DNA from: a virus
Strand: one strand, 5' to 3'
IMG/VR virus record: IMGVR_UViG_3300031772_001484
Coordinates: 1 to 48,117 of that record
DNA length: 48,117 nucleotides
Shown here: piece by piece, positions 1-48,117 of the stretch
How positions within the stretch are numbered: position 1 is the first letter of the stretch
Layout: every line of letters begins with the position of its first letter
Notes under the pieces: model-generated
The model's database searches: none
The model's input: the letters and a program-made list of their open reading frames with translations, nothing else
Told to the model about the DNA's origin: nothing
Made by a program: the position numbers and the translations under genes

Positions 1-433
1 CTATCGTGTGAATCTCATCAATAAACAAAATAATATTTGGAGTTGATTGTAGTTCTTCAATAATAACTTTCATTCTTTCCTCAAACTGACCACGATACTT
101 GGTACCAGCAACAATTGAATTCATATCCAACGATACAATTCTTTTATCTAATAAATTTTTTGGACATTCCCCACCATGTATCATCATTGCTAAACCTTCA
201 ACAATGGCTGTTTTACCACAACCAGGTTCACCAATTATAATTGGATTATTTTTCTTACGTCTTGAAAGAATCTGAGCAATCCTAAGGATTTCTTTTTGTC
301 TACCAACAACTGGATCAAGTTTTCCTTCTTCCGCTAATTTATTTAAATCCTTACTAAAGTTATCAAGTACTGGCGTTCCGTTATCCGGCTTCTTTTTCCC
401 ATTATCTCCTTTATCATCTACAAAGTCTAACAT
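1..433 (-). CDS. Clp/Hsp100 AAA+ ATPase, 3' end missing
   Basis: Only the first ~144 residues lie in the window; the gene runs off the left edge. Visible in order are a linker with LDPVVGR, a Walker A motif GEPGCGKTA (about residues 70-78), the pore-loop type segment [12 protein letters not shown], and a Walker B motif ILFIDEIHT at the edge. This is the first nucleotide-binding domain of ClpA/ClpB/ClpC unfoldases. The start at 433 leaves no room for the usual ~140-residue Clp N-domain, so the protein begins almost directly with the ATPase module. It is divergent from dnaK across a 172-bp intergenic region, which suggests a paired chaperone/disaggregase function during phage growth. Whether it is ClpB-like (disaggregase) or ClpA/C-like (protease partner) cannot be told without the missing part. 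Confidence 0.9.
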
Positions 434-490
434 ATTTTTTTCTTTTTTATAATACTAATAATAAAAAGATAAAAAGTCCATAATGTAATT

Positions 491-536
491 TTGTCAGGTT
501 TATTTACTTATAACTGACATTTTGTCAGTATTTTTG
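491..536. promoter_or_regulatory. Palindromic operator and promoter between clp and dnaK
   Basis: A perfect inverted repeat ACTGACA-TTT-TGTCAGT lies at 513-529, and a third half-site TTGTCAG lies at 491-497. Directly overlapping the right arm is TATTTTTG (529-536), which fits the Bacteroidota -7 box TAnnTTTG and points toward dnaK. The overlap suggests that a repressor bound to the palindrome would block the promoter and could control both divergent chaperone genes. The TATTTATA motif seen before the virion genes is absent here, so these two genes probably belong to another expression class. The promoter and regulator assignments are inferred; the palindrome is directly visible. Confidence 0.6.
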
Positions 537-605
537 TAATGGCACAAATTTAGTGTAAAATTGGCAAAATAAAATAAAATAAATTAAAATAAATTAAAAA
601 AAATT

Positions 606-2462
606 ATGGGAAAAATTATTGGAATTGACTTAGGAACAACTAATTCATGCGTAGCGGTAATGGAGGGTAAAGAACCTATTATCATTGCAAACAGTGAGGG
701 TAAACGAACAACACCATCAATTGTGGGATTCGTAAAAGATGGAGAAAGAAAGATTGGTGATCCAGCTAAAAGACAGGCGGTTACAAATCCTGAAAAAACT
801 ATCTACTCTATTAAAAGATTTATGGGATCTTCTTTTGATGAAATTAAAGAAGAAACAAAAAAAGTGGCATATAAAGTTGTAAAAGAAAAAAATTCACCAA
901 AAGTTCGGATTGATGATAGAACCTATTCTCCACAAGAGATTTCTGCGGCAATCCTTCAAAAAATGAAACAAACTGCAGAAGACTATTTGGGTGAATCAGT
1001 TACCGAGGCCGTTATAACCGTTCCTGCCTACTTTAATGACTCACAACGACAAGCAACAAAAGAAGCTGGTGAAATTGCAGGTCTTACGGTAAGAAGAATT
1101 ATAAACGAACCAACTGCTGCGGCATTAGCTTACGGACTTGATAAAATGTCTAAAGACATGAAAATTGTAGTATTTGACTGTGGTGGCGGAACTCACGATG
1201 TATCTGTATTAGAACTTGGTGATGGTGTATTTGAAGTATTGTCAACTGATGGAGATACACACTTAGGTGGTGACGATTTTGACCAAACTATAATTGACTA
1301 TTTGGTTTCCGAGTTTAAAAAAGATAATGGAATGGATATTTCTAAAGATCCTATGGCTCTTCAGAGACTTCGTGAAGCGGCTGAAAAAGCTAAAATTGAA
1401 TTATCTTCTTCACCCCAAACTGAAATTAATCTTCCATATGTGACCGCAGATTCTACAGGTCCAAAACATCTTGTAATGACAATTACCAAATCTAAATTTG
1501 AACAATTAACACAATCTTTGGTAGATAGAACAATTGAACCTTGTAAAAGAGCAATGTCTAACGCAAATCTTACTGTTGGTGAAATTGACGAGATTATCTT
1601 AGTTGGAGGATCTACTCGTATTCCTGCGGTTCAAGAAGCCGTTAAAAAATTCTTTGGTAAAGACCCATCAAAAGGGGTAAACCCTGACGAGGTTGTTGCT
1701 TTGGGTGCCGCCATTCAAGGTGGAGTTTTGGCGGGTGATGTGACTGATGTATTATTATTGGACGTTACACCACTTTCTTTAGGTATTGAAACAATGGGGG
1801 GTGTTTTTACAAAATTAATTGACGCAAATACAACTATACCAACTAAAAAATCTGAAAAATTTTCAACAGCATCTGATAACCAACCATCTGTTGAGATCCA
1901 TGTGCTTCAAGGAGAACGAACAATGGCAAAAGATAACAGAACTATTGGTAGATTTCATTTAGATGGTCTTCCACCGGCAAGAAGAGGAACTCCACAAATT
2001 GAGGTAACTTTTGATATTGATGCCAATGGTATTATTAATGTTTCTGCGGTAGATAACGCAACAAACAAAGTCCAATCTATTAGAATTGAATCATCTTCAG
2101 GTTTATCAAAAGAGGAAGTTGAACAAATGAAACGAGAGGCAGAAATGAATGCAGATTCAGATAATAAATTAAAAGAAGATGTTGATACTTTAAATTCTGC
2201 GGATTCATTAATTTTTCAAGTAGAGAAATCTATGGAGGATGTTGTTGATAAAATTACAGAAACAGAAAAAACTGAAATTATGTCATCATTAGAGAAATTG
2301 AAAGAAGCTCACAAAAATAAAGAAGTTTCTGAAGTAAAAGTTTTAATAGAGGAGGTTAGTTCAAAATTTCAAAATATAAGTCAAAAATTATATGAACAAA
2401 CAAACAACGAAGAAGCAACCACAGAAGACTTTTCAAATGTAGAGTTTGAGGAAGTAAAATAA
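606..2462 (+). CDS. dnaK: Hsp70 chaperone DnaK
   Basis: Full-length Hsp70 (618 residues), an ATP-driven chaperone. The N-terminal phosphate-binding signature [17 protein letters not shown], the segment [14 protein letters not shown] (168-180), the adenosine motif [11 protein letters not shown] and the substrate-binding domain starting near [11 protein letters not shown] are all intact. The second phosphate loop reads DCGGGTHD (191-198) where most DnaK proteins have DLGGGTFD, so L and F are replaced by C and H. The C-terminus stops at EFEEVK, without the longer acidic tail common in bacterial DnaK. No DnaJ or GrpE gene is visible nearby, so it would use host co-chaperones or ones encoded elsewhere. 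DnaK is uncommon in phage genomes; virion assembly or stress buffering is a plausible role. A terminator follows. Confidence 0.97.
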
Positions 2463-2480
2463 TCTATTAATATTAAATTA

Positions 2481-2509
2481 AATCCACCTTAGTGTGGATT
2501 TTTTTTTTG
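2481..2509 (+). terminator. Rho-independent terminator after dnaK
   Basis: A 7-bp stem, AATCCAC paired with GTGGATT, closes a short loop and is followed by a run of T. It separates dnaK from the virion gene block, whose first promoter-like motif begins three bases later. Confidence 0.85.
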
Positions 2510-2511
2510 TA

Positions 2512-2519
2512 TATTTATA
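2512..2519 (+). promoter_or_regulatory. Late-promoter-like motif TATTTATA
   Basis: TATTTATA ends 3 bases before the ATG at 2523. As a -10/-7 element it would start transcription at or very near the start codon, giving a leaderless or almost leaderless mRNA. Confidence 0.55.
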
Positions 2520-2522
2520 GTT

Positions 2523-2813
2523 ATGGAAGGATGGAAAAAATTTGCGGAAACTTTGGAATTAACAAGAGAGTTAGAAAAGATTTATTTCAAGATTAGAGAA
2601 GTATTCCAAAGAGAAGGGTGGACACAAAAGGATATTGAAAAACCACCTTATTATCCAAATGATTTAATGTTATTACACAGAAGCATGAAACCATTGATTC
2701 GGGAAATAGACCAAACAATTAGAGATTATGGTTTTAATGTTGACGGAACAGAAGTTCATTATTATATTATGAATAAACTTCGTCATATAGATGACATAAC
2801 CCCTTTAAATTAA
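2523..2813 (+). CDS. Small protein of unknown function
   Basis: This 96-residue protein is not recognised. It is rich in charged residues and predicted to be mainly helical (N-terminal half rich in E/K/L, with W and aromatic residues), with no signal peptide or membrane segment. It starts 3 bases after a TATTTATA motif and ends 6 bases before the next gene, so the two are probably cotranscribed. Its position at the head of the virion block suggests a small virion or assembly-related protein, but nothing in the sequence shows this. Confidence 0.75.
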   Translation: MEGWKKFAETLELTRELEKIYFKIREVFQREGWTQKDIEKPPYYPNDLMLLHRSMKPLIREIDQTIRDYGFNVDGTEVHYYIMNKLRHIDDITPLN

Positions 2814-2819
2814 AATATT

Positions 2820-3062
2820 ATGGCAATAACAAAAGAACAAATTGTAGGAACAAAAATTTTAAATGAAATTGAGTCATCTAATATCGTAAGAACAGAGTAT
2901 GACACCTTAACTAAAAAAATGATTGCCGAGTTTAAAAACGGAGTGAAATATGAATATGAAGATGTTCCACACCAAAAATATACAGAGTTTAGATCTTCAC
3001 AATCACAAGGTAATTTCTTCAATAAAAATATTTCAAAAAATTACAAATACACAAAACTATAA
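2820..3062 (+). CDS. KTSC-domain protein
   Basis: The 80 residues match the KTSC domain, a ~60-residue domain named after its occurrence at the C-terminus of some lysyl-tRNA synthetases and also found as small stand-alone phage proteins. The visible pattern is VRTEYD, then MIAEFKNGVKYEYEDVP, Y-x-EF, then SQGNFFNKNI and a final aromatic-rich YKYTKL. The domain's biochemical role is not established. It lies 6 bases after the preceding gene and just ahead of a nucleotidyltransferase gene. Confidence 0.8.
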   Translation: MAITKEQIVGTKILNEIESSNIVRTEYDTLTKKMIAEFKNGVKYEYEDVPHQKYTEFRSSQSQGNFFNKNISKNYKYTKL

Positions 3063-3070
3063 TTTGTAGG

Positions 3071-3078
3071 TATTTATT
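3071..3078 (+). promoter_or_regulatory. Late-promoter-like motif TATTTATT
   Basis: TATTTATT ends 3 bases before the ATG at 3082, the same spacing as before 2523, 16694 and the minus-strand gene at 25827. Confidence 0.5.
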
Positions 3079-3081
3079 AAT

Positions 3082-3819
3082 ATGGATACTAAAAAACTAA
3101 TAAAAAGTTTTGATACTCAAGATGAATTAAACCCTAAGATTTGGGAATCACCAAATGGTCAGGATTATAAAATGAAGAATGAGATTAGGGAGAGGTTATT
3201 AGAAATTGCATACCAATTTATAGACTATTTGGGTGTTGATATTGTTGTAACCGATGTTGTTCTTACGGGATCCTTAGCAAATTATGGTTGGTCAAAGTAT
3301 TCCGATTTTGATATTCATATAATTTCAAATTTCCAACAATACCCACCAGAACAATTAGAACTCTATAAGGAATTATTCATGTTAAAGAAAGCCCTATTCA
3401 ATAAAAACTACGATATTAAACTTTTTGGTTATGAGGTTGAGTTATATGTTGAGAATGAATCTGAAGCTCATTTCTCAAGTGGTGTTTATTCCTTATTATT
3501 TAATGAGTGGGCAATGAAACCAAAAAAAGAAAAAATATCAATTGATAAACCTACCATTGAAAGGAAGGCTAAACAATGGATGGGGATTATTGATGGTGTA
3601 TTAGAGAACATTGAAGATGAAGATATTGAGGACGCTAAGGACCTTATTGAGAAATATAAAGAAAAACTTAGAAAGTTTAGAACTTGTGGTTTAGAAAAAA
3701 ATGGTGAGTATTCTTCAGAAAATCTAGTATTTAAAATCTTAAGAAGAAATGGATATCTTGAAAAACTAAGAGGTGCAACACATAAAATATTGGAAAAAGG
3801 TTTATCAATGAACCAATAA
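3082..3819 (+). CDS. Predicted nucleotidyltransferase
   Basis: This 245-residue protein carries the pol-beta-type nucleotidyltransferase signature: VLTGSLANYGWSKYSDFDIHI around residues 60-80 holds the G-S followed by D-x-D, the usual pair of metal-binding aspartates. A later acidic residue in the segment with VELYVENE could be the third carboxylate. The C-terminal half is charged and helical (IEDEDIEDAKDLIEKYKEK). Such enzymes transfer a nucleotide to RNA, protein or small molecules; the substrate here is unknown. It stands between the KTSC gene and the virion genes. Confidence 0.75.
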   Translation: MDTKKLIKSFDTQDELNPKIWESPNGQDYKMKNEIRERLLEIAYQFIDYLGVDIVVTDVVLTGSLANYGWSKYSDFDIHIISNFQQYPPEQLELYKELFMLKKALFNKNYDIKLFGYEVELYVENESEAHFSSGVYSLLFNEWAMKPKKEKISIDKPTIERKAKQWMGIIDGVLENIEDEDIEDAKDLIEKYKEKLRKFRTCGLEKNGEYSSENLVFKILRRNGYLEKLRGATHKILEKGLSMNQ

Positions 3820-3854
3820 TAATTGTAAAAACAAAATATTACCAAATATCAATA

Positions 3855-3862
3855 TATTTATT
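3855..3862 (+). promoter_or_regulatory. Late-promoter-like motif TATTTATT
   Basis: TATTTATT lies 33 bases before the ATG at 3896, the longest spacing among the motif copies, so this one is less certain. Confidence 0.35.
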
Positions 3863-3895
3863 AAGAAAAAATAATTTATTAAAAATAAAGAAACT

Positions 3896-5311
3896 ATGTC
3901 AGGATTAAGACCAATAGGTAGTGAAAAATTAGAAGGTATGGATAAAATTAGACGAATAATGGAAATTGCTCGTTATAATGAAAACACACCTGAATCAGTT
4001 AATGAAGGATCCTTAACAACATACAGTTTATCTTTGGCTGACGGTAACACATATGAAATCGTAAAAGAAAGATTAGGGTATATTGTTAAGTTATCGATAA
4101 ACGAATCTGATGCGGATTATATTGAACCGATACAGAATAGGAAGTATTACCCATCTTATTCAAGAGCATTAAAGAAATTAAATTTAATGGCTAAAGAGTT
4201 TAATACGATACATGAAAATGTAGAAGGGACCTCGTTATTTAACGAGCAAAAAAAAAAGTATATACTAAAGGTTCCTAAACCAAAAACAACGGACAATGAA
4301 ATGCCCGCACCAGCGGATGTTCCCCCTCCAGCACCGGCACCAGAAATGAGTGCTCCGGTATCAGGACCACCAATGGACGACGCAGGAATGCCACCAATGG
4401 ACGACGCAGGAATGCCACCAATGGACGACGCAGGAATGCCACCAATGGACGATGCAGGAATGCCACCAATGGACGATGCAGGAATGCCACCAATGGATGG
4501 TGAAGATGAATTACCTGGTTTAGGGTCAGGTGAAGGTATGGATGATGATGAACCGAAAGATAAAAAAGTATCCGATATTAAAAGAATCCAAATACTCGTT
4601 GGAAAATTAGCTCAAAAAATAAGATCTTATGAGGAAGGAAAAGAACTTTCATCTAAAGATGTAAAATATGTTATTAACTCCATTTTATCTGCTATAGATG
4701 TTGATGTTCTAAGTGAAAAAGATATTGAACAAATCATTTCAAAACTAGAAGGTCCTGATGATGAGGATGAAGATGCTGACGTTAATGTTGATGTGGAAGA
4801 TGAAGAAATGATACCTGAAGAACCTGAAGGTGAGATGGAAGAGGGTTACAATAATTTTGGGACAGCTTTTAATGATTATATGGGAGCAGCATACGCTAAT
4901 ACCGCAATGAGAAAATCTCTTGGTCAAGAAATTGATGAAGAAGAAGATGATGACGAATACCACAGAGAAAGAAGAAAAGGAAGAAAACATTTAGTAAATC
5001 CACCACAATTCTCTAACGGAACATATAACGAATCTTCAGTGGATAAGGTTCTTTCAAAATATTTTACATTATCTGAAAACGAAGAAAAAGATAATCAAAA
5101 AAAACAACAAGAAAGAGCTCAAAAACAATATAAAGACACTAAATTCCAAATAATAAGATTATCGGAAAGTATTGACCAAATTGAAGCCGCAACTGAATAC
5201 ATTAAAGAATTCCCAAGATCTAAATTATTTGGGGTGTCAAATAAAGGAAATCTTATTTTTAAACAAGGTATTAGTGAAGTTAAAATTACTAAATATGGTG
5301 ATATCCTATGA
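3896..5311 (+). CDS. Putative virion or head-core protein with PMDDAGM repeats
   Basis: This 471-residue protein is not assigned to a family. An ordered N-terminal region (about 1-125) is followed by a Pro/Ala-rich linker, then five perfect 8-residue repeats of the type PPMDDAGM encoded by 24-bp tandem units, then a strongly acidic segment (DDEDEDADVNVDVEDEE), and a helical charged C-terminal region. (I/L)-x-E sites such as RLSE-S near the C-terminus would suit a T4-type prohead protease. The acidic low-complexity layout resembles head-core or scaffold proteins of T4-like phages. Its end overlaps the next start by the sequence ATGA. Confidence 0.6.
   Translation: MSGLRPIGSEKLEGMDKIRRIMEIARYNENTPESVNEGSLTTYSLSLADGNTYEIVKERLGYIVKLSINESDADYIEPIQNRKYYPSYSRALKKLNLMAKEFNTIHENVEGTSLFNEQKKKYILKVPKPKTTDNEMPAPADVPPPAPAPEMSAPVSGPPMDDAGMPPMDDAGMPPMDDAGMPPMDDAGMPPMDDAGMPPMDGEDELPGLGSGEGMDDDEPKDKKVSDIKRIQILVGKLAQKIRSYEEGKELSSKDVKYVINSILSAIDVDVLSEKDIEQIISKLEGPDDEDEDADVNVDVEDEEMIPEEPEGEMEEGYNNFGTAFNDYMGAAYANTAMRKSLGQEIDEEEDDDEYHRERRKGRKHLVNPPQFSNGTYNESSVDKVLSKYFTLSENEEKDNQKKQQERAQKQYKDTKFQIIRLSESIDQIEAATEYIKEFPRSKLFGVSNKGNLIFKQGISEVKITKYGDIL
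4367..4497 (+). repeat. 24-bp tandem repeat, five full units plus a partial unit
   Basis: Units start at 4367, 4391, 4415, 4439 and 4463, and a partial sixth starts at 4487. They are nearly identical and differ mainly by GAC/GAT swaps. The period is a multiple of three, so copy-number change keeps the reading frame. Confidence 0.95.
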
Positions 5312-5715
5312 ATAGATTAATATATATAAATGGAATGGGTCCAAACTATAAGGGGGACAATATTTATGAGTTTATATTTTCTGACACATTAGAGGTTTGG
5401 GGTGAGAATTGGGACTCAAAACCATCAAATGGGTACCCAAGACCTCCAGATATGGAACACATAAAAAAAGTGGGAACATTAGTAAATGAAAATATAGTGT
5501 TAGAATTGGCGCAAGATTCGGACGTTTTTTCAGTAATTGATTCAATGGATGGGGTTTTAGCTTTATCTTGGGAAAAAGAAAACGATAATGTTGATTTTTC
5601 TTTGGTTAAAAGATTAGTGTTCCAATTTGGGGATACTGAGGATATTGTTAAAGATAAACTATATGAAAGAGATATAGTATTACAATTTGAAAAACAAGTG
5701 ATTTATGAAAAATAA
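5308..5715 (+). CDS. Conserved-looking protein of unknown function
   Basis: This 135-residue protein has no recognised domain. It is acidic and of mixed alpha/beta composition, with an aromatic segment WGENWDSKPSNGYPRPP near residues 33-49. Its ATG lies inside the stop of the previous gene (ATGA overlap), and its own end overlaps the next gene by 11 bases, so the three genes are translationally linked. Placed between a head-core-like protein and the terminase, it may have a virion-assembly role; this is inferred from position only. Confidence 0.7.
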   Translation: MNRLIYINGMGPNYKGDNIYEFIFSDTLEVWGENWDSKPSNGYPRPPDMEHIKKVGTLVNENIVLELAQDSDVFSVIDSMDGVLALSWEKENDNVDFSLVKRLVFQFGDTEDIVKDKLYERDIVLQFEKQVIYEK

Positions 5716-6523
5716 TAAAGACATCGTTTATTTAATTGAGAATGGTCTTCATGTAAAAACTCTTTCTAAAATGAGCGTCCCTCAAATTAGAGTTTTGGTT
5801 GAGAAATTTAAAAACTCAAAAGAGGAAACCAAAGAAATTGAAACAGTAACATCAACTAAGATTATTGCCACACCAGAAGAAGCAAAAAAAGGAATCCCAA
5901 TTCAGGGTAAAACAATTGCGGCAAAAGAATTGCCTGACGGAAGACTTGAGTTTTCTGAGACCGAATTTACGGAATCTGTTGAGGTAGATAGTGATCCAAA
6001 TAAAGAAACTGAAACACAAGACCCAATTCAAGTAGGACCTGGAACTGATGATGGGGATAATGACAATAATGATGGAATGCCAACCAATGAAGGTGAACTT
6101 AGAGAGAAATTTGAATCAAAAGCTCAACAAAACTTCTTTTGGGGTAAATGTAACACAACAAAGGGTGTTCAAAAACAAAAGTGGTGTCAATTAGCGAGAG
6201 AATTCTCAAATGACACAACTAAAAATGATTACAAAAAAATGCCGGAAAAATTACATCCGGAAAAAACCGTAAAAGTTAAAAAATCAGAAAAAACAGAAAC
6301 CATTGAAAAATTTCTGGAGAAAAAAATCTCGGAAATGGTGGAAAGTAAGATACAAGCAAAAATGTCTAAAAAAGATTTAATTGCTGCTGTTAAGAAAAAA
6401 AAAGAACCTAAGACAGAAAAATCTATGATTATTCGTAAACCAAAAAAAATGAATATGTTTTCTGATGAAGCTCCTATGGAACTACCAATAGGTAGAATGT
6501 TCTCAATAGGAAAAACAAAGTAA
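5705..6523 (+). CDS. Protein with a SKAQQ motif, upstream of terminase
   Basis: In this 272-residue protein the N-terminus includes YLIE-N, an (I/L)-x-E site. The middle is acidic and disordered. A compact motif around residues 135-185, SKAQQNFFWGKCN, CQLAREFS, YKKMPEKLHPE, resembles short conserved motifs of phage proteins that read SKAQQRFF...AREF...LPEK. The C-terminal third is very Lys-rich. Its position directly before the large terminase gene is where a small terminase subunit often lies, but no helix-turn-helix or oligomerisation signature is evident, so that role is only a possibility. Confidence 0.6.
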   Translation: MKNNKDIVYLIENGLHVKTLSKMSVPQIRVLVEKFKNSKEETKEIETVTSTKIIATPEEAKKGIPIQGKTIAAKELPDGRLEFSETEFTESVEVDSDPNKETETQDPIQVGPGTDDGDNDNNDGMPTNEGELREKFESKAQQNFFWGKCNTTKGVQKQKWCQLAREFSNDTTKNDYKKMPEKLHPEKTVKVKKSEKTETIEKFLEKKISEMVESKIQAKMSKKDLIAAVKKKKEPKTEKSMIIRKPKKMNMFSDEAPMELPIGRMFSIGKTK

Positions 6524-6565
6524 TTTTTTGGGTAAAGTCATTATTTCGTAAAAACCCCTACCAAG

Positions 6566-6573
6566 TATTTATA
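6566..6573 (+). promoter_or_regulatory. Late-promoter-like motif TATTTATA before terminase
   Basis: TATTTATA ends 4 bases before the ATG at 6578. Confidence 0.55.
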
Positions 6574-6577
6574 TTAT

Positions 6578-8353
6578 ATGGGACTATCTAAAGAACAGGT
6601 AATGATTGAATATGTTAAGTGTATGCAGGATACTCCATATGCTCTTCGTACATATTTACAAACTTACGACAATACGGTATCACAATACGTCCCATTAGAA
6701 TTATTTCCTGATCAGGTTTCTTTATTACAAGATTATGAGGATTATGAGGAAAACATCGCATTAAAATATAGACAAGCTGGAGTATCAACGGTAACGGCAG
6801 CTTGGGTGTCAAAACGATTAGTTTTTGCTAAGAAAACCAAACCAGAAAAAATCTTAATTATTGCCAACAAACTTGATACATCCCAAGAGATGGCAAATAA
6901 GATTAGAGCATTTGTGGGTCAATGGCCTTCTTGGGTTGGTACTGGATTTGCGGCCGAAAAAAATGCACAAAAACACTACAAACTTGTAAATGGGTCTGAG
7001 GTTAAAGCGGTGGCAACATCAAAAGATGCCTTGCGAGGATTTACACCAACAATACTCATATTTGATGAGGCCGCATTTATTGAGGCAGATAACGATTTTT
7101 GGGCGGCTTGTATGGCGTCCCTATCCACTGGAGGTAAGGTAATCGTGGTTTCTACCCCTAACGGGTATGACCCAATTTACTATGAAATATATGACCAAGC
7201 ATTAAAAGGGATGAATCAATTTAAGATTACTGAAATGTTTTGGTATAGGGATCCACGATACACAAAAGATCTTTATTTAGTTAAGACTGAGGATATAGTT
7301 CATTATTTGCTCAATAGAGAAGAATATGACGAATCAAAAAATATTTCATTATCACATGTTGGACCATATGAAAGAGATTACGATGAAATGTCTTACTTTT
7401 TTAAACAAGGGTATAAGCCATGTTCAAGTTGGTACGAAAAAATGGTTAAAAAACTTAAATATGATAAAAGAAAAATTAACCAAGAATTAAATTGTGCGTT
7501 TTTAGGGTCTGGTGACAATGTATTTGATAATAAACAACTTGAAGATATTAAAAATAACTCATTACAAGAACCAATAACAAAGTTAATGGGTAATTCTATT
7601 TGGATATGGAAAGAACCTGTTGAGGGACATAAATATATTATGGGTGTGGATGTTTCTCGTGGTGATAGTGAAGATTTTTCGTCTATACAGATTATTGATT
7701 TTGATACAAGAGAACAAGTTTTTGAGTATGTTGGAAAAATTCCTCCAGATAATTTAGCTGAAGTCGCCTATAAATGGGCTGTTATGTATAAAGCATTTAT
7801 TGTTGTGGATATTACTGGTGGTATGGGAATTACAACGGTAAGAAAACTACAAGAATTAGGATATAGGAATTTATATGTTGAGGGCGTTGATTCTATGAAT
7901 ATTTGGGCGGTTAATAAAACTGCCATTGATAAGATACCTGGTATAAACTTTAACAACAAAAGAGTTCAGATTATTGCCGCCTTTGAGGAGGGAGTAAGAC
8001 ACAAATTCCAAATTAGAAGTGTTCGTTTATATAATGAGATGAACACATTTATGTATGTGAATGGTAGACCCGACCATCAAAAAGGACAACATGATGACCT
8101 TATTATGGGAATATCTATGGCTCTATATGTTGGTGAATCATCATTCTCTAAATTAGAAAAAGTAACCGAACAAACAAAATCCATGATTGATTCGTGGGCG
8201 GTTGTTAATAATGATACGGTGGCTAAGGAAGCTCACTTTAATCCAGTAATCCCAAATCAGAATATGTTGAATGAGAGGGCGGGTTTAAACACAGGGGCAT
8301 CACGTAAGGACTATGAACAATATGGTTGGTTATTTGGTGGCATGAGAAAATAA
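6578..8353 (+). CDS. terL: Terminase large subunit (T4 gp17-like)
   Basis: This 591-residue packaging motor couples ATP hydrolysis to DNA translocation into the prohead and cuts the concatemer. The ATPase domain shows the Walker A-type loop KYRQAGVST (about 63-71), Walker B ILIFDEAAFIE and the coupling motif VVSTPNGYD. The C-terminal RNase H-like nuclease shows IMGVDVSRGDSEDFSS, VVDITGGMG and a final DDLIMGISMALY, which supply the metal-binding acids. The length is close to T4 gp17 (610). Unlike T4, no tail sheath or tail tube gene follows; a 55-residue protein and the portal gene come next. Confidence 0.95.
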   Translation: MGLSKEQVMIEYVKCMQDTPYALRTYLQTYDNTVSQYVPLELFPDQVSLLQDYEDYEENIALKYRQAGVSTVTAAWVSKRLVFAKKTKPEKILIIANKLDTSQEMANKIRAFVGQWPSWVGTGFAAEKNAQKHYKLVNGSEVKAVATSKDALRGFTPTILIFDEAAFIEADNDFWAACMASLSTGGKVIVVSTPNGYDPIYYEIYDQALKGMNQFKITEMFWYRDPRYTKDLYLVKTEDIVHYLLNREEYDESKNISLSHVGPYERDYDEMSYFFKQGYKPCSSWYEKMVKKLKYDKRKINQELNCAFLGSGDNVFDNKQLEDIKNNSLQEPITKLMGNSIWIWKEPVEGHKYIMGVDVSRGDSEDFSSIQIIDFDTREQVFEYVGKIPPDNLAEVAYKWAVMYKAFIVVDITGGMGITTVRKLQELGYRNLYVEGVDSMNIWAVNKTAIDKIPGINFNNKRVQIIAAFEEGVRHKFQIRSVRLYNEMNTFMYVNGRPDHQKGQHDDLIMGISMALYVGESSFSKLEKVTEQTKSMIDSWAVVNNDTVAKEAHFNPVIPNQNMLNERAGLNTGASRKDYEQYGWLFGGMRK

Positions 8354-8358
8354 TAATT

Positions 8359-8526
8359 ATGGGACTAAGTTTTAGAAAAAGATCGGGTAAAATAGCAAAT
8401 GGGTCAAGATTGGTTGTTCCTGGGCAAATAACAACAGGTCAAAAAGTTTTTGAGGTTACATTCACTAAAAAACAAAATCCATATGATGGATTGCCACTTC
8501 CACCATTTTCGGGAACTACACCATAA
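8359..8526 (+). CDS. Small basic protein of unknown function
   Basis: A 55-residue reading frame begins with ATG at 8359, 5 bases after the terminase stop. An upstream in-frame start at 8326 would overlap the terminase and is less likely. The product is basic at the N-terminus (MGLSFRKRSGK) and ends Pro-rich (YDGLPLPPFSGTTP). It may be a small virion component between terminase and portal, but no family is recognised. Confidence 0.55.
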   Translation: MGLSFRKRSGKIANGSRLVVPGQITTGQKVFEVTFTKKQNPYDGLPLPPFSGTTP

Positions 8527-8554
8527 AATCAACATATTAAACAAACTATTTAGA

Positions 8555-8562
8555 TATTTATT
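8555..8562 (+). promoter_or_regulatory. Late-promoter-like motif TATTTATT before portal
   Basis: TATTTATT lies 20 bases before the portal ATG at 8583. Confidence 0.5.
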
Positions 8563-8582
8563 AGTATAGTTAAATTATTTAC

Positions 8583-10373
8583 ATGGAAAATAACAATCAA
8601 AGTTCTACAGTTTGGCAAAGGTTATCCAAAACTTTCGGTCCGGATTCAACATTGGGATTGGGTCAACCTGACTATAAGTTAGATAAGAAAGAAATATTAA
8701 AAACGACAGATAAGGCCGAATACGAAAAAGCTAAATTACAGAATCAACAATCGCTCTACCTAAGTTCAAATTGGGCTAAGGTCGAGAACAATCTTTATAC
8801 TCAGGCGGTTTATTACGAACCAACAAGATTAGCAGCATTTTATGATTTCGAAAGTATGGAATACACTCCAGAAATCTCCGCAGCATTAGATATATATGCC
8901 GAAGAATCAACAACACCAAATCAAGATGGGTATGTTCTTCAGGTATATTCAGAATCAAAAAGAATTAAAAGTATTTTAGTTGATTTATTCGTAAATAATT
9001 TAGACGTAAACACCAACTTACCAATGTGGATTAGGAATATGTGTAAGTATGGTGATAATTTCGTTTATTTAAAATTAGACCATGAAAAGGGTGTCACTGG
9101 TTGTCTGCAACTACCTAACATTGAAATTGAAAGATTAGAGAGGGGTATGGAAGATAGAACATTTAATGTAACTCCAGATGAAAATCAAAAAGCGTTAAGA
9201 TTTACGTGGAAAGTTAAAAATGTTGATTTTAACACTTGGGAAGTCGCTCACTTCAGATTATTGGGTGATGATAGAAAACTTCCTTATGGGACATCTATGT
9301 TGGAGAAAGCAAGACGTATTTGGAAACAATTGGTTTTGGCCGAAGATGCAATGTTAATTTATAGAACATCAAGAGCACCTGAAAGACGAGTATTTAAAGT
9401 TTTTGTTGGTAATATGGATGATAAAGATGTTGAGGCCTACGTTCAAAGGGTTGCAAACAAATTTAAAAGGGATCAAGTGGTTGATAATAAAACGGGTAAT
9501 GTAGATCTAAGATTCAACCAAATGGCGGTAGATCAAGATTATTTTATTCCTGTTAGAGACGCAACACAAGCCAACCCAATCGATACTTTAGCAGGAGCTC
9601 AAAACTTATCTGAAATCGCCGATATTGAATATATTCAAAAGAAATTGGTAACGGCATTAAGAATACCTAAAGCTTATTTAGGGTTTGAGGAGGCTCTTGG
9701 AGATGGTAAAAACTTATCATTGTTGGATATTCGTTTCGCAAGAACAATTAACAGGATTCAAAAATCGGTAATTGCTGAATTAAATAAAATCGCAATTATT
9801 CACCTATTCTTAATGGGTTTTGAGGATGAATTACAAAACTTTACCTTAGGACTTACTAATCCATCTAAACAAGCCGATTTATTAATGATTGATGTTTGGA
9901 AAGAAAAAGTGACATTATATAAGGATATGGTTGCGGAAATTCCAAAATCAATTCAAGCTACTTCGGCAACATGGGCTAAGAAACATATATTCGGATTCTC
10001 TGATGAGGAAATTAAGTTGGAGTTACAACAAGTTAGAATGGAAAGAGCGGTTTCTGCCGAACTTGATAATACGGCAACAATTATAACTAAAACTGGGTTA
10101 TTTGATACTGTGGATAGGTTATATAAACCACCAGCATCCGGATCAACAGAATCTCCAGCACCTGGAGCACCTGAAGCTGGAGGGGCACCACCACCTGATG
10201 CGGGAGGTCCGCCACCTCCACCAGACGCAGGTCCACCAATTCCGGAATCAACTCTTAATAGTAAATTAAATATTCTTACCGAAAATTCTGAGGACGAATT
10301 TTTGGATTTCGATAAAATGAATAACTCTTTAGGGTCTATTGAAAAAGAATTATCTAAATTATTACGAGATTAA
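8583..10373 (+). CDS. gp20: Portal protein (T4 gp20-like)
   Basis: This 596-residue protein would form the dodecameric ring through which DNA enters and leaves the head. It follows the T4 portal pattern: the helical wing with EYTPEISAALDIYAEES, the segment GTSMLEKARRIWKQLVLAEDAMLIYR, then RAPERRVFKVFVGN and the stem/crown region GDGKNLSLLDIRFARTINRIQ. An extra Pro/Gly-rich tail of about 45 residues precedes a short acidic C-terminus, and (I/L)-x-E sites (IPE-S, LTE-N) within it could be trimmed by the prohead protease. Length is comparable to T4 gp20 (524) plus this tail. Confidence 0.93.
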   Translation: MENNNQSSTVWQRLSKTFGPDSTLGLGQPDYKLDKKEILKTTDKAEYEKAKLQNQQSLYLSSNWAKVENNLYTQAVYYEPTRLAAFYDFESMEYTPEISAALDIYAEESTTPNQDGYVLQVYSESKRIKSILVDLFVNNLDVNTNLPMWIRNMCKYGDNFVYLKLDHEKGVTGCLQLPNIEIERLERGMEDRTFNVTPDENQKALRFTWKVKNVDFNTWEVAHFRLLGDDRKLPYGTSMLEKARRIWKQLVLAEDAMLIYRTSRAPERRVFKVFVGNMDDKDVEAYVQRVANKFKRDQVVDNKTGNVDLRFNQMAVDQDYFIPVRDATQANPIDTLAGAQNLSEIADIEYIQKKLVTALRIPKAYLGFEEALGDGKNLSLLDIRFARTINRIQKSVIAELNKIAIIHLFLMGFEDELQNFTLGLTNPSKQADLLMIDVWKEKVTLYKDMVAEIPKSIQATSATWAKKHIFGFSDEEIKLELQQVRMERAVSAELDNTATIITKTGLFDTVDRLYKPPASGSTESPAPGAPEAGGAPPPDAGGPPPPPDAGPPIPESTLNSKLNILTENSEDEFLDFDKMNNSLGSIEKELSKLLRD

Positions 10374-10376
10374 TAA

Positions 10377-10384
10377 TATTTATA
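10377..10384 (+). promoter_or_regulatory. Late-promoter-like motif TATTTATA
   Basis: TATTTATA lies 13 bases before the ATG at 10398, just after the portal stop. Confidence 0.5.
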
Positions 10385-10397
10385 TTAAAAACTAATT

Positions 10398-11114
10398 ATG
10401 AATTTCGGAGAATTAAAATCAAAAATAGAGGTCTGTTTGTCAGAATCTTATAAGAAGAATAACTTAAAGAAAGATCTTTTCGTATTTAACGAACTGGTCT
10501 TGAAGAATAAAAATATTTCAAAAATATTCTTTCTTTATGATGAATTGTCTAAAAACAAGGGATTGTCTGAGTCAATTGCAAATGAATACATTAATGGGTC
10601 TATAACGGCTTACGAAAATACTGTTAACAAAATATCGTTAAAAGAGATTAAAGAATTAAAGTATTGGATTGGTCACATTATTTGTGAAAATGAATATAAA
10701 AATATTGATAATTTATTTTCAACAAACTTTTTAGTTTTAGAAAATAAAATTAAAAGTAAAAAACTTATTTCTGAAAACTTAAGACAAACAGAAAAAGAAA
10801 TAAAAGATGTAATTAATGTTCCTTTAAAGTCGATGATTAATGTGGCAAATAAAACGGTAAAAAATTTTATTTCTAGCCTGAACGAGTCTGAACAAAAAGA
10901 ATTAAATAAAATATTATCCACACCAAAAAATATTTTGGTTAAAAAATATGACAAAATTAAAGATGATGTTAAGGAAAAATTGGGAGATAGAAGACTAACA
11001 GAATCTGACGACGAAACTGTAAACACTATTGATAAAGTTTTAGATAGATTACAAACAGAATCTTTTAATGAACTTAATCTTTATAAGTTGATTAAGTTAT
11101 CAGACTCTCTTTAA
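10398..11114 (+). CDS. Putative prohead core protein
   Basis: This 238-residue protein is highly charged and almost entirely helical, with no recognised domain. The N-terminus MNFGELKSKIEVCLSE-S ends in an (I/L)-x-E site typical of T4 prohead-protease targets, and further sites occur at LISE-N, LNE-S and LTE-S. It lies between portal and protease, where T4 has the small core genes 67 and 68, so a core or internal head protein is likely. Its end overlaps the convergent bS21 gene by 15 bases. Confidence 0.6.
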   Translation: MNFGELKSKIEVCLSESYKKNNLKKDLFVFNELVLKNKNISKIFFLYDELSKNKGLSESIANEYINGSITAYENTVNKISLKEIKELKYWIGHIICENEYKNIDNLFSTNFLVLENKIKSKKLISENLRQTEKEIKDVINVPLKSMINVANKTVKNFISSLNESEQKELNKILSTPKNILVKKYDKIKDDVKEKLGDRRLTESDDETVNTIDKVLDRLQTESFNELNLYKLIKLSDSL

Positions 11115-11282
11115 TTTTTGGACATAAATTGCTTTTTGAATCTCCGATCTTCTCTTAATAGATTTTTTGGTAAATTCTTTCCCATTAAATAATTTCGCAT
11201 TTTGTTTTGTCCTTATTACTTTTCCTTTAAGTTCTTTTAGGGATTTCTCAATATTTCCTTTTTTTACTACTACAATTAACAT
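11100..11282 (-). CDS. rpsU: Ribosomal protein bS21
   Basis: This 60-residue basic protein aligns along its whole length with bacterial bS21: MLIVVVKKGNIEKSLKELK at the N-terminus and the diagnostic KKSIKRRSEIQKAIYVQKL near the C-terminus. bS21 sits by the 3' end of 16S rRNA on the 30S platform and takes part in mRNA recruitment. Phage-encoded bS21 is known from uncultivated and some cultivated phages. The gene stands alone on minus inside the plus-strand head block, with its own TATTTATA motif 18 bases upstream. The leader has a weak purine stretch AAGAG 8 bases before the ATG, which is more Shine-Dalgarno-like than most leaders in this window. It probably adapts host ribosomes to phage mRNA; this is inferred. 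Confidence 0.93.
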   Translation of the reverse strand: MLIVVVKKGNIEKSLKELKGKVIRTKQNAKLFNGKEFTKKSIKRRSEIQKAIYVQKLKRV

Positions 11283-11300
11283 ATTTTTTTCTCTTGTTGA

Positions 11301-11308
11301 TATAAATA
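11301..11308 (-). promoter_or_regulatory. Late-promoter-like motif for bS21
   Basis: On minus the sequence reads TATTTATA and lies 18 bases before the bS21 start at 11282. This puts bS21 in the same expression class as the virion genes. Confidence 0.5.
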
Positions 11309-11362
11309 TAATGATTACTTATGTTTATGTCAAAAATAAACCTAAGAGTATGAAATTTTTAC

Positions 11363-11830
11363 ATGAAAAAAGGGAAAACAACCAAATTAAATGGATATAG
11401 AACATTTAAATCGCATTATGGAACCATTGATGCACAAAATCTTAAATCAATTTACGTCAATCTACAGACGTGGGTAGAACCAAAAGAAGAAGTAGAGAAT
11501 TGGAATCGAGTAGTCCTAAACATGTCAAGATCCGTTAAACACACGGTTTTAGAAAACATAAACAAAGAAGTATTTGACGACAAATTTATTGTCGATTTAG
11601 ATCTTAGAACAAGCGGATTACACCCAAAGAAAAAATCATTTATGAATTTAGAAGTTAATCTTTTCTTACACGAACCGATGGACTTCAAATCACCAAAATT
11701 AAAGAAACATGTGAAATCTTTAATTAAATCAATATATGGTAACGTATTCAGTAAAAACAAAAATTTTAAATTTTATTTAACCAAAACGGGAAATTTAAAA
11801 CCTATTAAACAAGAAACAGAAACTATTTAG
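11363..11830 (+). CDS. Protein of unknown function between core and protease genes
   Basis: This 155-residue protein is basic and mixed alpha/beta, with alternating hydrophobic segments such as FIVDLDLRTSG and FMNLEVNLFLHEP that suggest a beta-rich fold. No family is recognised. It starts with ATG at 11363, 81 bases upstream of which the bS21 gene begins in the opposite direction, and it ends one base before a TATTTATA motif. No clear promoter of its own is visible. A structural or assembly role is suggested only by its place between head genes. Confidence 0.65.
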   Translation: MKKGKTTKLNGYRTFKSHYGTIDAQNLKSIYVNLQTWVEPKEEVENWNRVVLNMSRSVKHTVLENINKEVFDDKFIVDLDLRTSGLHPKKKSFMNLEVNLFLHEPMDFKSPKLKKHVKSLIKSIYGNVFSKNKNFKFYLTKTGNLKPIKQETETI

Positions 11831-11838
11831 TATTTATA
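11831..11838 (+). promoter_or_regulatory. Late-promoter-like motif TATTTATA before protease
   Basis: TATTTATA lies 13 bases before the ATG at 11852 and starts right after the stop of the previous gene. Confidence 0.5.
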
Positions 11839-11851
11839 TATAAAATAATAA

Positions 11852-12583
11852 ATGGAAGAATATAAAATATTAGGTCCTAGAGATTCAGGTAAGAAAGGAA
11901 TTCTTATTGAATATGATGCTGGATACATCAACCCAAAAGAAAGAAGAAATTTAGATGCCATCAACGAAAATAGAGATATGTTGGATCATTCTAAACCATT
12001 TGAGTTTTATGCTGTTCTTCAAAAATACGACACCCCAAATAGAAATGGTCGTATATACCCTGAAAGAATATTAAAAAGAGAGTCGGAGAATTATAAAAAG
12101 ATGATAGAAAAAGGAACGTCTCTTTCTGAGTTAAATCACCCTGAGTCATCTTTAATTGATTTAGACAGAGCATCACACCTTATTACAGAGATATGGTGGG
12201 AGGGTCCTGTTTTATTGGGTAAATTAAAGTTGCTTACAAGTCCAGGTTTTCACGAAAGAGGAATTGTCTCTACAAAAGGAGATTTAGCTGCAAACTTTTT
12301 ACGTCAGGGGGTTACATTAGGAATATCCTCTCGTGGTGTTGGGTCTCTAAAAAAAGTTGGAGAACAAAATGAAGTTCAGGATGACTTTGAACTTATTTGT
12401 TTTGATCTAGTATCTTCTCCATCCACACCAGGGGCTTATTTATTCTCAGATAAAAACGATAGAATGAAATATGAGGAGAACTTAGACGAGGAGAAAAAAA
12501 TGTCAGTAGAAAGAAATGTTGGGGAATCAGGAAACAAATCACTTGACTTAATGAAAAGATTAACCCATTATTTGGATAAATAA
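11852..12583 (+). CDS. gp21: Prohead maturation protease (T4 gp21-like)
   Basis: This 243-residue serine protease of the T4 gp21 type degrades the scaffold and trims head proteins at (I/L)-x-E sites. The core begins with FEFYAVLQKYDTPNRNGRIYP. The expected catalytic histidine lies in LNHPES (H96) and the catalytic serine in GISSRGVGS (S159 or S160). The following segment FELICFDLVSSPSTPGAYL is typical of the family. Length is close to T4 gp21 (212). It is followed by a short DUF4494-like gene and then the scaffold. Confidence 0.92.
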   Translation: MEEYKILGPRDSGKKGILIEYDAGYINPKERRNLDAINENRDMLDHSKPFEFYAVLQKYDTPNRNGRIYPERILKRESENYKKMIEKGTSLSELNHPESSLIDLDRASHLITEIWWEGPVLLGKLKLLTSPGFHERGIVSTKGDLAANFLRQGVTLGISSRGVGSLKKVGEQNEVQDDFELICFDLVSSPSTPGAYLFSDKNDRMKYEENLDEEKKMSVERNVGESGNKSLDLMKRLTHYLDK

Positions 12584-12590
12584 AAAAATT

Positions 12591-12803
12591 ATGGACGAAA
12601 AGTATTTTGTAGCAAAGATCACCACAGATATGTTGGATGAGAACACAGGAAAGATTAAAAAAATGAGAGAGGAAAAATTGGTTAAAGGTTATTCACCTAC
12701 CGATGTTGAGGCTAAAGTGACTAAAGTGTATGAAAATTACACAATGTCTTGGAGAATTACATCTATCGGTGAAAGTAAAATTGATGAAGTAATCGAAGGG
12801 TAA
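12591..12803 (+). CDS. DUF4494-like small protein
   Basis: This 70-residue protein resembles the N-terminal part of DUF4494, a family found mostly in Bacteroidota and their phages. The visible pattern is an opening YFVAKITTD, a central GKIKKMREEKLVKGYSPTDVEAKV and a closing W-R-I-x-S-I. Function is unknown. It starts 7 bases after the protease stop and is followed by a terminator, so it closes the protease transcript. Confidence 0.6.
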   Translation: MDEKYFVAKITTDMLDENTGKIKKMREEKLVKGYSPTDVEAKVTKVYENYTMSWRITSIGESKIDEVIEG

Positions 12804-12823
12804 TCTTAAAATTTTAAGGTGTA

Positions 12824-12860
12824 AATGGGAAAGGACAATAGTCTTTTTCCATTTTTTTTT
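12824..12860 (+). terminator. Rho-independent terminator before scaffold gene
   Basis: A 13-bp stem, AATGGGAAAGGAC with GTCTTTTTCCATT (two G-U pairs), has a 4-base loop and is followed by a T run. It separates the protease transcript from the scaffold-capsid transcript. Confidence 0.85.
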
Positions 12861-12902
12861 GCATTATAATACCAAAAACCCAATTTTTTTTAAAAACATA
12901 GA

Positions 12903-12910
12903 TATTTATT
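12903..12910 (+). promoter_or_regulatory. Late-promoter-like motif TATTTATT before scaffold
   Basis: TATTTATT lies 21 bases before the ATG at 12932. Since no motif precedes the major capsid gene, this is the likely promoter for both scaffold and capsid. Confidence 0.5.
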
Positions 12911-12931
12911 TGAAAACTATATAAAAAAAGT

Positions 12932-14668
12932 ATGGAAAAAAAACAAAATGTGGTAGAAGACGCTCTATTTCAAATTCGTAATTTGGAAGAGACTCTACAA
13001 GAAAATGCAAAAGGAATACTTCAATCTACAATGAAAGAAGAAATCAGACAATTAGTAAAAGAATCTCTTAGGGAACAAGATGAAGAGGGGATTGAACCAT
13101 TAACAGGTGGAGAAGCCGAACTTGATGCTGAGACAGAAGTTGAAGACGATGACATCGATGATGACATGGAATATGACGAAATGGATGACACGGAAGATGA
13201 CGAAATGGAATTTGACGATGATGCCGATGTTGATGATGAAGAAACTATTGATTTGACAAGTGCGTCAGATGAAGAAGTATTAAAGGTTTTCAAAGCTATG
13301 GGAGATGAAGATGGAATCATCGTGAAAAAAGAAGGTGGTAATATTCACCTTAAAGATGGTGATAATGATTATATGATCCAATTAGGAGAATCTTATATAG
13401 ACGATGGTCAAGAAGAAAATGAATTTAAACCAACTGACCTTGAAGAAGAAATAGTCTATGAAATTGAAATGGACGAACAAGATGATTTAAACCTTGAAGA
13501 AGAAATAGTCTATGAAATTGAAATGGATGAACAAGATGATTTAAACCCTGAAGGAGAAATTCAAATGGATGAAGAATACGACGAATTCGAATTTGAAACT
13601 CCTGTGAGAGATAGATTCAGATCTCGTATGGAAGATAACATGGAAGATGACATGGCAGATAGATTCAGATCTCATAAAGGTAGATTTGAAACCCCTATAA
13701 GAGATAGAATCAGATCTCGTATGGAAGATAACATGGAAGATGACATGGCAGATAGATTCAGATCTCGTAGATATAGAGATATTGAAGATGACATGGCAGA
13801 AGGTGTTGATCCTGAAATGGTGGAATACAATATGTCTAACCTTGATCTTGGTGAAGAAGATGAAATGAGTATGAGTGATTTAAACTCAGTTATGGAAGCC
13901 GTTAAAAAAGCTATGAAACCGAAAGGAATTGGAATGGGAAATGCTTCTAAATTCAAATATGGTAAAAAACCTAACATGAGTGGAGGGTTTAACGAAAAAA
14001 GAAAAGAAGGACCTAAATCTGTTGGTACAGGTAAAGCTAGATTTGAATACAAAGAAGAACATGAATATGGTGGTAACTCACACGATTACAAACGTAAGGA
14101 TGTTAAGGGTGTTGAGAAAAAAACCGGAGTCGTGAAAGGTCATTTTAAAGATTATGAAAGTAAGAAATCTGAAACTAAAGAATCCGCGAGAACTTTAGGT
14201 AATGGTAGTAGAAATTATCCGGAAAGAAAATCTATACCTAAAATGAGAGTAAGACCAACTAATGAAGGTGTTTCAAATGAAGTGAATTTGTTAAAAGAAA
14301 AAAATAACGAGTACAGACAAGCTCTTGATATTTTTAGAACAAAACTTAATGAAGTTGCAACATTTAATTCAAACTTGGCTTATGCGACAAGACTATTTAC
14401 TGAACACTCAACAACTAAACAAGAAAAAATAAATATTCTTAGAAGATTTGACAATGTCGATACTTTGAAGGAATCAAAAAGTCTGTATAGGTCAATAAAG
14501 GATGAGTTATCATCTGGATCTAAATCAGAAGAAAGATTAACCGAATCAATTGAAAGAACTGTTAACAGAACCGCATCTACGGGATCGTCAACTAATCTAA
14601 TTGAATCAAAAACGTATGAAAATCCACAATTCTTAAGAATGAAGGATTTGATGACAAAAATAAAATAA
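12932..14668 (+). CDS. Scaffold / prohead core protein (gp22-like position)
   Basis: This 578-residue protein lies directly before the major capsid gene, the place of T4 gene 22. A helical N-terminus (1-60) leads into long Asp/Glu-rich tracts, two in-frame internal duplications (an 18-residue acidic unit, and a 31-residue unit with RSRMEDNMEDDMADRFRS), a Gly/Lys-rich basic middle and a coiled-coil-like C-terminus with NEVNLLKEKNNEYRQALD. Several (I/L)-x-E sites, for example LTE-S and LIE-S near the end, fit degradation by the gp21-type protease. It is much longer than T4 gp22 (269), mainly through the acidic repeats. Scaffold assignment rests on position and composition. Confidence 0.78.
   Translation: MEKKQNVVEDALFQIRNLEETLQENAKGILQSTMKEEIRQLVKESLREQDEEGIEPLTGGEAELDAETEVEDDDIDDDMEYDEMDDTEDDEMEFDDDADVDDEETIDLTSASDEEVLKVFKAMGDEDGIIVKKEGGNIHLKDGDNDYMIQLGESYIDDGQEENEFKPTDLEEEIVYEIEMDEQDDLNLEEEIVYEIEMDEQDDLNPEGEIQMDEEYDEFEFETPVRDRFRSRMEDNMEDDMADRFRSHKGRFETPIRDRIRSRMEDNMEDDMADRFRSRRYRDIEDDMAEGVDPEMVEYNMSNLDLGEEDEMSMSDLNSVMEAVKKAMKPKGIGMGNASKFKYGKKPNMSGGFNEKRKEGPKSVGTGKARFEYKEEHEYGGNSHDYKRKDVKGVEKKTGVVKGHFKDYESKKSETKESARTLGNGSRNYPERKSIPKMRVRPTNEGVSNEVNLLKEKNNEYRQALDIFRTKLNEVATFNSNLAYATRLFTEHSTTKQEKINILRRFDNVDTLKESKSLYRSIKDELSSGSKSEERLTESIERTVNRTASTGSSTNLIESKTYENPQFLRMKDLMTKIK
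13438..13545 (+). repeat. 54-bp tandem duplication in the scaffold gene
   Basis: Two nearly identical 54-bp units start at 13438 and 13492, encoding an 18-residue acidic repeat (EEEIVYEIEMDEQDDLN type). The reading frame is kept. Confidence 0.95.
13592..13770 (+). repeat. 93-bp tandem duplication in the scaffold gene
   Basis: Units start at 13592 and 13685 and encode a 31-residue repeat with alternating Arg-rich and Met/Asp/Glu-rich parts. The copies differ by a few bases, more so at their 3' ends. Confidence 0.93.
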
Positions 14669-14701
14669 ACAATAAACAAAAATAATAAAAACCAAAAAAA
14701 A

Positions 14702-16588
14702 ATGGGAGCATTATTAGAATCAGGTCTTGTTGGTAACATAGGGTTAAAACACCTTAAAGTTATCAAAGAAGACACTATTAACAAATGGAACAAATTAGGG
14801 TTCCTTGATGGACTTAAAGGTCATCTAAAAGAAAATATGGCTCAATTATATGAGAATCAAGCGTCACATTTGATTAACGAAGCAACTGGAGAAGGTTCTA
14901 ACGGAGCATTCGAAACTGTTGTTTTCCCAATCGTAAGACGTGTATTCTCTAAATTGTTAGCTAACGACATCGTATCAGTACAAGCAATGAACTTACCAAT
15001 TGGTAAATTGTTCTACTTCGTACCTAAAATCCAAGGATATCAAAATGAATATCAAGGACCAGATGCGACAGGTGGTATTCATTATTCTCCAGTTGGTGCA
15101 CCGAATGGACCTGCTAATGGAGCTGGATATGAGCCAACAGGACCATACGCTTACAAGAAAAACCTTTATGATTTATTCTACGAAGGAAATGAGGCAGGAA
15201 TGGATCCTGCAGGATTGTTTGATTACTCTAAAGGTAAGTGGACCGCAGTTACTGCAACTACAACAGTTCAAGCATGGGCTGGTTCAGCACTTGTTGACGC
15301 AACTATCAACGGAGGTACTCCTGCAAATGGAACAGAAATTCCAGCAGGTAACATAAGAAAAGTTCTTATGAAAATGTGTGGTTTCGCAAATTCTGGAGCT
15401 GGTAAATTAATCGGACCTGATGGTAACGAAATGGATAGTGAGGCATTTTTGTCTGACTTGAGAATATTCGCATCTACAGGATTATCCGCAGCTACAACAC
15501 CTTGTAATGTTCTTACTGGTAGCACGGGACAATACATTCCTCTATTATTTAGATGTGTTACTCAAATATACGGTAAAGGTCTTGTTAAATATGGTGGTCA
15601 ATCGAGTACTACATTCGCAAACACTAGTACTCAACCTAACACCGCAGGTAATGGTGGTTCTTACTACGATATCTGTGACACAGATGGTTGTATCTATTTA
15701 GAAGTAGATTTATCTTGTCCAGTATGTGCTGATTGTGACTCAACATCTTTAGATGGTTACACAGGTACTACTATATTCTCAGGTGGATCTGGAGATTCAT
15801 TTACAGCATTCTTTAGACGATATGCTAACTTAGAATTCGAAGACGAAATTGGTGAGGTTTCTTTTGATTTAGAATCAGTAACTGTTTCTGTAACTGAAAG
15901 AAAACTAAGAGCACAATGGTCTCCTGAATTAGCTCAAGACGTTGCGGCATTCCACAACATCGACGCTGAAGCTGAATTGACAGCATTGTTATCTGAACAA
16001 GTAGCAGCTGAAATCGACCGTGAGATCCTTCGTGACTTACGTAAAGGTGCGGCATGGAACTTACGTTGGGATTACAACGGATGGAGAAGAATTTCTCAAA
16101 CAACATCTTACACTCAGAAAGACTGGAACCAAACATTAATTACAGCAATCAATCAGTTGTCTGCACAAATTCACAAATCAACTTTGAGAGGTGGTGCTAA
16201 CTGGATCGTTGTTTCTTCTGAGGTTTCTGCTATCTTTGACGATTTAGAATACTTCCACGTATCTAACGCGGCTCCTGAGCAAGATCAGTATAACATGGGT
16301 ATTGAAAGAGTTGGTACTCTTGCAGGACGTTACCAAGTTTATCGTGATCCTTACTTCCCATCAAACCAAGTTTTGATTGGACACAAAGGAACATCATTGT
16401 TAGACACAGGTTACATCTACGCACCGTATGTACCTCTACAATTAACACCTACAATGTACAATCCGTTCAACTTTACTCCGATCAAAGGAATAATGACGAG
16501 ATACGCGAAAAAAATGGTAAATAATCGCTTTTATGGCCGCATTACCGTTGATGGTGTTAGAACATTCGATTTAAGAGAATTGAGATAA
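14702..16588 (+). CDS. gp23: Major capsid protein (T4 gp23-like)
   Basis: This 628-residue protein would be the HK97-fold shell subunit. The N-terminal propeptide is charged and helical, and the site LINE-ATGEG (E60/A61) matches the T4 gp23 cleavage at residue 65. After it come AFETVVFPIVRRVF and, in the C-terminal half, FRRYANLEFEDEIGEVSFDLESVTV, LRAQWSPELAQDVAAFHNIDAEAEL and MTRYAKKMVNNRFYG, all typical of gp23. It is about 100 residues longer than T4 gp23. The middle (about residues 320-350) contains a cysteine cluster with CPVCADC that may be part of an insertion domain. It lies 33 bases after the scaffold and ends before a strong terminator. Confidence 0.95.
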   Translation: MGALLESGLVGNIGLKHLKVIKEDTINKWNKLGFLDGLKGHLKENMAQLYENQASHLINEATGEGSNGAFETVVFPIVRRVFSKLLANDIVSVQAMNLPIGKLFYFVPKIQGYQNEYQGPDATGGIHYSPVGAPNGPANGAGYEPTGPYAYKKNLYDLFYEGNEAGMDPAGLFDYSKGKWTAVTATTTVQAWAGSALVDATINGGTPANGTEIPAGNIRKVLMKMCGFANSGAGKLIGPDGNEMDSEAFLSDLRIFASTGLSAATTPCNVLTGSTGQYIPLLFRCVTQIYGKGLVKYGGQSSTTFANTSTQPNTAGNGGSYYDICDTDGCIYLEVDLSCPVCADCDSTSLDGYTGTTIFSGGSGDSFTAFFRRYANLEFEDEIGEVSFDLESVTVSVTERKLRAQWSPELAQDVAAFHNIDAEAELTALLSEQVAAEIDREILRDLRKGAAWNLRWDYNGWRRISQTTSYTQKDWNQTLITAINQLSAQIHKSTLRGGANWIVVSSEVSAIFDDLEYFHVSNAAPEQDQYNMGIERVGTLAGRYQVYRDPYFPSNQVLIGHKGTSLLDTGYIYAPYVPLQLTPTMYNPFNFTPIKGIMTRYAKKMVNNRFYGRITVDGVRTFDLRELR

Positions 16589-16611
16589 TCAAAATCTTAA
16601 AAAATAACACT

Positions 16612-16640
16612 AAAGGGACAAGAAATTGTCCCTTTTTTTT
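16612..16640 (+). terminator. Rho-independent terminator after major capsid gene
   Basis: A 9-bp stem, AAAGGGACA with TGTCCCTTT, has a 6-base loop and a run of eight T. Confidence 0.92.
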
Positions 16641-16682
16641 ATGTTTTTATGTTAACTATATGTTTTTTGGATTAATATCTTA

Positions 16683-16690
16683 TATTTATA
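16683..16690 (+). promoter_or_regulatory. Late-promoter-like motif TATTTATA before HNH gene
   Basis: TATTTATA ends 3 bases before the ATG at 16694, which would give a leaderless transcript for the homing endonuclease. Confidence 0.55.
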
Positions 16691-16693
16691 AAT

Positions 16694-17377
16694 ATGAAGA
16701 AATATATCCCATCAGAAGAAGAAATTAAAACTATCCTTAAGATGTATAATAAAGATTTCATTGGTAGTCAAACAATTTCGGAAAAAATAGGATTAAATAA
16801 ACAACAAGTGTTAAGAATACTTAAAGAAAATGGAGTTAAATTAGGTCCATCCGGTAGACGAAATATTGGTGGTAAAAAAGTTTCTGATAAAAAATGGAGA
16901 GACTCTAATAAAGAGTATATGTCTAATAAATCCAAAACTTGGTACGAACAAAACAAAGAACATCGTAAAGAATACATTAAAGAATATCATAAAAACAATA
17001 TTGATAAGATTAGAAAGACAAAACGTGATTACGAAAGAAATCGTAAAGCGAGAGACCCCCTCTATAAATTAATCTCTAATTTTAGAACTGCGATATATCA
17101 GGTATTAAAGGAGAGTAATGTGGAAAAGAACAAACACTATTTTGATATACTACAATACACGCCTGAACAACTAATAACACATTTAGAGAATAAATTTACA
17201 GATAAAATGACGTGGGACAATTACGGTGAGTGGCATGTAGATCATAAATTACCTATAACTCATTTTAATATCTCTGAGATGGGGGATAGTGAATTTATAA
17301 AATGTTGGTCCTTAGATAACCTACAACCAATGTGGGGTGATGAAAACATTAAAAAATCTAATAAATTACTTGATTAA
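16694..17377 (+). CDS. HNH homing endonuclease, free-standing
   Basis: This 227-residue protein has an N-terminal helix-turn-helix region (about 15-45, with SQTISEKIGLNKQQVLRILKENG cut at its core as SEKIGLNKQQVLRIL), a long Lys/Arg-rich linker and a C-terminal HNH domain. In the latter, EWHVDHKLPITHFN supplies the histidines and NLQPMWGDENIKKSNK the Asn/His-side residues. Such enzymes cut related genomes lacking the gene and so spread themselves. It has its own promoter-like motif after the capsid terminator, so it is a stand-alone insertion beside a conserved target gene. It overlaps the convergent gene at 17366 by 12 bases. Confidence 0.88.
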   Translation: MKKYIPSEEEIKTILKMYNKDFIGSQTISEKIGLNKQQVLRILKENGVKLGPSGRRNIGGKKVSDKKWRDSNKEYMSNKSKTWYEQNKEHRKEYIKEYHKNNIDKIRKTKRDYERNRKARDPLYKLISNFRTAIYQVLKESNVEKNKHYFDILQYTPEQLITHLENKFTDKMTWDNYGEWHVDHKLPITHFNISEMGDSEFIKCWSLDNLQPMWGDENIKKSNKLLD

Positions 17378-17575
17378 AGTCCTAATTGATTTTGATATCA
17401 CTTCAGATTCACCAATAGTGAACACTCCTTTAGAATGTGCTGATTTAATCGCCTCAATAAGGTAATACAAAGCGTGGTCATTATTCATTGTTGATAACAT
17501 CAATTCTAATTGATCCTCATTAATTAAATTTATTGTTCCAAATAAATTACCATAATTTGTATTTTCTTTTTCCAT
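17366..17575 (-). CDS. Small conserved-looking protein
   Basis: This 69-residue protein of unknown function has a clear coding character, with helical C-terminal half HALYYLIEAIKSAHSKGVFT followed by ESEVISKSIRTL. It is convergent with the HNH gene (12-base overlap) and divergent from the gene at 17611. No TATTTATA motif is found in its own direction, so it may be expressed earlier. Confidence 0.65.
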   Translation of the reverse strand: MEKENTNYGNLFGTINLINEDQLELMLSTMNNDHALYYLIEAIKSAHSKGVFTIGESEVISKSIRTLIK

Positions 17576-17590
17576 ATTTAAAATATAAGA

Positions 17591-17598
17591 TATTTATA
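17591..17598 (+). promoter_or_regulatory. Late-promoter-like motif TATTTATA
   Basis: TATTTATA lies 12 bases before the preferred ATG at 17611 and supports that start over the ATG at 17533. Confidence 0.5.
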
Positions 17599-17610
17599 AT
17601 ATATAATCAA

Positions 17611-18492
17611 ATGGATAGACTTAGTAAAATTATAAAAAAAGTAATTATAGAGACCACTAGCGATAGCCGTGGATCTAGAGGGTCGTATGTTACACCATTG
17701 CTACCTGGGTATAGGGAATTTGAAAAAAATCAAATGGCACCATTTACTGAATATGTAACTGATTGGGATGACGCCTCTTTAGATCATGATAGTTTAGATG
17801 GTAAAATGTCCGCAGATTCTAAAACCATACAAAGAAAAGAAAAAAAAGCTGAAAAAATTCAAAAATTTATAAAAAATAATCCTGACAAATTTGCTTGGTC
17901 TGATGATGCGGGAATTATGAATTCATTACCATTTCATAATACAGATGCCAAACCTATAAAAAATTATGACCCAAAAAAAACAACGGTAAGTTTAGGTGGG
18001 GTTGTAAAACAAATAACAAAAAAAATTAAAGAATCAATTAACGATTATGATTTAAATTACCCACCATTAAATCAAAATAGGGTTGAATTTTTAGAAAAAG
18101 TCCCATTTAATAAATGGATTGAGATTTCTGACAAAGGAACTATAAATGAAGATCTTGCCGTTTGGTTTGGTAAAAAGAATAAACCTAAGGGATCTTCCCA
18201 ACCAAAAGGACCTTGGGTTAACATTTGTAGTAAAGTTGACGGTAAACATCCCCCTTGTGGACGACAAGATACCTCTAAAGGTTCATACCCTAAATGTAGG
18301 GCGGCTGGAGTTGCTGGTAAAATGAGTGATTCTGCAAAAAGATCTGCTTGTCAACAAAAAAGGTCTGCTGAGAAAAAAGACACACAAACAGGAAAAGGAC
18401 AAAAACCAATAATGACATCATATAAAACAAAAAAGGAATCCGTAGATTCCTTAGTTGATAATATTTTATTTGAAATTAGAAACTCGGTCTAA
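17611..18492 (+). CDS. Putative internal head protein with DUF5872-like C-terminus
   Basis: This 293-residue protein starts at 17611; the earlier in-frame ATG at 17533 would overlap the divergent neighbour and put the promoter motif inside the gene. The first 14 residues MDRLSKIIKKVIIE form an amphipathic leader ending in an (I/L)-x-E site and align position by position with the leader of the protein encoded at 18966-19427. This looks like a T4-type capsid-targeting sequence. A Lys-rich middle is followed by a cysteine-bearing basic domain (about 200-275) with WVNICSKVDGKHPPCGR, YPKCRAA, SACQQKRS and Lys/Gly-rich tail, resembling DUF5872. It may be packaged and ejected with DNA; that is inferred. 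Confidence 0.72.
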   Translation: MDRLSKIIKKVIIETTSDSRGSRGSYVTPLLPGYREFEKNQMAPFTEYVTDWDDASLDHDSLDGKMSADSKTIQRKEKKAEKIQKFIKNNPDKFAWSDDAGIMNSLPFHNTDAKPIKNYDPKKTTVSLGGVVKQITKKIKESINDYDLNYPPLNQNRVEFLEKVPFNKWIEISDKGTINEDLAVWFGKKNKPKGSSQPKGPWVNICSKVDGKHPPCGRQDTSKGSYPKCRAAGVAGKMSDSAKRSACQQKRSAEKKDTQTGKGQKPIMTSYKTKKESVDSLVDNILFEIRNSV

Positions 18493-18894
18493 GATATTAT
18501 GTAGAGAGTTAGTAATTTGTGAATTAATCTCACCCTCATAATTAAGTCTTCTCTTATCTGCCTCAAGATCAAAAATATATGTTAATCTTTCCCAATCCCT
18601 ATCATGTAGTTTAACATTATAATTATAAACGTGATTAGTTATTTCAACTCTACGATCTGTCATTGTTATGAAAATTTTCATATCGTCATTTTTAAGATAA
18701 CGTTTGTCAGACATTGGGGCTATCATAAATTCAGTATTTTTATGTTGAATTATTTTAAGACATATTTTAAAACATGTCTTTTCATATGATAGGGTTTCAT
18801 CTTGATAAGTTGGTATAATACTTGAAGATTTTTTTGACCAAATATAAAATTTAAGTTTTAATCTACTAAAAAATCTTTTTATTTTGTTTTCCAT
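18466..18894 (-). CDS. Conserved-looking protein of unknown function
   Basis: This 142-residue protein has a basic aromatic N-terminus (FFSRLKLKFYIWSKK) that could touch membrane or nucleic acid, a beta-rich middle (FMIAPMSDKRYLKNDDMKIFIT, cut here as two strands flanking KRYLKNDD) and a charged helical end with DRDWERLTYIFDLEADKRR. No family is recognised. Its 3' end overlaps the convergent gene at 17611-18492 by 27 bases. No late-promoter motif lies upstream, though the region has TTTG-rich sequence. Confidence 0.65.
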   Translation of the reverse strand: MENKIKRFFSRLKLKFYIWSKKSSSIIPTYQDETLSYEKTCFKICLKIIQHKNTEFMIAPMSDKRYLKNDDMKIFITMTDRRVEITNHVYNYNVKLHDRDWERLTYIFDLEADKRRLNYEGEINSQITNSLHNILDRVSNFK

Positions 18895-18965
18895 ATTTGT
18901 ATAAAGTTTATGTATCTACAAATATAGTGATATTATTTGAATAAAAAAATATTTTTAAAAAAAAA

Positions 18966-19427
18966 TTAACAATAAGCTCCAGAACAATGTCTTTTACCGT
19001 CAAGACCTTTAATCTTACCTTTACATACTTGAACAGCGTGGCCATTTGAATATGCGGAGGGGTACACGTCATATTTTGCCTTTGCTGAGGCTTTACCCCT
19101 TGCACAAAGAGGAGTTCCTGTTTTTTTACGACCTTCCATCATGACCATGTCTTCATCATCCATGTTCATCTCCATATTATCTCTTTCAGTCTCATTCATT
19201 AAAAAATCAAAAACTTGATCCATGTTATTTTTTGATTCTGAAATATGATCTTGTGCCCAATCATGTCCATTATCTAAAATAGATTCAACCATGTCTTGGT
19301 CCATATCTAATAATATTTCACATTGTCTTTTCATTTGTTCTAAATTAGAAAAGAACATATATCTTTGAGATTTTTCTTCGTGTGTTTCTCTAATAACTTT
19401 TTTTATAATTATATCTAAATCTCTCAT
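18966..19427 (-). CDS. Putative internal head protein with Cys/Lys-rich C-terminal motif
   Basis: This 153-residue protein begins MRDLDIIIKKVIRE-T, a leader that matches the one at 17611 and ends at the same residue number (E14) in an (I/L)-x-E site. The acidic Met-rich middle (DNMEMNMDDEDMVMMEG) precedes a basic C-terminal domain with GTPLCARGKASAKAKYDVYP, VQVCKGKIKG and a final CSGAYC. The (K/R)AKxKxxVYPSAY...VCKGK motif recurs in T4-like phage proteins. The gene begins 4 bases after the stop of 19432-20061 and is probably cotranscribed with it. A DNA-binding protein packaged in the head is a reasonable guess. Confidence 0.72.
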   Translation of the reverse strand: MRDLDIIIKKVIRETHEEKSQRYMFFSNLEQMKRQCEILLDMDQDMVESILDNGHDWAQDHISESKNNMDQVFDFLMNETERDNMEMNMDDEDMVMMEGRKKTGTPLCARGKASAKAKYDVYPSAYSNGHAVQVCKGKIKGLDGKRHCSGAYC

Positions 19428-19431
19428 AATA

Positions 19432-20061
19432 CTAACTATTTAATCCGTTACCTCCTAGTGTAACTGCGTTCATTTGAATTACCTCAGTACCATAATTATC
19501 CGTCCATACTGGATGAGGTGGTTCTACAGATACTGTTGTGGTTCCTCCTGACGTACATACTACAACACATACGTCCTCAGCTGCGTTTGCACTTCTTGGT
19601 GGTTCTGGTTCTGGTTCTTCTCCACATTCTTCACAATTTGCATATTCTCCTGAAACGTAATGATAATTTGTTTCACCCTCTTCACTTAATCCCACAAAAG
19701 TTGCACAAAATGGTGTTTCAAAACCAAATTGTATTTCATAAGTAATACCTGTTGTAGGAAGACCATATTCAAGACAAAAGTTAGTCGCTTCTATATTAAT
19801 TTCATCTTCTGTACCACATATTATAAAATTAAAATTTAAAGTTCCTCTTCCATCATCAACTAAACACTCACAACAATCTCTATAATCAATTAAATCATAG
19901 TAATAACCTGTCGTTATAGAACTTTCTGTTACTGCCTCAACAGTACCGCAAAATAGATTCTCACCTTCACCAAACCTTATTGAACCACCCAACACTAACG
20001 TTACAGCGGAAACAATGTATTGATCATTAGTTAAACATTGATTTATAATATAATTTGGCAT
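19432..20061 (-). CDS. Cys-rich tail or adhesion protein with C-terminal cassette
   Basis: This 209-residue acidic protein is beta-rich and contains about 14 cysteines, with repeated pieces ending Y-x-DCCECL and YANCEECGEE. A Pro/Glu linker (EEPEPEPP) leads to a C-terminal segment of about 25 residues, HPVWTDNYGTEVIQMNAV, LGGNGLN, that is shared with the 51-residue product at 20132-20287. The shared segment may be an attachment or tip-assembly signal. A TATTTATA motif lies 15 bases upstream. A virion surface role is likely but the exact fibre or decoration identity is unknown. Confidence 0.65.
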   Translation of the reverse strand: MPNYIINQCLTNDQYIVSAVTLVLGGSIRFGEGENLFCGTVEAVTESSITTGYYYDLIDYRDCCECLVDDGRGTLNFNFIICGTEDEINIEATNFCLEYGLPTTGITYEIQFGFETPFCATFVGLSEEGETNYHYVSGEYANCEECGEEPEPEPPRSANAAEDVCVVVCTSGGTTTVSVEPPHPVWTDNYGTEVIQMNAVTLGGNGLNS

Positions 20062-20076
20062 TTTAATTTGTTTTTA

Positions 20077-20084
20077 TATAAATA
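20077..20084 (-). promoter_or_regulatory. Late-promoter-like motif
   Basis: Reads TATTTATA on minus, 15 bases before the start at 20061. Confidence 0.5.
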
Positions 20085-20149
20085 TCTTATTTAGTTGTTT
20101 AATTCGTTTTTTTATTTAATAAATATCTCGTTTAGTTGTTTAATCCGTT
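20080..20149 (-). repeat. 29-bp duplication carrying a gene end and promoter motif
   Basis: Copies at 20080-20108 and 20121-20149 match at 26 of 29 positions. The right copy is the true end of the gene at 20132 (codons for NGLNN and stop) plus the start of a TATTTATT motif at 20118-20125. The left copy encodes a vestigial NELNN and stop without any gene in front of it. This looks like the scar of a lost paralogous gene. Confidence 0.8.
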
Positions 20150-20287
20150 AGGTCCTCCAAGTACGACCATGTTTAATTGAGTGAATGGAGTACCATATCC
20201 GTCAGTATAAACAGGGTGTGGAGTGTCTTGAGACTCATATGTTCCATCACTACAACCAGATACGTTAAATCTTATTATATTTGCCAT
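20132..20287 (-). CDS. 51-residue protein sharing the C-terminal cassette
   Basis: A short reading frame starts at 20287 with ATG overlapping the stop of the upstream gene (TAATG), a strong sign of coupled translation. The sequence opens MANIIRFNVSGCSDGTYES and continues HPVYTDGYGTPFTQLNMVVLGG and GLNN at the end. The last ~27 residues match the C-terminus of the protein at 19432-20061 (HPV-[YW]-TD-x-YGT...LGG...NGLN). It consists of little more than this cassette, so it could be a minimal tip or capping protein. Confidence 0.7.
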   Translation of the reverse strand: MANIIRFNVSGCSDGTYESQDTPHPVYTDGYGTPFTQLNMVVLGGPNGLNN

Positions 20288-21747
20288 TATTTTTCATTAA
20301 CAATTTGAAATTTTATTTGTCTTTTGTAAGTATTAACTTGTCCTGACGTTGTTACTTGTATGTCAATGTAGTATTCGTTAGGTATTTTATCCCTCGTGTC
20401 AAAGATAAAGTAGTATTCATTTGGTGTTCTATTTAACTCAGTCCAATCCTGTACCGCAACTTCAGTTTGACCTTCACGAACATATATACGGTATTTACCA
20501 TCAATATTTGGTAATTGTTTGTTTGTGGTATAAGCCTCTTTAATTATAACACCAACTTTTCTAATATCCGAGTTTATTATTTTTTCGTTTTGTTTGATTC
20601 CGTAATAGTTAAACCCATATTGTGATGGGTCATTTGTGTTTGTCCCAATTTGGATTGATTTCTTAATTGTATAAAGTGTGAACTCATTTATTTGGTTAGG
20701 TAAAGAAAAACCATTTAATTTAATGTCAGACCAAGTATCGGTAAACATGCAAGGAGTTTTATACCCAATAAGTGCCGGTATTGTAATTTCATACACACCT
20801 TTTGTCCTTAAACAAGATTGTAAATTTACTAATCCAACGATCGGTATTCCAGAAGAATCACTAATTGTTACTTTTGGTGCGTAATCCAAGTTTTTAAAAT
20901 CACCATCTTCATATATATACAAATATAATTTGTTAACTTTTCCCAATGAAAAACTATTCCTGTTGTCAAGAATTAGATCGTCATAGGTAGTTTCAAGGTA
21001 TGGCTCGTAAAACGTCTGTGTGTGTCTTGTAAAGAAACCTACGGAGTATGATCCGGTGGTTCCTGTTAAGTTCTCAACACCCGGAAGATAAGCAATTCCC
21101 CATCCAACAGGATTTACAATTCCACCAATTAATAAATTATTAATTTCTTGTGTCATATCAAACTCAATATTTTCATTACCAAATTCAAAATGTTGTAAAT
21201 CTACTATTGTTAAAGCTGAAAATGGGAACGTCCCTCCGTTAGTATTATCGTAAATGCCCGGTTGTTCCCAATTATCTAATGTTGTCGTTTGGAACCAATT
21301 TGATGGTCTAACAGAATATTCTTTATTATACCCCAATTGTTCGGGAATATTATAATAATCATATCCAACCCCCTCATCCCAATATTGTGGTTGATCAACG
21401 TCATAATCTTTTGGTGGAATTCTAAATAAAATTAAATCAAATGATGTTGCTCTTAATGACCCATCCGGCATGCTCGTATTTAACAAATCTTTACTAAAAT
21501 ATGACGTGTTTGTCATTTTTAAGATGTGTTTCATATTATTCCCACATTCTGTTGAAATGACTCCTGTTGATAATTTTTCTTTAAGCAACGATAAGTCCAA
21601 ATCAAAAATAAAACGAGAGTATCCGACTGGTGTTGATAGACCACCATCACCATAATAAAGTTGAACTACGGGATTTCTACCAGTATTTACATAACTATTA
21701 TAAACAATAGTGTTGTTTCTATTGAAGTAAGAATTATTAGTTGACAT
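20287..21747 (-). CDS. Putative virion structural protein
   Basis: This 486-residue protein is beta-rich, with many aromatic and Asn residues and no signal peptide or membrane span. The N-terminal half contains VQLYYGDGGLSTPVGYSRF and FDLDLSLLKEKL; the C-terminal ~100 residues look like an immunoglobulin- or fibronectin-type beta domain (KVGVIIKEAYTTNKQLP, YRIYVREGQTEVAVQDW, DIQVTTSGQVNTYKRQIKF). No family can be named with certainty. It follows the baseplate spike gene and has its own TATTTATA motif 12 bases upstream, so a baseplate-associated or fibre-associated role is likely. Confidence 0.65.
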   Translation of the reverse strand: MSTNNSYFNRNNTIVYNSYVNTGRNPVVQLYYGDGGLSTPVGYSRFIFDLDLSLLKEKLSTGVISTECGNNMKHILKMTNTSYFSKDLLNTSMPDGSLRATSFDLILFRIPPKDYDVDQPQYWDEGVGYDYYNIPEQLGYNKEYSVRPSNWFQTTTLDNWEQPGIYDNTNGGTFPFSALTIVDLQHFEFGNENIEFDMTQEINNLLIGGIVNPVGWGIAYLPGVENLTGTTGSYSVGFFTRHTQTFYEPYLETTYDDLILDNRNSFSLGKVNKLYLYIYEDGDFKNLDYAPKVTISDSSGIPIVGLVNLQSCLRTKGVYEITIPALIGYKTPCMFTDTWSDIKLNGFSLPNQINEFTLYTIKKSIQIGTNTNDPSQYGFNYYGIKQNEKIINSDIRKVGVIIKEAYTTNKQLPNIDGKYRIYVREGQTEVAVQDWTELNRTPNEYYFIFDTRDKIPNEYYIDIQVTTSGQVNTYKRQIKFQIVNEK

Positions 21748-21759
21748 TTATGTTTTTAT

Positions 21760-21767
21760 TATAAATA
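21760..21767 (-). promoter_or_regulatory. Late-promoter-like motif
   Basis: Reads TATTTATA on minus, 12 bases before the start at 21747, directly after the stop codon of the upstream gene. Confidence 0.5.
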
Positions 21768-23312
21768 TCAATTAATTCGAATATATTGATTAAGAATTGA
21801 ATTATCGGCATCTTGTAGGATTTTGTTTATTTGACTCAACTCCGTACCATCAACCCCTATTGGGATTGGCGCTTCATTTATATTATGAACATGTGAAGAT
21901 AAAAACTTAACAATTAGTGTTAATAGTTTCATTAGCTCATCCCCCCTAACCATAGGGTCTGTATTTTCAAGTATGTTATCGGTAAAATAAGGTTGATCAA
22001 TACCATATAAAGTTTCTTTTGGTTCTAAAGTAATTTTAGATCTTGATGGAATGTCCGATTTGTGAGATAATAAATAAACAAAATCCGCACCTATTGTCCC
22101 ATAAGAAATTGGAGTTGGGGTAAACACACTTTGTCTTAAAGTTGAGGTCTCCGGAGTTAATTGTTGTCCAATAATATTTTTATTCCAAACAAGAACACTA
22201 CCAGATTGTTCGTCAGATGGTAACAGTTTAATTTTTTTCTTGAAATTAGCGACCATATTATAATCTGTTGATACTGATGAATCTAACTTATCTATATTAT
22301 CCTTAGAGGGTCTAAAATAGAATGGAAATTGATCTTCAATGTTGGTATTGTTTTGTGGTGGGTATTGATCATATCCTTTAATATTGATTTTACCGTCATT
22401 AACACCATTTATAAATTGGTTAATTATTTTAACCCCATCATCTAATGTTTTTCCGGTAAATACTAAGGTATATTCTGGCGCCCCCTTATATTGGTCTAAT
22501 GGTGTATCCATTTCAATTACGGTTGATTGGGTTTCTGGTTTTGGCATTAATGAAAATAATTTAACACTACCATCATAAAACGTTGACCCGGTTATACCTC
22601 CACCAATAGTATTACCCGTAATTGTGCCCTCATTGGTTATTTCCCACTCAATAAGTTTTTTAACTAATTTTGGTTTGTTTAAAAAAAACTTTTTAATAAT
22701 GGGATTTAATTCTTTTTTTTCTAAATCAAAGGTAGATATTTGTAAAAAACTTCTATTTTGTCTTGGTGTTGGTAGATTAAACCCATCGGTTTGAGTCTCA
22801 ACATTTTTACCAGATCTAACTAAAACTTCATTTGTTTTAACAATAACATCTGCGGTGCCTCGACCCAATAATGCATTATCTCCTGGCTCTGGATATATTC
22901 CCCTAACCTCAGCTTTTGTTTCAGTACTAATACGATCTTTTAAATCGTTTGCTTGTTTTAAGAATGAACCACTAGTTAACATAGATTCGGCATTGTGCCA
23001 GTCTTCAAAACTATTGTTTTGTGGTCTTGTTATTGGCCCTTGAATATAGAATTTATTATTATCTACTCTTTGTAGTTTGTTATAATAAAATATATGGATA
23101 TATTCTTTCTCTTTTGGAACTTGACTAATATAATAAGGTATTAATGGTAAATAAATTAATGGGTCTTTTTGTGTCCAAATATCATTTTCCTCATTCCAAT
23201 CCTGAGGTAGTAAATCTTTCTCAGTTTCCGTAATAGGTACCGCCCTAACTCTACCCAACATTAATGGGTCTTGATTGTTAACTACGTAACCTTGAAATAT
23301 TCCTTTACTCAT
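21768..23312 (-). CDS. Baseplate protein with gp5-type OB-fold
   Basis: This 514-residue protein starts MSKGIFQGYVVNNQDPLMLGRVRAVP (signature G-x-V...DP...GRVR), the pattern of the N-terminal OB-fold of T4 gp5 and related central baseplate spike proteins. The rest lacks an obvious lysozyme domain or the glycine-rich triple beta-helix of T4 gp5, so the spike or lytic part may be on another protein. The C-terminal part is helical (VRGDELMKLLTLIVKFLSSHVHNI, split around MKLLTLIVKFLSSH). It overlaps the next gene's end by 8 bases and belongs to the baseplate transcript. Confidence 0.7.
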   Translation of the reverse strand: MSKGIFQGYVVNNQDPLMLGRVRAVPITETEKDLLPQDWNEENDIWTQKDPLIYLPLIPYYISQVPKEKEYIHIFYYNKLQRVDNNKFYIQGPITRPQNNSFEDWHNAESMLTSGSFLKQANDLKDRISTETKAEVRGIYPEPGDNALLGRGTADVIVKTNEVLVRSGKNVETQTDGFNLPTPRQNRSFLQISTFDLEKKELNPIIKKFFLNKPKLVKKLIEWEITNEGTITGNTIGGGITGSTFYDGSVKLFSLMPKPETQSTVIEMDTPLDQYKGAPEYTLVFTGKTLDDGVKIINQFINGVNDGKINIKGYDQYPPQNNTNIEDQFPFYFRPSKDNIDKLDSSVSTDYNMVANFKKKIKLLPSDEQSGSVLVWNKNIIGQQLTPETSTLRQSVFTPTPISYGTIGADFVYLLSHKSDIPSRSKITLEPKETLYGIDQPYFTDNILENTDPMVRGDELMKLLTLIVKFLSSHVHNINEAPIPIGVDGTELSQINKILQDADNSILNQYIRIN

Positions 23313-23544
23313 TTCCCTTTAATCTAGATGTATATTCTTTATGTAATAAATTATATGTGTTTTCTAATTTATCTAAATGGTGAGTTAATTTAATAACTGT
23401 GTTTTTTGCCATTTCAAAATCTTCTTTAATAAAGTCCATAGCCAAGGTCAAATCTTTATTAGACCTTTCTTTATGTTCTTTGATTATTTGTAAAATCTCA
23501 ACCGATTTTACTTTTTTTTCATTAATACTAAATGAACTTTCCAT
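23305..23544 (-). CDS. Small coiled-coil protein in the baseplate operon
   Basis: This 79-residue protein is almost entirely helical with heptad-like spacing (KSVEILQIIKEHKERSNKD, VIKLTHHLDKLENTYNLLHK). It overlaps the preceding gene by 17 bases and the following one by 8, which indicates tight coupling. It could be an oligomerisation or assembly factor for the baseplate; the family is unknown. Confidence 0.65.
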   Translation of the reverse strand: MESSFSINEKKVKSVEILQIIKEHKERSNKDLTLAMDFIKEDFEMAKNTVIKLTHHLDKLENTYNLLHKEYTSRLKGNE

Positions 23545-25450
23545 ATGCGTCTTTAGGTATTGTTATTCCCGCAGGAGTAATGGTTAATGGTCCGATACCA
23601 ATTGCAACTTTTCCATTTTCAGAAATTTCTTTATCATTACCATCAATCATTGCCTTTATTGATGCTAAGAATTTATTAGGACTACCGTCTGGCATTGGAC
23701 CTGTTGGGACACCTATTTCTTGTAAATTATTTATCGTATTAAGAAATGATCTTGTCGGTGAATATCCATCAAGTAATTTTGATGATAATAACAAAGGTAA
23801 TGGTAAATCACCGCCAGCGGCATTAATGGCATTTAATTTGTTCCTAACGGCCAAATTTAATAGTTGTAATAATTCGTCCAAAATACTTTTACATTCTCTA
23901 AAATCTTTTACCGTGATGATTAAAGTTGAGATTACCCCAACAATAGATAAAATCATTTGATATTTCTTTTTTATTTTTTCTGTCGAAATATCCCCCAATA
24001 AAAGTTTAACTAATAGTTTAATTTCCTTTTTAAGTTCTTTGAATATCTCTTTGGTAAAAATCGCACCTATCTTACTCACAAATTCAACAAAGAACGATCT
24101 AAATAATTTGGCAAAATCTTCCAAATTACTCACTAATTTAGAAAAAGGCTGGTTCAATAATTCAGCAACAACCATTATTGGTAATACTGTTTTTGGGGAA
24201 AGAATTGTGCTTATTAATGCCTTTACAAACTGCTCAAAAAATCCAGTGTCCACAGACAATTTAAAAGTATCGCTAACCGCCGGATATATAATGCCTAAGG
24301 CCGCATTTATTTCATTAATATCGCTAGTGTCTTCATTAAATGTTAAATTATCTAACGCAGTTAAAAGAGCCTCAACATTAAGAGGTTCTTTAACCATATC
24401 ACAATCTTGAAATTCAATAACACCCCTTTTAATGTCCGAAGTTTTTTGTTCTATAATTCTTAAATCTAAATCTGTAAACTCAAAAAATGAATTATCAATA
24501 TTGTCATTTTCTGAAAGTTTTGATACACCTGAAACATCTATCTCCTTATTTGAATCATAACAAAGACCTAAAATTCTTTGCATAATTAATAATGATTTTT
24601 GTAATGACTCTAATTTTAAATTACCATCTCCTTTACCAAAAGAAATTGCTCCGGTAACGTAGTCAGATAAATTAGTAAAAAAGGCCTTATAATCTATAAT
24701 ATCAACCGTTGAATAGTAATCATTTAAAAATTCATCAATCACTGGTAAATTTTGTCTTGGTTTTAAATCAACCTTAAAAAAACTACCTTGTATTGGTTGA
24801 ACAGTTATAGGATCAATATAACTTTCCACATATGTTATATCAAATAAGTTTTGAGCTGATTTTCCTATGTAGTCCGCACCGGCCACGGCACTATATGGTT
24901 GGTTTAAGTTTTGAGTTCTTTGATATAACTCTTTATTCATTGAGAATGGATATTGGTTATATGATATTGGTTTTTGTTCGTAATATAATTTACCTATCCT
25001 ATCATCAGTTGCCAATTCTAAAGACCCTAATAAATCTACAGATTTTACCGGAACATAAACCGTTTGATTAAACGTATATAATTGAACCCCCTCACAAGAA
25101 AGAGCCTTTTTAACTGAATCAATTAATAATGGTTTAATTTGTGGTTTTAATGTCTTAAGTGAGTTAATAAATATTCTTTTTATTAACTTATCACTTTCTA
25201 TCCCAGATCCCTTTAAATCTTTTAGCTGAGTTATTAATTCGTCTAAAAAAGTTTTACCATTAGCCGTATGTTTTTTTCTTTTTTTTGTAAAATTAGAAAG
25301 TTGGTCAGACAAAAAATCATTTGACTTTTCTTGCGAACTTCCGGCTTTCTTCTTTAATACATCATATTGTTTTTTATACTCCTTATATGATTTGTATACG
25401 GAAGTTTTATTTGCCGATTTCTTTAATTCTTCATTTATATCAACTGCCAT
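23528..25450 (-). CDS. Putative baseplate or tail structural protein
   Basis: This 640-residue protein has a Lys-rich helical N-terminus (1-75), a mixed middle, and a long stretch (about 400-560) of hydrophobic and amphipathic helices, including TVLPIMVVAELLNQPF, EIKLLVKLLLGD and MILSIVGVISTLIITV, which could be membrane-active or packed in a helical bundle. It ends with a beta-type motif VAIGIGPLTITPAGITIPKD. No family is recognised. Its place directly upstream of the gp5-type gene and its size suggest a baseplate hub or wedge component; a tape-measure role is possible but it is short for that. Confidence 0.6.
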   Translation of the reverse strand: MAVDINEELKKSANKTSVYKSYKEYKKQYDVLKKKAGSSQEKSNDFLSDQLSNFTKKRKKHTANGKTFLDELITQLKDLKGSGIESDKLIKRIFINSLKTLKPQIKPLLIDSVKKALSCEGVQLYTFNQTVYVPVKSVDLLGSLELATDDRIGKLYYEQKPISYNQYPFSMNKELYQRTQNLNQPYSAVAGADYIGKSAQNLFDITYVESYIDPITVQPIQGSFFKVDLKPRQNLPVIDEFLNDYYSTVDIIDYKAFFTNLSDYVTGAISFGKGDGNLKLESLQKSLLIMQRILGLCYDSNKEIDVSGVSKLSENDNIDNSFFEFTDLDLRIIEQKTSDIKRGVIEFQDCDMVKEPLNVEALLTALDNLTFNEDTSDINEINAALGIIYPAVSDTFKLSVDTGFFEQFVKALISTILSPKTVLPIMVVAELLNQPFSKLVSNLEDFAKLFRSFFVEFVSKIGAIFTKEIFKELKKEIKLLVKLLLGDISTEKIKKKYQMILSIVGVISTLIITVKDFRECKSILDELLQLLNLAVRNKLNAINAAGGDLPLPLLLSSKLLDGYSPTRSFLNTINNLQEIGVPTGPMPDGSPNKFLASIKAMIDGNDKEISENGKVAIGIGPLTITPAGITIPKDAYGKFI

Positions 25451-25455
25451 AAAAC

Positions 25456-25827
25456 TTATTTTTTCATTTTATATGTGTTGTCCCCACTAGCGTCTTTTCT
25501 AATTAAATTTTGAATTGTTTCATCATCCATCTCAAGGTCTGAAAGGTTAAAATCTTCCTCTTTTTCGGTATTTTTCTGCCACATCTGTGATTGTAGTTTA
25601 GAAAGAGTCAATTTTTTATCAACACAATCATTTATTATTTTTTGTTGTTTCTCAATCACAGGGCCAATAAGAGTCATATCTTCAGGTTCTTTCATCATTG
25701 TCAACATTTTGTTTTGAATTCTAATTGCAGTATTCCTTTGTTCCACAAGCTCATTGTAGATTTCCTGCATTAAGGATAACATTGATTCTTTACTGAGATT
25801 TATTTCTTTCTTACGTGGTCTTGCCAT
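25456..25827 (-). CDS. Helical protein of unknown function
   Basis: This 123-residue protein opens with a basic MARPRKKEIN and continues as charged helices (SLMQEIYNELVEQRNTAIRI, VIEKQQKIINDCVDKK), ending acidic then basic. It is preceded at only 3 bases by a TATTTATA motif and lies between the late sigma gene and the baseplate genes. It heads the baseplate transcript. A nucleic-acid-binding or small structural role is possible; nothing specific is recognised. Confidence 0.65.
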   Translation of the reverse strand: MARPRKKEINLSKESMLSLMQEIYNELVEQRNTAIRIQNKMLTMMKEPEDMTLIGPVIEKQQKIINDCVDKKLTLSKLQSQMWQKNTEKEEDFNLSDLEMDDETIQNLIRKDASGDNTYKMKK

Positions 25828-25830
25828 ATA

Positions 25831-25838
25831 TATAAATA
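25831..25838 (-). promoter_or_regulatory. Late-promoter-like motif
   Basis: Reads TATTTATA on minus, ending 3 bases before the ATG at 25827. It lies immediately after the stop of the sigma-like gene and probably drives the downstream baseplate operon. Confidence 0.55.
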
Positions 25839-26582
25839 TTATTTTTTTAAAATTTCTTGGACCAAATCAAAATATAATTTTTTATATTTTTTAATCATAG
25901 TTCTTATCTCCTTAGTTGATAGATTTGTCATTTCCCTAAGTTCAAATAAAATAATATTTTTATTAAACTTATTATTGTTTGTGTCCGGAAAAATTGTTCC
26001 GTAATTCTCAAATAAATCATATATTGCAGACCCTAATTTATGCTCTTGTTCGTCACAATCTTTTTGGTTTAAATTTTCCTTTAATCTTTGTAAAAATTTT
26101 TTAATAATATATTCAGAGTTTATTTCATCATTTTCAATATTATAAGATAATTCTGGTCTATTTGATAAATCGGAAGATATATCTTCATAAGATATCTTTC
26201 TATTCATTTCTTTTTGGTCTTTCATTATCTGACCCATAAGATAATTTTTACAAATAGTCCCAAAATATGAGTATGCCTTTTTTTCTTTTGAGGGTTTAAA
26301 TTTATCCATTTTTGTCATAAGAAAAGAATGGGTATCGGCATGAATTTCTTCATAGTTCATATCTTTCCTATATAGTTTATATCTTCTAATAATTGAAGAT
26401 ATCATCTTATCTAAAGGATCTTTTAAGAACTCATTATATATTTTATTTCTTTCTCCGTTATTTTCTGTAACTAAAAATAATCTAACTGCGTCCTCTTCTC
26501 GTACATCAAAATAATTATTTGTTGTTGGTTTTCTACCTTTCTTTTTTTTTTCTATAGTCGGATCAATCCCATGTTCTATCAT
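25839..26582 (-). CDS. gp55: Late sigma factor, T4 gp55-like
   Basis: This 247-residue protein carries a sigma-70 region 2-like block at about residues 55-125: DPLDKMISSIIRRYKLYR, then YEEIHADTHSFLMTKMDKF, then KAYSYFGTICKNYLMGQI, the pattern of T4 gp55 (helical core, K-F-x-P-S, AY-x-YF-x-x-I). gp55 directs host RNA polymerase to late promoters with a single -10-like element. The C-terminal helix-turn-helix-like stretch REMTNLSTKEIRTMIKKYK may be a weak region 4. Its start overlaps the stop of the upstream glycosyltransferase (TAATG), so it is expressed with that operon, and the first late motif lies right behind it. Confidence 0.8.
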   Translation of the reverse strand: MIEHGIDPTIEKKKKGRKPTTNNYFDVREEDAVRLFLVTENNGERNKIYNEFLKDPLDKMISSIIRRYKLYRKDMNYEEIHADTHSFLMTKMDKFKPSKEKKAYSYFGTICKNYLMGQIMKDQKEMNRKISYEDISSDLSNRPELSYNIENDEINSEYIIKKFLQRLKENLNQKDCDEQEHKLGSAIYDLFENYGTIFPDTNNNKFNKNIILFELREMTNLSTKEIRTMIKKYKKLYFDLVQEILKK

Positions 26583-27388
26583 TAAACATTTTGTGGTTCA
26601 TAATTTATATCCCTTTGGGTGGTAAAAAAACATTCTTTTTTTGCTGACTCTATCCAAAATCTAGCTTCTTCTGAATCCATACTATTAGTGCCATTTTTAT
26701 AATTCCAAAAAATTGATCCTTCTCTTAAATTCATATGTTTGTAACCAATTTTTGGTATAGTTAAAATTTTTGCTGAATTATGTGTCATTCTTAAGAAAAG
26801 TTCATAACCAAACGTTAACTTTATATTTGATTTCATTTTACCAACTCTCTCATACATTTCTTTTTTAAAGACCATACCTGAAGTTTGGAAGTTTTGAAAT
26901 GTTTGTAAAGTTTCGTTTGTTAAATACCCCATATCGGATGAAATATTTGCCGCAAATGTGGCCTCATTTGTAAATCCAGCAAAAACTAATTTATCATCAA
27001 CATCAACTACAATTGGTAAAAAAGCGTCAATATCTTTATAGATGGACATATATTTATGTGCGTTTTTAAACCAAATGTTTGAGTACTCATCATCGAACTC
27101 TAAAATTGAACACCATTCTGATTTGGCTAATTCAACACCCCTATTAACTTGATTTGCGAAGTTTGGATCCTCAGTCCAAGACTCAAGAACAACGGTCAAT
27201 CCGCTAAAATCGTAGGTATTTAAATGGTTAGTTAAAAATGGTTCATCACCATGAACAATAATAAGCTCGTCCGCGTTTTTATGTTGATGTTTCATGGATT
27301 GAATAGCTCTCGAAAAGAAGTCTTCAAAACCGATGGCTTTACCTGATTTTATAGGTAATATAACTGAAATTGTATTTTTATTTTCCAT
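26582..27388 (-). CDS. Family 2-type glycosyltransferase
   Basis: This 268-residue GT-A fold enzyme begins ISVILPIKSGKA, has the sugar-nucleotide acidic motif in CSILEFDDEYSN, and continues with a Phe/Tyr-rich acceptor region containing TSGMVFKKEMYERVGKM, a common glycosyltransferase-2 element. It would transfer a sugar from a nucleotide donor. No signal or membrane segment is seen. It is separated by 2 bases from the GT-B enzyme upstream and coupled to the sigma gene downstream. Confidence 0.85.
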   Translation of the reverse strand: MENKNTISVILPIKSGKAIGFEDFFSRAIQSMKHQHKNADELIIVHGDEPFLTNHLNTYDFSGLTVVLESWTEDPNFANQVNRGVELAKSEWCSILEFDDEYSNIWFKNAHKYMSIYKDIDAFLPIVVDVDDKLVFAGFTNEATFAANISSDMGYLTNETLQTFQNFQTSGMVFKKEMYERVGKMKSNIKLTFGYELFLRMTHNSAKILTIPKIGYKHMNLREGSIFWNYKNGTNSMDSEEARFWIESAKKECFFTTQRDINYEPQNV

Positions 27389-27390
27389 AA

Positions 27391-28446
27391 TTAAATTGTT
27401 TCAAATTTAGATAGTTGATCTTCAAAAGAAGTAAGTCTTGTTGACATAAGGTTGTTAAAAAGGTCTGTAGTGTTTTTTTCAAAACTCGACAAAGAAGGTA
27501 AAGAATTCACAATTTCTTCCATTTTATTATAAAGTTCTGGATTGATGTTATCCTCTAACCAATTTTGTATATAATCAGAAAGGACATCATTCATTATTGT
27601 TTTATTGTTAATCCAAATGCCATTATTTTCATCCATCCATTCAGGAACGATATCAGGAACCAAACCAATAACAGGAATACCCATCTTCATCGACTCAAGT
27701 GGGAAAGTTCCGTAAGAACTTGCTTGGTCAATCCAAATAGAAACAAAACTATCCTTCATGGCTTCTGCGAATTCTTTTTCGGTTAAACCTCTTAAATCTC
27801 TAAAAGTAATCCATCTATATTGTGGGAACTTAGAGTAGAAAGTTTTTATAAGATTAACAGTATCTCTCTGATCTCTTGTATGAACATTAACAATTGTCTT
27901 GGGTGGAAATTCGGCTTTTTTGAAATTATCCGAAATTGATGGTTGTAAAACATCTACGGAAATTTGTCTCATAACACCATTTATATATTCTTTTTGTTTT
28001 TCTGAGGTTGTTATACATTTATGAAAACCTAATTGAGACCACGTTTGTCCTGGTTGTAAGGTCTCAAAAATATGGTCATATGCTTGACACAAAACAATTT
28101 TACCACAAGGTAATTTTGTAATTTGATCCATAATGAAACCATAAATTTCAGGAATAATAATAAGGTCATCTGGAGATATCTCCAAATTTGTTCCGTCGAT
28201 TGACGTATGGGGCAATTCCATATATTCTTCACCCATCCAATCAGAAACACCAAAATACTCTGGTTTCTCATGTAGAATAATAGGGTTATACCCATCTTTT
28301 TTTAATGCCATGGCCATCTCATAAATGTATCTTACGGATGCCTTCACATTTCCTTTAGTATCTTGTACCACAAAATACAATCTTGATTTCTTTTCTTTCA
28401 TGTTAGAAATCGACAATTCTAATTTTTGAATTTGTTCTTCGTTCAT
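27391..28446 (-). CDS. GT-B type glycosyltransferase
   Basis: In this 351-residue protein the N-terminal half contains YFVVQDTKGNVKASVRY, and the C-terminal half has the GT-B donor-site pattern SYGTFPLESMKMGIPVIGL, equivalent to the E-x7-E region of GT4 enzymes. The segment INVHTRDQRDTVNLIKTFY fits the start of the C-terminal Rossmann domain. It is a retaining glycosyltransferase candidate. It is encoded 7 bases after a small gene and continues the glycan operon. Confidence 0.85.
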   Translation of the reverse strand: MNEEQIQKLELSISNMKEKKSRLYFVVQDTKGNVKASVRYIYEMAMALKKDGYNPIILHEKPEYFGVSDWMGEEYMELPHTSIDGTNLEISPDDLIIIPEIYGFIMDQITKLPCGKIVLCQAYDHIFETLQPGQTWSQLGFHKCITTSEKQKEYINGVMRQISVDVLQPSISDNFKKAEFPPKTIVNVHTRDQRDTVNLIKTFYSKFPQYRWITFRDLRGLTEKEFAEAMKDSFVSIWIDQASSYGTFPLESMKMGIPVIGLVPDIVPEWMDENNGIWINNKTIMNDVLSDYIQNWLEDNINPELYNKMEEIVNSLPSLSSFEKNTTDLFNNLMSTRLTSFEDQLSKFETI

Positions 28447-28453
28447 ACTTAAA

Positions 28454-28711
28454 TTATAGTTTATTTATTATTTTTTTTACCAATAATGAATTGAATGCAA
28501 TTTTAAATGGGATTGAAACTTCATTACTTTTCATCCCTAAATTCTCGTCAACAATCTCATCTTCTGTTAATACAATATCTACCAACATTTTTATTAGTTC
28601 ATATTTAACTAAATGAATTTGAGAATCACCACTTACGCTTTTTAACTCCACCTCTTTATCGACCTTATCAATGTCAATGTAATAGTTTTCACCAAACGTA
28701 CTAAACAACAT
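28454..28711 (-). CDS. Small acidic protein of unknown function
   Basis: This 85-residue protein is beta-rich at the N-terminus (FSTFGENYYIDIDKVDKEVEL split around YYIDID) and helical afterwards. It overlaps the HAD-like gene upstream by 11 bases. No family is recognised. Confidence 0.6.
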   Translation of the reverse strand: MLFSTFGENYYIDIDKVDKEVELKSVSGDSQIHLVKYELIKMLVDIVLTEDEIVDENLGMKSNEVSIPFKIAFNSLLVKKIINKL

Positions 28712-29366
28712 GTTTCAGTTCTTTTATTAGTTTACCAAATTCTGAAAGTGAAGTAATCTTATATTCAGAATTGATGTGTTTATTATAATCGGTGGTAAAT
28801 TTAATGACCACCTTTCCTTCGTGTTTTTCTAATAGTAGGGTAGGATCCGCAGTAAGTAAAATATCTACTTGATCCCACATAGATTTTTTTGTTATTTCAC
28901 TAAAGAAAAATACCTTTTCCAATAAACACCCAAATTTAGATAGGAAGAATAACGAGGATGGTTTTGATTTACCAATCTCACTTGACACAATCATTAATTC
29001 ATTCTCATCTCTTAGATCAAGATACAAATCGTTTAACATGTTAAATGTTGTCATCTCTGTTGACGGGGCGTGTCCAAATAATTCCATCGTATATTCTTCA
29101 TACATAAATGAAAATAATTCCTCACTATTGCGAAACGCAAAATGTTTGGTCAAGTCTAAAGAGTAAATGTCGGTTAGTTTTTTATATTCAAAAGGAATTA
29201 TATCGGACACCTCCAATTCAGTGTTTCCAGATATGTCCACATTATATGTTTTACCTAAATACCCATCCGAATCACTTTCAATTAAGTGTTTTTCGTAAAG
29301 TTGTTCAAATTTGGTAATAGTATCTCTTAATACACCATTAATATCAATCCCTATTCTCTTTGTCAT
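28701..29366 (-). CDS. HAD-like hydrolase
   Basis: This 221-residue protein starts MTKRIGIDINGVLRDT, the motif I of HAD phosphatases, where the first aspartate is the nucleophile and the usual second aspartate position is Asn (D-I-N-G-V). The later block LLTADPTLLLEKHEG resembles motif IV (usually two aspartates; only one is clear here). The Asn change and weak motif IV suggest altered or lost phosphatase activity. Nucleotide or sugar-phosphate hydrolysis would fit its neighbours. It overlaps the phoH gene by 23 bases. Confidence 0.7.
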   Translation of the reverse strand: MTKRIGIDINGVLRDTITKFEQLYEKHLIESDSDGYLGKTYNVDISGNTELEVSDIIPFEYKKLTDIYSLDLTKHFAFRNSEELFSFMYEEYTMELFGHAPSTEMTTFNMLNDLYLDLRDENELMIVSSEIGKSKPSSLFFLSKFGCLLEKVFFFSEITKKSMWDQVDILLTADPTLLLEKHEGKVVIKFTTDYNKHINSEYKITSLSEFGKLIKELKHVV

Positions 29367-30090
29367 ATTCTGATAATATTTTAGTAATTAATGGGTTTCT
29401 AACGTTCTTAGCGTCCCTAAAATCATAAACACCAATGTCTGGAACATTGCTGAATTTTTGTATTGCATCATATAGTCCTGATTGTTTTTTATCTTTATAC
29501 CTATCCGTCTGTTCAAGATCCCCAGATATAAAAAATTTACTATTATATCCTATCCTTGTCAATAGTAGTTTCATTTGATTGGGTGTTGAATTTTGGGCCT
29601 CCTCAAAAATTAATATTGAGTTGTCTATATTCATACCTCTCATATAGGCTAAAGCAAACACCTCAATAATTTCGGCCTTCTTTAATTCTTCCCTTGATTC
29701 TTTACCAATAATTTTATTTAATAAATAATAGGAGGGGAATATATATGGGTCTAATTTTTCTTCAAGGCCTCCTGGAAGGCTACCTAATTTCTCTTCTGCC
29801 TCAACCGCCGGTCTAACAATGATTATTTTCTCATATGAGTTATTTGTATCCACTAAAAGGTCTACCGCCGCCTTCATTGCAATAAAACTCTTACCAACAC
29901 CTGCAGGTCCTGAAGCAACCGTAATTTGATTATTTTTTAAAATGTTATAATAATCTTCTTGGTGTTCAGATAAAAATTTGTTTTTTTGTTTCCGTTTAAT
30001 TATTGAGTTGATTAAATCCTTTTTTGATAAAGGTCTAGAATCTTTAGGTTCTAATTTAATTATCGGATCTGATTTTTTTCTTATTGTCAT
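29344..30090 (-). CDS. phoH: PhoH-like ATPase
   Basis: This 248-residue P-loop protein has Walker A GPAGVGKSFIAMKAA (61-75), then RPAVEAEEKLGSLPGG, Walker B ILIFEEAQNSTPNQMK and the sensor FISGDLEQTD, all characteristic of the PhoH family. PhoH-like genes are common in phages, and the proposed RNA helicase/RNA-handling function is not settled. It lies 3 bases after the cytidylyltransferase gene in the same operon and overlaps the HAD gene. Confidence 0.95.
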   Translation of the reverse strand: MTIRKKSDPIIKLEPKDSRPLSKKDLINSIIKRKQKNKFLSEHQEDYYNILKNNQITVASGPAGVGKSFIAMKAAVDLLVDTNNSYEKIIIVRPAVEAEEKLGSLPGGLEEKLDPYIFPSYYLLNKIIGKESREELKKAEIIEVFALAYMRGMNIDNSILIFEEAQNSTPNQMKLLLTRIGYNSKFFISGDLEQTDRYKDKKQSGLYDAIQKFSNVPDIGVYDFRDAKNVRNPLITKILSEYDKENRD

Positions 30091-30093
30091 ATT

Positions 30094-30534
30094 TTAATTA
30101 ATAAATCTTTTTTTACTCTCACAATCATAGATTTTTTTTCTAAGGTTTGTTGTTGAGTAATTATGATCACGTTTATTGTATATAATTCTAATACCCCTTT
30201 TTTGGCAAATACTTTTTGCTGTATAATTTTTGTCTTTATAATCCTCACCAATTATTCGAACATCCAAATCCAAAGAACTAAAAAGTTCCTCTAATTCTTC
30301 TTCATCGTTGTAGGGGATTATCTTATCAACATATTTAACCGCATCCAATTGCAAGTATCTTTCTACAAGGGATTGGATAGGTTTATTTTTATCTTTTCTA
30401 TCTATTGTAGGGTCGTTCTGTAATGCACATATTAAATAATCACAATGTTTTTTACATTCTTCTAACATAATGATGTGTCCGGTGTGTAATAAATCAAACG
30501 TGCTACAGGTTATTCCTACCGTTTTTTTAATCAT
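30094..30534 (-). CDS. Cytidylyltransferase (glycerol-3-phosphate type)
   Basis: This 146-residue nucleotidyltransferase has the HxGH signature in GITCSTFDLLHTGHIIML (HTGH at 17-20), a KP-x-x-x-x-x-R stretch and the end motif NYSTTNLRKKI that corresponds to the ISTT element of the family. Members activate glycerol-phosphate, ethanolamine-phosphate or a sugar-phosphate to the CDP or ADP form. In this operon it may supply an activated glycan building block. It overlaps the epimerase stop by 8 bases. Confidence 0.87.
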   Translation of the reverse strand: MIKKTVGITCSTFDLLHTGHIIMLEECKKHCDYLICALQNDPTIDRKDKNKPIQSLVERYLQLDAVKYVDKIIPYNDEEELEELFSSLDLDVRIIGEDYKDKNYTAKSICQKRGIRIIYNKRDHNYSTTNLRKKIYDCESKKRFIN

Positions 30535-31567
30535 TATTTTCTAAAACTTTTTTACTTATCCATTCGTATGTTTTTGACATCCCATTAACTAACGGTTCTG
30601 ATGTGACCCAACCTACTTTGGATTCGTAAAGTTTATTATCGGAGTTTCTTCCTCTAACGCCAACAGGACATTTATGTCCATATTTATTAAAGAATTCATC
30701 ACCATATATATTTTTAATTTTAATGTTTTTACCTGAAATATCAATAGCCATTTGTGCTAACTGATTAATGGTAACCATTTCTTCTGACCCAATATTAACA
30801 GGTCCAACAAAATCACTTTCCATTAACCTTAAAACCGATTCAATACATTCGTCAATGTATAAGAATGATCTAGTTTGTTGTCCATCTCCCCATACCTCAA
30901 ACTCACCTCCATCGTGTGTCTCAGCTACTTTACGACACATAGCCGCAGGAGCCTTTTCTTTACCACCAACCCATGTTCCGTCGGGACCAAAAATATTATG
31001 GAACCTTGCAACTCTAACATCTAATTTATAATTTCTCATAAAGGCAAAATACAATCGCTCACTGAATAATTTTTCCCAACCATATTCCGAATCAGGATTT
31101 GCCGGATATGCGGATGATTCCTCACAATTAGGATTATTCGGGTCTAATTGATTATGTTCGGGATACATACAGGCCGATGACGAATAAAATAATTTTTTAA
31201 CACCAAACATTGATGCGTAATAACTAACATTTAAATTAATTAACGCAGAATTATGCATAACATTAGCATCATTTTCACCAGTAAAAATGTAGCCTGCACC
31301 ACCCATATCCGCCGCCAATTGATAAACCTCATCAAATGAATTAAGTGTATCCTTAACTGATTTTTTATCGGGACTAAACATTATTTTTGAAACTAAGTTT
31401 GGGTCTTTTAAATCACCAAGAATAAATTCACTACAAAATTCATTCTCATTAAAATATTCATGTTTCTTAATGTCAACAACTCTAACAAAATTACCTTCAT
31501 TAAATAATTTTTTTGCAAGGTGACCACCAATAAAACCACCTCCACCTAATATTAGTATTTTTTTCAT
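30527..31567 (-). CDS. GDP-mannose 3,5-epimerase-like NAD-dependent epimerase
   Basis: The 346-residue SDR-fold enzyme starts MKKILILGGGGFIGGHL with the Rossmann glycine motif at the expected place; the ATG at 31588 would add 7 residues and overlap the upstream gene. The sequence follows plant GDP-mannose 3,5-epimerase closely: QLAADMGGAGYIFT, FYSSSACMYPEHNQ, the catalytic YGWEK, ARFHNIFGPDGTWVGGKEK, GDGQQTRSFLYIDECIE and VRGRNSDN. The known reaction converts GDP-mannose to GDP-L-galactose or GDP-L-gulose. It would provide an unusual sugar donor for the surrounding glycosyltransferases. Confidence 0.88.
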   Translation of the reverse strand: MKKILILGGGGFIGGHLAKKLFNEGNFVRVVDIKKHEYFNENEFCSEFILGDLKDPNLVSKIMFSPDKKSVKDTLNSFDEVYQLAADMGGAGYIFTGENDANVMHNSALINLNVSYYASMFGVKKLFYSSSACMYPEHNQLDPNNPNCEESSAYPANPDSEYGWEKLFSERLYFAFMRNYKLDVRVARFHNIFGPDGTWVGGKEKAPAAMCRKVAETHDGGEFEVWGDGQQTRSFLYIDECIESVLRLMESDFVGPVNIGSEEMVTINQLAQMAIDISGKNIKIKNIYGDEFFNKYGHKCPVGVRGRNSDNKLYESKVGWVTSEPLVNGMSKTYEWISKKVLENND

Positions 31568-31568
31568 G

Positions 31569-32372
31569 TTAAATTTTAATTTTTTCATTCATAAGATTAA
31601 TTAAATAATCTTCAGATATTAATTCGGTTTTACTTTTATTACCAAGATCAAAAACCTCATGTTCGCAATTTGAAGAAGCGATTAAAACACCGTCATGACA
31701 AAATGTTTCATTATCAAAATCTGCGGAACCAATTATTTTATATCCATTAGTTTGTAAAAACTCTTTACAACTATTATGTAATTCTTGTGTATGAGTAGAT
31801 ATAAAAAAATAATCAATAATTTTATTTTTAATACTTTTTAAAGACCCTAAAAGCATTTCATATTCATGCCCTTGAATATCACTATGTACAATATCTATTT
31901 TTGATAACGAATTGTTATTAACAAAATAATCTATTGTAAAATTATTTTTCCCAACAAAATCCTGAATAAAATTTCCATCCATACCGTTTATTTTAAAATG
32001 ATTTTTACCGATATCAATAAAATTAGGGTCTGGCTCAACCAAAAAAGAAATACCATTTTTATTTTTTTGTAAAAATGACATAGAATAAAATGCCCAATAG
32101 GAACCAAGTTCAATCATTAATGGGGTCTCTGTGTTTAAACTATTGATGATTTTATTAAAAACATATTCTTCTTGTGGTTCATGCACACCACCATTTAATA
32201 ATAAAATATCGCTAAAACTATCATAATATGAATTAGGAAAGATTTTTAATCCGTTAGGCATTATTAAATACCCATCAATTATTTTTCCAGAATTTTTTTT
32301 ACGACTAATTTTTTTGTTTAGTGGGTCTGAAAGTATATATCTAAATCGGTTAAAATATTCATGATTATTCAT
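31569..32372 (-). CDS. FkbM-type methyltransferase
   Basis: The preferred start is the ATG at 32372, which overlaps the upstream stop as TAATG; a TTG at 32381 is the alternative. The ~267-residue protein has a SAM-binding motif LMIELGSYWAFYSMSFLQ followed by an acidic EPDPNF, then IDIVHSDIQGHEYEML typical of FkbM methyltransferases. Such enzymes O-methylate sugars or polyketides. It lies between a related methyltransferase and the epimerase, consistent with glycan methylation. Confidence 0.75.
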   Translation of the reverse strand: MNNHEYFNRFRYILSDPLNKKISRKKNSGKIIDGYLIMPNGLKIFPNSYYDSFSDILLLNGGVHEPQEEYVFNKIINSLNTETPLMIELGSYWAFYSMSFLQKNKNGISFLVEPDPNFIDIGKNHFKINGMDGNFIQDFVGKNNFTIDYFVNNNSLSKIDIVHSDIQGHEYEMLLGSLKSIKNKIIDYFFISTHTQELHNSCKEFLQTNGYKIIGSADFDNETFCHDGVLIASSNCEHEVFDLGNKSKTELISEDYLINLMNEKIKI

Positions 32373-33010
32373 TAGTACCAAGTCTTTGAAATTTTATTTA
32401 TTTTATAGTCAATATTTAATTTTTTAAAAATTTCATCACAACTTAACTTATTTGAATGCCAATTAATTAATTCTTCACTTTTAAAATATTTTGGGTTAAT
32501 CCACCAATCTTCATAAAATAATGTTGGGTGGTCTTTTTGGGATACATCCGCACATAAGAGAACATATCCATTTTTTAGTAATAAATCTCTTTGTGGTATT
32601 TTTTCGTTTATGACATATTCATTACCAATGTGTGAATCATGTTCAATTGTAATAACTTTAAATGAATATTTAGTTTTTAAAACTTTTTCCAATAACTTAA
32701 AACGATCGCCCAATACTTCCATATCTAATGATAGATAATCAATTACTTCATTATCATAATGAGTTTCTAATATTTCGTCTAAGTTAACATTCATACAATC
32801 TTGTTGTATGAATTTATTTTTCCTTACTTCCCATTCTTTACTATAATCCATTATATCAAGAGATATCCCTGTCCATCCGTTTAGTTCTAAAAGGTACGTG
32901 TTATTTATATTTTTAGGTAAATAACAACCTAAATCTAAAAATGTTCCATTTTTTATTTTTAACATATTATACACAAATATGTCTTGTCCGCATTGTGAGT
33001 ATGATTCCAT
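32372..33010 (-). CDS. FkbM-type methyltransferase
   Basis: This 212-residue protein opens with SQCGQDIFVYNMLKIKNG and GTFLDLGCYLPKNINNTY, followed by LELNGWTGISLDIM, the recurring pattern of FkbM-domain methyltransferases found in glycan loci. The acidic DYLSLDMEVLGD is the likely metal or cofactor region. A 27-residue reading frame remnant lies upstream. Its stop overlaps the start of the next methyltransferase. Confidence 0.75.
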   Translation of the reverse strand: MESYSQCGQDIFVYNMLKIKNGTFLDLGCYLPKNINNTYLLELNGWTGISLDIMDYSKEWEVRKNKFIQQDCMNVNLDEILETHYDNEVIDYLSLDMEVLGDRFKLLEKVLKTKYSFKVITIEHDSHIGNEYVINEKIPQRDLLLKNGYVLLCADVSQKDHPTLFYEDWWINPKYFKSEELINWHSNKLSCDEIFKKLNIDYKINKISKTWY

Positions 33011-33191
33011 TATTTATTTATTTAATTATTTTTTAATGATTAAATTAATTAATCCATTTTTTATCAAAATAAGATATTATGTTTTGACTATTAGGTATTG
33101 AATCAAATAATTTTTTATATTTTTCCATAATTAAAATTTATATAAGTTTAATCAAAAAGTTTAATTAGTAAATGTTAATTAACAATACGAT
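33011..33191. other. 181-bp spacer in the glycan operon
   Basis: This is the longest gap in the 26-38 kb operon and is very AT-rich. On minus it contains a 27-residue reading frame (33045-33128) that may be the remnant of a removed gene. No terminator or TATTTATA motif was found, although the operon could have an internal promoter here. Confidence 0.5.
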
Positions 33192-33962
33192 TTATATTAA
33201 AACTCTATCTTCATTTTTTATTTTCCCTCCTAAAACATCTGAATGTCTATTAATAATTATTGACGAATTTCGCGCATGAGATTGGGAACTTAGTGATTGA
33301 TTTTTCACTCTAGTTGTGCCCCAAGATGGATCTGAGTCATAATCAATCCAATATAATCCACTAACTTTACCTAATTCTTTATATGCTCTATAAGATATGT
33401 CGTGATCATCATAAGAATAAGGTGCAAAATATTCATCAAAAAAATTTAACTTAACCAAATCTTTATAATTATACATTAACGGACCTCTGTTTGCAATTTC
33501 TCTAATTGCAAATTTATCTCTTGGATACCCCGATCTTCTGTCGGCAGGATTGTTAGTTATTACGGTATTGTTATTTATTTGATTATTATGTGCTGTTTGA
33601 GAAGTAACCGCAAAAACATCATCAAATGAAATAAAAGGTTTTAACATCCTTTTATCAAAATTTTTTTCCTTAATAATCATATCATCCTGAATTAAAATTA
33701 CATAATCTGACGTTACTTTTTTTAACCCGGCATTATTTGATTTAGTTTCAAAAACATCATCAGTATAAATATACTTAACATTAATGTTAATATTCTCTAA
33801 TATTTGTTTTACAATTTCTTCGGTTTTGTCAATACAACCATCAAACACAACTATGATTTCTTTAGTTAATTCCGACATATTATTTATAATACCATAACAA
33901 ACAGATTCTATCATATCCTCTTTATTATGTGTGGTTAAAAGACAAGTAATTGTATTATCCAT
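33192..33962 (-). CDS. Family 2 glycosyltransferase
   Basis: This 256-residue enzyme starts TITCLLTTHNKEDMI, followed by EIIVVFDGCIDKTEEI (typical D-G-x-x-D position) and the donor motif YVILIQDDMII. The segment NRGPLMYNYKDLVKLNFFDE is the usual acceptor-side motif, and the C-terminal HDISYRAYK supplies an (E/D)D-x-S-R-like element. It overlaps the methyltransferase gene at 33955 by 8 bases. Confidence 0.87.
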   Translation of the reverse strand: MDNTITCLLTTHNKEDMIESVCYGIINNMSELTKEIIVVFDGCIDKTEEIVKQILENININVKYIYTDDVFETKSNNAGLKKVTSDYVILIQDDMIIKEKNFDKRMLKPFISFDDVFAVTSQTAHNNQINNNTVITNNPADRRSGYPRDKFAIREIANRGPLMYNYKDLVKLNFFDEYFAPYSYDDHDISYRAYKELGKVSGLYWIDYDSDPSWGTTRVKNQSLSSQSHARNSSIIINRHSDVLGGKIKNEDRVLI

Positions 33963-34677
33963 TTTTTATTTTTTTAAACACACGATTATGACCGACACAA
34001 ATTAGTTCTATAAATTGATCGTTGTCTTCTAGATTATCTTTAATTGCATTACATACATCTATATGACCTTTAAATTTATCATTACTTAGATTTTTAAAAC
34101 AAGATGAATCATCAAAAACAACGTATGTTCCTATTTTACTAACATCATACATTAACTTTATATCCGAAACAACACAATCATAATCATGACCTCCGTCAAT
34201 ATAAATTAAGTCAAATTGGTTAAATTCTTTAACTTTGTTTTTAATTAATTCGTCAGTTGATAATCCATTAATAATATTTGTATTAATATCAAATTCTAAA
34301 TTAAAATGATCAAACAAATCAATTATGGTTTTACTATAATCAGTCACTTCATAATTAGAAAATTTATCTCCTGAATTATTTAAAGGAGTTACCCCAATGT
34401 ATTTAACTGACTTTTCATAATTGTTAGATAATAATTTAACTAAACTTAAAACTTGGCCTTTATATACCCCAATCTCTAAAAATTTAAAATTATTAGGTAA
34501 TTCTTTAATTAATTCACGCCAAATAACGTGAAAAGGTCTTTCCCCAAATCCAAGATTATTTTGCTCAATGTAAGTCCTATGATTTGTTAATATAGGATCG
34601 TTATTATATTCATTTAAAAAAATATCGTAAATTTCATTTAGATTATTTTTTTTGTATTTGTGAAATATATTTGTCAT
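33955..34677 (-). CDS. Class I SAM-dependent methyltransferase
   Basis: This 240-residue protein has a SAM-binding motif FKFLEIGVYKGQVLSL and the downstream acidic motif LIYIDGGHDYDCVVSDIKL, found in methyltransferases of the Methyltransf_24 type in sugar loci. Its N-terminus GERPFHVIWRELIKELP fits that family. Its start lies inside the upstream stop (ATGA), which indicates coupling. The target is probably a sugar or glycan precursor. Confidence 0.75.
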   Translation of the reverse strand: MTNIFHKYKKNNLNEIYDIFLNEYNNDPILTNHRTYIEQNNLGFGERPFHVIWRELIKELPNNFKFLEIGVYKGQVLSLVKLLSNNYEKSVKYIGVTPLNNSGDKFSNYEVTDYSKTIIDLFDHFNLEFDINTNIINGLSTDELIKNKVKEFNQFDLIYIDGGHDYDCVVSDIKLMYDVSKIGTYVVFDDSSCFKNLSNDKFKGHIDVCNAIKDNLEDNDQFIELICVGHNRVFKKIKNG

Positions 34678-35402
34678 AATATAAAATTTGGGTTTCTATG
34701 GTGTAAAAATAATTGGGGTGTAGTTCTTAATGCACATTTATTCCCCCATTCAGATGGATCAATTTCTAATTTAATATTGTATTTTGAACACATTAACGAT
34801 AGTATACTTTGATCATGTCTATGGTCTTTAAATGATGGGTAATTAACTCCTGTCGTGTTTGGTTTATCGGTTATAATATTTTCATTCTGAGACCACTCAA
34901 GCATCTCCTCAACAAATTTAAGTGTGTTTAATGTTTTTCTATATATTTGGTAAGACGCATTTACATGAGGATCATTAATTGTTTTTTCATTATCAAGTCC
35001 CATAATCACAAAAGAATCCTTTTTTGTCCAGTCCATGTTTTTAGGTGGATTTCCGTCAGACATACCATCTCGATTATCAAAAAAAATCATATCAGTATTT
35101 CCATCTAATTTATCATATAAAAAAGAAGGATCCTCTAAAAAAATATTACCAGCATCAACATAAAATAATATATCACCCATTTTTATTTCAGATAACACTT
35201 TGTAAATAAAATATGGTTTCCATAACCAATAACCAGCACCTCTTTTTTGGGTTAAAATGTGTTCATTTTTTAATTTAAAGTTTTGATCTATGTTGTCAAA
35301 ATTGAATGAGTTGATTTTACAAAAAAAATTTTTAGAACTTTCAATTAAAGATGAAGTTGCGTTTTTATAATTTTCTGTGCCAAATATTACCAAATGTTTC
35401 AT
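34674..35402 (-). CDS. Glycosyltransferase-like protein
   Basis: This 242-residue protein contains RGAGYWLWKPYFIYKVL followed by MGDILFYVDAGNIFLEDP, a pattern seen in polysaccharide-locus glycosyltransferases, with D-x-G in the VDAGN stretch as the possible donor metal site. A later HRHDQSILSLMC fits the acceptor region. The family assignment is less firm than for its neighbours. It is coupled on both sides (ATGA downstream, TAATG upstream). Confidence 0.65.
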   Translation of the reverse strand: MKHLVIFGTENYKNATSSLIESSKNFFCKINSFNFDNIDQNFKLKNEHILTQKRGAGYWLWKPYFIYKVLSEIKMGDILFYVDAGNIFLEDPSFLYDKLDGNTDMIFFDNRDGMSDGNPPKNMDWTKKDSFVIMGLDNEKTINDPHVNASYQIYRKTLNTLKFVEEMLEWSQNENIITDKPNTTGVNYPSFKDHRHDQSILSLMCSKYNIKLEIDPSEWGNKCALRTTPQLFLHHRNPNFIL

Positions 35403-36064
35403 TACAAATAAAAATTATTTGATTTACGTTTAAGATATATATTTCTATCGATATTATCAAATTTACTATTATCAAAATGAACAAAATCTCTTTGCCCAAA
35501 TCCTGCATCTGGGTGCTCATGTTTAATGATAATCTGATCAGAATACGTTTGTTTTTTCAATAGATTCGCAACATCCATAAATTCATTATCCGCCCATAGT
35601 GAGGTATAATCTGGATGGTAAATGTAATCAAATCTCTCATAATATTTTCTACCTAAAATACATAAAGTATTTAACTTATTTTTTTGGTGCCCGTCGTTGA
35701 ACCATAAAACTCCATCTGTATCGGGGTATAATTCAATCATTTTATTTCTAATTATGTTGTCATATCCCATAACTTTTGGGATCATATCGTCGGACGCTAA
35801 TAAAATAATATCTGAGTTACCTATAATAAGATCTCTATTTACCGCATGGATTTTATTTTTACTTACACCTAAAGTGTATTTTAAATTTTTATACTCGGTT
35901 AATTTTGATAAAACAATTTCATTATTCATGGTTTCATCATCACTATCTATTGTAATTTGAAACTCCATGTCATCTTTGTTAGATGCTAATTGATAGTATA
36001 CATTTAAAACTTGAAAGAATTTATCTTTTCTACCTCTTGTCGGAAATTTGATTAATATTTTCAT
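35402..36064 (-). CDS. GT-A glycosyltransferase-like protein
   Basis: This 220-residue protein starts MKILIKFPTRGRKDKFFQVL, has ITIDSDDETM and a later LLASDDMIPKVMGYD, both acidic motifs of a GT-A fold. An aromatic H-P-D-Y-x-S-x-W segment follows. It is probably a sugar transferase of family 2 type, shorter at the C-terminus than classical members. Confidence 0.75.
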   Translation of the reverse strand: MKILIKFPTRGRKDKFFQVLNVYYQLASNKDDMEFQITIDSDDETMNNEIVLSKLTEYKNLKYTLGVSKNKIHAVNRDLIIGNSDIILLASDDMIPKVMGYDNIIRNKMIELYPDTDGVLWFNDGHQKNKLNTLCILGRKYYERFDYIYHPDYTSLWADNEFMDVANLLKKQTYSDQIIIKHEHPDAGFGQRDFVHFDNSKFDNIDRNIYLKRKSNNFYL

Positions 36065-36065
36065 A

Positions 36066-36626
36066 TTAGTGATTTACGTTATAAAATATTTCGGGGGAAA
36101 TAATCCAATTATTGGTTAGGGATTTTAACTTTAATATAAAATCATAATCTTCCCCATCCCTATTATTGTCAAATAATAAGTTTTTAAATTTATTTTTGTA
36201 GCAAAATGATATCCCTACATTACCGAATATTATTTCATTGGAAAATAATGGGGGTAGGACAATACCGTTCGTAGATTTCATTCTCCATATAACAAAATCT
36301 TTATCGTTATAATTATTAAATAATCGGTCAACATAATTTGGGTGAATAGTGTCATCGTCATCTAAAAACCCAATCCATTCAGTATCTACTAATTTTAAAC
36401 CCTCATTCCTTACTAATCCAGATTTACCGTGGTAATCGCTAAATCCACCTAACTTTCTTACCTTTAACGTTTTTATTCTTTCATCGTTAAAATCTTTACC
36501 GTCAACCCCATCATAAACAATAATACATCTCCAATTTGTATTTGTTTGGTTTAATAATGAATCAATAGTTCTATCTAATGTTGGTCTGTTTAATGACGGT
36601 ATAATAAATGTAATTTTTTCCTCCAT
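36066..36626 (-). CDS. Family 2 glycosyltransferase
   Basis: The start chosen is ATG at 36626 (MEEKITFIIPSLNRP), 4 bases after the upstream stop; a start at 36662 would add 12 residues that overlap the upstream gene. The 186-residue protein has IIVYDGVDGKDF, SGLVRNEGLKLV and the donor motif EWIGFLDDDDTIHP, all standard for GT2 enzymes, with an ED-Y-D-F acceptor-side acid pair near the end (DGEDYDFILKL). It is one of the clearest glycosyltransferases in the locus. Confidence 0.88.
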   Translation of the reverse strand: MEEKITFIIPSLNRPTLDRTIDSLLNQTNTNWRCIIVYDGVDGKDFNDERIKTLKVRKLGGFSDYHGKSGLVRNEGLKLVDTEWIGFLDDDDTIHPNYVDRLFNNYNDKDFVIWRMKSTNGIVLPPLFSNEIIFGNVGISFCYKNKFKNLLFDNNRDGEDYDFILKLKSLTNNWIISPEIFYNVNH

Positions 36627-36630
36627 ACTA

Positions 36631-38127
36631 TTATTTAAATAACCTGTTATAATTTTTTTCAATAAAAGGAATTAGTATTTTTACGTAATCATTATATTCT
36701 CCTTTTGAATTTTTCTCGTTTTTACCTCGTGTTTGACTTTCGTAGTGATACGACACTAAAGAACCATCATAATAATTTATAAATCCATTTAATCTGGCTG
36801 ATAAATTTAACTCAACATCCTCAAAACAAGTTGTATATTCTTCATTATATCCACCAATTTTACTGAAGATTTTTTTTCTAACCATCATTAGAGCCGCAGT
36901 ATTACCCATAACTTCTTTTATCCCTGTTGTGTATGAATAATACGCCCCTAATGATGCATGAGTTAAATTAATCTGACCTGTGGTTGGGTTGGGTTGTAAT
37001 ATAACCCCGTCGTGTTGAACCGTGTTATCCTCAAAATGAAGTCTACACCCGATTGTTCCGGCCTTCGGTTTTTCTTTGAAGATTTTTATCATCCCATAGA
37101 TAACGTTGTTTAATATTTTTATATCGTTATTACAAAATAATAAAAACTCGTGTCTATCAGATAAATGGTTTTTAACGACATCATTATTAATTTTGGCAAA
37201 ATTATAATAGTCGTACTCGATTAAGTTTATATCACCTAAAGGTAAAATACTTGTTTTAATCTCCATTTTTTCCTCATCCGAAGATCCTGTGTCGGCAATA
37301 AAAACTTCAAATAAATCTGAATTACAATTATCATAAAAAGATTTTACACATTCGTATAACATATCTATTTTACCTTTTGTTGGTATTATTATCGCTACTT
37401 TACCAACATTTTTAATTGGTTTTTCTTTAATTGTAGGGTAGGATACGTTGGTAGGTCTTAAATCTAAAGGTAATTTGTTACCCCACTTCTCAAGGAATTT
37501 ATCCTTACTTTCCCAAAATTCTTGATTTGGTTTTCCCATAGATTCGTGAGTGATCTCAAACGATGAGGTAACCCCAATTTTAACATCGTCCAAATAATTT
37601 GGTATACAAAATAAATGATCGTAGAAGTGAAACTTACCGATAGTTTCATCAAACGTATGTTTAATTTTTGTCTTGTCGAATGAAATAAATAAACCATCTA
37701 TTGTAACGACAGGTATTAAAAATGGTAATTTAACTGAATACCTATTTATCCATTTTTTTTGACCCTCAGGGTGGTGATATACTTGACCAACCATTGTTTG
37801 TGACATCCGATCCCAGTAAACCCCTGATTCGGGGAAATAACAAGAACCTGCTTTTCCAATTATACCGAATTCGGGGTTATTAGAAAAATCCTCTAATAAT
37901 TTTTTACCCCAATTCTTTTCAAGTTTAATGTCGTTGTGGCAACATACAACAATATCATAGATTGATTGTGTAATACCACTATTATAAACTTGGGATAATG
38001 AATATTGGTTATGATTAACAAATTCTAAAATCTGAACATCGTTTAATCCTACCGTTTGTAACAAATGTTGTTTAAATTTGTTATTATATTCTTGATCCTT
38101 ATGTGTTGAATAAACTATTGTAATCAT
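36631..38127 (-). CDS. Two-domain glycosyltransferase
   Basis: This 498-residue protein has two GT-A-like halves. The N-terminal part has ITIVYSTHKDQEYNNKF and DIVVCCHNDIKLEKNWGKK; the C-terminal half has VAIIIPTKGKIDML, FLLFCNNDIKILN, VMGNTAALMMVRKKIF and the EDVELNLSARLNGF motif typical of rhamnosyl- or galactofuranosyl-type GT2 enzymes. Two domains suggest a bifunctional transferase that could build alternating linkages. Its start overlaps the dUTPase stop as ATGA. Confidence 0.87.
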   Translation of the reverse strand: MITIVYSTHKDQEYNNKFKQHLLQTVGLNDVQILEFVNHNQYSLSQVYNSGITQSIYDIVVCCHNDIKLEKNWGKKLLEDFSNNPEFGIIGKAGSCYFPESGVYWDRMSQTMVGQVYHHPEGQKKWINRYSVKLPFLIPVVTIDGLFISFDKTKIKHTFDETIGKFHFYDHLFCIPNYLDDVKIGVTSSFEITHESMGKPNQEFWESKDKFLEKWGNKLPLDLRPTNVSYPTIKEKPIKNVGKVAIIIPTKGKIDMLYECVKSFYDNCNSDLFEVFIADTGSSDEEKMEIKTSILPLGDINLIEYDYYNFAKINNDVVKNHLSDRHEFLLFCNNDIKILNNVIYGMIKIFKEKPKAGTIGCRLHFEDNTVQHDGVILQPNPTTGQINLTHASLGAYYSYTTGIKEVMGNTAALMMVRKKIFSKIGGYNEEYTTCFEDVELNLSARLNGFINYYDGSLVSYHYESQTRGKNEKNSKGEYNDYVKILIPFIEKNYNRLFK

Positions 38128-38747
38128 AAACCAGTGCTCCCAAAACCATTATCGTTCCTATCTTTGGGTGTTAATTCAACCTTCTCAATAAGGTTAACCC
38201 ATTTTCCGGCAACAACTGGACATAATACAGCTTGTGCCACTTTTTGTCCTTTTTGTATTTTAATTCTATCTTTTGTTGTGTTAAATAAGATAACTTGTAT
38301 CTCTCCGGTATAATTTTGATCTACGGTTCCAGGAGAATTTAAAACCATCAACCCTTGTTTTAACGCTAAACCACTTTTTGATCTTATTTGTATTTCATGT
38401 CCCTCAGGAATATCCAAATGTATCCCTGTTGGTATTAACTTTCTATCAAACCCAAATATCCAAATATCTTCTGTGGAACATAAATCCATACCAGAATCAG
38501 ACTGATATGCGTATGATGGTGTTATGGCGTCAGGATTTGATTTTCTATAACCTAAATCAAGTTGTGGGACGTAATTATCCATATCATCCTCTAGGTCTTT
38601 TAAATCAATACCGAAAGAGTCCATTATTGTTTTGTAATCAATTTCACCATCATCAATATCGTCCATGTCATCTAATAATTTTATTAAACTATTAATGTCA
38701 TCTTCACTTATATTTTCATCTTCACTTATATTTTCATCTTCTATCAT
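38124..38747 (-). CDS. dut: dUTPase with acidic N-terminal extension
   Basis: In this 207-residue protein the core (about 61-207) has all five trimeric dUTPase motifs: SDSGMDL (83-89), RSKSGLALKQG, SPGTVDQNYTGEI, KGQKVAQAVLCPV and a C-terminal NDNGFGSTGL. It hydrolyses dUTP to dUMP, keeping uracil out of DNA and feeding dTMP synthesis. The first ~60 residues are an extra acidic segment with a duplicated ENISED unit that is absent from typical dUTPases. Both ends overlap neighbours as ATGA. Confidence 0.95.
   Translation of the reverse strand: MIEDENISEDENISEDDINSLIKLLDDMDDIDDGEIDYKTIMDSFGIDLKDLEDDMDNYVPQLDLGYRKSNPDAITPSYAYQSDSGMDLCSTEDIWIFGFDRKLIPTGIHLDIPEGHEIQIRSKSGLALKQGLMVLNSPGTVDQNYTGEIQVILFNTTKDRIKIQKGQKVAQAVLCPVVAGKWVNLIEKVELTPKDRNDNGFGSTGL
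38701..38736 (-). repeat. 18-bp tandem duplication in the dUTPase extension
   Basis: Two identical 18-bp units start at 38701 and 38719 and encode ENISED twice. The frame is preserved. Confidence 0.9.
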
Positions 38748-39466
38748 TGTAATGTTTTTAATTTCATTATTGTATCAATTAATACGTCAACATCTCGTTC
38801 ACAATATTCCGAAATTTCTTTTAATCTATTATGGTTCCAATATGCGGCATGAACCATTCCACCATTAATTTCTCCGTCTTTTGGTGTTGGGATTTCTAAA
38901 CAAGCACACATTAAATCTAATGACCCAATTGAGGTATATGATCCGTATTGCCAAATTTCCTTTGTGTCTATAGCTTTAATCTCCCAAGGCTTTGTATCAT
39001 AAGATGGGAGAATCTTGGATGGCATAATTCCGTTGATAATCATTCGTTTTGCCAACATAGGGATATCAAAGTTTTTAAGGTTATGCCCACATAGGTAAAA
39101 ATCTAATTTATGACAACGATCCAATAGGTTTCTTACATCAATAAGAAGTTTTTTCTCATCATTACCAGAGAATGTTTGTTTTTTAACGTCTCCGTTATCT
39201 AAAACAAATGCCATAGATACACATACAATTTTTGCAAACTCAGGAACTAATGCCGCTCTTCGTTGAAATACTTCATCCATGTGTTCTTCAGTGGACATCA
39301 TGTCAGTTATCTTGTCTTCGGGGAATCTTTTAAGAAACCAATCAAAGTATTTCTCAAATTGGCTTGATACAGTTGGGTTTGTTTCTCTACAACTTTGGTA
39401 GTTTTTACAACCACCAACGGTCTCAATGTCAAGAAATAAAATTTTTGTTATTGGTATGTTAATCAT
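38744..39466 (-). CDS. DnaQ-like 3'-5' exonuclease
   Basis: This 240-residue protein shows the exonuclease motifs in order: ILFLDIETVGG (ExoI, D-x-E), YLCGHNLKNFDIPMLAKR (ExoII) and ISEYCERDVDVLIDTI (ExoIII, with Y-x-x-x-D). It resembles the stand-alone exonuclease family related to the proofreading domain of family B DNA polymerases. It likely degrades or edits DNA 3' ends during replication. It sits 3 bases after the split glycosyltransferase gene, upstream of dUTPase. Confidence 0.9.
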   Translation of the reverse strand: MINIPITKILFLDIETVGGCKNYQSCRETNPTVSSQFEKYFDWFLKRFPEDKITDMMSTEEHMDEVFQRRAALVPEFAKIVCVSMAFVLDNGDVKKQTFSGNDEKKLLIDVRNLLDRCHKLDFYLCGHNLKNFDIPMLAKRMIINGIMPSKILPSYDTKPWEIKAIDTKEIWQYGSYTSIGSLDLMCACLEIPTPKDGEINGGMVHAAYWNHNRLKEISEYCERDVDVLIDTIMKLKTLQ

Positions 39467-39469
39467 AAT

Positions 39470-40714
39470 TTAATTTATTAAGGATATATAAAATTCTGCC
39501 CTAGTTTTTGTCACAATATTAAGGTCATATTTGTCTTTTACCGTTTCATATAATCTCTCACCAAGATCGGTAATCATATTTGGATTTTCAACCAACTTTT
39601 TAATGTTTTTTGCCCAATCACTATGATTGTTAGTTTCGTTAACCAACAATGCGTTTCCATCGGTAAACTGACCTTTATCCAATGCGTGTTTCAAGTCAAT
39701 GGTATAAGGTCCAACATTCGATGCAATTAATGCTTTCTTATAAAATCCAGCTTCAATAACCTTCAATTGTGATTTCATTCTGTTGAAGATGTGGTTTTTA
39801 ATTGGTGCCAACGAAATATCAAAGTTAGAATAGTTTCTAGCGTATTGGTCAACAGGTCTCGTCCAAACTCTAACATAGTTTTCGTTTTGAATTGCCGGAT
39901 AGTCCCCCTCTTCAAATTTATCTAAGTAAATTTTATATTCTGGTGATATAATTTTATAATCATTGGTAAAAATTTTCTCATACATTACCCAAACCGTTTC
40001 ATTAGGCTTAATTGGTCTTTGTTTTTTTTCTCCAGTATCTTTATTTAATTCGGTAATAACCCCACGAATATCAAATCCACAAATATAATATTGTAACTTA
40101 TCTTGTATTTGCCCAAGTTTGTTGGTCATTCCGTCTAATAACTTAAGATCGTGTAAGTGGGATGAACCACCCAACCAACCAACTCGTATCTTATCCGATT
40201 TTGGTGTGGGTTGATTAAACTGAGGTTCTTTTGGATCAATTGCGTTAGGTAAAACAATAACATTCTTATTGATTTTTCTAATTTCGTTGGCAAATAAGTC
40301 AGTTGTTGTTGTAACATATGAACACTCTCTTAAATTGTTTACAATTTTTGTGTTCATCTTGTTTTCAACAATTAACTGATGAATAGGATGTTCCTTTGTT
40401 GGTAACCAATAGTCATCAATGTCACCAATAACTATAATACCCATAGACTTTAACTTTTTTATAAGTTCAGGACATTCATCAATATTCCCAAAACTTCTAT
40501 GGAAATGAACTATTTGGTAATTTTTCCAATAATTTATGTCATTAACCCTTGGTTCATAGTCAATATCAACGTGAAAATCGTCAGGATATAAATTTTGTAG
40601 TTTAATGTGGGGGTCGACCGAGCGAAATTTACCTCAACCAACCCCAGATCGATCACTTGGGACAACCAATACTCTGATTCTCTCACGACCGTTCATGGGG
40701 TTATTTTGCGTCAT
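39470..40714 (-). pseudogene. GT-B glycosyltransferase interrupted by in-frame TGA
   Basis: The full reading frame starts at 40714 (MTQNNPMNGRERIRVLVVPS) and runs in one frame to 39470 except for a TGA at 40634-40636, codon 27, within SDRSGVG-stop-GKFRSVDPH. Sequence after the stop (KLQNLYPDDFHVDIDYEP, then IVHFHRSFGNIDECP) is clearly protein-like and joins without a gap to MGIIVIGDIDDYW and the C-terminal domain with RVGWLGGSSHLHDL and FDISLAPIKNHIFNRMKSQLK. Restarting at the ATG at 40444 gives 324 residues lacking the N-terminal domain. A single TGG-to-TGA change would explain it; readthrough or a sequencing error are alternatives. Confidence 0.75.
40634..40636 (-). other. In-frame TGA in glycosyltransferase gene
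   Basis: This is the stop that separates codons 1-26 from the rest of the frame. TGA serves as a normal stop in several neighbouring genes, for example those ending at 5311, 38124, 38744 and 45918, so general reassignment to Trp is not supported. Confidence 0.85.
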
Positions 40715-40862
40715 ATTTTTTAATTAGTTTATTTATTAATGTATTATCCTCCTTTAAATCAGATTCCCATACTATCTCTAAATTATAACCTTTTTCTTTT
40801 ATTAAGTCAATCTTGTTTTTATAATACCCCCGTAATTCTTTTGCCGTCTTTTGTTTTTTTAA
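40701..40862 (-). pseudogene. Remnant of a homing endonuclease C-terminus
   Basis: A 53-codon open stretch without a start codon reads KTAKELRGYYKNKIDLIKE, then KGYNLEIVWESDLKED and NKLIKKYDAK before a TAA. The K-GY-x-[LV]-x-[IV]-[VI]-WE-S-D pattern is common at the C-terminus of phage homing endonucleases with Vsr-like or GIY-YIG/HNH architecture. The 5' part of the gene is missing, and the frame is closed upstream by TAA at 40863-40865. It overlaps the start of the split glycosyltransferase gene by 14 bases. Confidence 0.6.
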
Positions 40863-40904
40863 TTAAAAATAGTCCAGTCTTATCAAAAGGTAAAAATATA
40901 AACA

Positions 40905-40934
40905 CAAAAAAAACCCCCACTTTAGATGGAGGTT
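40905..40934 (-). terminator. Rho-independent terminator of the 41-43.6 kb operon
   Basis: On minus the stem AACCTCCA pairs with TGGGGGTT (one G-T mismatch) around a 6-base loop and is followed by a run of T. It ends transcription from the operon at 40955-43653. Confidence 0.8.
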
Positions 40935-40954
40935 ATAAGAAATTATAAAAAATA

Positions 40955-41614
40955 TTATTTTGCCATTTTCTTAACTTTCAGAACTTTACCTTCAAATAGG
41001 TGTTGTCCCACCCTGAATTTAAATAAATCACTACTTCTTGATTCAGATTCCACTAAAAGACCATTTTCTTTTAATACGTCTTCTACCGTTTCTCGAACAA
41101 TATCTCTAATATCATTTGATGATAAACCAAGAGATGGTTGTTGTGTTTGTTGTTGAGGTTGTCTTTTTTGTGTTTGTTCATTAACAACATCTCCCTTTGC
41201 GTTTGTTTTCATTAATCGAGAAGCTTTCTCAACTAATTCGTCAGAAATTACACTTCCAGAACCCATACCCATTGTTGGTTGTTGTATTGGGTGTTCCATC
41301 ATTAATCTTTTAATTTCATCTGGAAGCCTTGAGTTAGATATTCTATCTGCTGTTGGTGGGCCAGAATGTGATTGTGTTGGACGAGATTCTTGAGTTTCCT
41401 GTAAAAGATCGTTAGGTAAGTTGTAAGTCGCGTTCATAGGTTGGAAGTTCTCAACTCTTGGAGATGTATGGTTACTATTATTTGATGATCCATTGTTATC
41501 TTGGATTGAGTAATCCCCATCCATTGTTCCCTGTCCTCTACCCATATCGTTATGTTTTTCCATGATCCTCTTTGAGACCATCAATCTTTGCATTAATTCG
41601 TTTTCTGATGTCAT
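40955..41614 (-). CDS. Low-complexity putative virion protein
   Basis: In this 219-residue protein the N-terminal two thirds are disordered and rich in Asn, Gln, Ser and Pro; the C-terminal ~50 residues (LSSNDIRDIVRETVEDVLKEN, then FKFRVGQHLFEGKVLKVKKM) look ordered and basic. The early IME-K is a possible (I/L)-x-E site. No family is recognised. It is the last gene of a putative virion operon and is followed by a terminator. Confidence 0.6.
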   Translation of the reverse strand: MTSENELMQRLMVSKRIMEKHNDMGRGQGTMDGDYSIQDNNGSSNNSNHTSPRVENFQPMNATYNLPNDLLQETQESRPTQSHSGPPTADRISNSRLPDEIKRLMMEHPIQQPTMGMGSGSVISDELVEKASRLMKTNAKGDVVNEQTQKRQPQQQTQQPSLGLSSNDIRDIVRETVEDVLKENGLLVESESRSSDLFKFRVGQHLFEGKVLKVKKMAK

Positions 41615-41633
41615 ATTATATTATATTTTTATT

Positions 41634-42014
41634 TCAAAAGACTGCGTTTATGAGAACCCTTGACATACTTTTATCCCCATTTGGGTTATAGTTTGGTCTT
41701 GGAGTATCGAATATTTCAGTTGTTGGCCTAATAAATTGGGTTTTATCAATTCTAAACATTCTCCATCCTGGTAATGGTTTCTCACCCTTATACGCTGTGT
41801 GAGATGCCCCCTCTTTATCCCAAGCTCGTAAAACAGGATTCCCACTTTTACTATAACCAAAACATACAGGTTCAATAACCCTTAACCCTTTACCCCCTGG
41901 TTCATCACCATCGTAATAAATTGCGCACACTCTTCTTTGCTTTATTGCATCAATAACTTGGTCTTTTGATGCTACTTCTAATATAAGACTATTAAGAGTG
42001 TTGTAAAGTTTCAT
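41634..42014 (-). CDS. WYL-like domain protein with capsid-targeting-like leader
   Basis: This 126-residue protein starts MKLYNTLNSLILE-VA, ending in an (I/L)-x-E site at residue 13, like the leaders of the proteins at 17611 and 18966. The remainder resembles a WYL domain: VIDAIKQRRVCAIYYDGDE, LRVIEPVCFGYSKSGNPVLRAW and PGWRMFRIDKTQFIRPT (W/R-x-FR-x-D near the end). WYL domains sense or bind nucleic-acid-derived ligands and occur in phage-defence regulators. A packaged, ejected WYL protein is an attractive possibility but is inferred only. Its start overlaps the upstream stop (TAATG). Confidence 0.65.
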   Translation of the reverse strand: MKLYNTLNSLILEVASKDQVIDAIKQRRVCAIYYDGDEPGGKGLRVIEPVCFGYSKSGNPVLRAWDKEGASHTAYKGEKPLPGWRMFRIDKTQFIRPTTEIFDTPRPNYNPNGDKSMSRVLINAVF

Positions 42015-42301
42015 TATGCTGATGGTGTTGTATATGGTTTGTCTGGTTGAAATTCATTAACTTTTATTTCATTTTTTCTTTCGGCAGCATCAATGGATGA
42101 TCCCCCATTAACGGTGTCTAAAAAAACTCCCGTACCTTTTCCAAATTGATCTCCATCGGAGATTGCGTCTTTGTTTGTTGAGGAGTAAGGATTAACCGTT
42201 TTGTAATCATTTTTTACGATTAATCTTTTTCTTTGTGCATCACCAATCGCAGTCAAATCGTTTTCTGGTTGGCTATAATCTAGTCTTTCTATTTCCGGCA
42301 T
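42014..42301 (-). CDS. Small protein of unknown function
   Basis: This 95-residue hydrophilic protein is rich in Asn, Asp, Lys and Ser, with a central GDQFGKGTGVFLDTVNGGSS that may be an exposed loop structure. No family is recognised. It lies 1 base after 42303-42773 and is coupled to the WYL gene by TAATG. Operon context suggests a virion component. Confidence 0.6.
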   Translation of the reverse strand: MPEIERLDYSQPENDLTAIGDAQRKRLIVKNDYKTVNPYSSTNKDAISDGDQFGKGTGVFLDTVNGGSSIDAAERKNEIKVNEFQPDKPYTTPSA

Positions 42302-42302
42302 C

Positions 42303-42773
42303 TTAAATTATTTGTTTTATTATTTGGTTTATTCTATCTAAGTCTTCTTTTATTCTAACATCTTGTGTAAAAGTGCTATGGTCTTTTGACGGTCTTGCCA
42401 TATCTGCCAACGGACCTAAATCATTTATAAGGTCATCGGTAACATTTGTTGGCATATATTCATCCTCAATTTCATTATCAAAATTATCATTACGTCTTAA
42501 ACCATCTATTGTGGTATCAACCCAATTTTTCATATAGTCAGCACCATTCAACGTAAATGGGGCATCAGTTTTGTCTCCAATATAATTATCAAACCAATGT
42601 TTTATTCTACCCAATTGTTGATAAGTTACATACCCACTATTCCTTAACTCCTCATTCCGTTTGTGACCTTCAATTGATGCGTCGGAATTTGGGATATGTT
42701 CAAAACAAGTCTCTAAATACTCCAACATTTTATCGGGTATTTGAATCGTCTTACCATATAAACTACTATTCAC
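42303..42773 (-). CDS. Protein of unknown function in virion-like operon
   Basis: This 156-residue acidic protein is mainly helical, with a region SGYVTYQQLGRIKHWFDNY that might form a helix-turn-helix and an acidic linker DNEIEDEYMP. No family can be named. It overlaps the upstream gene by 8 bases. Role inferred only from its neighbours. Confidence 0.6.
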   Translation of the reverse strand: MNSSLYGKTIQIPDKMLEYLETCFEHIPNSDASIEGHKRNEELRNSGYVTYQQLGRIKHWFDNYIGDKTDAPFTLNGADYMKNWVDTTIDGLRRNDNFDNEIEDEYMPTNVTDDLINDLGPLADMARPSKDHSTFTQDVRIKEDLDRINQIIKQII

Positions 42774-43653
42774 CTTGACTTAAGTGTTTTATTAATTTAT
42801 TTAAGCTAATCCCCTCTTTTTCTGCAATTTTTTTAATTGACTCAATGTTTCTCATCAAAATTTTAAAAATGGGGCTATTATCTTCAGTTTCTTCTTTTGT
42901 TTTTTTAACTACGTCTTTGTTATTATTTTTTTTTGAAAGTAATATCTCATCCAACATATTATTCATTTTTTGTTTCTCTAATTCTGCCAATCTTTTTTTG
43001 GTGAAACAATTTTTACACTCCCCGTGTTCCTTTTCAATTTCAAGTTGTCTATCAAGTTTTGGGTCAAACCCAAAAACTTTACATCTTTCATCTCTTTCTA
43101 AATATTCTTCAACACCAAGTTCTTCCATTGATTCCATACATTCATTATATGTTCTATCATTTTCAGTCTCTTCTTTTGCAAATGCGCCTGACATATCTTC
43201 TTCATCTATAACAGGTTTGTCTTCTTTTGTTCCCTCATTCCAATAACCACGAATATATGGGAATTGATTTGACTTTGTCATTTTGGCCGTTTGGTCGGTA
43301 GTTTTTTTGGCAAGAACCCTTTGGTTTAATATTGGAATGTTTGAACTGATATAAGATCCATCAGCGTTAACTAGTTCATCAATCTCTCCGTTTTGTTTTT
43401 TAGAATTCTTTTGTTTTGAATTAAGAATCATTGATATCCTTTCCTTTGACAATTTTTTACCTGATTTAAGAATTTTTAAAATAGTTTTTTTAATTTCTTC
43501 TTTTTGACTTTTATCAAACTTAATAACTTTATTATCTTTTCGTGATTCACTTATAGTATCTGATACGGAGTAATATAATGAAAACATATCCTTCCCCTCT
43601 TTTAGGAAGAAGTAATAAGGTGACTCAAAATATTCTTTATTGAACTCAATCAT
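42766..43653 (-). CDS. Putative head-associated protein
   Basis: In this 295-residue protein the N-terminus MIEFNKEYFESPYYFFLKE-G ends in a canonical L-x-E-G prohead-protease site. The middle carries a conserved-looking cluster with NECMESMEELGVEEYLE, RDERCKVFGFDPKLDRQLEI and HGECKNCFTKKR that includes four cysteines, and the C-terminus is Lys-rich helical. A late-promoter motif lies 15 bases upstream. It is the first gene of the operon 43653-40955. A virion protein is likely. Confidence 0.62.
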   Translation of the reverse strand: MIEFNKEYFESPYYFFLKEGKDMFSLYYSVSDTISESRKDNKVIKFDKSQKEEIKKTILKILKSGKKLSKERISMILNSKQKNSKKQNGEIDELVNADGSYISSNIPILNQRVLAKKTTDQTAKMTKSNQFPYIRGYWNEGTKEDKPVIDEEDMSGAFAKEETENDRTYNECMESMEELGVEEYLERDERCKVFGFDPKLDRQLEIEKEHGECKNCFTKKRLAELEKQKMNNMLDEILLSKKNNNKDVVKKTKEETEDNSPIFKILMRNIESIKKIAEKEGISLNKLIKHLSQGE

Positions 43654-43668
43654 AAAATTAGTTTTTAC

Positions 43669-43676
43669 AATAAATA
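43669..43676 (-). promoter_or_regulatory. Late-promoter-like motif
   Basis: Reads TATTTATT on minus, 15 bases before the start at 43653. It is divergent from the motif at 43690-43697, so the two share a compact 54-bp intergenic region. Confidence 0.5.
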
Positions 43677-43689
43677 CTTTGATATGTTG

Positions 43690-43697
43690 TATTTATA
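43690..43697 (+). promoter_or_regulatory. Late-promoter-like motif
   Basis: TATTTATA lies 10 bases before the ATG at 43708. Confidence 0.5.
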
Positions 43698-43707
43698 ATT
43701 AAAACAA

Positions 43708-45918
43708 ATGGCATACCAAAATATAAATCAGTATAACTACCCAAAACTTAAATTGAATGTCATTTATGATGGTCAGGATATGTCTTTGGCTTCTGATGAG
43801 GTGGATTTTAATCAAGAGGTTGTATTTTCACCTTACTTAATTGCGGAAGGTGATGGTACAAGATTACCTGTTTTTTTGGATTTAAACAATCCTCTCTCAT
43901 CTCAGGGACTTACTTTAAATTATGGTTCTTATAACCCTAACAATATTATTGTGTCGGAAAATTATTATGAGTATCCAGATTTAAAATTAGATTGTTTTTC
44001 TGCTAGCACAACATGTGACATTGGTCTTACAGGTATTGATAATGGTTTAGTTAATCAAATTGAGGGTGAGACAATAACTTTTACTAATGGTTTATTTTCC
44101 GATTATTTAAAATTCAGTAGAGAGTATTTTGATAGAAGAATGAAATTTATTCAGGTGACAACCAACGTCCCACAAAATCATAAGTTTTCTGGAGTTCCCG
44201 AATATACGTCCTACCAAATTGTATCAAAAGAAAATCCTCAGGTTGGTAAATATCACGAACTATATGGTGGATTCTATCAAGGGTTTTATAAGTTATTTGA
44301 TTATGATTATGATATATTACCCGAAAGAATGAAAAAAGGTTGGTCTATTGAGTTATTATTAAAACCAAGATTTTTTGATGAATATACCCCACCTCCAGGA
44401 TATACAACTTTAAATAGAATATACCCAAATAATAAGAACACATTCTTTTATATGGGGACAAGAGCTGAGAATAAATTTTATCATTATGCTGACGGATCAC
44501 CAAAATGTGACCCAAGTTATACAAGAGTTACATCGGGATTAACAAATTGTTTTCAAACTTGCGCTTGTTGTAATTTAACAATAACAAATAGTAGATGTAT
44601 TTTTGTTTACCCACCAAGACCAAATAATGGTTTTTATAATCCATATGCAAATAATGGATGTAATGTTTGTAATAATGGCCAAACACAACAATATTGTGGA
44701 TGTAGTTGTGGGGAAAACCCTTGTCTACCTTGTGGGTGGGAATGTAAAACACATATTTGTGATAACGTAATCCAACCAACACCAACTCCGACACCAAGCC
44801 CAACACCAATAGTTCCGTGTGATGCGCCCGTTACTCCCATCTGTACACCTACGTGTAGCAATTGTGCGAACAATAATTGTGATAGTTGTAACACTTGTGG
44901 ATGTTGTCCTAGTTATGTTCCAACAGGATTTACATCAATAGAAAATACGTGTGAGGTAGATCCAAAAATGGATGCACTATCTAATAATATTTCCATTAGA
45001 TTATGTGGTGACCCTAAAAATCCTGGTATTGGTATTAGAGTTATTAAAATTACCGGATCGTGTGAAACAACAGGAACTTGTATAACGGGACAAACTTATG
45101 TTACCGGATATACAATACAGGATATTTGTACTCCACCAATATACCCTTATTGTTTATTGGTTAATCCTGCTTGGTTAGAGTTTGAACATTGGTTCCAAAT
45201 AGATGTTGTTTGGGAAAGATATACATTCATTGATTATTGCGATTTAAGATGGTTCGGTGGTTTAGATGATATAACTAAAGTTAAGTATTTAGATTCTTTA
45301 GCGAACAACACTGTATCTCTTATAGAACCACCATACACTAATGGATTGGCAACACCAAAAACGGTAACAATTGTTGAGTTAAATCAAAAATGGTTGGACG
45401 ACACAAAATTCAGGGAGGGTAGATTAAAAATATATATAAATGGTAAAATATTCTATGTTGTTGAAAACTTTGAGGAAGTTATTCCAAGGGGGTTGGACAC
45501 AGATAAAGAAAAACAAGTTGGGGTTCCATTTAATATGTCTTGGGGCGGAGGAACTCAAGGTCTTCACGAAAACCTAACATTGTCAGCTTGTACCGCAACA
45601 ACCATCGGAGAATTTATACAAGACCCGGAATGTTTCCCAGAAAATGTTTTAAGTTCAACAAGTTTAAATAGTTTAAAAACTCACATCTTATTGGAAGAAA
45701 ATTTTGGTGGAACATTTGATGGTGGTATTTCTCAGTTTAGATTCTACACTCAACCACTATCATCACCCGAAATTAAACATAATTTTAGTTTATTAAAAAA
45801 TAAATTTATGATGTTTGATCCTGATTGTCCTGTTTGTGCCACATCAACATGTGCTCCGAATGACTTTAGTTATACTATTGAGGATATTACAACTACTACC
45901 ACAACAATAATTGGTTGA
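43708..45918 (+). CDS. Virion protein with lectin-like fold and Cys-rich insertion
   Basis: In this 736-residue protein the segments GWSIELLLKPRFFDEYTP, FFYMGTRAENKFYHY and RLKIYINGKIFYVVENFEE, followed by VPFNMSWGGGTQGL, suggest a concanavalin/LamG-like beta-sandwich. Between these lies an insertion of about 130 residues (about 285-415) with around 30 cysteines, many as CxxC and CxC, and a PTPTPTPSPTP linker. The insertion is unlike the rest of the protein and could be a disulphide- or metal-stabilised knob. The C-terminus has EDITTTTTTI. A surface-exposed fibre or adhesin role is likely. Confidence 0.68.
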   Translation: MAYQNINQYNYPKLKLNVIYDGQDMSLASDEVDFNQEVVFSPYLIAEGDGTRLPVFLDLNNPLSSQGLTLNYGSYNPNNIIVSENYYEYPDLKLDCFSASTTCDIGLTGIDNGLVNQIEGETITFTNGLFSDYLKFSREYFDRRMKFIQVTTNVPQNHKFSGVPEYTSYQIVSKENPQVGKYHELYGGFYQGFYKLFDYDYDILPERMKKGWSIELLLKPRFFDEYTPPPGYTTLNRIYPNNKNTFFYMGTRAENKFYHYADGSPKCDPSYTRVTSGLTNCFQTCACCNLTITNSRCIFVYPPRPNNGFYNPYANNGCNVCNNGQTQQYCGCSCGENPCLPCGWECKTHICDNVIQPTPTPTPSPTPIVPCDAPVTPICTPTCSNCANNNCDSCNTCGCCPSYVPTGFTSIENTCEVDPKMDALSNNISIRLCGDPKNPGIGIRVIKITGSCETTGTCITGQTYVTGYTIQDICTPPIYPYCLLVNPAWLEFEHWFQIDVVWERYTFIDYCDLRWFGGLDDITKVKYLDSLANNTVSLIEPPYTNGLATPKTVTIVELNQKWLDDTKFREGRLKIYINGKIFYVVENFEEVIPRGLDTDKEKQVGVPFNMSWGGGTQGLHENLTLSACTATTIGEFIQDPECFPENVLSSTSLNSLKTHILLEENFGGTFDGGISQFRFYTQPLSSPEIKHNFSLLKNKFMMFDPDCPVCATSTCAPNDFSYTIEDITTTTTTIIG

Positions 45919-45947
45919 ACCAAACCATTAAATTTAATGTATTAAGG

Positions 45948-45955
45948 TATTTATA
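45948..45955 (+). promoter_or_regulatory. Late-promoter-like motif
   Basis: TATTTATA lies 10 bases before the ATG at 45966. Confidence 0.5.
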
Positions 45956-45965
45956 AAAAAATACG

Positions 45966-46556
45966 ATGATCCAAATTATCACAATAAATAGTATTAATTA
46001 TGATGGTGAGCTAGCCAATGTCTTGTTTACGCCTGACAACGATAGTGTTGTGATAAATCTTGGTGATGTTATCTTACCATTCACATTTGAACCGTCACTA
46101 TTAGTTCCACCAAGAGAGATTTATGGAACCTACACAATTTACACGTATGTTAATAAATGTGTTAATTTTTTAAATGTTCCTAGACCAACACCAACACCAA
46201 CTCCTACAACAACACCAACAAGAACGCCAACACCTACACCAACACCTACACCAACAAATACACCAACACCTACACGTAATCCTTGCCCATCAAAAACACC
46301 AACACAAACACCAACACCAACACCAACGGTTAAACCACCTAAACCAACTCAAACTTGCACAAACCCTTGTGGATGTACCCCAACGACTACTCCAACAGGA
46401 ACTAATACCCCAACGCCCACAACAACACCAACGGTAACACCAACACCTACACCAACACCAACACCAACACCTACACCAATTGCGGAATTTTACATAACAA
46501 CTGAAGATGGGATAACAATTATTTCTGAAGGTGGTAGTGTGATAATCACAGAATAA
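45966..46556 (+). CDS. Pro/Thr-rich stalk protein
   Basis: In this 196-residue protein a beta-rich N-terminal domain of about 65 residues is followed by a stalk of TP and TPTP repeats (about 70-175), broken by two short cysteine patches (NPCPSK and CTNPCGC), and a beta C-terminal cap [20 protein letters not shown]. Repeated TP units form extended rods. The stalk resembles the linker in the product of 43708-45918, which suggests related fibre parts. The two genes are separated by 47 bases and each has its own promoter-like motif. Confidence 0.72.
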
Positions 46557-46559
46557 AAG

Positions 46560-46567
46560 TATTTATA
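46560..46567 (+). promoter_or_regulatory. Late-promoter-like motif
   Basis: TATTTATA lies 16 bases before the ATG at 46584. Confidence 0.5.
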
Positions 46568-46583
46568 AATAAAAAAAAAGATA

Positions 46584-48117
46584 ATGTCGCAAATAAAAAT
46601 ATCCCAACTCCCATATGTCGGTAACACAGGTTACACTGCCACCGATATTATACCGTTCGTTAGTTATATCGTACCAACAGGGACAACAAGTGAAACTAAA
46701 ATAGATGATTTAAAAGATTATGTTTTAGAGAATTCATTTTTTTTACCATTAAGCGGGGGAACCGTAACGGGAGATACAATTTTTACTAGTGGATTAACCG
46801 CAACAACAATAAGCGCAACAACTTATCAAAATTTACCTATTGACCCAGACACTTATGTAACGGGTTATACATATAATGACAACGTTTTCACAATTAACCA
46901 AAATAACGGACAACCTGATTTAACTGCAACTATTGATTCTGTAACAGGATTAACCGTTAATGGTGATTTAACTGTAACAGGAGATACTTCATTACAAGGA
47001 TTAACCGCAACAACAATATCGGCAACAACTTATCAAAATTTACCTATTGACCCAGACACTTATGTTACAGGTTTTACTTACTCCGCAAATACTTTTACAA
47101 TATCGGATAACTCAGGCTCAACATTTAATTCAACATTTAACGATGTAACAGGTTTAACAATTAACGGAAATTTAACTGTAACAGGAGATACTTCATTACA
47201 AGGATTAACCGCAACAACAATATCGGCAACTACTTATCAGAACTTACCCATTGACCCAGACACTTATGTAACGGGTTTTACATACGGTAGTAATGTTTTT
47301 ACGATAAAACAAAACAATGGACAATCTGATTTAACCGCAACTATTAATAGTGTTACAGGTTGGACAGTAAATGGTGGTTTAACAGTTACGGGTAATACTT
47401 CATTACAAGGACTAACCGCAACAACAATAAGCGCAACAACATATCAAAACTTACCTGTTGATCCTGATACTTTTGTGACAGGTTTTACATATAATGATAA
47501 TGTTTTTACAATAAAACAAAACAACGGACAATCCGATTTAACTTCGGTTATTAACTCAGTAACAGGTTGGACGGTTAACGGTGGTTTAACAGTTACGGGT
47601 AATACTTCAATCAATGCAGTTACCGCAACAACAATAAATTCGGGTACTGTAACCGTTACTAATACTTCAGGTACACCAAGTCAAGCGGCGTCGTTTGATT
47701 CGACAGGTAAATTAGTTGCGGGGTTAGGACAAACAACCTTTACCGCCTTTGGGTCTGCAACATTAAGTGTTACAAGTGCGGTTACAACATTTACTGTTTT
47801 ACCTGGAGTAACTCAAACAATTACAGTCCCTGAAAATTGTAAATTACTTATAACTGCCAATGGGGGTATGAACACTACATCCACCACTACAACCTCTATT
47901 GCGGTGGTAGATATCGCAATATTTATTGACGGGGCTTATCCAACAAATGGTGGATATATAAAAATAGGTGCTCATAACCCATCGTCTACCGCAGTAAATA
48001 ATACAGGACTACCTTGGTCAATAACAACAATACAAAATTTATCGGCAGGTTCTCATACAATAGATGTTAGGGCAGTTTATTCAAACGGGAGTACATCTTC
48101 AGTATCAGGTAGTAATA
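46584..48117 (+). CDS. Repeat-built tail fibre protein, 3' end missing
   Basis: At least 511 residues are visible and the gene runs off the right edge. The N-terminus (MSQIKISQLPYVGNTGYTA, then IIPFVSYI and ETKIDDLKDYVLENS) is the usual phage fibre-attachment or neck-binding start. Then come about four tandem repeats of 68-69 residues, each with GLTATTISATTYQNLPIDPD, YVTGFTY and a short beta stretch before TVTGDTSLQG. After the repeats a beta-rich domain begins (TTFTAFGSATLSVTSAVTTF). The repeats probably form a long beta-helical or collagen-like shaft. No receptor-binding tip is within the window. Confidence 0.85.
   Translation, partial: MSQIKISQLPYVGNTGYTATDIIPFVSYIVPTGTTSETKIDDLKDYVLENSFFLPLSGGTVTGDTIFTSGLTATTISATTYQNLPIDPDTYVTGYTYNDNVFTINQNNGQPDLTATIDSVTGLTVNGDLTVTGDTSLQGLTATTISATTYQNLPIDPDTYVTGFTYSANTFTISDNSGSTFNSTFNDVTGLTINGNLTVTGDTSLQGLTATTISATTYQNLPIDPDTYVTGFTYGSNVFTIKQNNGQSDLTATINSVTGWTVNGGLTVTGNTSLQGLTATTISATTYQNLPVDPDTFVTGFTYNDNVFTIKQNNGQSDLTSVINSVTGWTVNGGLTVTGNTSINAVTATTINSGTVTVTNTSGTPSQAASFDSTGKLVAGLGQTTFTAFGSATLSVTSAVTTFTVLPGVTQTITVPENCKLLITANGGMNTTSTTTTSIAVVDIAIFIDGAYPTNGGYIKIGAHNPSSTAVNNTGLPWSITTIQNLSAGSHTIDVRAVYSNGSTSSVSGSN
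46791..47640 (+). repeat. About 207-bp tandem repeats in the fibre gene
   Basis: Units beginning GGATTAACCG start at 46791, 46998 and 47202, with a close variant (GGACTAACCG) at 47409 and a degenerate fifth near 47616. Spacing is 207, 204 and 207 bases, all multiples of three. Confidence 0.93.

Follow-up and report, generated by a model that had tools for sequence, protein, structure and literature searches.

A T4-like head module with two convergent genes downstream of the capsid gene

The window (the whole stretch of DNA analysed, 48,117 nucleotides) is a 48 kb IMG/VR virus fragment that carries a T4-like head module, followed by the genes of two proteins, A and B (Table 1). Searches of the scaffold-like protein against Pfam and PHROG profiles gave no convincing family match. 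Its S21 ORF puts the window phage near the bS21-encoding Bacteroidetes huge phages, which, in the accessible part of their description, are freshwater phages of up to 331 kb with genes for the large terminase, portal, reverse-strand bS21, prohead protease and capsid protein (PMC9723584). Because the gene context of the window is that of these phages, its host is probably a Bacteroidetes species. At the site that matches the HNH-endonuclease-like ORF of the window, two of the large related contigs described below (G001 and G003) carry different genes.

Table 1. Features of the window, with the leader-bearing proteins of phage Immuto; arrows mark predicted cuts
Feature	Position	Strand	Basis or remark
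Portal-position protein	8583-10373		Position
Ribosomal protein S21 ORF, precedes the prohead protease gene	11100-11282	-	PF01165 5.5e-6, 26.4 bits, just under the curated cut-off of 27
Prohead protease, peptidase S77 (T4 gp21 family)	11852..12583	+	PF03420 4.7e-22; phrog_207 4e-41
Scaffold-like protein (gp22 position, precedes the capsid gene)	12932..14668	+	Position, orthologues
Leader-like motif inside the scaffold, MKEEIRQLVKESLRE↓Q, residues 34-48	13031..13075	+	PSSM match, 13.3 bits
Major capsid protein, gp23 type	14702..16588	+	phrog_138 1.1e-67
Predicted capsid-protein cut site LINE↓A, residues 57-60	14870..14881	+	Conserved in G001-G005; aligned with T4 gp23 FLTE↓A
HNH-endonuclease-like ORF between the capsid gene and A	16694-17377	+	Judged by eye; Pfam gave no confident match
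Protein A, 293 aa: a leader, then a variable middle part and a basic C-terminal domain with cysteines	17611..18492	+	
Leader of A, MDRLSKIIKKVIIE, then T	17611..17652	+	Predicted prohead-protease cut after E14 (17652/17653)
C-terminal domain of A	18214..18384	+	phrog_23735 at residues 202-258; stands alone, leaderless, in small Pelagibacter phage HTVC023P (gp52)
Protein B, 153 aa: a leader, then a helical middle part and a basic C-terminal domain with cysteines	18966..19427	-	
C-terminal domain of B, phrog_27331	19008..19109	-	Stands alone, leaderless, in small phages
Middle domain of B, predicted helices 21-82	19182..19367	-	Structure model (pLDDT 58-74 in this part); the 642 kb phage LR756502 has a homologue
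Leader of B, MRDLDIIIKKVIRE, then T	19386..19427	-	Predicted cut after E14
Another candidate leader, MKLYNTLNSLILE↓VAS, on a protein with weak likeness to WYL	41634..42014	-	Similar starts in G001, G002, G004; WYL E 0.008, below cut-off
Immuto leader-bearing proteins	NC_055915: 1803-2318, 103806-104354, 117631-118632, 118632-118931		

A preliminary description of this DNA had proposed that A and B share a 14-residue leader ending at the same residue in an (I/L)-x-E site, and that both carry basic, cysteine-bearing C-terminal domains. Both observations hold. The two leaders fit M-x-x-L-x-x-I-I-K-K-V-I-x-E, with an identical IIKKVI core and Glu as residue 14, and no ORF start in the window other than those of A and B fits the leader search pattern. 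The C-terminal 60 residues have a pI of 9.78 in A and 9.74 in B. Cysteines stand at residues 206, 216, 229 and 247 of A and at 108, 135, 148 and 153 of B, which has one more at residue 36. As whole mature proteins, A is basic (pI 9.4) and B is acidic (5.2). Pfam profiles gave no match for A, and a PDB sequence search gave no credible match. The structure models of A and B are poor (mean pLDDT 48-50); in the low-confidence model of B, the leader forms a single helix from residue 2 to 14, ending at E14.

The junction is kept where the leader is not

Relatives of A and B were gathered from 160 IMG/VR loci using queries from which the leader had been removed, giving 81 for A and 78 for B. Among the A relatives, residue 14 is Glu in 81/81 and residue 12 is Ile (56%) or Leu (44%), so that (I/L)-x-E is present in every one; any residue may stand at 13, and Ala follows the Glu in 79%. 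All 78 B relatives match a hydrophobic-x-E leader pattern, and the Glu is invariant in the 69 of them without a gap in that alignment column. Eighteen A relatives do not match the leader pattern, several of them with N-termini that are very short or quite different, and divergent N-termini of this family still keep the tripeptide: MGKKINE↓A, MSKRINE↓A, MNQQEKFFLLNE↓V and MYNKKNFYISE↓A.

In T4, gp21 cuts after L/I-x-E and gp23 loses a propeptide of 65 residues; processing of the IPIII leader is governed by residues 8 and 10, that is, P3 and P1 (PMC9026906). At the corresponding place, the capsid proteins of the window phage and five related contigs have (H/F)LINE↓A(T/S/A). An S77 protease, the presumed cutter of the leaders, is encoded in the window and in each of five large related contigs (G001-G005, 272-304 kb). 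Of 20 viral contigs found by the class II leader pattern (see below), 15 carry S77 and the same 15 carry a gp23-type capsid gene; the other five have no S77 match, four of them have no capsid match and one a marginal one, and these five may be fragments.

The leader might instead be an uncut docking helix for the scaffold, the portal, a membrane assembly site or some other phage structure, with the conserved Glu lying in the docking face. Such a role would suit the predicted amphipathic helix, a low-confidence prediction, and the similar motif within the scaffold, whose orthologues in G001-G005 keep L-x-E↓Q with a shifted position in G002 and G003. However, family A keeps just (I/L)-x-E and a small next residue; MGKKINE↓A is almost helix-free, and the same tripeptide is found at the capsid-protein site. 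Given that (I/L)-x-E is kept in this family although the leaders around it have been replaced, it behaves as a protease site and not as a docking helix, and we regard the docking reading as improbable. As T4 internal proteins co-purify with the scaffold protein gp22 (PMC9026906), the motif common to scaffold and leaders is suggestive, though no more than that.

Similar leaders stand on many otherwise unrelated proteins

Across the 160 related loci, a strict leader pattern fits at 107 of 1490 start methionines but at only 3 of 6610 methionines inside proteins, so the likeness of the A and B leaders goes beyond chance. The same plain pattern, applied to four large related contigs, gives 32/1404 starts against 2/4491 interior methionines (Fisher p = 2.9e-18). 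The preliminary description had suggested a genome-wide search for such leaders; run on G001-G005 with a position matrix (PSSM) anchored on the Glu, it was positive, with 42, 30, 21, 24 and 21 tagged ORFs, respectively. In total, 138 of 1727 starts are tagged against 10 of 5180 interior methionines; the p value of 8.6e-72 is only indicative and partly circular, since the matrix was trained on four of the same contigs. Together with A, B and the scaffold of the window, the tagged set comprises 141 proteins in 82 families with no detectable similarity downstream of the leader.

Further leader classes have the forms MKIIITESQY.., ..EEEKxRIL.. and MNLQENIxRIKxMMG... A broad count over all classes gives 45-75 tagged ORFs per contig, or 14-20%, which is an upper estimate because the looser classes III and IV include false positives (IV: 14/5180 interior). 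Beyond these contigs, the PSSM finds two proteins in Mel-JY01, two in phage Immuto and 13, with a variant leader, in the 484 kb phage LR756508; it tags none in T4 or in Rhodothermus phage RM378. A search of INPHARED with the class II leader gave no match.

Shared 5' ends could also arise at the level of DNA, by gene duplication, a recombination hot spot or a translation leader, and the tagged genes do lie in islands, with 18 adjacent pairs in G001 (4.5 expected) and 12 in G002 (2.5 expected). However, class II leaders (RLTESDLTRIVRRVIKE) have 68% mutual identity, against 7% just downstream, while their codons are nearly randomised (sharing of 0.59 versus 0.50 expected); thus selection acts on the protein. 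Moreover, A and B lie on opposite strands and are unrelated after the leader, and orthologues keep [ILV]-x-E with different DNA. A DNA-level origin was rejected on the codon data, and we give it almost no credence.

The leaders are also exchanged between orthologues. Of 30 orthologues missed by the PSSM, 26 have [ILV]-x-E no more than 6 residues from the junction; drawing the same positions from other proteins gives 7.9 +/- 2.4 (maximum 16 in 300 draws). A DHH-like family has five leaders, MKNLIRRIIKEETTKLLNE, MVMRKNLILE, MKIIITESQYKQLIKE, MKKGILVE and MKMVITESQYKRLLNE, all of which end in (I/L)-x-E and are followed by SG(I/L)R; its homologue in LR756502 starts MLRKYGQFINE, then EVGF. Some other LR756502 homologues start in a T4-like manner, MKNFSKFLEE and MDILRFDQFIRE, a design close to the MKTYQEFIAE of T4. 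In the cultured Flavobacterium phage Immuto (NC_055915; host Flavobacterium sp. LMO8), at least four proteins (MENFDLKKFLVE-type) start with the same or a close MENFDLKKFLVENKLTxNSxLLxE; a literature search for virion proteomics of this phage found none among the papers listed.

The tagged set is rich in orphans and is not generally basic

Pfam searches gave 14 families for 114 representative tagged proteins versus 108 for 112 untagged proteins of G001. The tag therefore avoids replication and nucleotide enzymes and stands mostly on orphans. The domains that were found, on which NCBIfam agrees, are lysozymes, M23 peptidases, LysM, ferritin/rubrerythrin, PAP2, AAT and surface-type domains. A PADLOC scan of the 114 tagged proteins returned three marginal matches only. 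PHROG matches to tape-measure proteins were judged to be cross-matches of peptidase or lysozyme domains, because the one M23 protein checked has 245 aa. Examples of tagged phage lysozyme, M23 peptidase and ferritin-domain proteins lie at L242:14488-15309, L216:15278-16015 and L165:9844-10446, and would be unexpected cargo if the tag means packaging. The tagged lysozymes and M23 peptidases could act elsewhere than as head cargo.

The median mature pI of the tagged set is 5.4, and basic cargo was rejected as a general rule. Given this median, the earlier picture of basic cargo bound to DNA suits A but, in B, the C-terminus alone; it does not extend to B as a whole or to the tagged set.

A variant leader is found on chromosomal genes of Bacteroidales

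In 257 Gb of bacterial genomes, the class II DNA pattern has 24 matches, about 18 of them leader-like and mostly in Bacteroidales. In viral contigs the same pattern is found in at least 120 stretches; of 135 unique matches, 117 lie at an N-terminus and have the Glu. The bacterial matches include a variant leader (RLTESDLHRIVKESV; MNKKLIRLTESDLHRIVKESV..) on small chromosomal genes of Prevotella, Segatella and further Bacteroidales, next to an IS1595-type transposase or a remnant of one; 11 of the loci also encode such a transposase or a piece of one, the family being assigned by eye. The variant leader in this setting occurs at L434, L444, L447, L449, L450, L453 and further Bacteroidales loci, as well as on the IMG/VR contig L362.

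On this evidence, the leader could be taken for a general signal, for localisation or regulation, that belongs to Bacteroidota mobile DNA and has nothing to do with capsids. We consider this reading more doubtful still than that of a docking helix, as the small number of leader-like matches in bacterial DNA stands against the many in viral stretches, and two viral contigs with the same variant leader (L354 and L381) also carry the S77 protease and a gp23-type capsid gene. Furthermore, the C-terminal domains of A and B occur in three small phages where S77 was not detected, and in the two read in sequence, P-SCSP2 and HTVC023P, the proteins start right at the domain, without a leader. Most simply, the chromosomal loci may mean that phages and their hosts exchange tagged genes.

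A and B as putative internal head proteins

Capsid targeting and cleavage, as the preliminary description had proposed, find strong support in the sequence: the shared leader with its invariant junction, the matching capsid-protein site, the scaffold motif, the S77 gene, the many tagged proteins and the swapping of leaders. We therein see good grounds to believe that the A and B leaders are T4-like capsid-targeting propeptides removed by the prohead protease. A and B would be internal head proteins whose N-terminal 14 residues form the propeptide; the amphipathic leader helix would join the scaffold core during prohead assembly, with the scaffold as putative docking partner, and the phage S77 protease would then cut after (I/L)-x-E. 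Mature A and B would remain in the head with the DNA and probably be delivered at infection, ejection into the host being likely by analogy. In this lineage of huge T4-like myoviruses with predicted Bacteroidota hosts, the same kind of leader would mark a large, fast-changing set of cargo. Against this explanation stand the T4-unlike sequence of the leader, the chromosomal variant leader beside IS1595-type transposases, the non-basic character of the set and its lysozymes and M23 peptidases; the poor structure models and the partly circular PSSM statistics also count against it.

A and B themselves may be head proteins that belong to the core or associate with the DNA, and not effectors. If so, they would be cut proteins of the head structure, core or DNA-condensing, that stay in the virion. 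They are adjacent, convergent and downstream of the capsid gene in 5/5 large contigs; their C-terminal domains are neighbouring small basic genes in HTVC023P (gp51 for B and gp52 for A; L455), and the B domain sits between the scaffold and capsid genes in the Prochlorococcus phage P-SCSP2 (00019, L454). Both are also conserved, unlike most tagged families. Nothing direct speaks against it, and in T4 the internal proteins form part of the core and are also ejected (PMC9026906). This is a serious possibility, if short of a probable one; targeting and cleavage are common to it and to the propeptide explanation, and ejection is the sole difference.

Tentatively, the propeptide explanation can be carried further. 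In huge T4-like Bacteroidota phages, up to 14-20% of the genes (the 45-75 per contig of the broad count) might encode packaged cargo, marked by several interchangeable leader classes with nothing but the prohead-protease site in common. Such cargo, including lysozyme-like and M23 enzymes, a ferritin-like protein and many orphans, would be a pre-made arsenal delivered before phage gene expression, and IS1595-type elements would carry some tagged genes back and forth between phages and hosts.

For most huge-phage genes, no function is known. If a readable N-terminal tag marks the contents of the head, the sequence of an uncultured phage is enough to list the proteins likely to enter the host first, and the proteins listed, if this is true, are candidates for anti-defence and host take-over factors; here each genome has tens of them, and almost none belongs to a known family. 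The three internal proteins of T4 are all inhibitors of type IV restriction enzymes (PMC12373910).

Comparison with known systems

The bS21-encoding Bacteroidetes huge phages are alike in gene context, and leaders and internal proteins go unmentioned in the accessible part of their description (PMC9723584). Phage Immuto, of 160 kb, has S77 and its own leader family on at least four proteins, with a different leader sequence.

In SPN3US and phiKZ, the head contains many proteins, some with N-terminal propeptides cut after Glu; two paralogues share an identical 15-residue N-terminus, and eight proteins are cut in SPN3US (PMC5694885). Their cut motif is A-x-E or S-x-E and their propeptides are mostly long (>100 residues), whereas here P3 is Ile or Leu in all 81 A relatives. 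In phage P1, the N-terminal 30 residues of DarB suffice to bring a reporter into the capsid (PMC9024508); that signal is described for one protein and has no known link to the present leader or cut motif.

The closest parallel is T4, to whose capsid-targeting sequences (CTS) the preliminary description had likened the leaders. The T4 proteins IPI, IPII, IPIII and Alt likewise carry a short N-terminal leader ending in (I/L)-x-E on otherwise unrelated proteins; the IP leaders, of 10-19 residues, target the core, and that of Alt has 7 residues (PMC9026906). T-even internal proteins have only the CTS in common (PMC3012670). Both systems combine a gp21-type protease, a scaffold gene and a gp23-type capsid protein with fast-changing cargo, and the FLTE↓A of the T4 capsid protein matches the LINE↓A of the window type. 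The likeness holds for the design and the cut site and fails for the leader sequence itself, MKTYQEFIAE↓A in T4 versus IIKKVIRE or RLTESDLTRIVRRVIKE here; T4 leaders do not match the leader PSSM, and a T4-like class is seen instead in the LR756502 homologues. Of the small basic proteins typical of T4, A is an example, unlike B and the median of the set. A search of open-access text found no description of this leader family. T4 has three or four tagged proteins; the present phages have tens per genome in several leader classes, and the family is best read as the known T4 design and cut motif, greatly expanded.
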